DNA from: Bacillota bacterium
GTDB taxonomy: Bacteria; Bacillota; Clostridia; Eubacteriales; Eubacteriaceae
Assembly: GCA_018903255.1 (NCBI GenBank)
Contig: JAHIQT010000189.1
Location: 47,168 to 111,167, forward strand
Direction: 5' to 3'
Length of the DNA: 64,000 bases
Part shown: piece by piece, positions 1 to 64,000 of the stretch
Layout: every line of letters starts with the position of its first letter
Position numbering within the stretch: position 1 is the first letter of the stretch
Translations under genes and position numbers: made by a program
Notes under the pieces: model-generated
Told to the model about the DNA's origin: nothing
What the model saw: the letters and a program-made list of their open reading frames with translations, nothing else
Database searches by the model: none

Positions 1-2
1 TT

Positions 3-242
3 TTATAATTCCCGGTACATCTCTGCTGCTTTGTCCTTAGGAGCATGTTCCAGCAATAAAAGAACCTCCACCTTTTGTTCTCCATCACCATAACGAATGG
101 TAATAATATCCCCGGGCTTGACCTGGTCTCCCGGTTTAGCGACCTGATCATTAATGGAAACCCGACCCCCATCACAGGCGTCTTTTCCCACTGTCCGACG
201 TTTGATAATTCTGGCATTCTTTAAAAATTTATCAATTCTCAT
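3..242 (-). CDS. rqcP: S4-domain RNA-binding protein, RqcP/YabO-like
   Basis: 79 aa, MRIDKFLKNARIIKRRTVGKDACDGGRVSIND S4 motif; next to hup and mazG as in Firmicutes. Confidence 0.85.
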   Translation of the reverse strand: MRIDKFLKNARIIKRRTVGKDACDGGRVSINDQVAKPGDQVKPGDIITIRYGDGEQKVEVLLLLEHAPKDKAAEMYREL

Positions 243-295
243 GTGTCCCTCATCAATTCTAAATCAAAAATCTTAAAACAAGACCCTAAATAAAA

Positions 296-326
296 CAAAA
301 AGCCAGAGCATCGCCCCGGCTTCTGT
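296..326 (-). terminator. Intrinsic terminator downstream of hup
   Basis: Minus strand hairpin agccggggcgatgctctggct followed by T-run. Confidence 0.6.
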
Positions 327-334
327 AACTTTGC

Positions 335-610
335 TTACTTATTTACTTCATCCTTAAAGCCTTTACCTGCTTTAAAGCCAGGGGCTTTAGAGGCCGCTAT
401 TTCGATGGGTTCTTTTGTGCGTGGGTTAAGACCTGTACGAGCTGCACGTTCTCTAACCTCAAAGGTTCCAAAACCTACCAACGATACCTTGTCTCCATTT
501 TTCAAGGCATCTACCACAGTGTCTAAAAAAGCAGCTAATGCTTTCTCTGAATCTTTTTTTGATAAATCCGATTTTTCTGCCATTTGGGCAATTAATTCTG
601 ATTTGTTCAT
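335..610 (-). CDS. hup: HU family DNA-binding protein
   Basis: MNKSELIAQMAEKSDLSKKDSEKAL...GFGTFEVRERAARTGLNPRT; start trimmed to the MNKSEL Met. Confidence 0.92.
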   Translation of the reverse strand: MNKSELIAQMAEKSDLSKKDSEKALAAFLDTVVDALKNGDKVSLVGFGTFEVRERAARTGLNPRTKEPIEIAASKAPGFKAGKGFKDEVNK

Positions 611-712
611 TTTTTCCTCCATCTGATAGTTTCCAGTATTCTATTTTAATATTATACGCGCGTTCGCCTGTAAATTACAAGTTTTTTTTGCTTTTTTCGG
701 TTTTTTCCACTA

Positions 713-2185
713 CTAAAGCCCTTTTGAGCGATTCCAAGCCTGATCCAACTGCTCAAAAGTATAGTCACTCAAAGATTTTTTCTCTTGACTCGCAATTTTT
801 TCCATTTTTTCAAAGCGTCCAATGAACTTTTCTGTCGCCTTCCTGAGCACCATTTCCGGCTGAAGGTTAAGTAAACGAGACACATTAACGACTGAAAAAA
901 GCAGGTCACCCAACTCTTCTGCACTCTTTTCTGCATTATTTTCCTGTAGTGCCGCCCTTAATTCGAGGCTTTCCTCATCAATTTTTTTAAGCGCGGCGGT
1001 TGGATCCGGCCAGTCAAAACCGACTTTGGCAGCCTTTTTCTGGACCTTGCAAGCTTCCATTAAGGCGGGCAATGCCTTGGGTATTTTTTTCATTTCAGCG
1101 GCCAATCCGGGGCTTTCCAACGATTCTGCTGGCTCACCTTTTTCTAGTCGCTTAATCGCATCCCAGTTGGTTTCAACCTGATCGGGATTAAAGCTTTCCT
1201 TATCGATAAAAACATGGGGATGACGTCTGATCATTTTCTCATTGATCCCGTCAATTACCTGGTTGATATTAAAGCGACCAGCCTCACTGGCAATTTCGGC
1301 ATGAAAGACAATTTGAAATAAGACATCCCCCAATTCTTCTGCCAGATTATCCCAATCCTGATTTTCGATCGCCTCTAAAACCTCATAACTCTCTTCAAGC
1401 AGATAATTCCTGAGACTTTCATGGGTCTGGCTCCGATCCCAGGAACAACCGCCATCAGCTCGCAGTGCTTTCATCATCTCAATGGTACCCTGGAATCCCT
1501 GATAGGCTTTGTTTTCGGCCGGAATATACAGGCTGGTCAAGTGATTGATGGCAGTCACCCGATCGAGCTCATAGAGACAAATTTCCACTCTTTTTTCATG
1601 GCCGGGAATCCCGGAATTGATTAGCAGGATCACTCTTTTTTCGGGATCATAAATTTCCATTAGTTGCAGCTTGAGCTCTGAAGCCATATGCTGGTCATAG
1701 ACCTGGGTCACTAACGCCCCAATCCGGGGATTGGGCGGATTTTTGAGGCAATCAAAGGCATCGATAATTTTAAGTCCATGAATGGGGTCTTCTTCAAGAC
1801 TATTCAAGGTCACATCAACGAAGCTGACGCCCGGATAAATCCGATAATTGAGCCCTTCTGCCTTCGCAGCTAAAATCAACTTTTCAACGGTTTTTTCGCC
1901 AAACAGCGGATTGCCAGGAACCGCATAAACCAGCTTTTCAACCGTTTTAGCGGTTTCAATAAGCTTTGCCACGATTTTGTCGTAAACCGCTTCAAAGGAG
2001 CCTTCCTGCTCATAATAGCAATCAAAACTCTGATAGCTGATGGCTTGGTCATGAATAAAACCGATCACCGGATGAACCGCGGTGCGGAAAAAATTGGGAC
2101 TGGGATCTTTTAATAATGCTAATGTTTCGAGGGTAATCTGGCCCGGACTGCCCGGCCCCAAACCGACTATATCTATTTGGTGCAT
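713..2185 (-). CDS. mazG: Nucleoside triphosphate pyrophosphohydrolase MazG with N-terminal tetrapyrrole methylase domain (YabN-like)
   Basis: N-term VGLGPGSPGQITL; MazG motifs CSWDRSQTHESLRNYLLEESYEVLEAI and EELGDLLFSVVN. Confidence 0.9.
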   Translation of the reverse strand: MHQIDIVGLGPGSPGQITLETLALLKDPSPNFFRTAVHPVIGFIHDQAISYQSFDCYYEQEGSFEAVYDKIVAKLIETAKTVEKLVYAVPGNPLFGEKTVEKLILAAKAEGLNYRIYPGVSFVDVTLNSLEEDPIHGLKIIDAFDCLKNPPNPRIGALVTQVYDQHMASELKLQLMEIYDPEKRVILLINSGIPGHEKRVEICLYELDRVTAINHLTSLYIPAENKAYQGFQGTIEMMKALRADGGCSWDRSQTHESLRNYLLEESYEVLEAIENQDWDNLAEELGDVLFQIVFHAEIASEAGRFNINQVIDGINEKMIRRHPHVFIDKESFNPDQVETNWDAIKRLEKGEPAESLESPGLAAEMKKIPKALPALMEACKVQKKAAKVGFDWPDPTAALKKIDEESLELRAALQENNAEKSAEELGDLLFSVVNVSRLLNLQPEMVLRKATEKFIGRFEKMEKIASQEKKSLSDYTFEQLDQAWNRSKGL

Positions 2186-2208
2186 GTTTTATTTCCTTTC
2201 TGAATCGA

Positions 2209-3843
2209 TTACTGATGTCTACTGCGACGATTTTTGCGGCCGGGGATTAATCGCTCAAGCCGCCGAAAATAGCTTAATAAGGTTCGACTTCCCGGCAGTA
2301 GCTTTATTTCAGCTTCGGTTATTCCTTTGATTAAAACCAGCACAAAGGAGTAAATCAAGATGCCGATGATTACTGCTAAGATAATTCCCATAAATCCCCC
2401 CAGTAATGAAGTGATCGACTTATAGCTAAAGAATACCGCAATCCCCATCACGACGGCCGCAATCAAGGGTTTTAATGCAGTGTGGATAAAATCTACCTTG
2501 ATGTGGGTATAGCGCTTAACCGACGCGTAATTGGCGATTGTCAGATAAACAAAGGTGATCATGCTGCTGATGACGATCCCCTGGATATTAAAAAATGGAA
2601 TCGACAAAAATATCCAACCGGTAATGAAGCGAATGATAATCGCTACCCCCAAATTGATCAGCGGGATGCGAAAGCGATCGATCGATTGGAGAATGCTCTG
2701 AAAGGTATTGGAAAGCATCATAAAAATCGTCGCGTAGGAAAAGGTACATAAAATAAATCCGCCATAGGGTGAACCCGGAAAGAGCAGATCAAAGATGCCG
2801 TAGGATAGCACCGACAAACCAATACAGGAGGGAAATGCCACCAATAGAATAACCCGAATCGCCAATACGATCTTTTGATTCATAGCTTTTCGATCGCGCA
2901 TCGCAAAGGATTCCGAAATCGCCGGAATCATTGCCACTGCCAGATTGCCGCTGATAATTAAGGGAATCGTGATCAGGATCTCAGCATTGGTAAAATCGCC
3001 AAACATCATCGTAGCGGTTATCTCATCGATGCCAGCCACGCCCAGGCGGGACACGTAGATAAATGAATCGACCGTCGAAAACATTGCCACCAGGGCTGAT
3101 GTCAAGGTGACCGGAATCGAGATAATCACCAGTCTTTTGAGTAGCGCCCGGTTAGAACGCTGCGGTTTCCGGGTTCTTGTTTTTAACAGCCGTCTATTTT
3201 GGGTGACAAAGCTGCGGTATAGGTAGGCCAGTAAAATAGCCGCCACCAGGCCGCCGGCAGTGGCACCAAAAACCGCCCCACCAACTCCCAGACCAATCCC
3301 AAACTGACCGACAAAGACCCAGCATAACAAAACGCCTAGAAAAACCCGAACAAGCTGTTCCAAAATCTGTGAAACAGCGGTCGGGGTCATGATTTGAAAG
3401 CCCTGAAAAAAGCCCCGAAAGGCCGAAACAAAGGAAATAAACAGGGGTGCCAGGGCAATCGCTACCAAAGCTGGATAACTTTCAGCCGTCCAACTGGCTG
3501 TTTCAATAATCCATTCGGCGCCAAAAAATAAAAACAGGCTCGATAAGGCGCCCAGTACTCCTAAAATCAGAATCGACAGTTTAAAGACCCGATGGGCAGT
3601 TGCATATTCATTTTTGGCAATACTCTCGGACACCATTTTGGAGATCGCCACCGGAAAGCCAACCGTGGAAACCATCAGCAGCAAATTGTAGATGCTGGTG
3701 ACATTCCCATAGATACCATTTCCGTAGCTTCCGACCATCTGGTAGAGAGGTATCTTAAAAAAGAGGCCCAACAGCCGGGAAAAGATCCCCGCCGCGACCA
3801 GGATACTGGCACCCTTTAAGTAATTTGATGTTCGCTTTGACAT
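2209..3843 (-). CDS. spoVB: Polysaccharide biosynthesis/flippase family protein (SpoVB/MurJ-like)
   Basis: 544 aa polytopic MATE-like protein; syntenic with the spoVB/yabM position. Confidence 0.8.
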   Translation of the reverse strand: MSKRTSNYLKGASILVAAGIFSRLLGLFFKIPLYQMVGSYGNGIYGNVTSIYNLLLMVSTVGFPVAISKMVSESIAKNEYATAHRVFKLSILILGVLGALSSLFLFFGAEWIIETASWTAESYPALVAIALAPLFISFVSAFRGFFQGFQIMTPTAVSQILEQLVRVFLGVLLCWVFVGQFGIGLGVGGAVFGATAGGLVAAILLAYLYRSFVTQNRRLLKTRTRKPQRSNRALLKRLVIISIPVTLTSALVAMFSTVDSFIYVSRLGVAGIDEITATMMFGDFTNAEILITIPLIISGNLAVAMIPAISESFAMRDRKAMNQKIVLAIRVILLVAFPSCIGLSVLSYGIFDLLFPGSPYGGFILCTFSYATIFMMLSNTFQSILQSIDRFRIPLINLGVAIIIRFITGWIFLSIPFFNIQGIVISSMITFVYLTIANYASVKRYTHIKVDFIHTALKPLIAAVVMGIAVFFSYKSITSLLGGFMGIILAVIIGILIYSFVLVLIKGITEAEIKLLPGSRTLLSYFRRLERLIPGRKNRRSRHQ

Positions 3844-3933
3844 AGATAAACCTCTTTTGTGCTTTGTTGCAAGTTGACTAATGCTTCTTTGCAGATTGTT
3901 TTTTATTATATCTTACCAACTATCGATACACAA

Positions 3934-3963
3934 CCAAAAAGCACTGAAGACCAGTGCTTTTTG
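3934..3963 (-). terminator. Terminator downstream of prsA-like gene
   Basis: aaaaagcactgaagaccagtgctttttg inverted repeat. Confidence 0.6.
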
Positions 3964-3983
3964 CAATTATGTTTAAATTGTCT

Positions 3984-5471
3984 TTAGATTTTTTTTTCGT
4001 AGACTTTGACATTCAGTTCGGTTTTTAACTCTTGCAGATATGCTTGAGCCGGGGTAACGATGTCGTTAATTTTAACTTTGAATTTAGTCATCAGTTTGCT
4101 TTTAAGCTTGTCAAATTCTGCGGTGACTTTTTCGCTTTTTAAAGTTGTTGTAATTTCTTCTTTTTTATCTTCCAAACTTGGTATTTCGCCGTCTTTTTTA
4201 TCATAAAGATAGATCACATGGTAACCATAATCGGTTTTAACCGGTTCACTGACGGTATTCACATCCATATCAAAGGCCGCATCTGAAAACTCAGTAACCA
4301 TGGTTTTCTTGGCGAAGGCACCCAGATCGGCTGCTTCCGAAATACCCTCAGTGGTCTGGTATTTTGCCATAATTGCATCGAACTCTGCCACTGTTTTGGC
4401 ATTTTTGGCTTCGGCATAAACTTGATCAGCCAGGGATTGTTCAGTCGCTAAAATGTGTTTGGCTGAAACGGTACTGGTATCATAAGAGGCCTTGTTTTCA
4501 TCGTAGTATTTTTTGATTTCGCCATCGGTAACTTTTACGGTCGTTTCCAGATCAGCTTGAACCGCTTTCGAAATAGCCGATGCGGTCGCATCCTGTTTCA
4601 TAAACTCTTTAAACTGGGCAATCGTTAAAAACTTTGTATCCAGGAACTCTTGCAGCCCTTCATCACCCTGTAGCAGATAATTGACAAATGCTTCCTGGGT
4701 CGTCACATAGCTGTCGATATTAGTCTGGTCAGCTGTCAGTTTCTTTTCTTCCGCGTATTGAGCCAGCGCTTTTTGCTCCGCAATGGTATTAAAGATCGTT
4801 TCATTAGTAGCTTTCATGCTTTCGTCGTCGCTTTTTAATGCCTGTTGGGTCTGGTAATAGGTTAATAACTCCTCATTGGCCAGCCGATAATTGTATACAT
4901 CTTTCTTAACCTCATCCTTACCAACTGTTCCCACAACAGTATCTAGTTCTTTGCTGGGATCAGCTTTTAAGGTGTTATTGTAGTTTGTTTCCATGGTATT
5001 GGCATAACTGTAATCCAACAGAAATTTATTTAAAAATGCTTCAAATGATGCGGAGTCGGTATTATTCTTTTCTAAAACCGCTGCATATTTTTCTTCACCC
5101 AGGGTTGTTTTTAAGGATTCCAACATGCTGGTGGCATTGTCTGATATCCCGGTTTCATCAACGGTCACCCCATCTTTTTTTGCTTTAGCAGTAAGGGTTT
5201 CGACCCGAACCAGATCATCCAGGATATCTTTTTTCAGCTCAGTCAGCTCCGTTTCGGTTGGGAAGGTCATCCCGCTGGCATCAAAATACATCTGATAATA
5301 GGCCATATAGTTATTAAAACTCTCTTTTAACAAAGGGGTTCCATCAATTTCTGCGATTTCCACCTTCTTATCCTGTTCAGGATTTACCTTAACCAAACTG
5401 CAACCTCCAGCAAAAAGACTGACACAGATAACACCTGTCAGCATTAGCGCCATGATCCGAGATTTCTTCAT
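3984..5471 (-). CDS. Peptidylprolyl isomerase lipoprotein (SurA/PrsA-like, parvulin domain)
   Basis: Lipobox LFAGGC; parvulin region VSAKHILATEQSLADQVYAEA...VKTDYGYHVIYLYDKK. Confidence 0.85.
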   Translation of the reverse strand: MKKSRIMALMLTGVICVSLFAGGCSLVKVNPEQDKKVEIAEIDGTPLLKESFNNYMAYYQMYFDASGMTFPTETELTELKKDILDDLVRVETLTAKAKKDGVTVDETGISDNATSMLESLKTTLGEEKYAAVLEKNNTDSASFEAFLNKFLLDYSYANTMETNYNNTLKADPSKELDTVVGTVGKDEVKKDVYNYRLANEELLTYYQTQQALKSDDESMKATNETIFNTIAEQKALAQYAEEKKLTADQTNIDSYVTTQEAFVNYLLQGDEGLQEFLDTKFLTIAQFKEFMKQDATASAISKAVQADLETTVKVTDGEIKKYYDENKASYDTSTVSAKHILATEQSLADQVYAEAKNAKTVAEFDAIMAKYQTTEGISEAADLGAFAKKTMVTEFSDAAFDMDVNTVSEPVKTDYGYHVIYLYDKKDGEIPSLEDKKEEITTTLKSEKVTAEFDKLKSKLMTKFKVKINDIVTPAQAYLQELKTELNVKVYEKKI

Positions 5472-5551
5472 TTTTGTCGTTCTCCTCTTCTTAATAAATT
5501 ATTATATCATTAAACCTTGCCCAGTTTAACATACTACAACTGGACTTTACC

Positions 5552-8500
5552 TTAATTCTTTGATGAAACCAGTTGTCCCAGAAATTCACCCAGGGCTTTA
5601 AGATAAGCCTGATCCTGTTCATGTTTTAAAACAATCCGCCAGCGAATCTGATCGCCTTTTCCGGCATTGAACTTAATATTATAAGTATTATACAGCGCCT
5701 GCATCAGTTGTGGATCAGGAATTGGAATTTCCCTGGTATTGTCAAAGGTCAGTAACACACTGTTGCCCCGTTCCCGAATTTCGATCATCCCCAGCGATCT
5801 GCCCAGATGTCTGATCATCGCCAGAGCCATCAGATTATAGACCCCATCAGGGATTTCCCCAAAGCGATCCAACAGCTCATCCTCCAGCTCGTCATAATCT
5901 ATCCGTGACTTCACATAGGACAACTTCTTGTAGATATCGTATTTGAGTTCCTCATCGGCAATATAATTTTCGGGAATATAACTGCTGACATTGAGATTGA
6001 TCATCAGCTCGCTGGTTGGGAAATCGATTTCTTTACCCAGCCGCTCATGAATGGCCTGATCGAGAATCCGGCAATAGAGTTCATAACCAATAGTGGCCAG
6101 ATTGCCCGACTGAGCCGCACCCAGAATATTCCCAGCGCCTCTGATTTCCAGATCCCGAAGGGCAATTTTGAAGCCCGAACCAAAGGCAGTAAAGTCTTTG
6201 ATGGCCTTTAAGCGCTTCTGGGAAATTTCCGAGAGCACCTTGGGCCGATGGGTCACATAGGTGTAGCCTTGAACATCAGACCGCCCCACCCGTCCGCGGA
6301 GCTGATACAATTGCGACAGACCCATATAATCACCGTTATCGATGATCAGGGTATTGGCATTTTTAATATCCAGTCCCGATTCAATGATGGTGGTGGTGAT
6401 CAGGACATCATACTCCCGCTCTAAAAAATCGATCATGATGTCTTCCAGCTCCTGACCGGTCATCCGGCCATGGGCGACCACAATCCGGGCTTCAGGAACC
6501 AGCTTCTGAATTTTTCGCGACACTTCAAAGATATCGTGGATTCGGTTGTGGACAAAATAGACCTGGCCCTGTCGGGCCAGTTCCCGCTCGATCGCATCTT
6601 TGACGATGGCTTCATTATATTCCATGACGTAGGTCAGTACCGGCCGACGACCGGCCGGCGGCTCATCGATGACACTCATATCGCGGACCCCGATCATCGA
6701 CATGTGCAAGGTTCTGGGAATCGGGGTGGCACTGAGGGTTAAAACATCGACATTTTCTTTGAGTTGTTTGATCCGTTCCTTATGTCCGACGCCAAACCGT
6801 TGTTCCTCATCTACCACCAACAGCCCCAGATCTTTAAAAATGACGTCTTTTGATAATAACCGATGGGTGCCGATGATCAGATCCACCTGGCCGGCGGCCA
6901 GTTCCTTTAAAGTCTTGTCCTGGTCGGATTTAGACCGAAAGCGGCTGAGCAGACCAATGCTGACCGGATATTTTTTAAACCGGTCTAAGGCGGTCTGATA
7001 ATGTTGCTGGGCTAATATCGTGGTCGGCACCAGCAAGGCTACCTGTTTTCCCTCCATCACCGCTTTAAAGACGGCTCGCAGGGCAACCTCGGTTTTACCA
7101 TAGCCGACATCGCCACAGAGCAGCCGATCCATCGGTCGGGTCGATTCCATATCCTCCTTGATCTCGTCGACGGCCTGGAGCTGATCGTTGGTTTCCTCAT
7201 GGGGAAAAGAATCCTCAAATTCCTGCTGCCAGCTGGAATCCGGACTAAAAGCATAGCCCTTTAAATTTTGCCGTTTGGCATAAAGGGCAATCAGTTCATC
7301 GGCCATTTCTTCAACGGCGACTTTGACCCGGGACTTGGATTTATTCCAGTCGTTGGTGCCCAACTGGTTAATTTTTGGTTTTTTCTCGCCGGTTCCGACA
7401 TAAACCTGGATCGCATCCATCTGATCCACCGGACAATAGAACCTTGCCTCGTTGGCGTATTCGATAACCAGTAAATCTTTAATCGTCTCATCGATTTTTA
7501 GTTGTTCAATGCCCCGGTAGACCCCGATGCCATGGGTATCATGGACGACAAAGTCACCCTGATTCAATTGCGTGAAGGAATCGATCTTGCGTCCCTTTTG
7601 GCGGCGACGTTTTTTTTCGCGGGGTGCTTCTTTGATGATCTCACTTTGATTCATACAGATGAGCTTTTCTGCAGTCATTTCAAAGCCGCCGCTGATTTCG
7701 CCGGTGACCAGCTGAACCCCTGGTGACGCCTCATTGCTAAAGCGGTGAATATCGGCATCGGTTAAAATGCTTTTGAGCTTTTCGCGCCCCGCTTCATCAC
7801 GAGCCCGCAGATGGATAATGGCATCTTTTTCGAGCTGCTTTTGGACAAATTCGATAAAGCGGGGAACCTGACCTAAGAAGGAATCGTTTTCCTTGACCCC
7901 TAAATCGAGGGCCATCCCTTTTTTGCCCCTGGCGGTGAAAAGGTGGAGCCTTAACTGGGCCTGGTGCTCGAGAGCTTTCTCAATTTTTGAAAATGAGTAG
8001 AATTTATTTTTTTCTTCAGGAAACATCAGCTGTTCATCCGTCAGGGTCAAAAAATCACGGTGCAGTTTATTGACAAAAACGGTCTGTGCTTCTTTGATCC
8101 GGGGCGGTTCATCCCAAATAACCAAAACATCTCCCAGATAATCCAACAGCATCCCCTCGGACTTGATAAAGGAAAACAGGGTCTCATCATGACTCCCCGG
8201 ATCTTCGCTGATCCGTTCGATCAGCGCTTGATAACCGGGGTTATCGCGATAACTTTTGATTATTTTTTTTAGCGCATTAGCCCGTTCATCTTCATTTAAA
8301 ATTATTTCCCGACCAGGTAAAATCGACACCTGCTCAACCGAACCGGTTGACAGCTGGGTTTGGGGGTCAAAGGTTCGCAGCGATTCAATGGTATCACCGA
8401 AAAATTCAATCCGGTAGGCTTCTCCACCAGTAGTCGAAAAAACATCGATGATCCCACCCCGGTGAGCAAATTGGCCTCTGGCCTCGACCTGAGAAACGGC

Positions 8501-8998
8501 TTCATACCCCAGTTCAAAAAGACCTTTATTCAGAATCATCGGATCCCAGCTATCCTCGACTGCCAGCGAAAAACCCAGTCCCTGAAATTTTTCTTTGGGC
8601 AATTGTTTCTTTAACAGGGTTTCTGCTCCCATCACCACCACAAAGCGCTGCGTTGACAATAGTTTTTCAAACACCAGCAAGCGCTGATGATTGATTTCCT
8701 GGCTATGAACATCGGCAAAATAGTCATGAATCGGCTCTGCCGGCAAGTAAAGCACCTGATCTCCCAGAATTTTCACCAGATTTTCAGCCGTTTTCTGAGC
8801 CTGATAATCGCTTGCTGTAACATATAGAATCCGATTTTGCTGCTGTCTGATGATCAGTCCGGTAAGCACTTCTTTAAAGCTGTTGTTGACATTGGAGAGA
8901 TTGATGATTTCTCCTGGCGATAAACTGTTCAATATCGTTTGGATCGATTCGGCCTTCAAGAGGTTTTGATAAAGTAATTCCATGAGCTCTTCTTTCAT
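5552..8998 (-). CDS. mfd: Transcription-repair coupling factor Mfd
   Basis: 1148 aa; GDFVVHDTHGIGVYRGI, GDVGYGKTEVALRA, DEEQRFGVGHKERIK, QLYQLRGRVGRS. Confidence 0.96.
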   Translation of the reverse strand: MKEELMELLYQNLLKAESIQTILNSLSPGEIINLSNVNNSFKEVLTGLIIRQQQNRILYVTASDYQAQKTAENLVKILGDQVLYLPAEPIHDYFADVHSQEINHQRLLVFEKLLSTQRFVVVMGAETLLKKQLPKEKFQGLGFSLAVEDSWDPMILNKGLFELGYEAVSQVEARGQFAHRGGIIDVFSTTGGEAYRIEFFGDTIESLRTFDPQTQLSTGSVEQVSILPGREIILNEDERANALKKIIKSYRDNPGYQALIERISEDPGSHDETLFSFIKSEGMLLDYLGDVLVIWDEPPRIKEAQTVFVNKLHRDFLTLTDEQLMFPEEKNKFYSFSKIEKALEHQAQLRLHLFTARGKKGMALDLGVKENDSFLGQVPRFIEFVQKQLEKDAIIHLRARDEAGREKLKSILTDADIHRFSNEASPGVQLVTGEISGGFEMTAEKLICMNQSEIIKEAPREKKRRRQKGRKIDSFTQLNQGDFVVHDTHGIGVYRGIEQLKIDETIKDLLVIEYANEARFYCPVDQMDAIQVYVGTGEKKPKINQLGTNDWNKSKSRVKVAVEEMADELIALYAKRQNLKGYAFSPDSSWQQEFEDSFPHEETNDQLQAVDEIKEDMESTRPMDRLLCGDVGYGKTEVALRAVFKAVMEGKQVALLVPTTILAQQHYQTALDRFKKYPVSIGLLSRFRSKSDQDKTLKELAAGQVDLIIGTHRLLSKDVIFKDLGLLVVDEEQRFGVGHKERIKQLKENVDVLTLSATPIPRTLHMSMIGVRDMSVIDEPPAGRRPVLTYVMEYNEAIVKDAIERELARQGQVYFVHNRIHDIFEVSRKIQKLVPEARIVVAHGRMTGQELEDIMIDFLEREYDVLITTTIIESGLDIKNANTLIIDNGDYMGLSQLYQLRGRVGRSDVQGYTYVTHRPKVLSEISQKRLKAIKDFTAFGSGFKIALRDLEIRGAGNILGAAQSGNLATIGYELYCRILDQAIHERLGKEIDFPTSELMINLNVSSYIPENYIADEELKYDIYKKLSYVKSRIDYDELEDELLDRFGEIPDGVYNLMALAMIRHLGRSLGMIEIRERGNSVLLTFDNTREIPIPDPQLMQALYNTYNIKFNAGKGDQIRWRIVLKHEQDQAYLKALGEFLGQLVSSKN

Positions 8999-9101
8999 TT
9001 TAAAACACGGATAGCCCGGGTTTTAAACCCAGGCACCTGTTTGTATTCTTTTCACACGTCTTAATCTTTGTCTTCTGTTTTGATTTTTCGCGTCTTTTAT
9101 G

Positions 9102-9749
9102 CTAGTTTAATTCTTCTTGCACTGCTCTTGCTTCAGACTTTTGGTCTGCCAGTTTTTTTTCTGGCGGTTTCTTTTCTGCCGTTTTTTTTCTGACATTAAT
9201 GCGGTTCATCGCCAGATCAACGCCATCTTTGACAAAAATGTCAATTCCCTTGGCGGCTTCGATCACAGCATTTTCGATCGCCGGAAATTCGCTTTTAGGA
9301 AAACGACCCAAAACATAATGAACCAATTCTGAACCGATCCGGGGTCGGCCGATGCCGATCCGAATGCGCGAAAATTCCGGATTTCCCAGATGCGAAATAA
9401 TCGAGCGCATGCCATTATGGGTACCGGCACTACCGCGCTGCCTGATCCGCACATCGCCGGTGGCCAGATCAATATCGTCATAGATCACCAGCAGGTTCTC
9501 TATCGGGATATTATAGAAATTCATTAGCCCAGCCACACAAAGTCCACTATTATTCATATAGGTGGTCGGCTTGGCTAGCATAATTTTTCGTCCATCTTCA
9601 CGATAGACGCCGGTTACTCCGTGTTGTTCTTTTTTAGTGATCGTGATTCCTTTTTTATCACTGAGATAATCCAGGGTTTCAAAACCGATATTATGACGGG
9701 TTCCATGGTATTCTTTACCGATGTTCCCTAATCCGACAATCAGATGCAT
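9102..9749 (-). CDS. pth: Peptidyl-tRNA hydrolase
   Basis: MHLIVGLGNIGKEYHGTRHNIGFE, KPTTYMNNSG; lysine-rich C-terminal tail. Confidence 0.95.
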   Translation of the reverse strand: MHLIVGLGNIGKEYHGTRHNIGFETLDYLSDKKGITITKKEQHGVTGVYREDGRKIMLAKPTTYMNNSGLCVAGLMNFYNIPIENLLVIYDDIDLATGDVRIRQRGSAGTHNGMRSIISHLGNPEFSRIRIGIGRPRIGSELVHYVLGRFPKSEFPAIENAVIEAAKGIDIFVKDGVDLAMNRINVRKKTAEKKPPEKKLADQKSEARAVQEELN

Positions 9750-9757
9750 CGGCTTTC

Positions 9758-10717
9758 CTATACGTATCTTCCCACAAAAAGCTTGCTCAGTGACCGGCCA
9801 AAGTGAACATAGTCAATAGCCCGGCCGAAAAGGGTTCCGGTGGAAAGAATTTTTATTTTTTCGATGCGTTTTTCTTTGGGAATACACAAAGTGTTGAGCG
9901 TGACCAGTTCCTCAATCGCGGAATCCTGAATCCGCTGGATTGCCGGACCGGAAAATACCCCATGACTACAAGCCGCAAATACAGAACTGGCACCAAGATC
10001 AAGGAGGGCATTGGCTCCAGAGGTAATGGTTCCGGCGGTATCAATCATATCATCGATCATGATGCAGTTTTTCCCTTTAACATCGCCAATAACATTCATC
10101 ACCGCGGTTTCATTCGGGCGGGGACGTTCCTTGTCAACGATCGCAAAGGGACAGTTTAAGTTTCTGGCCAGCGTTCTTGATCGCTTAACACTACCCACAT
10201 CAGGAGAAACTACCACCATATTTTCCAATTTTTTCTCTTTATAATATTCCGTGATCAAGGCACTGCCTGACAGGTGATCGAGGGGAATATCGAAGAAACC
10301 CTGAATCTGGTTCGAGTGCAGATCCATCGTGATAACCCGGTCAGCACCAGCGGTGGTTAGCAAGTTTGCCACCAGTTTAGCGGTGATCGGATCCCGGGAT
10401 TTCGCCTTGCGATCTTGTCTGGCATAGCCATAATAAGGGATCACGGCATTAATTCGTCCTGCCGAAGCACGTTTCATGGAATCGATCAGAATTAGCAATT
10501 CCATCAAATTTTCATTTACCGGGGTGCCGGTCGACTGGATCACAAAAACATCTGCCCCCCGAACTGATTCAAAAACGTTGACGCCAAGTTCTCCGTCACT
10601 AAAGGAAACCACCTCAGCGTTACAGAGCTGGACTTCTAAATATTCGGCAATTTCCTGTGCCAATGGCATATTTGAGTTCCCAGCAATAATCTTAATTCCA
10701 CTATACTTTCCATCCAT
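9758..10717 (-). CDS. prs: Ribose-phosphate pyrophosphokinase
   Basis: IKIIAGNSNMPLAQEIAEYL, PYYGYARQDRK, DDMIDTAGTI. Confidence 0.95.
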   Translation of the reverse strand: MDGKYSGIKIIAGNSNMPLAQEIAEYLEVQLCNAEVVSFSDGELGVNVFESVRGADVFVIQSTGTPVNENLMELLILIDSMKRASAGRINAVIPYYGYARQDRKAKSRDPITAKLVANLLTTAGADRVITMDLHSNQIQGFFDIPLDHLSGSALITEYYKEKKLENMVVVSPDVGSVKRSRTLARNLNCPFAIVDKERPRPNETAVMNVIGDVKGKNCIMIDDMIDTAGTITSGANALLDLGASSVFAACSHGVFSGPAIQRIQDSAIEELVTLNTLCIPKEKRIEKIKILSTGTLFGRAIDYVHFGRSLSKLFVGRYV

Positions 10718-10778
10718 GCGTTTTTTACCTCTTCTTAATCTTCTCTATTTTCTATTTTTTTGTTAATCATCTGGTGTG

Positions 10779-12176
10779 TTACTTTTTTAAATAATTGACC
10801 TTATTAACCTGTCTGGCTCTGGCAATTGCCAGACTGTCTTCCGGGACATCGTCCGTGATGGTCGAGCCGGCCGCGATATAGGCACCTTCTTTAACCGTTA
10901 CCGGGGCAATCAGATTGGTATTGCAACCAACAAAGGCATTCTTTTCGACGATCGTCCGGTGTTTATTTTTGCCATCGTAATTCACAAAAACGGTGCCGCA
11001 ACCCAGGTTGACATTTTCACCGACGTCGCCATCGCCAATGTAGGTCAGGTGTGAAGCTTTTGCGCCATCAGCCATGGTGGAATTTTTAATCTCGACAAAA
11101 TCGCCAACCTTACAATGCTTGCCAATCTGGCTGCCTGGACGAATATAAGCGTAAGGTCCAACGTTGGTGTAATCATCGATGCTGCTCTCTAAAATTGTCG
11201 AGCTCTGGATAGTAACATTATTCCCAATTTTGGTGTCCACTAACCGACTATTTGCGCCAATGACACAATCTTTCCCAATCTCGGTCGCACCGTCCAGGAT
11301 AACCCCGGGATAGAGGATCGTATCCTGGCCAACCTGTACTCTGGATCCTACATAGGTGGCTGCCGGATCAATGATGGTCACCCCAGCCTCCATCAGCCTT
11401 CGATTAATCCGTTTTCGCATCACTGCTTCAGCTTCAGCCAGCTGCACCCGGGAATTGACGGCCTGGATATCTTCGGGGTCGATTGTTACATAGGTACCGG
11501 CAGTTTTCCCCATTTTCCGCAGGATCTCGATGACGTCGGTGAGATAATACTCGCCCTGGACATTATCTGTTTTTAATTCCTTAAGCGCCAGAATCAGCGC
11601 CTGGGCGTCAAAGCAATACATCCCCGAATTGATTTCTTTGACCTCTTTTTCAGCCGGGTCAGCATCCTTCTCTTCAACAATTTTAAGTAACTCCCCACTT
11701 CTGTTTTTGATCATCCGGCCATAGCCGCGCGGCTGATCAAATTCTGCCGTTAAAACCGTTGCGGCATAGCCGCCGGTTTCGTGCGCCGCAATCAGACCGG
11801 TCAGGGTTTCTGCCCTGATCAGCGGGGCATCGCCAACTAACACGATCAGGTTTCCTTCAAGCGCCTCAAAAAAGGGCAGTGCCTGCAAAACGGCATGTCC
11901 GGTACCCAGCTGTTCTTGCTGGAGATAGGTAGAGATCTGTGGTGGCAGGCTTTCTTTGACCAGTTCGGCCTGAAACCCGACAATCACGCCAATCTCTGAA
12001 ATTCCTGATGCCTGACTGACGGCAATCACATAATCCAGAATATTCTCGCCGCAGACCTGATGGAGCACCTTGGGTTTGTGAGACCGCATCCGGGTTCCTT
12101 CCCCGGCTGCCAATATGATGGTTTTAGAATGGTTCATTTTCATCTCCACTATTGTAATAATTATTAACAACAACAA
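10779..12176 (-). CDS. glmU: Bifunctional UDP-GlcNAc pyrophosphorylase / glucosamine-1-P N-acetyltransferase
   Basis: ILAAGEGTRMRSHKPKVLHQVCG plus hexapeptide-repeat C-terminus; an internal start at MNHSKTIILAAG is possible. Confidence 0.95.
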   Translation of the reverse strand: MLLLIIITIVEMKMNHSKTIILAAGEGTRMRSHKPKVLHQVCGENILDYVIAVSQASGISEIGVIVGFQAELVKESLPPQISTYLQQEQLGTGHAVLQALPFFEALEGNLIVLVGDAPLIRAETLTGLIAAHETGGYAATVLTAEFDQPRGYGRMIKNRSGELLKIVEEKDADPAEKEVKEINSGMYCFDAQALILALKELKTDNVQGEYYLTDVIEILRKMGKTAGTYVTIDPEDIQAVNSRVQLAEAEAVMRKRINRRLMEAGVTIIDPAATYVGSRVQVGQDTILYPGVILDGATEIGKDCVIGANSRLVDTKIGNNVTIQSSTILESSIDDYTNVGPYAYIRPGSQIGKHCKVGDFVEIKNSTMADGAKASHLTYIGDGDVGENVNLGCGTVFVNYDGKNKHRTIVEKNAFVGCNTNLIAPVTVKEGAYIAAGSTITDDVPEDSLAIARARQVNKVNYLKK

Positions 12177-12177
12177 A

Positions 12178-12212
12178 AAAAGGGAAGTACTTCCCCTTTT
12201 TCTTTTAAATTT
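12178..12212 (-). terminator. Terminator downstream of spoVG
   Basis: aaaaaagggaagtacttccccttttt. Confidence 0.6.
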
Positions 12213-12220
12213 TTAATTTT

Positions 12221-12544
12221 TTATTCTTCTTCGTAATCTACTTCTAGTTCAACTGCTGCTTCTTCTTCATTGGTTACTTGATTATCCTCTTCTATGGCCT
12301 TTTCGTAAGCTCGCAGGACACTCTCCTGCATCTCGCGACGGGTACCCATGTTAATGGGATGTGCAATATCCTTGAATTCACCATCCGGCGTTTTTCGACT
12401 GGGCATCGCAATAAAAAATCCGCTTTGACCCTCAATTACCTTAATATCATGAACAACAAATTGATCATCGAAAGTAACTGAGACAATTGCTCTCATTTTT
12501 CCCTCTGGATACGTTTTCCGTACTCTTACGTCCGTTATTTCCAT
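12221..12544 (-). CDS. spoVG: Septation protein SpoVG
   Basis: [39 protein letters not shown]. Confidence 0.95.
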
Positions 12545-12753
12545 CTCGTAAGCCTCCCCTTTGAAATAAAGTCACATGTCTAATTCTAGGTATATACTAA
12601 CACAAATTCAACTATATTAAAACAAAAACCTTAAATTTTTTCGATTCTTATTATTTTCAAAAAGGGTTTAAAAAAAACAAAAAATTTCTTTTATTTAAGC
12701 GTCTCTTTAATGTTCAAATGTGCGTTTTGATGAGCGATGCTTCTTTCAATTTT

Positions 12754-13557
12754 TCAGCTTTCAGAATGCAGAAAAACCTGCAATCCAGCTTCCAGATTTT
12801 CGTCATCCATCCAGATCAGCGGAGTAAACTGTTCAACCAGCTTTTCAGCCGGCGACCGGGTCACAAAGATAACGCATATTCCCATTACTTCAGCGCCCAC
12901 CTCTTCCATCAGGTTGGTCATTCCTTTGGCGGTTCCGCCGCCCTTCATAAAATCATCAATCACCAGCACTTTTTTGTTCTTGAGGTCAATGCGCCGGCTC
13001 AGATACATGGTATTAATTTTGTTGGATGACCCGGAAATATAATTTACACTGGTCGTTGCCCCCTCAGTTACCCGGTTGGAACGCCGAATCAAACCCATTG
13101 GCACATTTAAGTAGTGGGCTGTTTCCATCGCCGCAGGGATTCCCTTGGTTTCGGTGGTGATGACATATTCAATCCCCATTTGTCCATATTTTGAAGCAAT
13201 TATCCGACCAATATTTTTAGAATAGCGCGGATTCGAGAGGATATCACTATAATAAACAAAACCGCCCTGAATTTTTCGGGTCGGAGACTGGAGCTGATCA
13301 GCAATATCTTTGAGGATCAGCAGCTCCTCATCGCTGGTAACCTGGGGATGATAGACAACCCCCCCCGATGCCCCGGAAAAAGTTTCGATATAACCGCTAC
13401 CGGTTAGTTCGATAGCATTCTTGACGATCGCCACATCTTCACAGACACTTGATTTTCCTGCTTCTAGTAAATCGGTAAAATAATTGAAGCTAAAAACCTG
13501 GTTGGGATGGTCTGACAAAATTTTTGTGATAACACTGATTCTTTCATTCTTTTTCAT
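12754..13557 (-). CDS. purR: Pur operon repressor (PRTase fold)
   Basis: N-terminal wHTH plus VLVIDDFMKGGGTAKGM PRPP motif. Confidence 0.92.
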   Translation of the reverse strand: MKKNERISVITKILSDHPNQVFSFNYFTDLLEAGKSSVCEDVAIVKNAIELTGSGYIETFSGASGGVVYHPQVTSDEELLILKDIADQLQSPTRKIQGGFVYYSDILSNPRYSKNIGRIIASKYGQMGIEYVITTETKGIPAAMETAHYLNVPMGLIRRSNRVTEGATTSVNYISGSSNKINTMYLSRRIDLKNKKVLVIDDFMKGGGTAKGMTNLMEEVGAEVMGICVIFVTRSPAEKLVEQFTPLIWMDDENLEAGLQVFLHSES

Positions 13558-13818
13558 TTTTCACCTATGATCGATTTTTTAAAATCCGAACATTATTCTC
13601 ATTCTCTATAATATTATTCATATTTTAATGAAAGTGCAAGTTTTTTTTAATCTTTACTCGGTGGAAAGACCTGTGTTATAATTCGGTTCAAAGTGTTTTT
13701 CCCAATTATGATTGGTATTCTGATTGTTTCATGACTATGCCTGACCAGGCAATCAACACTTTTAGCTAAATCGTTAAGAAATAATTAAGATTTTATTACC
13801 GACAAAGGAGCTAATTAT

Positions 13819-15237
13819 TTGAAAGCACAACTAGAAAACAAATTTAACCGACCGATTAATAAATTATTTTTCATTGGCATTGGCGGAAGCAGCATGAGTG
13901 GTCTTGCGACGATGTCTTTATCTCAGGGTTTCATCATTGAAGGTTCTGATATGGTTGCTTCATCCTACACTGAAAAATTGGAAAGTCTGGGCATTACGAT
14001 TCATATCGGCCACGACTATAAAAACATTCCTGCGGATACCGATTGTGTCGTTTATTCTGCTGCCATTCATGAGGATAACCCGGATATGGTTAAAGCTAGC
14101 GATTTGAATCTTCCCAAAATCGAACGTTCTGATTTTTTGGGTCTTTTTTCCCATATCTTTGATAAAACCATCGCCGTTTCCGGTACCCATGGCAAAACCA
14201 CGACCTCTTCGATGGTTGCCTGCTTGCTCCAACATGCCGAACTACGACCCAGCCTCAGTATTGGCGGCAAGCTCGATGAATTCGGTGGCAATGCCGTAAT
14301 TGACGGAAAAGAGTTTTTTGTCGTTGAGGCCTGTGAATATGTTGACAGTTTCCTGACAACCTCCCACTCGATTGGCATCATTACCAATATCGAAGAAGAT
14401 CATCTCGATTATTTTACCGGTGGCTTAAAACAGATCAAGGAATCTTTTGCTAATTTTGGCAAAATCCTACCAGCGGATGGACTGATGATTGCCTATGGCG
14501 ACTCCCCGGATGTGCTCGATGTCGTCACTGATTTAGCCTGTCCGGTGGTTACCTATGGTTTGGATAAAAGCAATGACTGGTATCCCGAAAATATTACCTA
14601 TGACAAGGTTGGCAAACCTAGCTTTGATGTTTACAAAAACGGTGCTTTTTATGGCCATTATCAACTCATTATTCCCGGTCAACATAATGTCCTTAATTCG
14701 CTCTCGGCGATTATCTGTGGCGACTTCCTCAATATCCCGGTGGCAACCTCGATCACGGGGATGGCAAAATTCAGCGGCGCCAAACGCCGTTTTGAGTTCC
14801 GCGGTGAGGTCAACGGCATCAACGTTTACGAGGATTATGCCCATCATCCGACCGAATTAAAGGTGGTCGTAGATGCCTGTCTCAATTATGAACACCATAA
14901 ACTATGGGTCGTTTTTCAACCCCATACTTATTCCCGAACTTTCTTTTTCTTTGATGATTTTGTCGACGCCTTTGCCAAAGCCGATTACGTCATTCTCAAC
15001 GATATTTATTCGGATCGGGAGGGCAATGACTGGAATATTTATTCTGAAGATCTGCAAAAAGCGATTGAAGCAAAGTATGGTATCCCAACTGTCACCATTT
15101 CGGCCTTTGAGGATATTGTCAATCATTTGACTGACCACCTATCGCCCAATGATCTGGTTCTTGTGGCCGGTTCCCAAACGATCAATCACGTTGCCTTTGA
15201 TCTGGTCGATAAGTTAAAGGAAATTCATAATTCTTGA
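13819..15237 (+). CDS. murC: UDP-N-acetylmuramate--L-alanine ligase
   Basis: FIGIGGSSMSGLA, VSGTHGKTTTSSMVA, EDYAHHPTE, FQPHTYSRT; non-ATG start with RBS aaaggag. Confidence 0.93.
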   Translation: MKAQLENKFNRPINKLFFIGIGGSSMSGLATMSLSQGFIIEGSDMVASSYTEKLESLGITIHIGHDYKNIPADTDCVVYSAAIHEDNPDMVKASDLNLPKIERSDFLGLFSHIFDKTIAVSGTHGKTTTSSMVACLLQHAELRPSLSIGGKLDEFGGNAVIDGKEFFVVEACEYVDSFLTTSHSIGIITNIEEDHLDYFTGGLKQIKESFANFGKILPADGLMIAYGDSPDVLDVVTDLACPVVTYGLDKSNDWYPENITYDKVGKPSFDVYKNGAFYGHYQLIIPGQHNVLNSLSAIICGDFLNIPVATSITGMAKFSGAKRRFEFRGEVNGINVYEDYAHHPTELKVVVDACLNYEHHKLWVVFQPHTYSRTFFFFDDFVDAFAKADYVILNDIYSDREGNDWNIYSEDLQKAIEAKYGIPTVTISAFEDIVNHLTDHLSPNDLVLVAGSQTINHVAFDLVDKLKEIHNS

Positions 15238-15296
15238 CATTTTTTCGCAACAGGAGTATTCTAAGGAGAGAAATAATTTTACTTTAGGAGGCTTAT

Positions 15297-15584
15297 ATGG
15301 AACAGTATAATAATAAGGCCATTGCTTCGCTGGTATTGGGAATCGTATCCTTGGTTAGCATCTGGTTTAGTTATTTTACCATTATCGGTATTATTTGTGC
15401 GGTCATTGGTTTAATCTTTGCCATCCAGATCCGTAAAGCTGGTGAGATGGAAGGCTTTAAGCCAAATAGCATGGCTACCGCCGGTTTGGTGCTTAATATC
15501 ATCGGGCTTGCCCTGTGCGCACTCGTTCTGATTGCCTGTGTGGCCTGTGTCGGATTATTAGGCACAGCCGCGATGTTCGCTTGA
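15297..15584 (+). CDS. DUF4190-like small membrane protein
   Basis: AIASLVLGIVSLVSIWFSYFTIIGIICAVIGLIFAI...TAGLVLNIIGLAL; RBS ggaggc upstream. Confidence 0.7.
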   Translation: MEQYNNKAIASLVLGIVSLVSIWFSYFTIIGIICAVIGLIFAIQIRKAGEMEGFKPNSMATAGLVLNIIGLALCALVLIACVACVGLLGTAAMFA

Positions 15585-15589
15585 TTGAT

Positions 15590-15626
15590 GCGCTAAAAAT
15601 AGACGATGAGAATCGTCTATTTTTTT
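15590..15626 (+). terminator. Intrinsic terminator
   Basis: aaaaatagacgatgagaatcgtctatttttttt. Confidence 0.7.
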
Positions 15627-15683
15627 TATCTGAGAATCAAGTGGAGCTATTTTTATCCCTACCTTCCCCATGAAAGGAGTTTT

Positions 15684-16454
15684 ATGTACCCCCTTATTGG
15701 TATCTTTCAATACACCATTCCAACCTTTGGCGTCCTGTTTCTAATTGGCACCGGATGCGGTTTTGTGCTGGCTATTCCAACCGCTAAAAAATATGATATT
15801 ACGACCATGGATGCGATGTTTTTTGGACTTTTTGGCATCATCGGTGGCATCACAGGAGCTAAATTGCTATACATTCTGATCGATTTACCGAATCTGATTG
15901 CCAGCCCGGAAACCGCCTTGATTCGGCTTGCCACTGGCGGAGCGATTTTTTATGGCGGACTGATTGGCGGAATCCTGGGGGGATTTCTCTATACCCAGGT
16001 TTATCATCTTGATGCGGTAAAATTTTTCGACATTGCGGTTCCCTGCCTGGCTCTTGCTCAGGCCTTTGGTCGGATCGGCTGTTTTTTTAATGGCTGCTGC
16101 TACGGGATTCCCTACGATGGCCCCTACGCCGTTCACTATCCAATCGGTGCCTACCCGCCTTCAGGCGTGGGCCTGTTTCCCGCTCAATTAACCGAGTCAA
16201 GCTTTCTTTTTATCCTGACCCTGGTTTTGGTGATCGTGCTTAATAAAAGTCAAACCCCTGGCTTGACCACCGGGTGCTACTTAATCGCTTCAGGAATCTT
16301 TCGTTTTATCAATGAATTTTTTCGTTCGGATCCCCGCGGTAACATTGGAATGCTCTCCACTTCGCAATTTATCAGCCTGATTATTATTGCATTAGGATTA
16401 CTTTTTATCATTAAAGTTCCCCAGACCCTTTATCAAAAACACTTGAAAGATTAG
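15684..16454 (+). CDS. lgt: Prolipoprotein diacylglyceryl transferase
   Basis: Start at MYPLIGIFQYTIPTFG with RBS aaaggag; GRIGCFFNGCCYG signature. Confidence 0.9.
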   Translation: MYPLIGIFQYTIPTFGVLFLIGTGCGFVLAIPTAKKYDITTMDAMFFGLFGIIGGITGAKLLYILIDLPNLIASPETALIRLATGGAIFYGGLIGGILGGFLYTQVYHLDAVKFFDIAVPCLALAQAFGRIGCFFNGCCYGIPYDGPYAVHYPIGAYPPSGVGLFPAQLTESSFLFILTLVLVIVLNKSQTPGLTTGCYLIASGIFRFINEFFRSDPRGNIGMLSTSQFISLIIIALGLLFIIKVPQTLYQKHLKD

Positions 16455-16512
16455 ATATTTGCAGCGCTTTAGGGTATAATCACTATATCCGAAATTATTA
16501 GGAGGTATTATT

Positions 16513-17370
16513 ATGGATCTTTATGATGGTTATTTGGGAGATTTTTCTTCCCAACCGGACAGTTTTTGGGCAATTATGCCAGTTATTATGTCAGTTCTTG
16601 GTATTATCTTAGCAATTAGTCTGGTCATCGGACTTATTTGCTACATTTTTAATTCCCTTGGTCTTTATACCATGGCTAAAAACCGCAATATCGATAACCC
16701 CTGGTTAGCCTGGATTCCCTTAGCCAACCGCTATCTAATGGGTGAACTGATCAATGATGATGTTTCCATCAGCAGCTGGCATATTCCCTATGCCAAACTC
16801 TTTCTTCCCTTGATGGGTCTGGCCTTAACTGCTGTCATGACGATTCTTGGATTCATTCCTTATCTGGGTGCCTTTATCGGAATCCTGCTATCGCTGGCAC
16901 TAAGCGTCTACTATTATGCCGCCCAGTTCTGGCTATACAGTATTTATGACAAAGATCACCGGGTACTATATCTGGTTCTCAGCATTTTCTTCCCTTTTCT
17001 GGGTCCAATTTTTATCTTTATTATCCGTAATCGCGATGCTTACGATGAACGCCATCCGGAAGGAGTTATCGCCGAAACCTATGATTCAAAATCAATCCTG
17101 GCGCTGACCCTCGGGATCTTCTCAATCGTCAGCTTTATCACCTTGATTGGCAGCGGTCTAGTCACCGGAGCCGTGGGTCTTATTTTTGGGATGATCGCGA
17201 TGAAGGAACGAAAACTTCAAGGCTTACCTACCGGCATGGCCATGGCTGGTCTGATTTGTTCAATTATCGGGATGGCCTTTACGGTGCTGATGGTCTTTGC
17301 CTGCATCGCTTGTATCGGAGTTGGTGGCATGGGAATGCTAGGTGGTCTGATGAACGGCATGTATTACTAA
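16513..17370 (+). CDS. Multi-pass membrane protein with C-terminal DUF4190-like domain
   Basis: C-terminal ALTLGIFSIVSFITLIGSGLVTGAVGLIFGMIAMKERK...MAGLICSIIGMAF resembles ORF 15297-15584. Confidence 0.7.
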   Translation: MDLYDGYLGDFSSQPDSFWAIMPVIMSVLGIILAISLVIGLICYIFNSLGLYTMAKNRNIDNPWLAWIPLANRYLMGELINDDVSISSWHIPYAKLFLPLMGLALTAVMTILGFIPYLGAFIGILLSLALSVYYYAAQFWLYSIYDKDHRVLYLVLSIFFPFLGPIFIFIIRNRDAYDERHPEGVIAETYDSKSILALTLGIFSIVSFITLIGSGLVTGAVGLIFGMIAMKERKLQGLPTGMAMAGLICSIIGMAFTVLMVFACIACIGVGGMGMLGGLMNGMYY

Positions 17371-17419
17371 TAAAGATTCTTTAGCTGGCATTTCTTAATA
17401 ACAGAGAGGTGAACATTCA

Positions 17420-18745
17420 ATGTCGCAACAACAGTACGGTCTGGTTCTCAGTGGTGGCGGTGCTAAAGGGGCCTTTGAAATGGGTGTCTGGAAGGCGCTT
17501 AAAGAAAGTGATTACGCTCTTGGCGCAGTGATCGGAACCTCCGTCGGGGCACTAAACGCTGCCATGATTGCCCAGGATGACTATCAAATTGCCATGGAAT
17601 TCTGGTCTAATCTGACCATTAACCAGGTTCTTGATTTGAATAAAAAAATGACCAATACCTATGTGGAGAAGTGGTCAAAAGAAAGTTTTGATATTTTCAG
17701 AACCGGTTTTCTAGCCGCACTTTTTTCCGACGGTTTGGATATCTCGCCGTTGCGCCACAATCTGACCCGGTTGATCTGCGAAGACAGCATCCGACGTTCA
17801 ACGATTCGGTTCGGACTGGTAACGGTTGATATTACCAGCCTCAAACCACGTCAACTGATGATTGAAGATATTCCAGAAGGCCAGTTGATTGACTATTTAC
17901 TGGCCAGTGCTGCGTTACCGATTTTTCAGAAGCAGGAAATCGATGGTAAAACCTATCTCGATGGGGGATTTTTTGATAATGTTCCGATCAATTTTATGCT
18001 GGACCAGCATTTCAACCAGATTATTTCGGTGGAATTCCCGGTGATCGGGATGCGCAAATCGGTACGGGATAAAGATGCCAAGATCATTACGGTCAATAAT
18101 TCCGAATATCTTGGTGGGCTGCTCGATTTTAATTCCAAGCAAATCGAGCAGAATATCCAATTAGGTTATCTGGATGCTTTAAAAGTCTTTGGCCGTTTGG
18201 AAGGCCGATATTTTTATTTGAACACCAATAAAAGTAGTGCCTTTTTTAGAAAATTTATCAACAAGCTGGGGCAGCCACTGTCAAACCAAAAACAAATGCA
18301 CAAAATGCTGGCTCTACTCAGCCTATCGGCCGATGCCAGTCAAAGCGATGTTGTAAAAGCGCTGGAAAGTCTGTTGCAGAAAACCGCTTTTAAAAATCAG
18401 CCCCTTGGCCTTGCGATGCTGGAAATTACTGGAAAAAGCGTTGGTGTGCCACGACTGGAAAACTATCCTGTTGATTTTTTCATTCAGGCAATCCTTAAAG
18501 AGCTAAACCGGCTTTTAGATGAAAACCTCACCCTATTGGACAATCCTAAAATCATCGGAAGTTTTTTAACCCCCGCCACTAGCAACCTTCTGTGGTATAA
18601 TTTCATTACCTTTTATATCGTATTTTTGAGTATCCGAAGCGATCTCAGTCCAGAACGGATGTCGACTTTCTTAAGTAAATTTTCACCGGATATTGCCCTT
18701 TCGATGATTACCGTTTTCTATATTCATGAAATAATCAACCACTAA
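17420..18745 (+). CDS. Patatin-like phospholipase family protein
   Basis: GGGAKGAFEMG oxyanion hole, GTSVG nucleophile, DGGFFDNVP catalytic Asp. Confidence 0.9.
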   Translation: MSQQQYGLVLSGGGAKGAFEMGVWKALKESDYALGAVIGTSVGALNAAMIAQDDYQIAMEFWSNLTINQVLDLNKKMTNTYVEKWSKESFDIFRTGFLAALFSDGLDISPLRHNLTRLICEDSIRRSTIRFGLVTVDITSLKPRQLMIEDIPEGQLIDYLLASAALPIFQKQEIDGKTYLDGGFFDNVPINFMLDQHFNQIISVEFPVIGMRKSVRDKDAKIITVNNSEYLGGLLDFNSKQIEQNIQLGYLDALKVFGRLEGRYFYLNTNKSSAFFRKFINKLGQPLSNQKQMHKMLALLSLSADASQSDVVKALESLLQKTAFKNQPLGLAMLEITGKSVGVPRLENYPVDFFIQAILKELNRLLDENLTLLDNPKIIGSFLTPATSNLLWYNFITFYIVFLSIRSDLSPERMSTFLSKFSPDIALSMITVFYIHEIINH

Positions 18746-18770
18746 AAAAAGAGCTTTCGCTCTTTTTTTG
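18744..18770. terminator. Bidirectional terminator between convergent genes
   Basis: aaaaaaagagctttcgctctttttttg. Confidence 0.75.
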
Positions 18771-18776
18771 ATGCAA

Positions 18777-19277
18777 TTAAAGTCCGCAACACTTTTTGTA
18801 TTTTTTGCCAGAACCGCAAGGACAGGGGTCATTTCGGCCGACCTTTACCTCATTGACCACGGTTTTTGATCGTTTGTATTCTTTTTCCAGCTCAATCCGC
18901 TGCTCTTCTGTAAAAAAGTTATCCCATTCCTCCAGGCTATAAAGCCAGTCGGCCGGAACTGCCAGCATATTTTTATAAAGCTTGGCAAAATCAATTTCCA
19001 ACTTAATTTGGGAATCCAGTTCAATCGTCTCAAGATCAATGGGCGCTGTCAGACTATCGCTGATACCATCCAAAAAGCCCATGTATTGGGGCGGAACCAT
19101 CTTGCTTTCGTTAATCAGATCTTCTACCACACCGGAAATGGTGGTGATTTTCTCCCCGAGAATCTTCTGGTACAGAACTTTTTCATCCGCACAGTATTTT
19201 TCCCAAAAGGCATTTTGTTCTTCCTGGGTGTTGCAATTCTCTTCGATGTAGTTTTTCCAAGCATCGTATAAACTCAT
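18777..19277 (-). CDS. SEC-C metal-binding motif protein
   Basis: C-terminus [19 protein letters not shown]. Confidence 0.8.
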
Positions 19278-19359
19278 TCAATTTCTCCTCATAGTAATCT
19301 AGTCTTATTATATCGCAAAACTACCGGGAGTTAAACCATTTTCTGACAAACCCCTTAAA

Positions 19360-19686
19360 TTACTTGACCAATTCAATGGTAATCGGATTCACAAAGGGAG
19401 GCTCACTCATGCCGACCTGATTCTTGATCGACATTTTGACGGTCTGACCCTTCTCTGGCACAAAATCGAGGCTGTCAAAGTCCTGCATATTAACCCTGGC
19501 CTGATTAAAATTCTCATCATCCAATACTGTTACCAGCAATTCTGTATCACTAACCTCGTCAATGGTGGCGGTAAAGCTGACGCTGTCCGCCATTTCATCG
19601 GATGTCGTCGTGGCGTTGCTGTTACAACCAACGACTACACCCATTACCAGGATCGCCGCGACTGCCAAGCCAATTCTTTTTTTCAT
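19360..19686 (-). CDS. Putative small lipoprotein of unknown function
   Basis: Signal peptide with lipobox VVGCNS; RBS gaggac upstream. Confidence 0.6.
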   Translation of the reverse strand: MKKRIGLAVAAILVMGVVVGCNSNATTTSDEMADSVSFTATIDEVSDTELLVTVLDDENFNQARVNMQDFDSLDFVPEKGQTVKMSIKNQVGMSEPPFVNPITIELVK

Positions 19687-19816
19687 CTTGTCCTCCTAAA
19701 TTTTTTTATAAATCTCAATCACTTCTATATAAACAGCGCCAGGCTGGTTTTGCTTAAGGCTGCTTAAATTTAAAGCTCTTGTTGATTATAATCGTATTAC
19801 AGTTTACAATGATTGT

Positions 19817-20899
19817 ATGATAAAACAAATCGAAAGGAATACTAAATTGAAAAACAACAAACCAGACCAAACTAAACTAAAAAACAGTAAGCATCGACCA
19901 GATGAGCAATTGGTCTCGGTCTTTATAAAATATTTGAGTTTTGCATTAGTTGCTGCTATTATCTTAAATGTGTTCTTGAATCTTTTTTTGCTACCGCTTT
20001 TAGGCTACAACCCCTTGTTTAGCATCCTGTTTACAATTATACCCAGTTTATTGGTTTATATTATCATATCCCGTTTAATTCGCAAGAAATTAAGCTATCT
20101 CAAAACCTTGCAAAAGGGCTCCGAGCGAGTTGCCGCCGAGAACTTTGACTCGTATATCCCGCTCCAGGGCAATAACGAACTCACTGATATTGCTAATAAC
20201 GTGAATCTGATACATGATTTGTATGAGGCTAAAAGCAAGGCCGAATCGCTTGCCAAGATGGAAAATCACCATATTATTACTTCTGTTTCCAACGAAATCC
20301 ATGCCCCCTTAACCGGGATCATCGGCTATCTTGAACGGATTCAAAACCCTGATGAGCGTGACTTTTCCAAAAAAGAAGCTTACTTAAAGATCGCCCTGAA
20401 AAAAACATATCAGATTATCAGCTTTATTGATGATCTTTTTGAGCACGCCTTTACCGATAATGGCAAGGGCTACTATCAGTTCAAGGTCTACAATGGAAAA
20501 CCCCTGATTCATCAGCTACTAAATTCTTCGACCCAGGTACTAAAAGAAGCTGGATACGATGTTGTCGAGGAAAACTGCATTGAACGGGATTTCTCCCTTT
20601 GGGTTGATCTCGAGCAGCTACAACGGATTTTTGACTATCTGACTTCTAATATTATTAAGTATGCCGATCCCGACAAGCCTATCGATTTTGGCCTGATTCT
20701 CAATAAAAACGAACTCTGCATTATTCTGCGGAATAAAACCATTAAAAACCCCGAAGCTGCTGGCAAAAAGACCATTGGTGCCGAGGGTTCCAGCCTGGAC
20801 TCCTGCCGAAAAATCATCTCCCGCCACCAGGGACGGATCGACTACTATCAGCTCAACCAGCTATTTAAGGTTGAACTGATTCTGCCCATTCATCAGTAA
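19817..20899 (+). CDS. Membrane histidine-kinase-like protein with degenerate H- and G-boxes
   Basis: Two TM segments, HAMP-like region, DHp-like SVSNEIHAPLTGIIGYLE with Asn at the phospho-His position, C-terminal HATPase-like region. Confidence 0.75.
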   Translation: MIKQIERNTKLKNNKPDQTKLKNSKHRPDEQLVSVFIKYLSFALVAAIILNVFLNLFLLPLLGYNPLFSILFTIIPSLLVYIIISRLIRKKLSYLKTLQKGSERVAAENFDSYIPLQGNNELTDIANNVNLIHDLYEAKSKAESLAKMENHHIITSVSNEIHAPLTGIIGYLERIQNPDERDFSKKEAYLKIALKKTYQIISFIDDLFEHAFTDNGKGYYQFKVYNGKPLIHQLLNSSTQVLKEAGYDVVEENCIERDFSLWVDLEQLQRIFDYLTSNIIKYADPDKPIDFGLILNKNELCIILRNKTIKNPEAAGKKTIGAEGSSLDSCRKIISRHQGRIDYYQLNQLFKVELILPIHQ

Positions 20900-20909
20900 C
20901 GATTTAAAA

Positions 20910-20942
20910 AATTCAAGACTCCCTTGCGGAGTCTTTTTTATT
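20910..20942 (+). terminator. Intrinsic terminator
   Basis: gactcccttgcggagtcttttttatt. Confidence 0.7.
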
Positions 20943-21060
20943 GTCAAAAAGTCTTAAGAATTTGACTAACCCGATCTTCATAATTAACGCTTATACTTAA
21001 ACTATCAGCAAATCCGCTGCGAATAAAAATTAGGATAGACGATCAGTAAAAATAAAGTGC

Positions 21061-21113
21061 TTGACAATCACTTTATTTCGTATTATTGTATTAGTTACTT
21101 AATACAATAATAC
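21061..21113 (+). promoter_or_regulatory. Promoter (TTGACA-17 nt-TATTGT) overlapped by a 34-bp perfect palindrome, putative operator
   Basis: GTATTATTGTATTA gttact TAATACAATAATAC at 21080-21113; TTGACA at 21061-21066. Confidence 0.65.
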
Positions 21114-21170
21114 AAGAAATTAAGAACCAGGTTTTAATTTAAAAACCAAGAAAAGTTAAGAGGAGACGTT

Positions 21171-22091
21171 ATGAAGAAAAAAGGAATTATTTTATGTGTT
21201 GTGATCGGGGTAGCCCTATTAGTAGGCGGGGGTGCCTATGTTTATGCCAATTCCAAGCCTACTCCGGAGATTGCTGTAAAAACCGCCCCGCTGGCAAAGG
21301 CAAATCTGCAAAACACGATTTCTGCCACTGGCGTGATCGAAAGCTATACAACCGTCAAAATCAGCGATAATAGCAATGACAAAATCGAAAAACTTTATGT
21401 TTCGGTTGGTCAATGGGTCGATAAAGACGATTGGTTATGTCAGCTCTACAATAAAGCTGATGACAGCTACAGCTACGTCAAGGCTACTACTAGCGGAACC
21501 ATCACGGCGATGAACGCCGTTAAAGGCAACCTTGCTAGTGGCGAACTTTTTACCATTGAGGACACCAACGACCTTAAGGTTCGGGGCAAGATTAAGGAAG
21601 CAGACCTCAATCATATTCACAAAAACATGCCGGTGTTAGTTAAATCCGATGCCACCGGAGATCAGGTATTCCCCGGCAACCTGACTAAAATCGCCCCAAC
21701 GGCCATCAAAAACGAAACCACCACTGCCAATTCAGCAGCAACCAAGGCTGAATTCGAGGTTGAAATTGATCTGCCCGCCGATACCACCGGATTAAAAATC
21801 GGGATGACCAGTCGCTTAAACATTGTCAGCGAAGAACGTAATGATGTTTTCTGTGTTCCCTATGAGGCGCTGGTAATCGATGATTCCGGTCAATCCTGTA
21901 TTTATCTTGCCAAAGAAAATCCTGTCGAGCAAGGCTCCTTCACAGTCGAATCGATTCCGGTAACCACGGGTCTGGAAACCGATTCATTAATCGAAATCGC
22001 CGGTGATCAGCTCAGTGTCGGAATGGCAATCGTCGTCCAGCCTCAAACTGTTGTGCCGGGAATGGCTGTTGCTGTCGAAGCGGGGGTATAA
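21171..22091 (+). CDS. Efflux periplasmic adaptor subunit (MacA/HlyD family)
   Basis: N-terminal TM, lipoyl/biotinyl-like domains, followed by MacB-like genes. Confidence 0.85.
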   Translation: MKKKGIILCVVIGVALLVGGGAYVYANSKPTPEIAVKTAPLAKANLQNTISATGVIESYTTVKISDNSNDKIEKLYVSVGQWVDKDDWLCQLYNKADDSYSYVKATTSGTITAMNAVKGNLASGELFTIEDTNDLKVRGKIKEADLNHIHKNMPVLVKSDATGDQVFPGNLTKIAPTAIKNETTTANSAATKAEFEVEIDLPADTTGLKIGMTSRLNIVSEERNDVFCVPYEALVIDDSGQSCIYLAKENPVEQGSFTVESIPVTTGLETDSLIEIAGDQLSVGMAIVVQPQTVVPGMAVAVEAGV

Positions 22092-22823
22092 ATGATGCGA
22101 AATAAAATTATTGAAATGCGGGGGATCGTCAAATCCTATTATCTGGGAACCCCCAATGAACTGGAAATTCTCCATGGTATCGATCTGGATGTTTATGAAG
22201 GTGAGTTTTTATCGATTGTCGGTGCCTCCGGTTCCGGCAAATCGACCCTGATGAATATCCTGGGTGCCTTGGATCGCCCCACCAAGGGGCAATATTATTT
22301 GGATCATTTGCCGATGGAAAATGTCCGCGACGATGGGCTATCAAAAATCCGCAATAAGAAAATCGGCTTTGTCTTCCAGACCTTTAATCTGATTCCCCGT
22401 TCGACCGCCTTAAAAAACGTCGCCCTGCCGATGCTTTATGGCGGCATCCCCCGCAGCGAACGATCGCGACGAGCCGCTGAACTCCTCCAACTGGTGGAAA
22501 TGAGCGGCCGTTCCCATCATCGTCCCAATGAATTATCGGGCGGACAAAAACAACGGGTAGCGATCGCCCGAGCGATGGCTAATGATCCGGCAATTATTCT
22601 GGCCGATGAACCAACTGGGGCACTAGACACCCATACCGGCCGCCTGGTTATGGATATTTTTCATCGACTCCATCAGGAACAGGGTAAAACCATTATTCTG
22701 ATTACCCATAATGCCGAATTGGCTCAAGAAACAGAACGAACCATCCGACTTCGGGATGGTCCCATTGTCGATAACCGCAAGAATCGCCAATATCAATTGG
22801 AGGGCTACTATGAATCTGTTTGA
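22092..22823 (+). CDS. ABC transporter ATPase (MacB/LolD type)
   Basis: [40 protein letters not shown]. Confidence 0.93.
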
Positions 22824-24060
22824 AAATATCCGCCTGGCCCTGGAGGGCTTGCGCGCCAATAAGATGCGGGCGCTGTTAACAATGCTGGGTATTATCATCG
22901 GGATTTCCTCGGTGATGGCGATCTCTACCCTCGGTTCGGCGATGACTGGCTCGGTCTCAAAAACGATGGACAAAATCGGCGGCAAAAATATTATGGTCTA
23001 CGTGAGTGCTAAGAACTACGAGGTGGCCTCGGCATTTCAAGACGATGACTATGTGACCCCGGAAGAATTGGAAAACTTTAAATCAACCTATGCTGACGAG
23101 GTTAAAGCGATTAGTACCTCCAGTCCGTTAGGCGCCGGCCAGCTCAGCAAAGGTTATATTCACCGGGACGTCACCCTCACCGGGGTCAACCCCGACTATG
23201 GCATGGTTAATAATATCAACCTGGTCCAGGGACGCTTTATCACCCCCCGCGATATTCAAGGTGACCGTCGTGTCGTCATCATCGATACGAGCATCCGCAA
23301 CAGCCTGGTTGGGGTTCATGGCGATGCTTTGGGGATGGAAATTCAAGTCGATACCCAGAATACCGATGAAACCTATACCGTCATTGGGGTTTATGAAAAG
23401 CTGGTCATTGATAATCCGCTTTTTTATATGGGTGACGAAAGCCGGATCGAATGTTTTATTCCGATTTCAACCGCGATGGCTTTAAACAGCGAAACAGCCA
23501 CTGTTTCCGGATACACGAATTTTACCATCATGGCGACCTCCGGCACCGACTCAGCCGCCTTTTCTCAGACCAGCAAGGAATATTTTATTAAAACGCTGGC
23601 AAACACGTCTGATTTCACCATCGAGGTTCAAAGTTTAGAAGCGATCGCCAGCGAGGCCACCGGGATGCTTGCCACCTTATCCCTGGGGATCTCGGTGATT
23701 GCCGGAATCTCACTGCTAGTCGGCGGGATTGGGGTAATGAACATCATGCTGGTATCGGTCACTGAGCGAACCAAGGAAATCGGCATCCGTAAGGCTTTAG
23801 GTGCCCGCAATTCGGCGATTCGCAGCCAATTTATTATCGAGGCGATAATCATCTGCCTGATTGGCGGGCTGATCGGCGTAGGACTTGGTTCCGTCCTCGG
23901 AATCATGGGCAGTACCCTGATGAAATTCCCGTCAACGCCGCCCATTGGCCCGATGATCATTGCCCTCTGCTTCTCAATGGTCATTGGGGTCTTCTTTGGC
24001 TTTTATCCGGCCAATAAGGCTGCCAAGCTGGATCCGATTGATGCGCTGAGGTATGAATAA
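22810..24060 (+). CDS. MacB-type ABC transporter permease
   Basis: Start at [31 protein letters not shown] overlapping the ATPase; FtsX domain TERTKEIGIRKALGAR. Confidence 0.9.
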   Translation: MNLFENIRLALEGLRANKMRALLTMLGIIIGISSVMAISTLGSAMTGSVSKTMDKIGGKNIMVYVSAKNYEVASAFQDDDYVTPEELENFKSTYADEVKAISTSSPLGAGQLSKGYIHRDVTLTGVNPDYGMVNNINLVQGRFITPRDIQGDRRVVIIDTSIRNSLVGVHGDALGMEIQVDTQNTDETYTVIGVYEKLVIDNPLFYMGDESRIECFIPISTAMALNSETATVSGYTNFTIMATSGTDSAAFSQTSKEYFIKTLANTSDFTIEVQSLEAIASEATGMLATLSLGISVIAGISLLVGGIGVMNIMLVSVTERTKEIGIRKALGARNSAIRSQFIIEAIIICLIGGLIGVGLGSVLGIMGSTLMKFPSTPPIGPMIIALCFSMVIGVFFGFYPANKAAKLDPIDALRYE

Positions 24061-24096
24061 TACTGTTTTAGCAGCTAATTTACAAAGCTTGTCTCG

Positions 24097-24141
24097 CATA
24101 AAAAAAAGTCCGCAGGCCTAAGCCTGTGGACTTTTTTTATG
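24097..24141. terminator. Bidirectional terminator between convergent genes
   Basis: cataaaaaaaagtccgcaggcctaagcctgtggactttttttatg. Confidence 0.85.
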
Positions 24142-24190
24142 CAAATCCCTACAAAAGGTCTTACCCGTTAAACAGGCTAGACCATCTGAT

Positions 24191-25300
24191 TCACTTAATA
24201 TAGGTAACCGTGGTCGCCAACAGGGGCAGATCGGCGGTCGTAGAATCCTCGGTTTGATTGGCAACGCCAATCTCCCCGGAAACAAGTTTGGCGTAGATAA
24301 CCTGATAATCCTGCTGGGAGAAACTTCTAAAAGTTGAAGTATCCATAGGCAGACCGATTCCATTGTTAGCGGCTGAAAATGTCTGGGTGGTGCCGCCCGC
24401 GAACGCATTGCTGTAGTAATCTTGAATGCCGCTATAAACAGAACTGGTGACCATCTTCATGGCCGAGGTGATCACTGTTTTAGATAGGTCACTCTGATCT
24501 ACATCGACGCCAATGACCTTGGCATTGTCATGCTCCTCAGCGGCATCGATCACGGATTCCACGATGGCGCCGCCACATGTAAAGATTACCTCAGTCCCCT
24601 CTGCATACCAGGCAGCAGCCTGCGCCTGGATTTCCGGAGTGCCAATAAAGGTGCCCGTATAGTTATACTTAATTTCGGTGTCAACTCCCAATTCCTGGGC
24701 AGCTAGATCAGCCCCCTGAACAAATTCATAGCCATAACGAATCACTGCGGGAACGGCCAGTCCACCCATAAAACCAAGTTTGCGGTGACCATCTTTAACC
24801 GCGGCATAGCCAGCCAGGAATCCGGCCTGTTCCTCCTGATAGAGAATTGACAAGACGTTTTCCCCAGTTTTTGAAACCGTATTTGCTGCATCGTGGGGTT
24901 CACCATCGACCAGAATAAAGGCAACATCAGGGTAGCGATCCTGGGCAATAAAAACCGCGGTTGCAAATAAATAGCCGGGACAAACAACTAATTTAGCACC
25001 CTTTGCGATGGCTTGATCGATGCTTTCAACATAGGAATCGGTGGTGCCTTCTTCCGGCTCGTAGTAGGCATAGGTTACTCCGTTTTCTTTGGCATATTGT
25101 TGAACCCCCTGCCAGGCCGCCTGATTAAAAGATCGATCGTCAATGTGGCCAAGATCGGTAATCAAGGCGAGTTCAATTTTTTCTGAAGACTCTGCTGACG
25201 AGCTTACCCCGGTGTCTTTTGGTGCTGTACAGCCCAGGACACTAACCAATATCATACCGATCCCGAGAATTACCCCAATTGTTTTTTTCTTATTCTTCAT
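24191..25300 (-). CDS. BMP family lipoprotein (PnrA/Med-like substrate-binding protein)
   Basis: Lipobox VLGC; ALITDLGHIDDRSFNQAAWQGV. Confidence 0.85.
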   Translation of the reverse strand: MKNKKKTIGVILGIGMILVSVLGCTAPKDTGVSSSAESSEKIELALITDLGHIDDRSFNQAAWQGVQQYAKENGVTYAYYEPEEGTTDSYVESIDQAIAKGAKLVVCPGYLFATAVFIAQDRYPDVAFILVDGEPHDAANTVSKTGENVLSILYQEEQAGFLAGYAAVKDGHRKLGFMGGLAVPAVIRYGYEFVQGADLAAQELGVDTEIKYNYTGTFIGTPEIQAQAAAWYAEGTEVIFTCGGAIVESVIDAAEEHDNAKVIGVDVDQSDLSKTVITSAMKMVTSSVYSGIQDYYSNAFAGGTTQTFSAANNGIGLPMDTSTFRSFSQQDYQVIYAKLVSGEIGVANQTEDSTTADLPLLATTVTYIK

Positions 25301-25567
25301 TTGCTACTCCTTTTCTGAATCATTTTTTTTCAGCCTTGGCTATCCCGATCTCCTAGTCGATCACCCTTTAGCCGCGATCGTTTCTTCCACTGTTTTCTTA
25401 ACATTTGAACCTAAAACCATATTATCAGTCGTTTACCTTGAAGTCCACTTTTTATGATGGGACTTTCGTCTGTCATGTTTGCAAACTTTTATATTTTATT
25501 TCTATGATCTGGGGATGTTACATCGTTTAATAAGTTAGTACACACCGGTCGCTTTCAATCACCGATG

Positions 25568-26260
25568 CTATCTTTTTTTCCGTCTCATACAGCGAATCCG
25601 CACCTTCATCTCCGGATTTACCTGCCGCGATTCGGTGATTTTCTGCAAGGCTTTATTGTAGGTAAAATCATCCAGATTGTTGGCCTTGAGATAAATCATG
25701 GTCATTTCCGGAAAAACCGTAAAACTGCTGGTAATCGCCCAGGCAACCGCCATCTTCACATAATAGTTGTCGCAGTCAATGGCATTGAAATTTCGAAACA
25801 TCGGCTCCAGATAAAGATCTTCAACAAAATAAGCAATAAACATCACCACCCCAAAACGGATCTCGTAAACTTCATTGGATTGGAGGTATGGTTGTAAAAA
25901 CAGCCAGACCTCCTCTTTATGCTTTTTTGTGAATTTCAGGCCAGTACAGAAGCTGTCGCAGATTGACCAGTTGTCAATCTTTGGGATAAAGGCTTTGATC
26001 AGTGCCAGCCGTTCAGCCAGTTCGACATCGATATAACCAATTACCATCCCCTGTAATAGCGTTTCCTCAAAGCTATCATCCCGGGCAGTTTCCAGATAGG
26101 ATCGCCAGTCTCCTTTGGCAATGCTTTTGCCGATCTTCCGAAGCGCTGGCAGGCGCACCCCCAGCATCGTATCAGCTCCAGGAATTAATCCACTGGAAAA
26201 TTTCCGGTATTTTTCATCGGCTAAGGCCAACAGCTCAGCTCTTAAAACTTTTTGATCCAT
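25568..26260 (-). CDS. DNA alkylation repair protein (AlkD-like)
   Basis: MLGVRLPALRKIGKSIAKGDWRSYL; NWSICDSFCTGLKF HEAT-like protein. Confidence 0.8.
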   Translation of the reverse strand: MDQKVLRAELLALADEKYRKFSSGLIPGADTMLGVRLPALRKIGKSIAKGDWRSYLETARDDSFEETLLQGMVIGYIDVELAERLALIKAFIPKIDNWSICDSFCTGLKFTKKHKEEVWLFLQPYLQSNEVYEIRFGVVMFIAYFVEDLYLEPMFRNFNAIDCDNYYVKMAVAWAITSSFTVFPEMTMIYLKANNLDDFTYNKALQKITESRQVNPEMKVRIRCMRRKKR

Positions 26261-26292
26261 CTCTATTTCCCCCTGTTATTTCAGATAAAACA

Positions 26293-26338
26293 AAAGCCCC
26301 TTTGGGCAGCAATCATGATTGCCGCCCAAAAGGGGCTC
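26293..26338 (-). terminator. Terminator at the end of the cob operon
   Basis: Long inverted repeat agcccctttgggc...gcccaaaaggggct. Confidence 0.75.
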
Positions 26339-26348
26339 TTGCTGTCAG

Positions 26349-26903
26349 TTATTTTAATTTCAACGGTAAGCCGGCAACCAGCAGATAGGCTTCATCGGCC
26401 CGGCCGGCAACCAGTTGATTCATTCGGCCGGCGATGTCCCGGAAATAGCTGCCCAGCTTATAGGCCGGCACCAGACCCAGACCGACCTCGTTAGAGACCA
26501 CAATCAGGGTTTTATCCTGACAGACGTCCAGCAGTTTTTCCACTTCGATCTTTATGGCGGTTTCGATTTCGGCGACCTTATCCATCTCGCAAGTGTCGTA
26601 ATCGACCGGAAAATCGAGCATATTATTGGTGGTCATTACTGTCAGGCAGTCAAACAAAACAATCTCAGCTTGCTCAAAAATGGGATTGTCTATCATTGTC
26701 TGAAAATCCTTATATTGTTCAATGGTTCCCCATTGCTCGGGTCGCTGCGCCTGATGTTTGGCGATCCGGTCTTTCATGCCATCATCAAAGGCGATCGCCG
26801 TAGCAATATAAGCCACTGGCTTGCCCGCTTCTCGGGCTATATTTTCGGCGTAGCTACTCTTGCCGCTGCGGGCGCCGCCGGTAACAAATATTAAGTGACC
26901 CAT
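26349..26903 (-). CDS. cobU: Adenosylcobinamide kinase / adenosylcobinamide-phosphate guanylyltransferase
   Basis: FVTGGARSGKSSYAE; VSNEVGLGLVPAYKLGSYFRDIAGRMNQ. Confidence 0.95.
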   Translation of the reverse strand: MGHLIFVTGGARSGKSSYAENIAREAGKPVAYIATAIAFDDGMKDRIAKHQAQRPEQWGTIEQYKDFQTMIDNPIFEQAEIVLFDCLTVMTTNNMLDFPVDYDTCEMDKVAEIETAIKIEVEKLLDVCQDKTLIVVSNEVGLGLVPAYKLGSYFRDIAGRMNQLVAGRADEAYLLVAGLPLKLK

Positions 26904-26905
26904 TA

Positions 26906-27949
26906 CTAATTCCTCCAGTTTTTAAGAAAAGTCAACAGCTTGGTATTATCTGCTTCTTGTTTAATGGCAATCCGAAAATATGAATCGTCCAGGCCGATAA
27001 AATCTTCACACGTTCGCAAGGACATGCCCTCTTTTTCAAGGGCAATCTGCAGCTCTGCGACGGTTCCCTTTAACAGCCGACAAAGATGAAAGTCAGCACC
27101 ACTGGGGTAAACCTTAAGCGTTCTAATCTGGCTTAAGGCGTTAAAGACCCGCTGACCTTCCCCCTGAATATAGCTTTTAGTCTGTTTGGCATAATCTTTT
27201 TCATCATAGACCCCGGCGGCCGCGATCAAAGCCAGGGCATTAACCGTCCAAGGCTCCTTAAAGCCTTCCATTTTCTTGATAATCCCAGCAAGACCGACCC
27301 CATAGCCAATCCGCAGCCCCGGCAGGGCATAGAATTTAGTCAGCGATTTTAAGATAAAGACCGCTTGTTTCGCTTCTTTGACCAATGAGAGGCTACCGCT
27401 TTCGTCAGAAAAATCGATGAAGGATTCATCCAGAAACCAATTGATTTCGGGTGCCGAAGGGGCTATCATTTGTCTGATAAAGTCACTTCCATAAAGCCGC
27501 CCGGTCGGATTATTGGGGTTGCATAAAAATACTGCCTGGGGCTTTTCGTTTTTGATGACCGCCGTTAATGCTTCGGGGTTAATGGTAAAATTATCTTGCT
27601 CGGTTAAGACATGGTGAACCACATCCCAGCCATAAAGCTTTAAGGCGCGTTCATATTCATTAAAGGTCGGTTGAACAATCAGTGCCTTCCCCGGCCCCAT
27701 GCTTCTGGCAAAAAGATAGATCAGCTCGATCGCGCCATTGCCGAGAATGATATTTTCCGGCTGCACCGCCAGATCATCGGCAATCTTGCCAATCGCTGAA
27801 AGGCCGGTGATCTCTGGATATTTGACCAACGCATCAATGCCAGCGATCAGTTTTTCCCGGATTCCCGCAGGAATTCCCAAGGGATTAATATTGACGCTGA
27901 AATCCAGCATTTTTTTGTTTTCGCCCAGATACCCGCCGTGTTTATTCAT
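26906..27949 (-). CDS. cobD: Threonine-phosphate decarboxylase (aminotransferase fold)
   Basis: HGGYLGENKKMLDFSVNINPLG; CNPNNPTG; SLTKFYALPGLRIGY. Confidence 0.9.
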   Translation of the reverse strand: MNKHGGYLGENKKMLDFSVNINPLGIPAGIREKLIAGIDALVKYPEITGLSAIGKIADDLAVQPENIILGNGAIELIYLFARSMGPGKALIVQPTFNEYERALKLYGWDVVHHVLTEQDNFTINPEALTAVIKNEKPQAVFLCNPNNPTGRLYGSDFIRQMIAPSAPEINWFLDESFIDFSDESGSLSLVKEAKQAVFILKSLTKFYALPGLRIGYGVGLAGIIKKMEGFKEPWTVNALALIAAAGVYDEKDYAKQTKSYIQGEGQRVFNALSQIRTLKVYPSGADFHLCRLLKGTVAELQIALEKEGMSLRTCEDFIGLDDSYFRIAIKQEADNTKLLTFLKNWRN

Positions 27950-28010
27950 CTTGATACTCCAATTATTTCAGATTCTTTTATCTATTTTTTTACTCAAGTA
28001 AAATGATTGC

Positions 28011-28101
28011 AAATTCACTTAGTCAAATTCACTTATTTAAATTCACTTCGTGCAAACTCACTTAGTAGTTTAAATTCACTTCGTGCAAACTCACTTAGTA
28101 G
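28011..28101. repeat. Iteron-like repeats: six copies of AAA(T/C)TCACTT, including a perfect 33-bp tandem duplication
   Basis: Motif starts at 28011, 28025, 28039, 28054, 28072, 28087; tttaaattcacttcgtgcaaactcacttagtag at 28036-28068 and 28069-28101. Confidence 0.9.
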
Positions 28102-28124
28102 AAATTCAATGATTTTCCAGTTAC

Positions 28125-29138
28125 CTAAACCGAATAAATGATCACTGCCATGATGGTCGCAAAAATCATCAGGACAACCTCGCTGCCATACATGATGGTA
28201 ATGGTTTCGCGAATATCCAATATTTCCAGCGGGGTTTTGGCATCGCCAATGGTGGGTTTTTCGAGCGTTTCACCAAAATACTGGTTGGTTCCGCCCAGTT
28301 GTATGCCTAAAAGCCCCGCTACCACTGATTCTGGATGGGCCGAGTTAGGACTCTTGTGGTTGAGACGATCCCGCTTGAAAATGCGACAGCCATCATTAAA
28401 GGTATATCCCAAAAACATCCCGCCAACCAGCATAAAGATACTTCCGACTCTGGCCGGAATAAAATTGATCAGATCGTCAAATTTTGCCGAGGCATAGCCA
28501 AAGTCCTTATAAGGCTCCTGAACATATCCGACCATCGAATCGAGGGTATTGGTTGCTTTATAAAGCATTACCAACATCACTGGATTAAGCCAGGGCACTG
28601 GCATCAAGGCTCCCAGCAACAGATAGAAAATCGGTGCTAAAACCCCATCAATGGTATTTTCGGCAGTGGTCTCCACCGTTGCCCGGATAATTTCTTTTTC
28701 CTTTAGTTGTGAGGTATCTCGGCCGACAAGATAACCCACTTGAACCCGGGAAACTTCAATATCACCACTCATTAAGGCGGTCATCACTTTACGCACTTCA
28801 ATAGCCAGTGTTTTAGCCGCCAGCGCAGTAACAATCAAGTAAAGATTAAAGCCGATGTAGAGATAAATGTTAATGCTGTAAAGCAGCCATTGCAGACCAA
28901 AGACAATCGCTCCGGTCAGACCCAGCACTAAAAACAACAGTAAAAAACCTTTGGCTCTTTTGTGCTTGCCGCGATTCAATTTTTTATTTAAAAAGCCGAT
29001 CGTTTTGCCCATCGCGATAATCGGATGCGGCAGCCAGGCAGGATCCCCGATCAGCCAATCCAGCAACACACCGATCATTATCAGTAAAAACCAAAAACCT
29101 CCCCCTAAACCCAGGGGAAGTCCTTCAATTAAATTCAC
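28125..29138 (-). CDS. cbiB: Adenosylcobinamide-phosphate synthase
   Basis: LLDWLIGDPAWLPHPIIAMGKTI; VETTAENTIDGVLAP. Confidence 0.95.
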   Translation of the reverse strand: MNLIEGLPLGLGGGFWFLLIMIGVLLDWLIGDPAWLPHPIIAMGKTIGFLNKKLNRGKHKRAKGFLLLFLVLGLTGAIVFGLQWLLYSINIYLYIGFNLYLIVTALAAKTLAIEVRKVMTALMSGDIEVSRVQVGYLVGRDTSQLKEKEIIRATVETTAENTIDGVLAPIFYLLLGALMPVPWLNPVMLVMLYKATNTLDSMVGYVQEPYKDFGYASAKFDDLINFIPARVGSIFMLVGGMFLGYTFNDGCRIFKRDRLNHKSPNSAHPESVVAGLLGIQLGGTNQYFGETLEKPTIGDAKTPLEILDIRETITIMYGSEVVLMIFATIMAVIIYSV

Positions 29139-30637
29139 TTTTTAATTTCTCCAATAATTTCCATTATTTTTTTCATATCCAGATTCGCTTCGACGGTCTC
29201 TGCCAGCAGATCATATTGCTCTTCTTTAAAGGCTTTAAAATCAAAGGCTGCCGGACCGGCTTCTAAATTCTTTTTGAGGCGCAGGGCTTCAATGATTTTT
29301 TCCCGTAAGCCATCGTTGTCAAAGATACCATGGAGGTAGGTTCCCATCACAGTGCCATCTTCGGCAATCACCCCATCGATAGTACCATCTTCGAGTATTG
29401 CAAAGGGTTTGGCCTGATCGAGGGCTTCGCTGATGCCCATATGGATTTCGTAGCCTTCGACGTCCATGTCAGCCAGCTCCATCCCCATGAAGTTACCCTG
29501 AATCTTACCGGCTGTCCGAACCGTACGTTTCTCTTCTTCAATGGTTGTGACAATGTTTAAAAGCCCCAAACCGGCAATGCTGCCCTTGGTTGATTCGACC
29601 TGGAAGGGATCACGAATTTCTTTGCCAAGCAGTTGATAACCGCCGCAGATTCCCACGATTGGCACCCCACAATCATGAAGCCGGTGGATTTCATCGCCCA
29701 TCTTGTTATTGATCACATGACAGGTGTCATCAATGGTGTTTTTACTGCCGGGGATTACTAAAAGATCCGGGTTGGCCAGTTGCAGGTCGCGCTGGTTGCG
29801 GTAGTATTCCACCTTCACATCAGGGTGCATTTCAAAGGCGGTGCAATCGGTAAAGTTAGAAAGATGAGGTAAATAGACCACCCCAATCGTGATCAGGCCT
29901 TCGGAATTATTATCAAACCGTTCACTGACGCTATCTTCATCATCAATAACAAAGCGTTTGTAGGGGATCACGCCGATACAGGGTACCTTGACCAGTTCTT
30001 CGATCATTTTGATGCCCGGCTTTAGCAGCTCCACATCACCACGGAATTTATTGATGATAAAGCCTTTTATCCGAGCCCGTTCCTCGGCCTGCAATAACAT
30101 AATTGTGCCATAAATCGAGGCAAAAACACCGCCCTTGTCGATATCGCCAATCAGTACCACCGGGGTATCGACCAATTCTGCCAGTCCCATGTTGACAATG
30201 TCATTGTCTCGCAGATTGATTTCGGCCGGACTTCCGGCTCCTTCAATTACAATGACATCTTTTCCCTCAGCCAGTGCGTCATAGGCTGAAACGACGATCT
30301 CGACCAGCTTGGGTTTATGGGCATGATAATCCATGGCGTCCATATTGAATGCTGCCTTTCCCATCAGAATAACCTGACAGCCAACGTCAGAGTTTGGTTT
30401 AAGCAAGACCGGGTTCATTTCCACCTGGGGCTCGATTCGGGCGCATTCGGCCTGAACCACCTGGGCGCGGCCCATTTCTTTGCCATCATTGGTAATAAAC
30501 GAATTGAGTGCCATATTCTGGGATTTATAGGGTGCTACCTGATAACCGTGGTTATTAAGTATCCGGCACATGGCAGCAGTGATCAGACTTTTTCCTACTG
30601 ATGACCCAGTACCCATAAACATAATATTTTTCGCCAT
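29135..30637 (-). CDS. cbiP: Cobyric acid synthase
   Basis: MFMGTGSSVGKSLITAAMCRI; FKSQNMALNS-type motif; IVGICGGYQLLG amidotransferase. Confidence 0.95.
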   Translation of the reverse strand: MAKNIMFMGTGSSVGKSLITAAMCRILNNHGYQVAPYKSQNMALNSFITNDGKEMGRAQVVQAECARIEPQVEMNPVLLKPNSDVGCQVILMGKAAFNMDAMDYHAHKPKLVEIVVSAYDALAEGKDVIVIEGAGSPAEINLRDNDIVNMGLAELVDTPVVLIGDIDKGGVFASIYGTIMLLQAEERARIKGFIINKFRGDVELLKPGIKMIEELVKVPCIGVIPYKRFVIDDEDSVSERFDNNSEGLITIGVVYLPHLSNFTDCTAFEMHPDVKVEYYRNQRDLQLANPDLLVIPGSKNTIDDTCHVINNKMGDEIHRLHDCGVPIVGICGGYQLLGKEIRDPFQVESTKGSIAGLGLLNIVTTIEEEKRTVRTAGKIQGNFMGMELADMDVEGYEIHMGISEALDQAKPFAILEDGTIDGVIAEDGTVMGTYLHGIFDNDGLREKIIEALRLKKNLEAGPAAFDFKAFKEEQYDLLAETVEANLDMKKIMEIIGEIKK

Positions 30638-30670
30638 GTCTTCTCCTTTATTTCTTCCAAAACCTAAATT

Positions 30671-31435
30671 TTAATGGTTTTTCAATGCACAGACGACCGC
30701 GTCTTCGACGGTCGAAATGACCCGGGGGTAAGCTAGCAGGGGTCGGCGGATGAATAATATTTTTGCATCAACCAGTCGGGCGGCTTCAACCTTTTCAGGG
30801 ATCCCGCCAACATCGCCGCTATCTTTGGTAACTACAAAACCGATCTGGTATTCTTTCATCGTAGCGACATTCATTTCCACCGAGAACGGGCCTTGCAGTG
30901 CCAGGATATGGCGGGCTTTATAGCCCAGGTTTTCGCATTTTTTTAGAACCCCGACGGTCGGTAAAACCCGGATATAGGTGCGGTCTTTGGGTAGTCCTTC
31001 AAAGGCTTCCAGTTGCCGGCTGCCGGTCGTCAATAAAATATTCTTGTCACTATTGCCCATTGCACCGATTAAATAATCGCGGGCTTCTTCATAAGTGTTA
31101 TAGACCATAATATCGCTTCCATCATCAATATTCGAAGGTCTTTCGAGACGGATATAATCGATATTCATGGCCTCGCAGGCCCAAATGGCGTTTTCGGAAA
31201 TTTCCCGGGCATAGGGATGGGTGGCATCAATACAGAGATTGATATTGTAAATAGTGATCGTTTCTCGTAGCGTGCCGGCATCCAATTGTCCTGAAATCTT
31301 AGTCAGAAGCGGGTTTTCTGCGATCTGATCGGTGGCAATATTCGTTAGCGACGAATAACAGACTGCTTTTCCTTCTTCAAGCAGCAATTCGGTTAATAAG
31401 CGGCTATCGAGGGTTCCTCCCAGTACCAGAATCAC
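30671..31435 (-). CDS. cbiJ: Precorrin-6A/cobalt-precorrin-6A reductase
   Basis: ILVLGGTLDSRLL; DATHPYAREISENA; TKDSGDVGGIPEKVEAA. Confidence 0.9.
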   Translation of the reverse strand: MILVLGGTLDSRLLTELLLEEGKAVCYSSLTNIATDQIAENPLLTKISGQLDAGTLRETITIYNINLCIDATHPYAREISENAIWACEAMNIDYIRLERPSNIDDGSDIMVYNTYEEARDYLIGAMGNSDKNILLTTGSRQLEAFEGLPKDRTYIRVLPTVGVLKKCENLGYKARHILALQGPFSVEMNVATMKEYQIGFVVTKDSGDVGGIPEKVEAARLVDAKILFIRRPLLAYPRVISTVEDAVVCALKNH

Positions 31436-32169
31436 AGCTGATAACCTCTCGGGGTAATCATTTTTAATTGATCGCGGGTTACATAGGTTTTGGAATTACC
31501 GATGATAACCATCGAAAACATATCAATATCAGCTTCATGGATTTTTTTCAGGGTGGTAATCACATACGACTCGTCTTTCCGTTTGGCATTACGAACAATT
31601 CCTACTGGGGTTTCCGGGGCCTTATATTCTAACAGAATTTTCTGGGCGCTTTCAATATTATGGGGGCGACCCTTGCTTTTGGGATTATAGAGGCTGATGA
31701 TAAAATCACCTTCACCGGCACAGTGCAGCCGTTTTTCAATGACTGCCCAATCGGTCAGCAGGTCGCTAAGGCTGATGACGGCATAGTCATGCATCAGCGG
31801 TGCGCCGAGGGTTGAAGCGGCCGCATTGGCGGCTGAAATACCGGGGATAATTTCAACCTCAACATCGCTGTTTTTTGCTTCAACGATTTCTAACATAATC
31901 CCGGCCATCCCGAAAACACCGGCATCGCCGCTGCTAACCAGACAGATTTTTTTGCCCTCTTCCGCCAGTTCCAGGGCTTTTTCACAACGGTCAATTTCGC
32001 GTCGCATCCCCGAAGAAAGGACTTCTTTGTCGCCAATTAAATCGGCAATAATATCGATGTAGGTTTTATAACCGACAATAACATCGGCATCTTCCAAGCT
32101 GGCCTTTGCCGCCTCGGTCATATGTTCATACAGTCCGGGACCAATCCCAGTGACATAAATTTTGCTCAT
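31432..32169 (-). CDS. cbiH: Precorrin-3B/cobalt-factor III C17-methyltransferase
   Basis: Start at MSKIYVTGIGPG; SSGDAGVFGMAG; IISLYNPKSKGRP. Confidence 0.93.
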   Translation of the reverse strand: MSKIYVTGIGPGLYEHMTEAAKASLEDADVIVGYKTYIDIIADLIGDKEVLSSGMRREIDRCEKALELAEEGKKICLVSSGDAGVFGMAGIMLEIVEAKNSDVEVEIIPGISAANAAASTLGAPLMHDYAVISLSDLLTDWAVIEKRLHCAGEGDFIISLYNPKSKGRPHNIESAQKILLEYKAPETPVGIVRNAKRKDESYVITTLKKIHEADIDMFSMVIIGNSKTYVTRDQLKMITPRGYQL

Positions 32170-32291
32170 CTTTTCTCCTTTTTTTAACAAGGTTTTGTTA
32201 TTATCATCCTTGCTTGCGCTTGACGATCTGCTTGTGTGCAGCAGACAGCAAGACCATGATTATTTATATTATAGCTTTAGCCATTATTTCC

Positions 32292-33347
32292 TTAGTTTTC
32301 ATCCAACCAGACTGATAGGGTAATCCCATCCAGTTTTTGTTTTTCCAGCAGGCATTTCCCAAAACCAGAGGCGACAAAGCCACAGGGTTCGGAAACGGCG
32401 TATAGACCGGTGGTTTTAAAAACAAAATCCGATCCTTCAAAACGACTTTGGACCATTTGCACCATTTCATTGGGGATGATAACTTTTTTAGCCTTAAAAA
32501 AATCACAGGCCATCGTAATTCCCGGTTCTTCAGCTTTTAAGCCGATGGTAGCCAGCGATTTGATCGCTTTTTGATTGAGATTAAGCGCCGCCAGGGTATC
32601 ACCAATCGCCTCGATGATCCGTTCTCCCGGGGTATCCCGGCGACAGCCCACGCCCACCACTAATTTTCGCGGAACCAGCTTAACACTGGGGATCGGCAGA
32701 TCCGTATTGGTTGTCGCTAAAGTCGTAATGATGGCACCCCGATAGTTAGCCAGCTCGCTTAAATCCGCCACCGTTTCGATGTTCTTAGGCAGGATAACCG
32801 CATCGAGATCACAGTTTTCCAAATTAACTAAGGCAATCGGATCGCCATGTAAAATCAGTGCCGTGACGTCTTTGGCCGCAGTAAAATCATCGATCCTACA
32901 ATTAATTTTTTGAGCCAGTACATCGACAGCCATGGTTCCTTTGACATCGGTGCCAGTGGTGATTACCGCCTGCGCCGAAAGACGTTTAGCCACCAGCCGG
33001 GCGGCGTCATTGGCGCCACCTAAATGGCCGGACAGCAGACTGATGACAAACTCCCCTTGTGTATCCATAACCACTATCCCCGGATCGGAAGATTTATGTT
33101 TGAGATGGGGGGCAATCGCGCGAACGACAATGCCGGTTGCCATAATGCAGCAGATGATCTGGTATTCTCCGATGATGCTGCCGATAAAGGTAGAAATATC
33201 AGTGGTGATAATTTTGGTGGTTTCGTTGGCGTATTTTTCTTTAGTGTAGATCTGGCATTCATGGTCATCGAGATGTTCTGCCAGCCGATTAGCCAGAACC
33301 ATGCCATCCTGGGACAGGGTGACAATCGCCCACTTCTCGGTTTTCAT
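32292..33347 (-). CDS. cbiG: Cobalt-precorrin 5A hydrolase
   Basis: Likely start MKTEKWAIVTLSQDG; LLSGHLGGANDAARLVA; VVGVGCRRDTP. Confidence 0.9.
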   Translation of the reverse strand: MKTEKWAIVTLSQDGMVLANRLAEHLDDHECQIYTKEKYANETTKIITTDISTFIGSIIGEYQIICCIMATGIVVRAIAPHLKHKSSDPGIVVMDTQGEFVISLLSGHLGGANDAARLVAKRLSAQAVITTGTDVKGTMAVDVLAQKINCRIDDFTAAKDVTALILHGDPIALVNLENCDLDAVILPKNIETVADLSELANYRGAIITTLATTNTDLPIPSVKLVPRKLVVGVGCRRDTPGERIIEAIGDTLAALNLNQKAIKSLATIGLKAEEPGITMACDFFKAKKVIIPNEMVQMVQSRFEGSDFVFKTTGLYAVSEPCGFVASGFGKCLLEKQKLDGITLSVWLDEN

Positions 33348-33351
33348 GGTT

Positions 33352-34110
33352 TTACTCAACCCCTTGACGGTACTCATGGGTAAAACTAGGGTCATACAGC
33401 TTTGATAAACTATATTCATTTCCCAGAAAATCACCAACTAAAATTTGAGCGGTTTTGGTAATATTCTCATCTTTTACCTTTTGAGCAATCGTTTCAAGGG
33501 TACCCATGACAATTTTTTGGTCTTCCCAGGTGGCTCGTTGAATAATAGCAATCGGCGTCGTTGGGGGATAGTGCTTCATCAGTCGCGCTACCACATCATC
33601 AATCATTTGGACTGATAGAAAGATACACATCGATGCCTGATGGGAAGCCAGATCTTCCAACTTTTCTTTTTCCGGAACTGGGGTTCGTCCTTCGAGTCGG
33701 GTTAAAATAACCGTTTGGGAGACATCCGGCAGGGTAAATTCTTTTTTTAGAGCCGCTGCTGATGCGACAAAGGAACTGACCCCGGGGATCACATCAAAGG
33801 GAATTCCGAGTTCTTCCAAGCGATCCATCTGTTCACGGATAGCCCCATAAATAGACGGATCACCGGTGTGAACGCGAGCAATTTTCTTGCCTTCTTCAGT
33901 TCCTCGTTTGATCACGGCGATAACGTCATCTAAGGTCATCGATGCCGAATTAAAGATTTCGGCATCCGCTTTGTGTCCGGCAATAATCGCCTTATTGACT
34001 AAAGAACCGGCATAAATAATGATATCTGCTTCATTAACAATGCGTTGACCCTTAACGGTAATCAGCTCTGGATCTCCTGGGCCTGCACCCACCATATATA
34101 CTGTATTCAT
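33352..34110 (-). CDS. cbiF: Precorrin-4/cobalt-precorrin-4 C11-methyltransferase
   Basis: VYMVGAGPGDPELITVKG; VHTGDPSIYGAIREQM. Confidence 0.94.
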   Translation of the reverse strand: MNTVYMVGAGPGDPELITVKGQRIVNEADIIIYAGSLVNKAIIAGHKADAEIFNSASMTLDDVIAVIKRGTEEGKKIARVHTGDPSIYGAIREQMDRLEELGIPFDVIPGVSSFVASAAALKKEFTLPDVSQTVILTRLEGRTPVPEKEKLEDLASHQASMCIFLSVQMIDDVVARLMKHYPPTTPIAIIQRATWEDQKIVMGTLETIAQKVKDENITKTAQILVGDFLGNEYSLSKLYDPSFTHEYRQGVE

Positions 34111-34140
34111 AACTAATTTCTCCTAAATTTTATAATGTCC

Positions 34141-34932
34141 TTACATTTCTGCAACGGGTTGGGCTTTTTTCAAATGATCTAAAAACATGTTCTGAATGCC
34201 GGCATATTCACCCAGGCCTTCCAGGATACACTCCACCTTAAACCGCTCTTCTTCGAGAACCGTTCGCCATGAGTCTTCTTCATCACTGGCCATGTCATTA
34301 ATGGCGTGATCGCCAGCTACCAGCATAAAGGGCGCCAGATAAATCTTTTTATATTTCTTTTCCTGTAACAGCGGGACAATGTTTTCCAGCTCTGGGAAAC
34401 CTTCCACGGTTCCCACATAAACATCCTCATAGCCCTTCATTTTAAACATGTAATCCAGACAAGGATAGGTTGAGTTGGCGTGGTGGTCACTGCCATGGCC
34501 CATATAAACGAGGGCTTCACCATTTTTAAGCTTGGGCATTTGTTTCATGACGATGTCGACGGTTTCTTCGTAATCTTCCACCGTCGTTAAGAGTGGCCGA
34601 CCCAAGGTCAGGCATTCGAAGTCTTTTTCAAAGGCTTTCAGCTCTTTTAAGGTAATGTCATACTCATAGCCGTTGATGATATGGGTAGTTTGACACTGAA
34701 CATGGGTATAACCGGCTGCTTTAAGTTTTTTAAGGACTTCCTGCGGGGTATCCACACTTTCGTTGTCCCGGGTCTTCAGTTTGTTGATGATCATTCGGGA
34801 TGTGAAGGCTCGATAAAAATCATGATCCGGAAATGCATTTTGCAAGTGCTTTTCGGTTGCCTCGATGGTTTTTTTTCGGGTCTCAGGGTAAGATGTACCA
34901 AAACTGATGACCAATAATGCTTTCTTTTCCAT
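34141..34932 (-). CDS. cbiK: Sirohydrochlorin cobaltochelatase
   Basis: ALLVISFGTSYPETRKKTIEATE; YMGHGSDHHANSTYPCLDYM; no signal peptide. Confidence 0.93.
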   Translation of the reverse strand: MEKKALLVISFGTSYPETRKKTIEATEKHLQNAFPDHDFYRAFTSRMIINKLKTRDNESVDTPQEVLKKLKAAGYTHVQCQTTHIINGYEYDITLKELKAFEKDFECLTLGRPLLTTVEDYEETVDIVMKQMPKLKNGEALVYMGHGSDHHANSTYPCLDYMFKMKGYEDVYVGTVEGFPELENIVPLLQEKKYKKIYLAPFMLVAGDHAINDMASDEEDSWRTVLEEERFKVECILEGLGEYAGIQNMFLDHLKKAQPVAEM

Positions 34933-35001
34933 TAAGTGGTTCTCCTATTTTTTTATGATAACAGTGATTAACTTCTCATTGTAGGTTGACCTCAAACTAC
35001 C

Positions 35002-35118
35002 GTACCGACCAATGACCAAGGGGTCAGACCCTTGTTAATCTGTTGTTCGCTGCGGGATCGGACAGGCTCTGCCGTGTCCGCCCCGATGCGCACAACATGA
35101 TGTAACAATTGTCGGTAC
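35002..35118. repeat. MITE-like palindromic element, copy 1
   Basis: TIRs GTACCGACCAAT...ATTGTCGGTAC; contains gaccaaggggtcagacccttg and ttcgctgcgggatcggacaggctctgccgtgtccgccccgatgcg. Confidence 0.85.
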
Positions 35119-35164
35119 TAGCGTATCTGTTGGTCTATAGTCTTTGAGCTTCACTGTTTATTTA

Positions 35165-36451
35165 TTATAAACTTAATAATGCCTGATAGTGATCTGCGAT
35201 GGTTTTTTCGATGTCTGCTTGGGTGTGGGCAGATGAGAGGAAAATACCTTCGAATTGGGCTGGCGGCATCAAGTTGCCGGCGTCCAACATGGCTTTGAAA
35301 TATTTGGTATAGGCTTTGGTGTCCGAGGTCATCACGGCGGCATAGCCATCGATTGGCACATCGGTAAAGAAACAACAGGTCATCCCCTTGAAACGAACCA
35401 TCTGGGCTTTGACCCCGGTTTTTTCGATGTTGGCCTTAAAGCCAGCTTCTAACAGCTTGGCATGTTCTTCCATTTGGCTATAAACTTCGGGATGATCCCG
35501 TAGGTAGGTCAGGGTGTTGAGTCCCATTTTCATGGCAATCGGATTTCCTGACAGGGTTCCGGCTTGATAAACGCCGCCTAATGGTGCTACGGTTGCCATG
35601 ATCTCGCGACGTCCGCCATAAGCACCGACCGGCATGCCGCCGCCGATAATTTTTCCTAAGGTGGTCATATCTGGTTCAATCCCCAGGACTTCCTGGGCGC
35701 CGCCATAAGCTAAGCGAAAGCCGGTGATGACTTCATCAAAAATCAGCACCGTTTCTTCGGCTGTGGTGATTTCCCGCAGCGCTTTCATAAACTCCAGATC
35801 GGGTGGCACCACCCCCATGTTACCGGCTACCGGTTCGACGATGACGGCGGCAATTTCGCCAGGATTTTCGGCAAAGAGGGCTTTGACACTTTTAATATCG
35901 TTATAGGTTGCTACTAGGGTGTCCTGAGCCGTTCCCGGGGTAACGCCTGCACTGGTCGGCACCCCAAAGGTCAGGGTGCCGGACCCGGATTTAACCAGCA
36001 GTCCGTCGGCATGGCCATGGTAGCAGCCTTCAAATTTGATGATCTTATTGCGTCCGGTATAGCCTCTGGCGACCCGCAGTGCGCTCATGGTTGCTTCGGT
36101 TCCCGAACTGACCATCCGCACCATTTCCATTGAGGGATAGGCTTGGGTAATCAGCTTGGCAACCTCCACCTCAATGGCAGTCGGGGCACCAAAGCTGGTT
36201 CCTTTTTGAAGGGCTTCCTCTATCCCTTCAAAGTAAACCGGTGAGGCGTGACCTAAAATAAGTGGCCCCCATGAACAGATATAATCGGTGTATTCGTTAC
36301 CGTCGACATCATAAATCTTGGCGCCTTTGCCATGGTCAATAAAAACGGGTGGCATGTCGACTGATTTAAAGGCCCGCACCGGACTGTTGACGCCGCCGGG
36401 AATAAATTTTTCTGCTTCAATAAATAATTTTTCTGATTTTTCTCGATTCAT
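35165..36451 (-). CDS. hemL: Glutamate-1-semialdehyde 2,1-aminomutase
   Basis: FIPGGVNSPVRAFKSV; GCYHGHADGLLVKSGSG; FDEVITGFR; TLGKIIGGGMPVGAYGG. Confidence 0.96.
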   Translation of the reverse strand: MNREKSEKLFIEAEKFIPGGVNSPVRAFKSVDMPPVFIDHGKGAKIYDVDGNEYTDYICSWGPLILGHASPVYFEGIEEALQKGTSFGAPTAIEVEVAKLITQAYPSMEMVRMVSSGTEATMSALRVARGYTGRNKIIKFEGCYHGHADGLLVKSGSGTLTFGVPTSAGVTPGTAQDTLVATYNDIKSVKALFAENPGEIAAVIVEPVAGNMGVVPPDLEFMKALREITTAEETVLIFDEVITGFRLAYGGAQEVLGIEPDMTTLGKIIGGGMPVGAYGGRREIMATVAPLGGVYQAGTLSGNPIAMKMGLNTLTYLRDHPEVYSQMEEHAKLLEAGFKANIEKTGVKAQMVRFKGMTCCFFTDVPIDGYAAVMTSDTKAYTKYFKAMLDAGNLMPPAQFEGIFLSSAHTQADIEKTIADHYQALLSL

Positions 36452-36510
36452 AATATCTCCAATAATAATTATTTCACTATTGTGTAAAACTCAGGTGTTC
36501 GCTCCCTACC

Positions 36511-36678
36511 GTACCGACCAATGACCAAGGGGTCAGACCCTTGTTAATCTGTTGTATGCGCGCAATTCGTACAGTTGCAATTAGCATCATTGTAAAATAA
36601 AGTTCGATGTGCAACTGTTCGCCTTGAGGCACAGGGTCTGCCCCCTTGGGTACAACATGATGTAACAATTGTCGGTAC
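36511..36678. repeat. MITE-like palindromic element, copy 2 (two-armed version)
   Basis: Same TIRs; left arm gaccaaggggtcagacccttg and inverted right-arm cagggtctgcccccttggg; internal ACAGTTGCA/TGCAACTGT. Confidence 0.85.
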
Positions 36679-36725
36679 TGCGTTTGTCTTGAACAAAAGA
36701 TTTATGACTTATAAATAATTTGCTG

Positions 36726-37691
36726 TTATTGATAATCCTTGAGCATGGCCTGCAGTTCTTTGGCAAAATAAGTGATGATGATGTCTGCTCCGGCTCGTTT
36801 GATACTGATCAGGCTTTCAAAAATCGCCCGGCGATCCATCAGATCGGCATCGACGGCATTTCTGATCATGGCATATTCGCCACTGACCTGATAGGCGGCC
36901 ATCGGTAAGTACGAAAGTTCCTTGCCCTTGGCAATAATATCCAGATACGGCATGGCTGGTTTGACCATCACAATATCGGCACCTTCATCGATGTCAAGCA
37001 CCATTTCCTTTAAAGCTTCGCGGGAATTGGCCGGATCCATCTGGTAGCTGCGGCGGTCGCCAAAGGCTGGCGCCGAATTGGCAGCATCCCGGAAGGGACC
37101 ATAAAAACTGGAAGCAAATTTAGCCGAGTAGGCCATAATCGGAATCGATTCATAACCAGCCTGGTCGAGGGTTTCGCGGATATGGTCGATACGGCCGTCC
37201 ATCATATCCGAAGGAGCAACCATATCGGCTCCGGCTTGGGCATGACTAAGCGCTGTTTTGCTTAAGGTCTTCAATGTTTGATCCCGTCTGATCTCGCCGT
37301 TTTCTTCAAAAAAACAGCAGTGTCCGTCGCTCTTGTATTCACACAAACAGACATCGGTAATGACATACATTTGTGGATCAACTCTTTTGATTATTCGGAT
37401 CGCTTCCTGAACCAAACCGTCTGCCACAAAGGCGGGTGTGGCTTGACCGTCCTTTTGGTCGGGGACGCCGAACAAAATAACATAGCGGATGCCCAGTTCT
37501 TTAAGTGCCAGGGTTTCTGCCCCTAACATATCCAAAGACAGATGATACTGATCTTTCATGGAGCCGATTTCTTTGCGCACGCCCTGTCCGTCGACGATAA
37601 ACAGCGGATAAACGACATCATTCATCGACAGCTGGGTTTCTCGGATTAAATTTCTAACCGCCGTATTTTTTCGTAATCGTGTTGGCAACAT
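36726..37691 (-). CDS. hemB: Delta-aminolevulinic acid dehydratase (porphobilinogen synthase)
   Basis: Likely start MLPTRLRKNTAVR; YVITDVCLCEYKSDGHC; MAYSAKFASSFYGPFRDAA. Confidence 0.95.
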   Translation of the reverse strand: MLPTRLRKNTAVRNLIRETQLSMNDVVYPLFIVDGQGVRKEIGSMKDQYHLSLDMLGAETLALKELGIRYVILFGVPDQKDGQATPAFVADGLVQEAIRIIKRVDPQMYVITDVCLCEYKSDGHCCFFEENGEIRRDQTLKTLSKTALSHAQAGADMVAPSDMMDGRIDHIRETLDQAGYESIPIMAYSAKFASSFYGPFRDAANSAPAFGDRRSYQMDPANSREALKEMVLDIDEGADIVMVKPAMPYLDIIAKGKELSYLPMAAYQVSGEYAMIRNAVDADLMDRRAIFESLISIKRAGADIIITYFAKELQAMLKDYQ

Positions 37692-37860
37692 CTTGCTGAC
37701 CTCCTCATTTAGTTCTTGAAAATTGCAATAATCCCGTGAGCTTTGCCGGCTGTTTAGGCGAAACAATTTTTGTATGTACCGCCTACAAGCGATTTCTTAT
37801 TGTTATAAAAACTGCCGCCAAACCAGTCATTGTTGGATTCTTACAAATCGTAATTAGTTA

Positions 37861-40278
37861 TTACTTTTGTGCATCCTTTAAAATCGCATCTAGCATTCCC
37901 TGGATGGTATATGTTTCGGCTTCGATATCGACAGCGATGCCCAGTTCCAGGCATTTTTTTGAAGTTTGCGGGCCGATCGAAACTGCTTTTGCCGAATTGA
38001 TCGCGGCGATGTGGGCGCCGCCAATTTTTTCAACAAAAAACTGGACGGTGGTGGAGCTGGTAAAGGTAATATAATCAATTTCTTTATTATTTAACATTTC
38101 CAGCGGATCGACGGTGGCGTGATCTTCGCGGATGGTTTCGTAGCTTTGAACCTCGTCGACCGGACAGATTTTGGCTAGTTCTTCGACCACATAGATCCGG
38201 GCATTTTTTGATCGGGGGATTAGTAGCCGGCTGTCTTTATTAAGTAGCGGTGCCAGACCGTTGACCAATTCTTCACCAACATATTTATCCGGCACAAAAT
38301 CAGCCTTAAGACCTCGGGCTAAGAGGGCATTTTTGGTTCCTTCGCCAATCGCGGTGATATGGAGATTACCAAAGGCACGGGAGTCTTTGCCGCAACGTGC
38401 CAGCGAATCAAAGAAGATTTCTACGCCGTTGATGCTGGTAAAAACAATATGACTGTAATCCTTGAGGACTTTCACTTTTTCATCACAAGCCGCTTCGTTA
38501 ATCGGGACAATTTTGATGGTGGGGAATTCAATGGCATTACCGCCCAACTCAGTGATTTTTTCAACCATCTGGGAGCTTTGTTCCCGGGACCTTGTCACGA
38601 TAATGTTTTTTCCAAACAATGGTTTTTGATCAAAGAACCGCAATTTTTCGCGTTTATTGACCACTTCCCCAACCACAATCAGGCTCGGGGCAGTAATTTT
38701 TGCTGCACTTGCAATACCATAGATGGTGGTCAGGTTTCCGGTGACGACCCGCTGATAGGGGGTCGAGGCGCGATGAACCACGGCCACCGGCATTTCTGAA
38801 TCCATGCCGTTTTTAACCAGTTCGTCGCAAATCTTTTCCAGATTCTTGACCCCCATCAAAAAGACGATGGTACCTTTTAGCTTACCGAGCACTGGCCAAT
38901 CCAGATCCGATGAGCCGTCGTAGGCATTGGATTTTAAATGTCCGGTGATGACATGGAACGAAGACACACAGTCCCGATGGGTAATCGGAATACCGGCGTA
39001 GGCCAGTCCACCGATGACCGAGGTTATCCCGGGGATCACTTCAAACGGTACCCCCGCGTCGTAGAGGTCTTCCCCTTCTTCACCACCACGGCCAAAGACA
39101 TAGGGATCTCCGCCTTTTAGGCGCAGTACCAGTTTTCCTTCCAGACCTTTTTGGACTAATAGGGCATTAATATCTTCCTGGCGCATGGCATGATTGCCGG
39201 CTCGTTTGCCGACATAAACAATTTCGGCATCTGCTCTGGCGTCGTTTAGAAAGCTTTCATTAACCAGGGCATCATAAACGACCACATCGGCTTTGCTTAA
39301 AACATCCTTGGCTTTAACGGTTAAGAGACCGGGATCCCCGCAACCGCCGCCAGCCAGATAGACTTTTCCGGGCTTTTTGTGTACTGCGGTGTAACATGCT
39401 GCTGCTAATTGTTTTCCCAAATTTTCTGCCTCCTCGGGTACGCCTTCAATTGACTTTGTCACCACATGACTGCCGTCTTCCAGACCATAGAGTCCGTACA
39501 GTACAATGGTGTCTGCTTTTATTTGACAAAATGCACCCACCGGAATATGACAGCTGCCATTTAAGGCCTTTAAAAAACTGCGTTCGGCGATCATTTGGAT
39601 GATCGTGTTGTGGTCACTGATGGCGGCCATCAATTCTTTGACCGTCTGATCATCTTCACGAACTTCCACTGCCAGGATTCCCTGGGCGGGTGCCGGGATG
39701 AAGGTGTTCTCCGGCAAGGTCACCGTCTGATAGGCGGGGTCTTTAAGCCGGCCAATCCGTTTGAGACCGGCTGCAGCCAGAATGATGCCATCCAATTGCT
39801 GTTCCTGCATTTTGCGAATCCGGGTATCAATGTTGCCGCGGATCCCAATAATTTTAAGATCTGGCCGCAGTTTTTGCAGCTGACAAATCCGGCGCTTACT
39901 TCCGGTTGCCACTACCGCGCCTTGTGGCAAGGCATCAAGGGTTGTGATCTGATGGGGTGTCAACAGCACATCGCGGGGATCTTCGCGAGTCGTAGGCACC
40001 GTCAAAACCAAACCTTGTGGCAGTTTTGAGGGCATATCCTTCATGCTGTGGATGGCCATATCGATATCGCCGGACAGCAGCGCATCTTCTAATTCCTTGG
40101 TAAACAATCCCTTATCACCGATTTTATCGAGCGGTTTATCCTGAACCAGATCGCCCTTTGTTTTAATGATGACCATCTCAAAATTTATTTGGGGGTGGGC
40201 TTTGGCCAACACATCAATCAGCCACTGGCTTTGGGTGCGCGCCAGGGTACTGCCTCTTGTTCCAACTTTTATATTCAT
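37861..40278 (-). CDS. Trifunctional fusion: HemC - CobA (SUMT) - HemD
   Basis: 805 aa: KVGTRGSTLARTQSQ...MKDMPSKLP (HemC); GGGCGDPGLLTVKA, LKGGDPYVFGRGGEE, GIPITHRD (SUMT); GKNIIVTRSREQSSQMVEKITELGG (HemD). Confidence 0.93.
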   Translation of the reverse strand: MNIKVGTRGSTLARTQSQWLIDVLAKAHPQINFEMVIIKTKGDLVQDKPLDKIGDKGLFTKELEDALLSGDIDMAIHSMKDMPSKLPQGLVLTVPTTREDPRDVLLTPHQITTLDALPQGAVVATGSKRRICQLQKLRPDLKIIGIRGNIDTRIRKMQEQQLDGIILAAAGLKRIGRLKDPAYQTVTLPENTFIPAPAQGILAVEVREDDQTVKELMAAISDHNTIIQMIAERSFLKALNGSCHIPVGAFCQIKADTIVLYGLYGLEDGSHVVTKSIEGVPEEAENLGKQLAAACYTAVHKKPGKVYLAGGGCGDPGLLTVKAKDVLSKADVVVYDALVNESFLNDARADAEIVYVGKRAGNHAMRQEDINALLVQKGLEGKLVLRLKGGDPYVFGRGGEEGEDLYDAGVPFEVIPGITSVIGGLAYAGIPITHRDCVSSFHVITGHLKSNAYDGSSDLDWPVLGKLKGTIVFLMGVKNLEKICDELVKNGMDSEMPVAVVHRASTPYQRVVTGNLTTIYGIASAAKITAPSLIVVGEVVNKREKLRFFDQKPLFGKNIIVTRSREQSSQMVEKITELGGNAIEFPTIKIVPINEAACDEKVKVLKDYSHIVFTSINGVEIFFDSLARCGKDSRAFGNLHITAIGEGTKNALLARGLKADFVPDKYVGEELVNGLAPLLNKDSRLLIPRSKNARIYVVEELAKICPVDEVQSYETIREDHATVDPLEMLNNKEIDYITFTSSTTVQFFVEKIGGAHIAAINSAKAVSIGPQTSKKCLELGIAVDIEAETYTIQGMLDAILKDAQK

Positions 40279-40296
40279 CTATCTTATCTCCAATTG

Positions 40297-40884
40297 TCAG
40301 TAATTTCCTAGTTTTGACCGCAGTTCCGGATTGGAACATTGGGACAAGACTTTAAGTTTTTCGCTTTTTTCCTTGGCGGTGCCATCGCCAGCTAAAACTG
40401 CCTGTCGCAGTAATCGCAGTAAGGCTGTTTTTTCGGTATAGCTGTCATCATAGCGGTCGGCCAGCTCGTCGGCAATCTGTTTTGTTAAAAAAGGACTGGC
40501 TCCTTCGGTACAGACCGACAAGGTTAAATCGCCCCGACGAATAACACTTGGAAAAATAAAATCCGAATCTTCCGGATCATCGACCCGGTTGCACCAAATT
40601 TTTCGGGATAGGCAGTCCATTTTGATCTGCCCATTCAAGTCGCGATTGTCGGTTGCTGCCACTGCCAGGTCGATATCAGTGAGCTGATCGATGTGATAGC
40701 CGGAATCGATCAGGGTCAGCCGATTGTTCTCGGTTTTGATGATCGCCTCCGTAAAATCCAGACTGACTGCGATAACCTGCATGCCGTTTTCCAATAAGGT
40801 GACAACTCGTCTGGCAGCAACCTTGCCGCCGCCGACCACCAGCACTTTTTTATTTTTTAAGTTAAATAACAGCGGTGTCATCAT
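40297..40884 (-). CDS. Precorrin-2 dehydrogenase / sirohydrochlorin ferrochelatase-like (SirC/CysG-N)
   Basis: LFNLKNKKVLVVGGGKVAARRV; CNRVDDPEDSDFIFPSVIRRGDLTLSVCTEGASP. Confidence 0.9.
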   Translation of the reverse strand: MMTPLLFNLKNKKVLVVGGGKVAARRVVTLLENGMQVIAVSLDFTEAIIKTENNRLTLIDSGYHIDQLTDIDLAVAATDNRDLNGQIKMDCLSRKIWCNRVDDPEDSDFIFPSVIRRGDLTLSVCTEGASPFLTKQIADELADRYDDSYTEKTALLRLLRQAVLAGDGTAKEKSEKLKVLSQCSNPELRSKLGNY

Positions 40885-42154
40885 TTTGCTGATCTTCCAA
40901 TGGTTTTTTGTCCTGAATTCCCGGGAACAAATAGGTCACCGTTTTTTCAATGCCGATAATTTCATCTTCGCACTCCAGCGACTTAAGCTGTTTAATCGGC
41001 GGCATCACCATTTCCCGGAACTTGGAGCGGATCACCTTGGACAAATATAGCTCTTCTTTTTCGGACAAATTTAACCGACCACAAAGGTTTTCAATGGTTT
41101 CATCGGCCAATTGCCGGGAGGTCTCGTTTAAGTCGCGGACCATATTATCAACCTTGGAGCGGGTCACCCAGGACAGCAGTCCATCGATTTCATCTTGAAT
41201 TTCTGCCTCTATTTTTTTCGCAATTTTGACCCGATAGGCCATTTTTTCATCCATGATGTTTTTAAAATCATCGATGGTCAGCAATTCTACCTGAGCTAGG
41301 CTACCGACCGCTTCTTCGACATCCCGGGGTAATGCCAAATCGATGATGATCAGCGGTTTGGCTAGCGGCTTCATTTCATCGGCCTTTAAGATAACATGGG
41401 GCGATGCGGTGGCGGTAATAATCACATCCATTTCAGGGATGATCTGATAACGGTCTTCATAATGAATCATCTGGACGTTTTCATGGATCGCTTCGCACTG
41501 ATGCATATTATGAAAGGTGCGGTTGGTCATGTAGGGGTTACAAAAGCCTTCAGCCTTCATATAGCGTAGCGCCAACACCCCCATTTTCCCGGAACCGATG
41601 ATCAGTATTTTTTTATTGCCATAATCTTCGGGATACCTGCGCTTGATATGCTTTACCGCGGTTGAGCTTAGGGATAGCGGGGTTTCGGATATTTTATAAT
41701 CGGTTTTTACCTTTTTAGTAAAGGTGATCGCCTCCCGAAACATTTTCGTCAGGTATTTTCCGCAACCCTTAACAGCCTGGGATTTTTCCAGGGCATCTTT
41801 AACCTGACCCAGAATCTGGTCTTCACCTAAAATCATCGAGTCCAGACCGGTAACCACCTCATAGAGATGGACCATCGCTGCCCGCTCTTTTTTGACAAAA
41901 AGATAGGGCGCCAGTTCTGCTGATTTTTCGCTGAGATAAAAATCGGTTAAGATTTTTGCGGCCGCATCCTGGTTTCGGGTCGAGACATAAATCTCGCTGC
42001 GGTTACAGGTCGAAAGAATGATCACCTCGGCAATCTCCGCTTCATTCAAAAGGGTTCGGATGGCCTCATTCAGGGTGCGATGGAGAAACGCCCCTTTTTC
42101 GCGAATTTCCAAAGGTGTATCCTTATGATTAATTCCTGCTACTACCAGTTTCAT
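40862..42154 (-). CDS. hemA: Glutamyl-tRNA reductase
   Basis: Start MKLVVAGINHKDTPLEIREK; LSTCNRSEIYV; LDSMILGEDQILGQVK. Confidence 0.94.
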   Translation of the reverse strand: MKLVVAGINHKDTPLEIREKGAFLHRTLNEAIRTLLNEAEIAEVIILSTCNRSEIYVSTRNQDAAAKILTDFYLSEKSAELAPYLFVKKERAAMVHLYEVVTGLDSMILGEDQILGQVKDALEKSQAVKGCGKYLTKMFREAITFTKKVKTDYKISETPLSLSSTAVKHIKRRYPEDYGNKKILIIGSGKMGVLALRYMKAEGFCNPYMTNRTFHNMHQCEAIHENVQMIHYEDRYQIIPEMDVIITATASPHVILKADEMKPLAKPLIIIDLALPRDVEEAVGSLAQVELLTIDDFKNIMDEKMAYRVKIAKKIEAEIQDEIDGLLSWVTRSKVDNMVRDLNETSRQLADETIENLCGRLNLSEKEELYLSKVIRSKFREMVMPPIKQLKSLECEDEIIGIEKTVTYLFPGIQDKKPLEDQQNDDTAVI

Positions 42155-42971
42155 CCACTTGAACCTCCTTTTTCTGATTCCTGATCGCTTCTTCCAGGGC
42201 GGCAATGCTACGAAAGCCTTTAATCCCCAGACATTCTTCTAGCCGGGTCATCGTTGCCTGTTCCAGACTGGCTGTTTCCAGGGCTTGGGTATTTTTAAAA
42301 ACTTGGGTGGTTTCGCCTTCTGCCAGCACGCCGCCATGATGGAGCACATAGGTGTAATCACAAAATTCATAAATAAAATCCATATCATGGCTGGATAAAA
42401 TAATCTTAATGCCTTTAGCCAGCGCCGCTGTGATAATCGCTTTGACCCCGGCCTTGCTTTTAGGATCGAGTCCCAGTGTCGGTTCATCCATCAGAATGAT
42501 CTCCGGTTCGACGGCTAAAACCCCAGCCATGGCGACCCGTTTCTTTTGCCCATAACTGAGATAATGGACTGGCCGATCGGCCAAAAGCGTGATTCCGGTA
42601 GCTTCCATGGCTGCCTTTACCCGCCCATCGATGAGCTCTGCAGCCATCCCCATGTTTCTTAAGGCAAAGGCCACGTCATCATATATTCCTGAATAAAAGA
42701 CCTGCTTATCGGATTCCTGAATAACCAGCCCAATTGATTTGCGAAATTCGTAGAGATTCTTTTTCTTATAGGATAAGGGTTCTTCCTTAAAAAAAACAGT
42801 TCCCTCAGTTGGTTTGATCAGCCCAATTAAGGCTGACATTAAGGTCGATTTGCCAGCACCGTTTTCACCGATGAGGGCGATGCAATTTCCCCTGTTTCCG
42901 TCAATGGAGACACCTTTTAAAGCGGTAGTGCCGTCCGGATATTGATATGTCAAATTTTTAGTTTTAATCAT
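42129..42971 (-). CDS. cbiO: ECF-type cobalt transporter ATPase
   Basis: IGENGAGKSTLMSAL; LSYGQKKRVAMAGVLA; cbiMNQO context. Confidence 0.94.
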   Translation of the reverse strand: MIKTKNLTYQYPDGTTALKGVSIDGNRGNCIALIGENGAGKSTLMSALIGLIKPTEGTVFFKEEPLSYKKKNLYEFRKSIGLVIQESDKQVFYSGIYDDVAFALRNMGMAAELIDGRVKAAMEATGITLLADRPVHYLSYGQKKRVAMAGVLAVEPEIILMDEPTLGLDPKSKAGVKAIITAALAKGIKIILSSHDMDFIYEFCDYTYVLHHGGVLAEGETTQVFKNTQALETASLEQATMTRLEECLGIKGFRSIAALEEAIRNQKKEVQVDETGSSRN

Positions 42972-43665
42972 TTTTAAGACCTTTCCGATAGCTTACATGA
43001 AAGTCTCCCTGATATTGCTTTAATTCCAGGGTTTTTGTCATCTCCTCGTAGCTCTGGATGGCCATGAGAATTAAATTGCTTAACATCATTGCAATCGATT
43101 GGATTGAGACTTTTACATTGCGGTAACCAAAGCGTAACTCCTGAGCGGTTGCCATAATTTTTATTTTATCCCAATAATCAAAGATAAAGCGGTAGGTTAG
43201 AATAAATATCTCTAAAAAAGTATTGCTGATATGGGCTTTTTTCATCACACCGGCAATCTGCATCACCGGGGTGGTATAAATCAAAAAAAGCATGCAGGAA
43301 ACGCCTGACATCGCTCTACAAAAAACCAGACTGGCCAGCACCAAGTTGGCGGTGGTGATGCCGATGGTAAACTGGAAAAAATTAAATGCCACTAAATAAT
43401 CACCGCCCCCTTTGGAAATGGTGAATAATAATGCCAGCGCTCCGGGGATAATAAAGATCGAATCAAAAATCAGTGTATGGAGATAAATACGTCCGGGAAT
43501 TTTTGCCCACAGCAGGGTGCAAGCCATCATAACACCAAAAACCCCTGCCATATACAGGGGTTCACTGATAAAAAAGACCGAAAGGAGCATGATTAATGAA
43601 ACCACTACCTTAACAGTAGGATTGGCATTGCTAAGTTTATTGGTATGCGCAAAACGATCAATCAT
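42964..43665 (-). CDS. cbiQ: Cobalt ECF transporter T component
   Basis: Polytopic CbiQ family; FLEIFILTYRFIFDYWDKI; SNLILMAIQSYEEM. Confidence 0.9.
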   Translation of the reverse strand: MIDRFAHTNKLSNANPTVKVVVSLIMLLSVFFISEPLYMAGVFGVMMACTLLWAKIPGRIYLHTLIFDSIFIIPGALALLFTISKGGGDYLVAFNFFQFTIGITTANLVLASLVFCRAMSGVSCMLFLIYTTPVMQIAGVMKKAHISNTFLEIFILTYRFIFDYWDKIKIMATAQELRFGYRNVKVSIQSIAMMLSNLILMAIQSYEEMTKTLELKQYQGDFHVSYRKGLKND

Positions 43666-43734
43666 GGTAGTCTCCTTCTTCGATGCTGTTAATATTAATA
43701 TCAGTCACTGGGCTTCAGGTTGTTGACAAACTCC

Positions 43735-43780
43735 CCTACCGACTAATGACCAAGGGGTCAGACCCTTGTTAATCTGTTTT
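43735..43780. repeat. MITE-like element, copy 3 (truncated, left arm only)
   Basis: ctaccgactaatgaccaaggggtcagacccttgttaatctgtttt. Confidence 0.75.
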
Positions 43781-43786
43781 CATTAT

Positions 43787-44086
43787 TTACGCCGATTTCT
43801 CGGCCTTTTCATTTTTTCCCGATTTTTTATAAAGATAGAAAAAGCAGATTCCCAACCCGCCAACGCCTAGGATCTGTTGGAAAAGGAATAGGTTTTCTTC
43901 CATCTCGCCGGGATCAAACAAGCTTTCAAACCAGGGCACATAATTTTGATCGATTGTGGTGATGGCCGTTCCGGCGGCGTCATCGGCACCCGCAAACTCG
44001 GCCTCTGGCAAGGCAATCTGAGGAATAATAATCAGTGCTCCAATTAGCATAACCAGAATAATTTTAGTTGTCAGCGAGAGTTTCAT
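43787..44086 (-). CDS. cbiN: Cobalt transport protein CbiN
   Basis: Two TM; EFAGADDAAGTAI; VPWFESLFDPGEMEENLFLFQQILG. Confidence 0.88.
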   Translation of the reverse strand: MKLSLTTKIILVMLIGALIIIPQIALPEAEFAGADDAAGTAITTIDQNYVPWFESLFDPGEMEENLFLFQQILGVGGLGICFFYLYKKSGKNEKAEKSA

Positions 44087-44819
44087 TTGAAATAATCCCC
44101 TTTTCTTTATATTGGTAGATGGCATTGACCACCAGTACGGTTAAAATACCTTCGATGATTGCCAGCGGTATCTGGGTAATGGCAAAAATACTTAAAAATT
44201 TAGCAACCGATGCCGTCATCCCACCAACCGGATCCGGGAAGGCCAGACCTAACTGGATCGATGTTGTTATATAGGTCACCAGATCAGCGATACAAGCTGC
44301 TAAAAAAACGGTTAGTGCTTTGGGGACATTGAGCTTTGACAAGCCTTTATAGATTCCGTAAGCAACAAAAGATCCCACTATTGCCATTGAAAAGACATTG
44401 GCTCCCAGCGTAGTCAACCCGCCATGAGCCAGCAAAAGCGCCTGAAATAAAAGCGCGATGGTACCAACCACAACAGTAGCAAAAGGACCCAGGACAATGG
44501 CACCCAAACCGATCCCGGTCATATGCGAGGAACTGCCGGTTACCGAAGGTAATTTAAAAGCTGATAAGGCAAAGGTGAAGGCGGTTGCAATCGCCAATAA
44601 AACTTTTTGCTCAGGCTTGTCTTTAAATATTTTTCCGACCTGATATAATCCGAAAGCGATAAACGGCAGTGATAATACCCACCAGAAGACCGCCCAGCCA
44701 ATCGGCAGAAAGCCTTCCATAATATGCATGGCGTTGACCGGTTGAGCAGCCAAAAGGACCATTAAAAATACAATTCCAACAAATGTCATGTTTCTTTTTG
44801 TGTTTTTTGTTCTTTTCAT
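44064..44819 (-). CDS. cbiM: Cobalt transporter substrate-binding component CbiM
   Basis: NAMHIMEGFLPIGWAVFWW; SSHMTGIGLGAIVLGP. Confidence 0.94.
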   Translation of the reverse strand: MKRTKNTKRNMTFVGIVFLMVLLAAQPVNAMHIMEGFLPIGWAVFWWVLSLPFIAFGLYQVGKIFKDKPEQKVLLAIATAFTFALSAFKLPSVTGSSSHMTGIGLGAIVLGPFATVVVGTIALLFQALLLAHGGLTTLGANVFSMAIVGSFVAYGIYKGLSKLNVPKALTVFLAACIADLVTYITTSIQLGLAFPDPVGGMTASVAKFLSIFAITQIPLAIIEGILTVLVVNAIYQYKEKGIISNETLADN

Positions 44820-44998
44820 TTTTACCTCCATTTTTTATATCAACCAGTAAAAAAGAGGGCTTCACACAGCCCATTTCAATGGACACACTAAAAGCCGATG
44901 GTTTTATGTACTCAAGTCAAAGATAACTGCAAGTATTTCTTTGAACGTTCGGATTTGCTAGCTTGCGTAACGCATTCACTGAATCCACTACTGCCCGA

Positions 44999-45041
44999 AA
45001 AAAAAACCTTTCACCCACATTATGATGGGAAAAAAGGTTTT
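44999..45041 (-). terminator. Intrinsic terminator, expression platform of the upstream cobalamin riboswitch
   Basis: Minus strand AAAACCTTTTTTCCCATCATAATGTGGGTGAAAGGTTTTTTTT. Confidence 0.75.
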
Positions 45042-45140
45042 ATCATTACACGTTTCCATTCATTCTATCACGCAATATCATAGAATCAACTTTTGTTAAT
45101 GTTACTAACTTCCCTTTTCCCTGGAAGGACACTTTAGCAC

Positions 45141-45300
45141 ATCATTTTAGTAGGTTTCCTGACTTATAGCTTTTATTCTCCTCGCCTTCCCAGACAAAAC
45201 GTGCCCAGTGACATATTAAGGAGACATAACTAATTACAGTGACCGGATCGTTCTGGATTCTAACCAGATTCCCTCAATGAATTTATTCATCCTAAATGAT
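45141..45300 (-). promoter_or_regulatory. Cobalamin riboswitch controlling cbiMNQO and downstream genes
   Basis: Minus strand gagggaatctggttagaatccagaacgatccggtcactgtaa...gtcactgggcacg...ctgggaaggcg...aagtcaggaaacctacta; closing stem ATCATTTAGG/CCTACTAAAATGAT. Confidence 0.88.
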
Positions 45301-45511
45301 TTTTTACATCTCTTATTTAATTGTGTTTATATTATAACACGGATATGATAAATGTACAGGTTTTTTTAGGCGCTTTAAGGCTAAAAATTAGCTTCTTTAA
45401 ATAGTAACTGGTTAAGTATTTATTAAATTTGCACGACTTTCTATCGCAATCAAGCTTGTAAAATGCTACAATAGATCAAATGTCTGTAATCCTTTAAACC
45501 GAAGAGGTATT

Positions 45512-47548
45512 GTGATGGATAAACTTAAATTCAAACGAACTGTGCCTGCTGTATTTGAACGATTAAACGCCGCCGATGATCCTTCCCTGATATTGTATTA
45601 TCAAAATATTTTAAGCTGCATGCTGGCATCACCGCTATTATTTCTTGGCGCAATTGCGAATGTCATTATCGTTTATTTTTTTTGGTCTGGAAATCTAACC
45701 GAGGTGCTGACCAACAGCGCCATTTTTCTGCTGCTTGGCTTAACCTTTGAAACGATTTCCCGAAAAGAATTAAACAGTGATTCATTTGATCACCTGATTT
45801 CGCTCTCCCAATCGACCTGTCTGGCTTTTATCGTGATCCGATACTATCACACCATTGGCCCGGCAGTATGGACTGCTGCTTTTGTGATGATCATCCTTGC
45901 CATGATGCGGCTAAAAATAACAATGCTGTACTATCTCGCAGTAACGACTTTTGTCTGCGGCCTATATGTTACCTTCCTCCTTCCTGCCGATGATTTTATC
46001 TTTACCCCAGTTTATTTTATCATCCAGAACCTGCTATTCACTTTCGTATTTATCCTTGCTACCGCGGCCTTTCACATGACCCAGCATCGATACAACAAAG
46101 CCATCGAGCGCTTAAATGCCGTGATCGCACAAAAAGAAAAAATTGCCGGCCTGTATGAAAAGCTAAATCTCACAAAACAAACCCTGGCAACTCAGAATAA
46201 AGAACTCCAGACATCCAATGAAGAAATCAGAAAGAATCAAGAGCGCCTTCATTTCCTCGCTTATTTCGATGGTTTAACCGAGCTTCCCAATCGTAAAATG
46301 ATTCTGGAGCGCCTGCATCTACTGGTCAATCGATCTGATGATAAGAAGTCAATCTTTTATATTGTTTTTATCGATCTCGATAATTTTAAAAAAATCAACG
46401 ATACCATGGGCCATCTTTATGGCGACGATTATCTAAAATATACTGCCAGGCGTTTAAAGGAAATCATCCATGAAGATGATTTACTGGGTCGAATGGGTGG
46501 CGATGAGTTTGCTCTGATCATTCAACGAAATATCAAAGAAGAAGCTGCCTACAACTATGTCGAAAGCCTCCGCAATGAGCTTTGCGATAAAATAAAAACA
46601 CACTGCTCAGAATTTAAAGTCAGCGCCAGCTTCGGCATTTCGGTCTTTCCTCAGGACGGCAAAGAGCCGATTGAACTACTCAAGAGCGCCGATACCTCAA
46701 TGTATAAAGCCAAAGAGCTGGGGCGCAATAACATTCAGTTTTTCAGACCAGATATGAAGGAAGAGATTCTCAATAAGATCCAAATGGAATCACTGCTCTT
46801 AAAGGCTTATGAAAACAAGGAATTTTTCATCGAGTATCAGCCCCAATTCAATGCCGAAGATCATCGTATCCGCGGCTTTGAAGCCCTGATTCGCTGGAAT
46901 TCCCCCCACTATGGCCGGGTTTCACCGATGGACTTTATCCCACTGGCCGAAGAAATGGGATTGATTATCGGTATCGGCCAGTGGGTGCTATTGACTGCCT
47001 GCCATAAATTTAAAGAGCTGGATAATCGCTTCGACCAGAACCTTTGCATTTCTGTTAATGTTTCAGCTGTTCAGATGCGGGACAAAAATTTTGTCGCGAT
47101 CATCAAAAATGTACTGGCCGAAACCAGCATGGATCCTAAACAATTAGAATTAGAAATAACTGAATCACTTTTTATTGACAATATTGAAGAGACGATTGAA
47201 ATGCTTAATGATATCAAGGCCTTAAACGTCAGAATTTCCCTGGACGATTTCGGCACCGGATTTTCATCTCTGAGCTATCTAAGACGGCTCCCCATTGATA
47301 CCTTAAAAATTGACAAGTCCTTTATCGATGATCTCTCCGATCAGGATGCTTCGATCCGCATCGTCGGCGATATCATATCGCTCGGCCATAATCTGGATGC
47401 TCATATTGTTGCCGAAGGTATTGAAAACACCGTCCAGCTGGACTATTTAAAAGCCAACAACTGCGATTGCATTCAAGGCTTTATGTTCGGTAGGCCAATG
47501 TGTTTCAAAGACGTAGAAGCTTTATTGGAAAAAAATCCCCTGAAATAG
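45512..47548 (+). CDS. Membrane GGDEF-EAL cyclic-di-GMP signalling protein
   Basis: N-terminal TM segments, coiled coil, RMGGDEFALI, FEALIRW, LDDFGTGFSSLSYL. Confidence 0.93.
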   Translation: MMDKLKFKRTVPAVFERLNAADDPSLILYYQNILSCMLASPLLFLGAIANVIIVYFFWSGNLTEVLTNSAIFLLLGLTFETISRKELNSDSFDHLISLSQSTCLAFIVIRYYHTIGPAVWTAAFVMIILAMMRLKITMLYYLAVTTFVCGLYVTFLLPADDFIFTPVYFIIQNLLFTFVFILATAAFHMTQHRYNKAIERLNAVIAQKEKIAGLYEKLNLTKQTLATQNKELQTSNEEIRKNQERLHFLAYFDGLTELPNRKMILERLHLLVNRSDDKKSIFYIVFIDLDNFKKINDTMGHLYGDDYLKYTARRLKEIIHEDDLLGRMGGDEFALIIQRNIKEEAAYNYVESLRNELCDKIKTHCSEFKVSASFGISVFPQDGKEPIELLKSADTSMYKAKELGRNNIQFFRPDMKEEILNKIQMESLLLKAYENKEFFIEYQPQFNAEDHRIRGFEALIRWNSPHYGRVSPMDFIPLAEEMGLIIGIGQWVLLTACHKFKELDNRFDQNLCISVNVSAVQMRDKNFVAIIKNVLAETSMDPKQLELEITESLFIDNIEETIEMLNDIKALNVRISLDDFGTGFSSLSYLRRLPIDTLKIDKSFIDDLSDQDASIRIVGDIISLGHNLDAHIVAEGIENTVQLDYLKANNCDCIQGFMFGRPMCFKDVEALLEKNPLK

Positions 47549-47565
47549 AAGACGCACAAACTAAC

Positions 47566-47681
47566 GTACCGACCAATTTTAATCTATTGTTCGCCGCGGG
47601 ATCGGACAGGCGCTGCCATGTCCGCCCCGATGCGTAGGGTCTGACCCCTAGGTCACAACATGATGTAATAATTGTCGGTAC
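47566..47681. repeat. MITE-like palindromic element, copy 4 (right-arm module only)
   Basis: gtaccgaccaattttaatctattgttcgccgcgggatcggacaggcgctgccatgtccgccccgatgcgtagggtctgacccctaggtcacaacatgatgtaataattgtcggtac. Confidence 0.85.
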
Positions 47682-47704
47682 TAAGTTAGTACGATGTCCA
47701 AAGT

Positions 47705-47735
47705 CAAAAATCCCCTAAAATAGGGGATTTTTTGT
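47705..47735. terminator. Bidirectional terminator
   Basis: aaaaatcccctaaaataggggattttttg. Confidence 0.75.
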
Positions 47736-47750
47736 TTGCCGCAGTTATTG

Positions 47751-49735
47751 TTAATGAATCATCTTATAGTATGATCTGGCGGTGAGTAGATAAACGCCGG
47801 TATAGACTAGCGCATAAATGACAACACCGACTAGTGTGCATAAAAAGATTAGGGTTATGTTGGTCAGCCGGAAGGCGGCCAACATTTTGGTAATCACCGG
47901 GAAGGCAAAGGCGACGTGGATGATCGCGCCGGCCAGGGGCAGAAAGAATACCATCAGAATCTGCTTGCCAATGGTTTTTTTAACTTCGCCTTTATCCATT
48001 CCGACCTTCTGCATGATGACAAACCGTTCGCTGTCTTCATAACCTTCAGAAATCTGTTTAAAGTAAATAATCAAGACCGTGGCCATCATAAAGAGCGATC
48101 CTAAAAACACCCCCAGAAATAAGAAGCCACCAAAGAAAAAATAAAGTTCAGTCAATGCTTCATAGAGGTTTTGGATATTGATATCGGGATAACTCTGGGT
48201 CACCGCTGCCCGCAGCTTGGCTGAAAATGCGTTGAGTGCATCCTCATTCCCATCCAGATTAAACATCAGCGCATGCAGTGTCGTCTGGGGATCATCGTCA
48301 TTTTTCATGGTCTGATAGATGGCATCCATAACGCCCACATCTTTAACAATCAAGTAGTAGGTGTGACCATATCCTGGGTCTTTTTAAAATCCATTGGAAT
48401 GGATTCGAGCTGCTCGGTAATCAGATACTGCTCATCACCAAAAACAATGGTCGCTTCGCCATAGTTATCACCAACCGAAAATATCAGCATTTCATTTTCG
48501 GCCAATCTTTTATTGCCACCGGTTAAGCGGTTATAGTCGTCTAGTGGGATCAACGTGATATTCGAGATCCTTTGGTAATACAGGGCATCGGTAGCTTGGT
48601 TCTCGACCATATCTCTTAGAAAATGACTACCTTCCTGAAAAGCTCGAAAACGAGCCAGATCAAAAGAAATTTCATCCTTACTCCTGACATTTGACTTATC
48701 TTTTTCAGATTCAATCATCGTTATTACTTCAGCAAAATCGGTATTGGCCGCTGCTCCAATTATGCTCACATCCAGCGGATAAAAATCCCGACGCATCCCT
48801 TCCTGACCAATATACAAAGACACAGTGGTGGAAAGGGTGACCAGCACCATGGTACTGAGGATACAGATATTGGCCAACCCGACGGCGTTTTGCTTCATCC
48901 GATAAATCATCCCCGATACGGAAATGAAATTTCGGGACTGATAATAAAAAGTCTTATTTTTTTTCAATTGTTTTAGCAGGGTAATGCTCCCGGAGATAAA
49001 CAAGGCATAGGTGCCGATAATAACAAACACCACCGCCACAAAGAAAAGTAGCAAGGCCTCAAGTGGGGTTTCAACCGAAAGGGCAATCACATAGCCAGTG
49101 CCCAAAGAAATAATCCCGATTAAGGTGACAAGCCAGGAAGATTTTGGCTCCTTCTCACCATGTTGCCCACCTTTTAAGAGATCGATCGGGTTTGCCAGTT
49201 TAACCTGTAAGAAATTCGTCAGTAGGGTCAGGCCAAAAATGACCAGAAAAACCGCGGTGGTGATTAGCAGCCCCCAATAGTCAACATGAAAGATTAAGGG
49301 ACTCTTGAAGCGAACCATATTTAGCAGCAACAAAAACAGCAGCTTGCCAATCAGAACGCCGCCGATCAGCCCCAGACTCAAGCTGATGACGGTCACAAAT
49401 ACGGTTTCATAAAAAAGCACCCAGGCGATATGCTTTTTTTCCAGACCCAAGATACTGTATAAACCCAATTCCTTTTTGCGCCGCTTGATCAAAAAACTAT
49501 TGGTGTAAAAAAGAAAGATAACTGCAAAAATACCAATTACGATGATGCCCAGAAAAAGAATTGTCTTCAAATTCATCGATCCGGGCATTTGATCCAGGCC
49601 CTTGTTGCTGTGAATCGAAACCATCGTATAAAAAGCCATGATCGATCCGATACAGGTCAGAATATAGGGAATATAGGTGTTTCCGTTTTTCTTTAAATTG
49701 ACCAGTGCCAGCTTGGGATAAAAAAACTTATTCAA
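47751..49735 (-). pseudogene. BceB-type ABC transporter permease split by a frameshift
   Basis: ORFs 48350-49798 and 47751-48353 are consecutive parts of one permease; the other frame continues ...YGHTYYLIVKDVGVMDAIY across the first ORF's stop, near 48366-48375. Confidence 0.85.
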
Positions 49736-50495
49736 GCTCTTCACCTCCGGAAGCCAACACCGATAGGGTAAAGGATATCTTTTGATACATATCGTCATTG
49801 CTCATCGAACCCCGATAGATCTGATTATAAATTTCGCCATCCTTGATAAACAAGACCCGGTTGGCATGACTAGCTGCGGCCACCGAGTGGGTTACCATCA
49901 GGATCGTCTGACCGAGGTTATTGATGGATGAAAAGATTTTCAGCAGATTCATGGCCGCCTTGGAATCCAAAGCGCCGGTAGGCTCATCGGCCAGCACCAG
50001 TTTGGGCTTGGTAATCAGTGCCCGCGCCACCGCAGCCCGTTGTTTTTGCCCGCCAGAGACCTCATAGGGGAATTTCTTCAGAATATCCTCAATTTTCAAT
50101 CGCTCCGAAAGGGGCTGCAGACGACTGCTCATTTCCTGATAATTTTTCTGCGCCAGCACCAGCGGCAAAAAGATATTGTCCTGAATCGAGAAAGTGTCCA
50201 GCAGATTAAAGTCCTGAAAAACAAAACCGAGATTATCGCGGCGAAAGGCTGAGATCTCACTATCCTTAATGGTGACCATATTTTTACCATCTAGATACAC
50301 TTCGCCGCTGGTGGGTTTATCAAGAGAGGCCAGAATATTGAGCAGGGTTGTTTTTCCCGAACCGGATTCTCCCATGATCGCCACGTATTCGCCCTGCTCG
50401 ACCGAGAAGCTGACATTAGACAGGGCCTGTATCTGATTCCCGCCAAACCGGGTGGTATAAATCTTTTTTAAATTCTTTACTTCAAGTAATCGCAT
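49728..50495 (-). CDS. BceA-type ABC transporter ATPase
   Basis: Start MRLLEVKNLKKIYTTRFGG; MGESGSGKTTLLNILA; VSGGQKQRAAVARAL. Confidence 0.92.
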   Translation of the reverse strand: MRLLEVKNLKKIYTTRFGGNQIQALSNVSFSVEQGEYVAIMGESGSGKTTLLNILASLDKPTSGEVYLDGKNMVTIKDSEISAFRRDNLGFVFQDFNLLDTFSIQDNIFLPLVLAQKNYQEMSSRLQPLSERLKIEDILKKFPYEVSGGQKQRAAVARALITKPKLVLADEPTGALDSKAAMNLLKIFSSINNLGQTILMVTHSVAAASHANRVLFIKDGEIYNQIYRGSMSNDDMYQKISFTLSVLASGGEELE

Positions 50496-50617
50496 GTTTT
50501 TCTCCCTGATCTGAAATTTTGTTTTATCGACAACTAAAGTATAACGAAAAAGAAAATAACCAGCCATCGCTTTGGCTTACATTGGGGCTGCTAAGCTTAC
50601 ACTTTTGTAAGCTTGTC

Positions 50618-51627
50618 TTATAAGGCTTCAAACCGTTTGGTCGAGAGATCAATCCTGACCCGGGTGCCCTGACCCACCTGGGAGCTTACAATAATTGAAT
50701 GGGAGAGCTTATTTAAGACCTGCTGACACAGATAAAGACCGATGCCGGTCGATTTTTTATCCATTCTGCCGTTGTAGCCGGTAAAACCCCGGTCAAAAAT
50801 CCGTCCAATGTCTTCAGCTCTGATTCCGACACCAGTATCTTCAATGATCAGGGTTTTTTCTGACCATTCATCCAGATAAATGGAAATTTTTCCCTGACTG
50901 GTATACTTCAAGGCGTTGGAAATAAGCTGCTCCAGAACAAAGACCAGCCATTTTTCGTCGGTTAGAACCCGGCAATTCAGTTCTTCCAAGTCCAGGGCTA
51001 TTTTTTTATTGATAAAAATAATGCCATATTTTTTGACAGCCTGTCTGACCAGATCCGCCAAATCGCACTCAACCAACAGTAAGTCGGCCGACATGCTTTC
51101 CAGCCTTAAATACTGTAGCACCATCTCCACATATTGTTCGATCTTAAAAAGCTCCTGCATATAAGCGCTGGTGTGTTCGCGGTCGCCCACTTCGGTCTGA
51201 AGCAGCAACCCCATCGCCGAGATCGGGGTTTTAATCTGATGCGCCCATAAGGTGTAGTAGTCAATCATATCGGTTTGCCGGTTATCAAACTGGGAGATCA
51301 GGTCGGCGCGGTTCTCGGCCAGCACCCGGATCAGGCTTTGATAGTCCTCTTCTAACAGGTCGCGAGGCTTGGCAATTCTCCCACCCCAGCAGTTGCCGCA
51401 TTGATCGCTGCTAGCAGATTTTGATGTTTCTGATAAAAATGCATCAAATCCAGGCCGGCAAAAATCATCGCCAGCGCGGTTACCAGTTCAGCACTGTAAA
51501 CAATCGGCTCTAACGGCAAATGATACAGGGTATAGACCAGCGCAAACACCAGTATAAATAAAATAAAAGCCACCATTACCTTAATCCGACTTTTTAGATA
51601 AGCTCTAATCATAAATGATATGTTCAT
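50618..51627 (-). pseudogene. BceS-type intramembrane-sensing histidine kinase split by a frameshift
   Basis: ORF 51352-51627 has two N-terminal TMs; ORF 50618-51325 has DHp/HATPase (LWAHQIKTPISAMGLLLQ); the other frame reads PRDLLEEDYQSLIRVLAENR across the stop, shift near 51355-51372. Confidence 0.85.
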
Positions 51628-51639
51628 TATAAACCTCGA

Positions 51640-52314
51640 TTAATCCCCAATTAAATAGCCAACGCCCTTTTTGGTGGCAATAAAATCGGCCAGTCCGGCC
51701 ATCTCCAGTTTTTTGCGCAGCCTGGCAATATTTACTGACAAGGTGTTGTCGTCGATAAAACAATCGCTATCCCAGAGTCGTTTCATGATCACATCGCGTG
51801 ACACCACCTTACCGGTGTTCTCCATCAAAATCTGAAGCATCTTAAACTCATTTTTGCTCAGCTCCACTTTTTGACCGGCATAGCTAATACTGGCATCGCC
51901 GAGATTTAGCATCGCACCCTTGTGTTCAAGCAGATTGACCTGTCCCTGAAAGGAGTAGGTTCGCCGCAGCAGCGCCTGAATTTTTGCCACCACCACCGCC
52001 AGATCAAAGGGCTTGGCAATAAAGTCATCGCCTCCCATATTCATGGCCATCACGATATTCATGTTGTCGCTGGTAGACGAAATAAAGATAATTGGCACCT
52101 TGGAAAGCTTGCGGATTTCACTGCACCAATGGTAGCCGTTAAAAAATGGCAGCGCGATATCCAAAAGAATCAGCTGCGGATCATAAGCCACAAACGCATC
52201 CATAATATGATGAAAATCCGTAACCATTTGGGTTTTTAGCGCCCATTTCTCCAAATGATTTTTGAGCGCCTTGGCAATAATCTGGTCGTCTTCAATAATT
52301 AGTATTTTATACAT
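51640..52314 (-). CDS. BceR-type OmpR-family response regulator
   Basis: MYKILIIEDDQIIAKAL; LILLDIALPFFNGYHWC; C-terminal winged helix. Confidence 0.92.
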   Translation of the reverse strand: MYKILIIEDDQIIAKALKNHLEKWALKTQMVTDFHHIMDAFVAYDPQLILLDIALPFFNGYHWCSEIRKLSKVPIIFISSTSDNMNIVMAMNMGGDDFIAKPFDLAVVVAKIQALLRRTYSFQGQVNLLEHKGAMLNLGDASISYAGQKVELSKNEFKMLQILMENTGKVVSRDVIMKRLWDSDCFIDDNTLSVNIARLRKKLEMAGLADFIATKKGVGYLIGD

Positions 52315-53075
52315 CAATACTCCCAGTTCCGCTGATTCATCTCTTCAATGGTACTGACAACCAGATCGACAAAGATCTCCAGCATCAGTTGACCTTTTTC
52401 AATGCTGGCTTTAGTGGGGTCGCCGGTGGCACCGGTGGCCGTGAGTTCCTTGATATCCCAGATAATGTCAGCTTTTTCGTTAAGGCTGATGATGTTTTCC
52501 GGCACCTGCGAGACTGCCTCTTCGAGATTGACCAGCTCCGGCCGCAAGGCCATCATGATCGAGGTTTCACCTTCGCCACCATGTCCTAGTCCATTCCAGA
52601 CCTCAAAACGGTCACCCATAATTGGTCCAACCTTGGTCCACCAATCCGGCAAATAGAGAAATTTAGCTTCCCGATGGCGATCCTTGACCTTATGGGCGGC
52701 AATTTCTAGCGCCGGAATATTGCCGTCGTGGCCATTTAAGATATAAATCCGTTTGATGCCATTGTTAATAAGACTCTCGAAAATATCCTCAGCGATGGCA
52801 ATTTCTGTTTCATACCGTAGCGTAATCGAGATCGGGTAACGGTTATAATGAATCGATGTGCCAAAGGGGACACAGGGCAGTACCACGACATTGTCAAGCT
52901 TCTGGGCCACGCGTTTGGCGACCTCCGATGGCACGAAAAAATCCGGCCCCAGACAACAGTGCCAACCATGGCTCTCGCAAGAGCCAAAGCTCACAATCGC
53001 GGTTACCTGCTCGGCATTTTTTAAGATCTCCTGAACTTCCCGCGCGGTCATTTCGTTAAGCATTACCTTTTTCAT
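52314..53075 (-). CDS. Creatininase family protein
   Basis: SFGSCESHGWHCCLGPDFFVPSEVAKRVA; YILNGHDGNIPALEIAAHKV; GHGGEGETSIMMAL. Confidence 0.85.
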   Translation of the reverse strand: MKKVMLNEMTAREVQEILKNAEQVTAIVSFGSCESHGWHCCLGPDFFVPSEVAKRVAQKLDNVVVLPCVPFGTSIHYNRYPISITLRYETEIAIAEDIFESLINNGIKRIYILNGHDGNIPALEIAAHKVKDRHREAKFLYLPDWWTKVGPIMGDRFEVWNGLGHGGEGETSIMMALRPELVNLEEAVSQVPENIISLNEKADIIWDIKELTATGATGDPTKASIEKGQLMLEIFVDLVVSTIEEMNQRNWEY

Positions 53076-53188
53076 CCTGCAATTCCTTTCAAATAAAATA
53101 TTTCTTTGAATCAATTTTCGCTAAATCTTTCTCGCTAATCTATATCTACCCAATTTTTCGCCAGTCATTTGAAGGAAGGCTAGTTTTA

Positions 53189-53902
53189 TTAAATCCGCTC
53201 ACTTTCAATCAGCTGTTTAAGTTGACTTAGAAATGCCGCCATCCAGCGATTATCATCAGCAATATACTCTGGGTGGGACAACACCTCTTCTGGTAACTGA
53301 ACAAAATCATCTGGGATCATTTCATCGCCGCAATTTGCAATCAGATCTTTGATAATCGGCAGGGTGTTTTCGAGATGAAACTGAAATCCAAAAACTCTTT
53401 TTTTGTAGACGAAGGCCTGGTTTTCACAGGCCGCACTTGCAGCAATAACAGTTGCGGCCGCAGGCAGGTTAACAAAGGTATCGCCGTGCCAATGAAAAAC
53501 CATCGGATTCTCTGGGAAAAATCCAAACAGCGGCGATGCTTTGGCTGTTTCAGAAAAGGATATCGGGAACCAGCCGATTTCTTTTTGTTTGTTTTGAACC
53601 ACTTTTGCACCGATGATATCGGCAATTAACTGGCTGCCCAAACAGATGCCAATCACCACCTTGTCTCTTTCTATGGCCGCTTTGATCAATTCTTTTTCGG
53701 CTTTCAGCCAGCGGTATTGATCATCCTGATAAATGTTCATCGGTCCGCCCATCACCACCAGCCAGTCAAATTTATTTACCTCCGGCAAAGCTTCATCCTT
53801 ATACAATTGGGTCGAAGAGACAACACAGCGATTGGCTTTTGCCCATTGCAGAATAGAGCCTGGATTTTCAAAGGGAACATGTTGTAAATAGTGGATTCTC
53901 AT
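53189..53902 (-). CDS. Class I glutamine amidotransferase (GMP synthase-like)
   Basis: VVMGGPMNIYQDDQYRWLKAEKELIK; GICLGSQLIA; FGFQFHLE. Confidence 0.88.
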   Translation of the reverse strand: MRIHYLQHVPFENPGSILQWAKANRCVVSSTQLYKDEALPEVNKFDWLVVMGGPMNIYQDDQYRWLKAEKELIKAAIERDKVVIGICLGSQLIADIIGAKVVQNKQKEIGWFPISFSETAKASPLFGFFPENPMVFHWHGDTFVNLPAAATVIAASAACENQAFVYKKRVFGFQFHLENTLPIIKDLIANCGDEMIPDDFVQLPEEVLSHPEYIADDNRWMAAFLSQLKQLIESERI

Positions 53903-54056
53903 TCGCTACCTCCTTCGTTATCTTAGTTTTGTCAGTTTAACCGATTTTGCGACAGACTTCAATGCTGATAAAGACATTGTTTATTGATAATTTGTCTATA
54001 TTAGCATAACATCTGGGTATACAAATAAAAATAAATTAAATTTAGGAGACGTCTTT

Positions 54057-54938
54057 ATGAATCAATTAACAGGATTACTGTATGGGGCATTTTTAGGCGA
54101 TGGCTTTGCTTTAGGTTCACATTGGATTTATGATACAAGTCTTATTGCAAATGAATTCGGGGAAATTGCATCGATCGTTGCACCACTACCCTCGACTTAT
54201 CACAAAACAAAGAAAAAAGGCGATTTTACGCATTACGGCGATCAGAGTTTAGTCGTCTTAAAATCAGTCTCAGAAATGGATGGTTTCTATCTGGAAAAAT
54301 TAAAACAGGACTGGCTCGCTTATATGTCTGACTATGATGGTTACCTTGATAAAGCCTCAAAGGAGAGTCTCGAGCTTCTTTCAGTCGAGAATAATCTCGG
54401 TTCACCATCTGATGAGCTTGGCGGTTTTGCTATCCTTGCGCCAATTATTGTTAAGTACCATCAAGATCCGCGTTTAAAGGAATATATTGAAGCGACCATC
54501 CGCCTGACCCATAACAATGATCTGGTCATCGAGATGGCAATTTTTTATACCAATGTTATTTTAAAAATTTTAGCCGGCGCTCGCCCTTATGATGCCATCG
54601 AAGCCTTGGCACCCCGTGCCGGCAAGCTGATTAATCAGTCTTTTCAAGCAGCCGTTAAAAATATCAATGATTCCGCTGTTGAATTTATCACTAAAAATGG
54701 CCAATCCTGCCATGGTAAGCACGCCTTTCCCAGCTCGCTTTTTGTGATCCTCAAAAATCAGGATCATTTCAAAGCAGCGTTGACCGATAACGTTATGGGC
54801 GGTGGCGATTCCGCTGCTAGAGGGATGATCATTGGGATGATTTTGGGTGCCTATCTCGGTTATGACGCCCTTCCCAAAGAGTGGCTCAATGAGCTAAACC
54901 ATCTGCCAGAAATTAACCGTTACGCCGCTTTATTGTAA
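54057..54938 (+). CDS. ADP-ribosylglycohydrolase family protein (divergent)
   Basis: GLLYGAFLGDGFALGSHWIYD; C-terminal GGGDSAARGMIIGMILGA. Confidence 0.75.
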   Translation: MNQLTGLLYGAFLGDGFALGSHWIYDTSLIANEFGEIASIVAPLPSTYHKTKKKGDFTHYGDQSLVVLKSVSEMDGFYLEKLKQDWLAYMSDYDGYLDKASKESLELLSVENNLGSPSDELGGFAILAPIIVKYHQDPRLKEYIEATIRLTHNNDLVIEMAIFYTNVILKILAGARPYDAIEALAPRAGKLINQSFQAAVKNINDSAVEFITKNGQSCHGKHAFPSSLFVILKNQDHFKAALTDNVMGGGDSAARGMIIGMILGAYLGYDALPKEWLNELNHLPEINRYAALL

Positions 54939-54997
54939 CTCGGTTTACGGTATTTTACCTCTTTCTGGATCGGGCTTTCTTTTTGGCAGTTTTTGAA

Positions 54998-55037
54998 CAT
55001 GAAAAAAGCGTATCGAATCCAGATACGCTTTTTCATG
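54998..55037. terminator. Bidirectional terminator
   Basis: catgaaaaaagcgtatcgaatccagatacgctttttcatg. Confidence 0.8.
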
Positions 55038-55301
55038 CTCAGATTTTTGGCCAGAAAAATCTGAGTCGAGGAATAATAAACTCTATCAAAAATGTAAATT
55101 AATGAAAGCAAGGTAAATTCGGGGATGTCACACACCATCCCCGAGGAAGGGCATTAAATACTGACTTGGAGATGTCCTGCTATTCGAAGAGATTCTACGA
55201 TTGGTTAGGAGAAATTAACCAACTCCCAAGAATCACACACTTCCTGGGTTCGTAAGCAGTGACCAACGACAAGCTGGCGTGTCATTGGTTATTGCAATAC
55301 G

Positions 55302-55330
55302 AAAAAAATCCTTCTCCAATGGAGAAGGAT
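55302..55330 (-). terminator. Terminator in the expression platform of the second cobalamin riboswitch
   Basis: Minus strand ATCCTTCTCCATTGGAGAAGGATTTTTTT. Confidence 0.85.
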
Positions 55331-55394
55331 AAAAGAATCATACTTACAAATTTAAATATAATGCTCTCACAGTCCTCTAAATCGGAGGTTGTTA

Positions 55395-55550
55395 AGAAAT
55401 CACTACAAACAGGTCTTCTGGCTCAACAATCAACTTTCCATCTCCCTTCCCGCTAATTTCTTAACAGTGGTTATGAGACGGTCATCATGTTTTACAGCTG
55501 CGATTACAGCAAAGGATTTACACCTTTTTCCCTTGAATATAGGACAAGTT
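55395..55550 (-). promoter_or_regulatory. Cobalamin riboswitch (second copy)
   Basis: Minus strand aagggaaaaaggtgtaaatcctttgctgtaatcgcagctgtaa...ataaccactg...gcgggaagggagatgg...gagccagaagacctgt. Confidence 0.87.
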
Positions 55551-55568
55551 CACTATTTAATTAAATTC

Positions 55569-55597
55569 ATTCTACACTAACAAGCTGTGCTTGTCAA
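55569..55597 (-). promoter_or_regulatory. Sigma-A-type promoter of the second cobalamin riboswitch
   Basis: Minus strand TTGACA - 17 nt - TAGAAT (55597-55592 and 55574-55569). Confidence 0.75.
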
Positions 55598-55722
55598 TAG
55601 CCGTTTGTTATAAAAACCGAATTAAAACATGTCATAAATTGAACTGGCACAGCAGTTTTGCGGGCGATTGATAATCGCCCCTTCATGACGTTATTTTATT
55701 AAACTTATATCGTTTGCTTGTT

Positions 55723-56301
55723 TTACTTCACATCACCGGTGATAATAAAAATCGGGTTAGACGCCTTGAGCATGGTTAAGCCGCCAATCCCTTCGCCCCG
55801 GCTGATCCCTACCTGAATCAGTTCGACATTGTCAAAGTAGTGGTTCATCAGGGTAGTCGCCTGGGCGGCGTTCTCCAGGGTAACAAAATTGGCGATCACC
55901 CGGCCACCGGCTCGGATATTGGCCTTACACCACTGAAAGAGTCCTTCGATATTACCACCAGAGCCACCAATGATCACCCGATCGACGGGCTCTTTAATCT
56001 CAGCCAGTACTTCTGGTGCTTTACCGGGAATAATCACGACGTTGTCGGCACCAAAATGGGCTTTGTTTTTTTGCACCAGCTCCAGTGCCGTTGCCTTGGC
56101 TTCGACGGCATAGACCTTGCCATTTTCAGCGGCATAGGCGGCTTCCATGGTCAGACCGCCGGTACCGGCACCGATATCTACCACCACATCGCCAGCATTG
56201 ATTGCCAGCAGCGAAATGGTCAGAATCCGGATTTCGCGTTTGGTCATCGGAGCCTTGCCGCGAAGATAGGCCTCGTCCTTGTATCCTGCAATCTTACTCA
56301 T
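55723..56301 (-). CDS. cbiT: Cobalt-precorrin-6B C15-methyltransferase (decarboxylating)
   Basis: MTKREIRILTISLLAINAGDVVVDIGAGTGGLTMEAA. Confidence 0.92.
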   Translation of the reverse strand: MSKIAGYKDEAYLRGKAPMTKREIRILTISLLAINAGDVVVDIGAGTGGLTMEAAYAAENGKVYAVEAKATALELVQKNKAHFGADNVVIIPGKAPEVLAEIKEPVDRVIIGGSGGNIEGLFQWCKANIRAGGRVIANFVTLENAAQATTLMNHYFDNVELIQVGISRGEGIGGLTMLKASNPIFIITGDVK

Positions 56302-56920
56302 TGATGACCACCACGACTGCCAGTCCTTCCTCCTGATAGGTCAGGGCTTCTGCTACCGTTAAGCGGGTTATCTTTTCATTGGGATAGGATAACTCTTCAC
56401 CGACATATAGCATGCTGTTTGCACAACCAGCCAATTGGAGCGTTCTGGCAATAAAGGCGGTATTATTATTTTTGTCGGTCAAAATACCCAGCTTTTTACT
56501 TTCAGTCAAGGCTGCCGCCAAATCCTGATCGCGGCCATGAAGGCTGATCAGCTTGGCATCTTCCCAGCTGATTGCCAGTTTGGCAAAAAAATACTGCAGC
56601 GAGCTGATCCCGGGGATACAAACAATGTCCTTTTCCGGCACCACTTTTTTGGCATAGGTCAGCAGACTATAAAAGCCGCAGTCGCCGGAAACAACCAGGG
56701 CAGTCTTTCGGCTTCGATACACCTGGGCAACTTCATTCATCAGCTCGCTCAGGGGCCTCCCCTTTCCGATAAATAGCATTTTCTTTCCGGTGCTATCAAA
56801 GCTTTCCGCATGGCGGGTCCCACAGAGAATCACTTCCGCCGCGGCAATTTCTTTTAATGCCTTCGGTAATATATAATCCGGATGTCCCGGTCCCAGTCCA
56901 ATTATTTTTAATGGGTACAT
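56294..56920 (-). CDS. cbiE: Cobalt-precorrin-7 C5-methyltransferase
   Basis: IIGLGPGHPDYILPKALKEI; VSGDCGFYSLLTY; LISLHGRDQDL. Confidence 0.92.
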   Translation of the reverse strand: MYPLKIIGLGPGHPDYILPKALKEIAAAEVILCGTRHAESFDSTGKKMLFIGKGRPLSELMNEVAQVYRSRKTALVVSGDCGFYSLLTYAKKVVPEKDIVCIPGISSLQYFFAKLAISWEDAKLISLHGRDQDLAAALTESKKLGILTDKNNNTAFIARTLQLAGCANSMLYVGEELSYPNEKITRLTVAEALTYQEEGLAVVVVINE

Positions 56921-58053
56921 AATTCTTTCCTCAACTCTTCTGCGTCTTTGCTTTGTCCTAAAAAGCCATGGATCTTGGAAAACAGTACTACTTCGATTTC
57001 AATGGTTCGATAAACCCGATCGCTGACCTTTTTCTTGACAACCTCGGCCAGATGATTAAAATAGTCCGGCAAATTTTCGGCCAGAATTAAATCAGTAGCT
57101 TCGTCGGTGGTTTTGGCGGTCATAATTTTTGCCATCGTTTCCCGGCTTGCCCCAAGCAAACCGGCGTGGGCGGTCAAAATTTCCATCCGGCCGTCGGCAA
57201 CACTGCTATGGGTATTAAAAATCCCGCCGGCCAGCTTGACCAGTTTTCCCAGATGGCCAATCAAGAGAATCTTATCAAAGCCAATCCGTTCAGCCTCATC
57301 GAGCATAAAGCCGATGTAATTACTGGTTTTTACCAGGACATTTTCAGAAAGTCCCAGTTCTTCTGAAAAATCTTTCCCGTAATTACCAGGGACAAAGATG
57401 ATTTCTTTAAAGCCCCTGGCATGGAGTACCGAGAGTTCCAGTTTTAGCGACGCCTTCAGGGCATCTTCACTCATCGGCTCGACAATCCCCGAAGTGCCGA
57501 TAATCGACAGCCCCCCTTTAATCCCCAGCTTGGGATTAAAGGTACGCTTGGCCAGCTCGACACCCTGGGGAATCGACAGCTCGACCCGCCAGCCTTTGGG
57601 TAAATCAGGGCGCTCTTTGACGGCCTCAGCAGCCAAAACCGCGTTAATCTCCTGGCTAATCATTTCCCTTGGAATCGGATTAATGGCCGGTTGGCCCGGT
57701 GGAATACTGAGTCCCACCGAGGTCACGGTTCCGACCCCCATGCCGGCGGCAAAAGTGATCCCTTCCTGATCTGATGGGGTGATTTTGGAAAAGACCTTGA
57801 CCCCATTGGTCACATCCGGGTCATCCCCGGAGTCTTTAATCACGGAACAGGAGGCTTCCTTTTCTGAAAAAATCTGATCGTGGAGCAGCAGCTCCAGGGT
57901 CCAGCCCTTGGGGGTATTGATTTCAATGGTTTCCCACTTTTTTTGATTTAAAAACATTAACAGCGCCGCTTTGGTTGCCGCGGTAGCACAAGAACCAGTG
58001 GTATAACCATAGCTCAAGCTTTTGCCATTTTTTTCAATGGTTTTATTTAACAT
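56908..58053 (-). CDS. cbiD: Cobalt-precorrin-5B C1-methyltransferase
   Basis: YGYTTGSCATAATKAALLML-like motif; DSGDDPDVTNG; GTSGIVEPMSEDAL. Confidence 0.95.
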   Translation of the reverse strand: MLNKTIEKNGKSLSYGYTTGSCATAATKAALLMFLNQKKWETIEINTPKGWTLELLLHDQIFSEKEASCSVIKDSGDDPDVTNGVKVFSKITPSDQEGITFAAGMGVGTVTSVGLSIPPGQPAINPIPREMISQEINAVLAAEAVKERPDLPKGWRVELSIPQGVELAKRTFNPKLGIKGGLSIIGTSGIVEPMSEDALKASLKLELSVLHARGFKEIIFVPGNYGKDFSEELGLSENVLVKTSNYIGFMLDEAERIGFDKILLIGHLGKLVKLAGGIFNTHSSVADGRMEILTAHAGLLGASRETMAKIMTAKTTDEATDLILAENLPDYFNHLAEVVKKKVSDRVYRTIEIEVVLFSKIHGFLGQSKDAEELRKELCTH

Positions 58054-58065
58054 TGTTTACCTCCC

Positions 58066-58806
58066 TTACTGAAGGGGATAATTTTTTTTGATTAATAAGG
58101 TCGATAAATATGGGATTTTACCTTTTAAGACTTCAATATCCCGGACTACCTGCTGGCTTTCCATGCCGATGTTGGAGACCAGCACAAAGCTTTTTTCCAA
58201 GCCACGGGCTTCCAGCTCTTCGGCCATCCAGACATTGTTGGCCGAAATTTTCATCACCACGATGTTCTGGTGAGCATCCAGAATCGCCCGGATTTCTTCT
58301 ACTGGCTGGGTCATCGCGACAATCCCCAGAGATTCTTCTCCCTGAGTCAGGGGAATATTGAGTTGTGCCCCAAGATTACAAAATGACGGCACTCCGGACA
58401 GGGTGATCACTTCGATATCGCGTTTTAACAAATATTCCATTACATAAGAGTAGGTACTAAAGACCATTGGATCACCCAGGGTAATAAAGGCCACGTCCTT
58501 GCCCTGGTTCAGCAGCACTTCTATTTCATCGGCATTGATCTTCCATTGTTTTTGCAGGGCTTCCCGTTCCTGTGACAGCGAGATCATCGGAAAATTCATT
58601 TCGATAACCTTTGATAGATCAGCGATATGACTTTTGACAATTTCAAAGGCGACACTGGTGCTGCCCATTTTTTTGACGGGGGTAATTACCCTATCACAGG
58701 CATCTAAAAGCTTAGCGGCTTTAACGGTAAGCAGATCAGGATCGCCGGGACCAACCCCGATGCCATAAAAGATTCCTTTTTTTGCTACGGTCATCATCCT
58801 TACCAT
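58066..58806 (-). CDS. cbiL: Precorrin-2/cobalt-factor II C20-methyltransferase
   Basis: FYGIGVGPGDPDLLTVKAAKLL; ITLGDPMVFSTYSYVMEYL. Confidence 0.93.
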   Translation of the reverse strand: MVRMMTVAKKGIFYGIGVGPGDPDLLTVKAAKLLDACDRVITPVKKMGSTSVAFEIVKSHIADLSKVIEMNFPMISLSQEREALQKQWKINADEIEVLLNQGKDVAFITLGDPMVFSTYSYVMEYLLKRDIEVITLSGVPSFCNLGAQLNIPLTQGEESLGIVAMTQPVEEIRAILDAHQNIVVMKISANNVWMAEELEARGLEKSFVLVSNIGMESQQVVRDIEVLKGKIPYLSTLLIKKNYPLQ

Positions 58807-59429
58807 TCCCTTCCCAGTTGATAAAGCATGGCGTTAAGAATGGCGGCCACCACCGGGCTGCCGCCTTTGCGGCCGTTAATCCGAATGGCTGGGCTGTCGA
58901 TCTGGTCCAAGGCTTCCTTGGATTCGGCCGCCCCGACAAAACCGATTGGAGCACCGATGATCAGGGCTGGTTTAGATGTGCCCAGCTTAACCTGTTCAAT
59001 CAGGGTATATAAAGCGGTTGGGGCATTACCAATGGCAAAGATGCCGACGCTGTCGTCCTGCAAGGCTTTTTCCATGCTGACGGTCGACCGGGTCACTCCC
59101 CGCTTCTTGGCTTCTGCGGCGACATCGGCGTCGTGGACAAAATTGACAATTTCAATGCCGTGATCAGCCAGCGCTTTTTTATTAACGGCGACTTGAATCA
59201 TCCGGGTGTCGGCATAGATTTTCTTGCCCTGTTTCAGGGCTTCCATGCCACTCTCATAGCCGTTGTTTAAAATTTCCAGTAAATCGGCATATTCAAAATC
59301 AGCGGTGGTATGAATGATCCGTTTGACCATCGGGGCAATCGCTTCCGGGAAAACCTTGTCGCCCATTTCGGCGGTAATAATCTCAAAACTACGTTCTTCA
59401 ATTTCTTGGGGGTTGTTAATATATTCCAT
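58800..59429 (-). CDS. cbiC: Precorrin-8X methylmutase
   Basis: IEERSFEIITAEMG; IGAPIGFVGAAESKEAL; GRKGGSPVVAAILNAML. Confidence 0.94.
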   Translation of the reverse strand: MEYINNPQEIEERSFEIITAEMGDKVFPEAIAPMVKRIIHTTADFEYADLLEILNNGYESGMEALKQGKKIYADTRMIQVAVNKKALADHGIEIVNFVHDADVAAEAKKRGVTRSTVSMEKALQDDSVGIFAIGNAPTALYTLIEQVKLGTSKPALIIGAPIGFVGAAESKEALDQIDSPAIRINGRKGGSPVVAAILNAMLYQLGREW

Positions 59430-59503
59430 TTTTTCTCACTTTCATGCATGCATTTTTTGTTTTTGTTTCTGTTTTTATTTCCTTATAAAGCAAAACTTTA
59501 TGA

Positions 59504-60388
59504 TCACACCGCTACGGTGGTAATTTTTATTCCTCCCGGTATCAGGTGATTTCGGTATACCGCGGCGTAGGCCGATTCAGGAACAACCTGCTTGAATGCC
59601 CTTAAAAAGGCTTCCTCCTGAAAATCACCATTGTCATACATGACCCCAATCACCGTACCGCTGTGACCGATGACCGTTCCTAAACCGCCAAAATCCTGGG
59701 ATAGTCCAATTAGATCATCGAGATAATTTTTTCTTAAGCGTTTTTGGTTAAGGATCGCGCTTTGGGTGCAGGCCGCGCCAATATCCTTGAGGCTTTTGGT
59801 GCGCACCCCTTTTTCAAATTGGGCGACAATTTCGGCAAAGCTTTCTAAGTCATCGGGGGAATAGTCATCCTGACTTTCATTAAAGGTCATCGTGTCAATG
59901 CCGCCGTGAAAATCAATAACGATGATATCCGCTGCCACGGTGCCATCAAATTCCTTTAGTACTGAGCCGCTGAGGTGATTAAAAAGGTTCAAGCCCTCAA
60001 ACATCAAATTATCTGACGGTTCAATGACGGTGCAAAGCCAACCAATTTCCTTTGGTTTCAGATCCAGGCCAAAATAAGCAGAAAGCCCGGCGGCCATTCC
60101 GGCAATGTCGGCGGTGCTACTGGCCATCCCCTTTTCCAGGGGAATGTCACTGTCCATGGTAACATGCAGATGCTTTTTTTCTTGTGTTGGAATCGCATAG
60201 CGCCGAAAAACTTCTGCCACCAGTTTTTGGGTTTTGGGTTTTAACAGCCCCAGATTCCCCGGACCTTCTTCAATGATAATCCGCGAATAGCGGTCAATCG
60301 GGCTCGATACCAGGCAGGGATTGCCATCATACCAGCCCTGAATATATTCGCCGCAGGTGCCCGGGGTTTCAACCTTAACCCGCCTCAT
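59504..60388 (-). CDS. pduX: GHMP kinase, L-threonine kinase (PduX-like)
   Basis: PGTCGEYIQGWYDGNPCLVSSPIDRYS; PLEKGMASSTADIAGMAAGL; in cobalamin operon. Confidence 0.82.
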   Translation of the reverse strand: MRRVKVETPGTCGEYIQGWYDGNPCLVSSPIDRYSRIIIEEGPGNLGLLKPKTQKLVAEVFRRYAIPTQEKKHLHVTMDSDIPLEKGMASSTADIAGMAAGLSAYFGLDLKPKEIGWLCTVIEPSDNLMFEGLNLFNHLSGSVLKEFDGTVAADIIVIDFHGGIDTMTFNESQDDYSPDDLESFAEIVAQFEKGVRTKSLKDIGAACTQSAILNQKRLRKNYLDDLIGLSQDFGGLGTVIGHSGTVIGVMYDNGDFQEEAFLRAFKQVVPESAYAAVYRNHLIPGGIKITTVAV

Positions 60389-61749
60389 GCCTGCCCCGCC
60401 TTATGGTCCAGGACGGCATTTAAAAGGCTGCTTAAAAACATCGGGTTGCTGTAAAAATGAATATGTGGATAGCCGGCCAGGACATTCTTCTGGCGGTAGC
60501 CGCAGGTCCAGGTTTTTCCTTTTTTGGTGATCACATAGGCCGTCGGCAAGGCTTCTTCGCTAGAAACCAGACTGTGATGAAACTCATGCCCGCGCACTTC
60601 AATGGTCTTTCCGCCAAGATAAGCGGCAATATTGACATAGCCAAACCGCTGCAGCCGTTTGGTCATTGTCGAATCGGCAGCCAAAAAGCCTACGCCGGGA
60701 TTGCTTTCGCCACTGTTTAGGGTCATCGAGTTGGTCAGATACATCAGGCCGCCACACTCGGCATAACAGGGCAGCCCAGCTTCGAGTTTGTTTTTGATAT
60801 CGGCGATCATCGTCGTGTTGGCGGCCAGCTCAGCCCCGAATATTTCTGGAAAGCCGCCGCCAATATATAAACCATCGAGATGCGCTGGCAGACTGGCATC
60901 ATTTAAGGGACTAAATTCGACCACTTCCACCCCAGCGTTTGCCAGCGCTTTAAAATTGTCATCATAGTAAAAATTAAAGGCCCGATCTTTAGGAACGCCG
61001 ATCCGCAGGCCCTGATATTTATCCGCATCAGCTAAGAAGGGATCGACAAAGGGACTCACCGCTTGGTCATGCTTGCTAATTTCCAATAATTTATCCAGAT
61101 CAATATAGGCTTCGGCCATCTCGCCGGCCTTATCAACCTTTTCCCGAAAATCAGCAATCTCTTCGACCGGTACCAACCCCAGATGACGGCTGTCCATCAC
61201 AATGTCGGGATTATTAGGAAAGTAACCCAGACAGGTCACATCATTATAGGCTTCAATCATTTCTTTTAACAAGAGATAATGGGATTCGGATGAAATCCGA
61301 TTAATAATCACCCCGACAATATTGGCATCGGGATCAAAATCGACATAACCTTTAACTAGCGCTGCAGCACTTTTGGCCATTCCTCGACCATCGATGATCA
61401 AAATCACCGGAGCACCGATGCTTTTGGCCAGATAGGCACTGCTACCGACATCCGATTCCAGGCTATGGCCATCATAGAGACCCATAACCCCTTCGGCAAT
61501 CCCCAGATCATTTTCATCCAGCCGTCTAAAAAAGAGACCCCGGACCGTTTCCTCATTTAACATCCAGGTATCCAGATTAATCGAGGGCTCACCAGTGACA
61601 AAGCGATGAAACATCGGGTCAATGTAGTCTGGTCCGGTTTTAAAGGGTTTTACCCGCAGTCCCCGTTTTTTAAATGCCGCCATGATGCCCATGGTGACAG
61701 TGGTCTTTCCGACGTTGCTGCTGGCTCCGGCCAGCATAAAGTAGTTCAT
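60385..61749 (-). CDS. cbiA: Cobyrinate a,c-diamide synthase
   Basis: MLAGASSNVGKTTVTMGIMAAF; AECGGLMYLTNSM; EVRGHEFHHS. Confidence 0.94.
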   Translation of the reverse strand: MNYFMLAGASSNVGKTTVTMGIMAAFKKRGLRVKPFKTGPDYIDPMFHRFVTGEPSINLDTWMLNEETVRGLFFRRLDENDLGIAEGVMGLYDGHSLESDVGSSAYLAKSIGAPVILIIDGRGMAKSAAALVKGYVDFDPDANIVGVIINRISSESHYLLLKEMIEAYNDVTCLGYFPNNPDIVMDSRHLGLVPVEEIADFREKVDKAGEMAEAYIDLDKLLEISKHDQAVSPFVDPFLADADKYQGLRIGVPKDRAFNFYYDDNFKALANAGVEVVEFSPLNDASLPAHLDGLYIGGGFPEIFGAELAANTTMIADIKNKLEAGLPCYAECGGLMYLTNSMTLNSGESNPGVGFLAADSTMTKRLQRFGYVNIAAYLGGKTIEVRGHEFHHSLVSSEEALPTAYVITKKGKTWTCGYRQKNVLAGYPHIHFYSNPMFLSSLLNAVLDHKAGQA

Positions 61750-61835
61750 AATTTCGTCTCCTTTTTAATGACTGCTATCACTATTCTAAATTTCGCAAAA
61801 AGACGGCCGCTGCCAGCAGACAGACCGTTACGAAA

Positions 61836-63122
61836 CTATTTTTCTTCAATCAAGGTTAATGCTTTAACCATTTTTATAAATTCCTGATGATCATTAATTT
61901 CGTTGATCGTCTTTTCCTTTTTAATCGCTTCAAGCCGCTTTTTCAGCTGGCCTTCGGTAAAGTCATTGTTTAGACAATTGCGGTGAAAATAAAGCTCACC
62001 CGTAAGCTTTTCCAAACCGATCAGGTTATTGATATTGCCGTGGCCAAAGGGCAGATCCGAAATTAGAATCAGGTCACTTTCTGCCATCACCGCCAGGTTT
62101 TCTTCCTGTTTTTCCCGACTGATGGCGGTAAAAGGACTTTCTTCAATCATCGGAATCGCCAGCACATCACAGATGGTCCAGTCATCACTGCCCTGGTTGA
62201 CCACCCCGGCAGTGACCTGATGACCCATGGCCTCCAGTTCTTCTAGCACCTGAGAAGCCTTGTTGCCGCCGCAGATGACATGAATCCGCAAACTGCGGTA
62301 GTCTTCTGATTCTTTAATCACCCGGAGTGGAATAATCTCCGGTTTTCCAAACAGTTTATTCTCCTGAATAAACATTTTCATCTCATAGACTTTTTTAAGG
62401 TTTTCTTCGGTGATCACTTCTTTGGGGGTGCCGTCGACAACCACCCTGCCATCCTTCATTAAAATAAGCCGGTTGCAGTATCGCGCCGCCAGATTAATAT
62501 CATGAAGGACAGCCACCACCGTCATCGATTTTTTTACATTCAGATTGCGAATTAACTCCATCACTTCAATCTGGTGGTGGATATCCAGCGCCGATGTCGG
62601 TTCATCCAACAAAATGATATCGGGTTCCTGGGCAATCGCCCGGGCAATAATCACCCGCTGTTTTTCGCCACCGCTAAGATTATTATAAAGCCGCTTTCTA
62701 AACGGGAGGGTCTTGGTCGCCCGCATCGCATCGGCGACAATCGTATAATCATGCTGACTTTCCTTGGTGCGATAACTCAGATAGGGGTTTCGTCCCATCA
62801 AGACGATGTCCTCGACGGTGAAATCATAGTCGATATCAAAGGACTGCGGCACCACCGCAATCATTTGAGCCCGCTGCCGCTGGCTATAGCTGGTATTGTC
62901 CTTTTCTTCCAGAGTAATCACCCCGGATTTAACTGGCAACAGTCCCGACAAACATTTTAACAGGGTTGACTTCCCGGTGCCGTTGGGACCGATCAATCCG
63001 ACAAACTCACCCTGACAGATGGTCGCGTTAAACCCTTGCAAGATATCTTTTTCACCATAACCGGATACCAGATCCTTAAAATCGAGCATGATTCTTGGCA
63101 TTAACCGCTTCATCTTAGACAC
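61836..63122 (-). CDS. Iron/cobalamin ABC transporter ATPase with an extra C-terminal domain of about 160 aa
   Basis: IGPNGTGKSTLLKCLSG; LSGGEKQRVIIARAIAQ; C-terminus RSLRIHVICGGNKASQVLEELEAMGHQVTAGVVNQGSDDW. Confidence 0.9.
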   Translation of the reverse strand: MSKMKRLMPRIMLDFKDLVSGYGEKDILQGFNATICQGEFVGLIGPNGTGKSTLLKCLSGLLPVKSGVITLEEKDNTSYSQRQRAQMIAVVPQSFDIDYDFTVEDIVLMGRNPYLSYRTKESQHDYTIVADAMRATKTLPFRKRLYNNLSGGEKQRVIIARAIAQEPDIILLDEPTSALDIHHQIEVMELIRNLNVKKSMTVVAVLHDINLAARYCNRLILMKDGRVVVDGTPKEVITEENLKKVYEMKMFIQENKLFGKPEIIPLRVIKESEDYRSLRIHVICGGNKASQVLEELEAMGHQVTAGVVNQGSDDWTICDVLAIPMIEESPFTAISREKQEENLAVMAESDLILISDLPFGHGNINNLIGLEKLTGELYFHRNCLNNDFTEGQLKKRLEAIKKEKTINEINDHQEFIKMVKALTLIEEK

Positions 63123-63999
63123 CCCCTTTTTTTCGTTTTCTCAAGAGATAGACAAAAAAGGGTCCGCCGAAGGCGGCGGTGATAATCCCGACGGGAATTT
63201 CCTGACCAGCCACCGTTCGGGCCAGCGTATCACACAGAATTAAAAACGCTCCACCAAAGAGTAGCGAAAAAGGAATCAAAACCCGATGTTTAGGACCAGT
63301 TACCAGGCGGACAATATGGGGTATTACCAATCCCACAAACCCGATGATCCCGGTAACCGAGACCACTGCTGCGGTCAGCAGCGATGAGGTAATTAAAATT
63401 TTCTTTTTTAAACGCTCGGTATCCACCCCCAACTGAGTCGCGGTTTCCTCGCCCAACAGCATGATATCCAATTCTCGAACTGAGGTCAGCATAACGATAC
63501 ATCCGATAATAACATAAGGTAGCACCGTTAAAACCTGACCCCAGCCCTTACCGTTTAAACTGCCCATGATCCAGAACATAATCCGGGTCATTTCTTCCTG
63601 ATTAAAAATCATCAGCAAATACATGATCGCACTAATGGTTTGCCCGATGGCAATGCCGCTAAGTAGCAGTGTCGCCACCGGAACCTTGCGACCGACTCGG
63701 GAGATATTATAAACCACTAAAATCGATGCAAATGATCCGACAAAAGCTAAAATAGCGGTACCGTTCATCCCAAATAAACTGCTGGAAAAATTCATCACAA
63801 TGCCAATCGTCGCTCCCAGAGCCGCCCCCGATGATACCCCTAAAATATAAGGATCAGCCATGGGATTTTTAAAGATTCCCTGGTAGGCGGCGCCACAGAT
63901 GGCCAGCACCCCACCGGTAATAAAGGCCAGAATAATCCGCGGCAATCGCACATTCCAAATAATGGCAATGGCTCCCGCGCTAATATTTTCCATTCCCAA
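63115..63999 (-). CDS. BtuC/FecCD-type ABC permease (5' end truncated by window)
   Basis: WNVRLPRIILAFITGGVLAICGAAYQGIFKNPMADPYILGVSSGAALGA. Confidence 0.92.
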   Translation of the reverse strand: MGMENISAGAIAIIWNVRLPRIILAFITGGVLAICGAAYQGIFKNPMADPYILGVSSGAALGATIGIVMNFSSSLFGMNGTAILAFVGSFASILVVYNISRVGRKVPVATLLLSGIAIGQTISAIMYLLMIFNQEEMTRIMFWIMGSLNGKGWGQVLTVLPYVIIGCIVMLTSVRELDIMLLGEETATQLGVDTERLKKKILITSSLLTAAVVSVTGIIGFVGLVIPHIVRLVTGPKHRVLIPFSLLFGGAFLILCDTLARTVAGQEIPVGIITAAFGGPFFVYLLRKRKKGGV

Positions 64000-64000
64000 A

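Follow-up and report, generated by a model that had tools for sequence, protein, structure and literature searches.

A cobalamin riboswitch in Acetobacterium precedes a conserved structured RNA with predicted pairing to the pduB translation start

Few riboswitches are known to control non-coding RNAs, and the known B12 cases are, to our knowledge, found in pathogens of the Firmicutes. The SAM-riboswitch RNAs SreA and SreB of Listeria are trans-acting and base-pair with an mRNA, and the RNAs Rli55 and EutX carry dual ANTAR hairpins with AnnGnn loops. Rli55 (Listeria) and EutX (Enterococcus) are governed by an AdoCbl riboswitch: transcription terminates with ligand, and the full non-coding RNA made without it sequesters EutV, whereby the B12-dependent eut genes are repressed (PMC6317780). 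In Listeria monocytogenes, a B12 riboswitch terminates the non-coding RNA AspocR at ~230 nt when B12 is present (Mellin et al. 2013, via PMC8079631). In the absence of B12, AspocR is completed and reduces pdu expression; the pdu genes thus run only with their cofactor (PMC8079631, which also mentions SreA-prfA).

We analysed a 64,000-nt stretch of DNA (the window) from a MAG of the genus Acetobacterium. Its minus strand carries, at 55597-55002, a unit consisting of a promoter, a cobalamin aptamer, terminator 1, a structured RNA of ~300 nt and terminator 2, in this order (Table 1); the two terminators are ~265 nt apart. Like AspocR, the unit thus has a B12 riboswitch ahead of a predicted non-coding transcript with terminators. 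The first-pass annotation had described a B12 riboswitch with its own promoter and two terminators but no downstream gene, and most of this layout was borne out. The promoter was placed correctly, the aptamer is recognized by the Rfam Cobalamin model (gathering score 31.5), both terminators are confirmed by the sequence, and the proposed sizes of ~260 nt for the terminated and ~560 nt for the read-through transcript agree with the predicted start. As described, cbiT lies upstream, a gene on the opposite strand (54057-54938) comes next, and there is no minus-strand CDS directly 3' of the unit. One correction is needed: the sequence separating the two terminators is occupied by a folded RNA that is conserved in the genus.

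The genes upstream on the minus strand form a corrinoid operon (btuC, btuD, cbiA, a kinase-like gene, cbiC, cbiL, cbiD, cbiE and cbiT). The convergent gene 54057-54938 encodes an ADP-ribosylglycohydrolase (PF03747), and the nearest minus-strand CDS past the unit, a glutamine amidotransferase gene, starts at 53902 (53902-53189). The unit is single-copy; neither further copies nor a mobile element were found in the window genome. A single promoter match at 11 of 12 positions is, by count alone, within chance. The arrangement TTGACA-17-TAnnnT recurs with identical spacing at 16 Acetobacterium loci in the aligned congeners, however, and the DNA 5' of the promoter, unlike its hexamers, is not conserved among relatives.

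Table 1. Features of the riboswitch-RNA unit in the window
Feature	Position	Strand	Remarks
Promoter TTGACA-17-TAGAAT	55569..55597	-	11/12 matches, best in region
Transcription start (predicted)	near 55562	-	placed from promoter
Cobalamin riboswitch aptamer	55391..55575	-	RF00174, 83.7 bits, E 3.9e-19, full length 1-189
P13/L13 hairpin CCUC-CGAUUUA-GAGG	55373..55388	-	nascent-RNA folding, five species
Terminator 1 (riboswitch expression platform)	55302..55330	-	kept in aligned complete units
Optional 5' hairpins	55225..55289	-	long form only; second with loop GUGUGUGA (55240-55233)
Hairpin A, loop AUUUCUCC	55201..55222	-	96.7% of cells paired
Hairpin B, loop AUCUCCAA, the 25-mer GGACAUCUCCAAGUCAGUAUUUAAU	55153..55177	-	25/25 columns invariant, 11 genomes
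Hairpin C, CGGGGAUG-GUGUGUGA-CAUCCCCG	55120..55143	-	
Target-pairing segment CUUUCAUUAAUUUACAUUUUUG	55087..55108	-	22 contiguous bp (G-U included) with pduB SD/start
Hairpin D, loop CUGGCC	55038..55065	-	99.4% of cells paired; both-side changes at 4/12 pairs
Terminator 2 (end of predicted ~560-nt read-through RNA)	about 55002..55033	-	

The loop L13 (CGAUUUA) is complementary to loop L5 of the aptamer (UGUAAUCG), and the two form a candidate kissing loop. Alternatively, GAGGA in the 3' strand of P13 can pair with UCCUU of terminator 1 as an antiterminator. When the nascent RNA was folded minus the 3' arm of terminator 1, the GAGGA/UCCUU pairing featured in the optimal fold or one close to it for four of the five species, and G015 was less clear. 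The complementary loops and the alternative pairing are both present and conserved. Closure of P13 set against an antiterminator is the usual layout of OFF switches. According to these folds, bound cobalamin should lead to P13 formation and termination, and lack of ligand to read-through.

The region between the terminators (55310-54990) folds at −103.6 kcal/mol compared with −69.3±4.5 kcal/mol for dinucleotide shuffles (z=−7.7). Rfam yielded only sub-threshold matches for this 3' domain (TD-2, 31 bits against 48.7). The optional 5' hairpins are missing from G006, G014-G017 and G009, and in G006 and G014-G017 hairpin A directly adjoins terminator 1; covariation in the optional hairpin was indistinguishable from that in shuffles. 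Hairpins A-C are too invariant for covariation to show, with TTCTCCT of hairpin A being identical across 11 aligned genomes. The stem of terminator 2 was paired in 96% of the sequence cells, with both-side changes at 4/8 pairs (13 sequences). For hairpin D and terminator 2 jointly, 98.0% of the cells were paired and 8/20 pairs had changed on both sides, a level that 0/500 shuffles reached. Both elements show compensatory changes. Dual ANTAR hairpins with AnnGnn hexaloops were sought in 17 sequences of the RNA, and no conserved pair was found.

The invariant block GGACATCTCCAAGTCAGTATTTAAT (55153-55177, minus strand) and the loop UUUCUCC expose two anti-SD motifs, UCUCC. Moreover, the long form has GUGUGUGA as the loop of two distinct hairpins (55240-55233 and 55135-55128, minus strand), which suggests a common binding partner. 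Conservation of the RNA is highest in the two UCUCC loops (hairpins A and B) and in the GUGUGUGA loop, and these features may serve further targets or a protein.

No conserved ORF with an SD was detected between the terminators in the aligned genomes. From an ATG within hairpin C (55138), a frame runs without a stop for eight codons or more in the aligned genomes, and in most of them for over 20 codons, so that the second part could be imagined to encode a small peptide (MVCDIPEF..LLSLIY..) that is produced when B12 is short. However, this ATG is located within a strong stem and is preceded by an SD in no genome, the frame ends after eight codons in G014 and G017, and the C-termini vary in frame and length. 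Conservation tracks the hairpins and not the codon positions. The small ORF was rejected on these grounds, and we regard such a peptide as highly improbable.

When genomes were searched with a covariance model of the RNA core, 18 of 19 from Acetobacterium each gave exactly one copy, and 21 from other genera of the family gave none. A 20-mer taken from the 25-mer block and searched for exact matches across ~85,000 species genomes was found only in Acetobacterium-type records. The RNA is preceded by a cobalamin riboswitch at 16 of the 18 loci, the exceptions being one cut by a contig end and one that is degenerate (G007). Identity over the whole unit is 84-88% in several species. Downstream of cbiT, the relatives carry promoter, aptamer, terminator 1, RNA and terminator 2 together, and beyond the unit a glutamine amidotransferase gene, an ADP-ribosylglycohydrolase gene or unrelated genes. 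In G010 (4.04 Mb, single contig) and in G009 the unit is located away from cbiT with other neighbours; it therefore travels as a whole. Synteny had been proposed as a check for a conserved gene directly 3' of the riboswitch; what the relatives keep there is the RNA with both terminators. The unit of G009 adjoins a second cobalamin riboswitch, which apparently serves a precorrin-6A-reductase-like gene, and has a B12-type ABC transporter on its other side (both named by eye).

These distributions bear on three other explanations of the locus. The degenerate copy in G007 is what a decaying orphan riboswitch, left after loss of its gene, would look like, but the identity of 84-88%, the invariant blocks, the covariation and the presence in 18/19 genomes oppose decay. 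The conservation results already refute it across the genus, and we find it scarcely credible for this locus. The Acetobacterium genome G007 (2.2 Mb) has lost both aptamer and terminator 1, its promoter-proximal sequence is apparently fused to the RNA remnant, and pduB is present.

The amidotransferase gene is next on the minus strand in most relatives, and the unit could be its long tandem leader, with the second structured element as another cis-regulator. We consider this very unlikely. Terminator 2 is kept with compensatory changes, and in the alignment the amidotransferase gene has its own promoter-like −10 past this terminator. Furthermore, a convergent gene follows the RNA in the window and in G010, and the context in G009 is wholly different. 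The convergent gene itself had been suggested as an antisense target by the first-pass annotation, and the convergent orientation in the window and in G010 would permit antisense or read-through control of the ADP-ribosylglycohydrolase. The predicted transcript, however, ends at terminator 2, ~60 nt short of this gene, which is also absent from that position in most relatives. This part of the proposal was not upheld, and we deem such control extremely improbable. Possible action in trans, which had also been raised without naming a target, fared better: a trans target is likely, and the predicted one is the RBS of pduB.

We screened conserved segments of the RNA as antisense sequences in the 19 Acetobacterium genomes. 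The pairing segment was examined after its anti-start codon had been noticed, and the hypothesis stems from the same data. A 15-nt complement with one mismatch, TAAATTAATGAAAGA, was found in 18 of the 19 genomes at the start of one gene, PduB (NF011944, 402.6 bits), and every genome with pduB has TAAATTAATGAAAGA at the pduB start. In the window genome, CUUUCAUUAAUUUACAUUUUUG pairs without interruption with the mRNA sequence CGGAGGUGUAAAUUAAUGAAAG, and this duplex covers the SD together with the first two codons of pduB. A wobble-permissive 22-nt search of the 19 genomes returned the RNA's own locus, the pduB start (18/18) and one stray with one mismatch; a reversed control pattern gave one match in all. 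Predicted duplex energies ranged from −19.0 to −27.7 kcal/mol across species compared with means of −12 to −14 kcal/mol for shuffled mRNAs and, net of opening both partners, from −8.6 to −16.5 kcal/mol. For 49 other start regions in the window the mean was −11.0 kcal/mol and the best value −17.2 kcal/mol.

Between species, the 16-nt core of the RNA differs by five distinct substitutions; each of these affects an A or a C, and the eight U residues are unchanged. Three of the substitutions (A9G, A14G and C15U) retain the pair as G-U, and two, A10C (G006) and A16U (G015), break it; in G006 the pairing extends over the SD instead. Pairing is weaker in G015, in G016 and for one of the two pduB copies of G009. 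Judged by sequence and conservation, the RNA has the properties of a trans-acting sRNA: its own promoter and terminator, no ORF, and a conserved, moderately accessible segment complementary to the start region of an unlinked mRNA.

The evidence from the mRNA side has to be read differently. In other genera, which lack this RNA, the start region of pduB shows almost the same degree of conservation, so its conservation is no evidence of pairing. Since no comparable RNA was found in those genera, the RNA seems, from these comparisons, to have adapted to a site that was already conserved. In other genera, sites complementary to their pduB starts were not near any cobalamin riboswitch. Several genera without the RNA show strong conservation of the spacer that separates the pduB SD from the start codon (UGURRAUUA), as if another constraint or regulator were acting on it. 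Because the Acetobacterium species are closely related, the individual cases are not independent, and by our estimate (of order one) it is not unusual for an RNA of 300 nt to have an exact 16-nt match somewhere in a genome. What is notable about the pduB match is its position at the SD and start codon, its location in a B12-dependent operon and its persistence in all species. G004 is the sole genome without the RNA and also lacks pduB; this double absence is weak evidence because the genome is only 87% complete. The case of G007, which has kept pduB without the riboswitch and with a degenerate RNA, speaks against regulation of pduB.

The diol dehydratase PduCDE depends on B12, and the core Wood-Ljungdahl pathway of acetogens also requires corrinoid. 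In G010, the operon consists of genes for a PocR-domain sensor kinase and an AraC-type response regulator, a BMC shell gene, and pduB, pduC, pduD, pduE and pduG. This layout agrees with the published A. woodii cluster, which comprises Awo_c25930 (kinase), c25920 (regulator), c25910 (pduA) and c25900 (pduB) and whose control has been described as substrate sensing by the response regulator (PMC7593272). Our literature search, mostly outside subscription papers, turned up neither a description of this RNA nor an account of pdu control by B12 in Acetobacterium.

Pairing with pduB does not explain the 25-mer, which is the most invariant stretch of the RNA. The RNA might be a B12-controlled sRNA that acts mainly elsewhere, on many mRNAs through its two UCUCC loops or by sequestering a protein at its GUGUGUGA loops, with a minor or accidental pduB match. 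The strictest conservation is indeed found in hairpins A, B and C, and most long forms contain two copies of the GUGUGUGA loop. Pairing is possible between loop B and the pduB SD (−13.0 kcal/mol) and between loop A and other SDs (about −10 kcal/mol), and the window genome has a strong fit to one cbiN-like start. However, searches for a long antisense partner of the 25-mer (20-mer complement with up to three mismatches, 12-mer exact complement) gave only the RNA itself and scattered matches, and thus no conserved partner in the genomes. The other conserved segment has in pduB a near-sole partner genome-wide, and a functionally apt one. We therefore consider a main action elsewhere unlikely. The CbiN-like gene start, GGAGGTGTAAAATAATG (G000:C64), is located near another cobalamin riboswitch, and its predicted pairing with the same segment amounts to −25.7 kcal/mol.

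Taken together, we favour, with a probability of roughly 0.7, a trans-acting regulatory sRNA under a B12 OFF switch that pairs with the pduB mRNA and lowers pdu expression. From the computed unit, its conservation and structure and its near-unique complementarity, we infer transcription, ligand response, pairing in vivo, repression and the purpose of the system. With cobalamin bound, the L5-L13 kissing loop would keep P13 closed, terminator 1 would form and only the leader of ~260 nt would be made. Under cobalamin shortage, the 5' arm of terminator 1 would instead be captured by the 3' strand of P13, and polymerase would read through to terminator 2, yielding the ~560-nt RNA. The segment 55108-55087 would then pair with the RBS and start codon of pduB on the microcompartment mRNA (pduAB-pduCDE-pduG...). 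This would block PduB translation, lower expression of the B12-dependent diol dehydratase and spare corrinoid. Since a B12-sensing RNA matches the start of the pdu mRNA, the pathway is probably shut off when B12 is short.

The first-pass annotation had proposed an analogue of the B12-controlled non-coding RNAs of Listeria and Enterococcus, and the control of a non-coding RNA by a riboswitch, with similar logic, is supported. AspocR, however, is a 1,400-nt cis-encoded antisense RNA to the regulator gene pocR, whereas the Acetobacterium RNA (~560 nt, predicted) is unlinked to pdu. It ends before 54938 and overlaps no target on the other strand, as the pocR-type genes and pdu are located elsewhere, and its predicted site is the RBS of pduB itself instead of pocR. 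With Rli55 and EutX it shares a cobalamin riboswitch and, by prediction, termination with ligand and a B12-dependent pathway as output, but those RNAs act as decoys for EutV and the Acetobacterium RNA by predicted base pairing. Being neither a cis-antisense RNA nor an ANTAR decoy, it would work like AspocR and Rli55/EutX without belonging to either group. The predicted pairing in trans by a riboswitch-derived RNA recalls SreA and SreB. Unlike SreA, which is the terminated riboswitch and active with ligand, the active part would here be the 3' domain of the read-through RNA, made without ligand.

Hfq (PF17209) was not detected in any of the 19 Acetobacterium genomes, and the same profile was positive in 5 of 14 control genomes. 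Going by these sequence comparisons, and somewhat less firmly than for the sRNA as such, we think it probable that an Hfq-independent trans RNA shuts the microcompartment RBS as a corrinoid-sparing response of acetogens, and that this is, following AspocR and Rli55/EutX, the third time that an RNA which makes the compartment conditional on its cofactor has evolved independently. The comparison suggests that riboswitch-gated RNAs linking B12 to pdu or eut have arisen more than once with different molecules. If true, corrinoid status would be linked to microcompartment formation in Acetobacterium, a genus of model acetogens, and the RNA would have here a specific, testable mRNA partner.

The window contains a second cobalamin riboswitch (45132-45310, minus strand; 83.2 bits) in an ordinary arrangement. 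The ORFs behind it are, by eye, cobalt-transport-like: cbiM (44064-44831), cbiN (43787-44125) and cbiQ (42964-43665).
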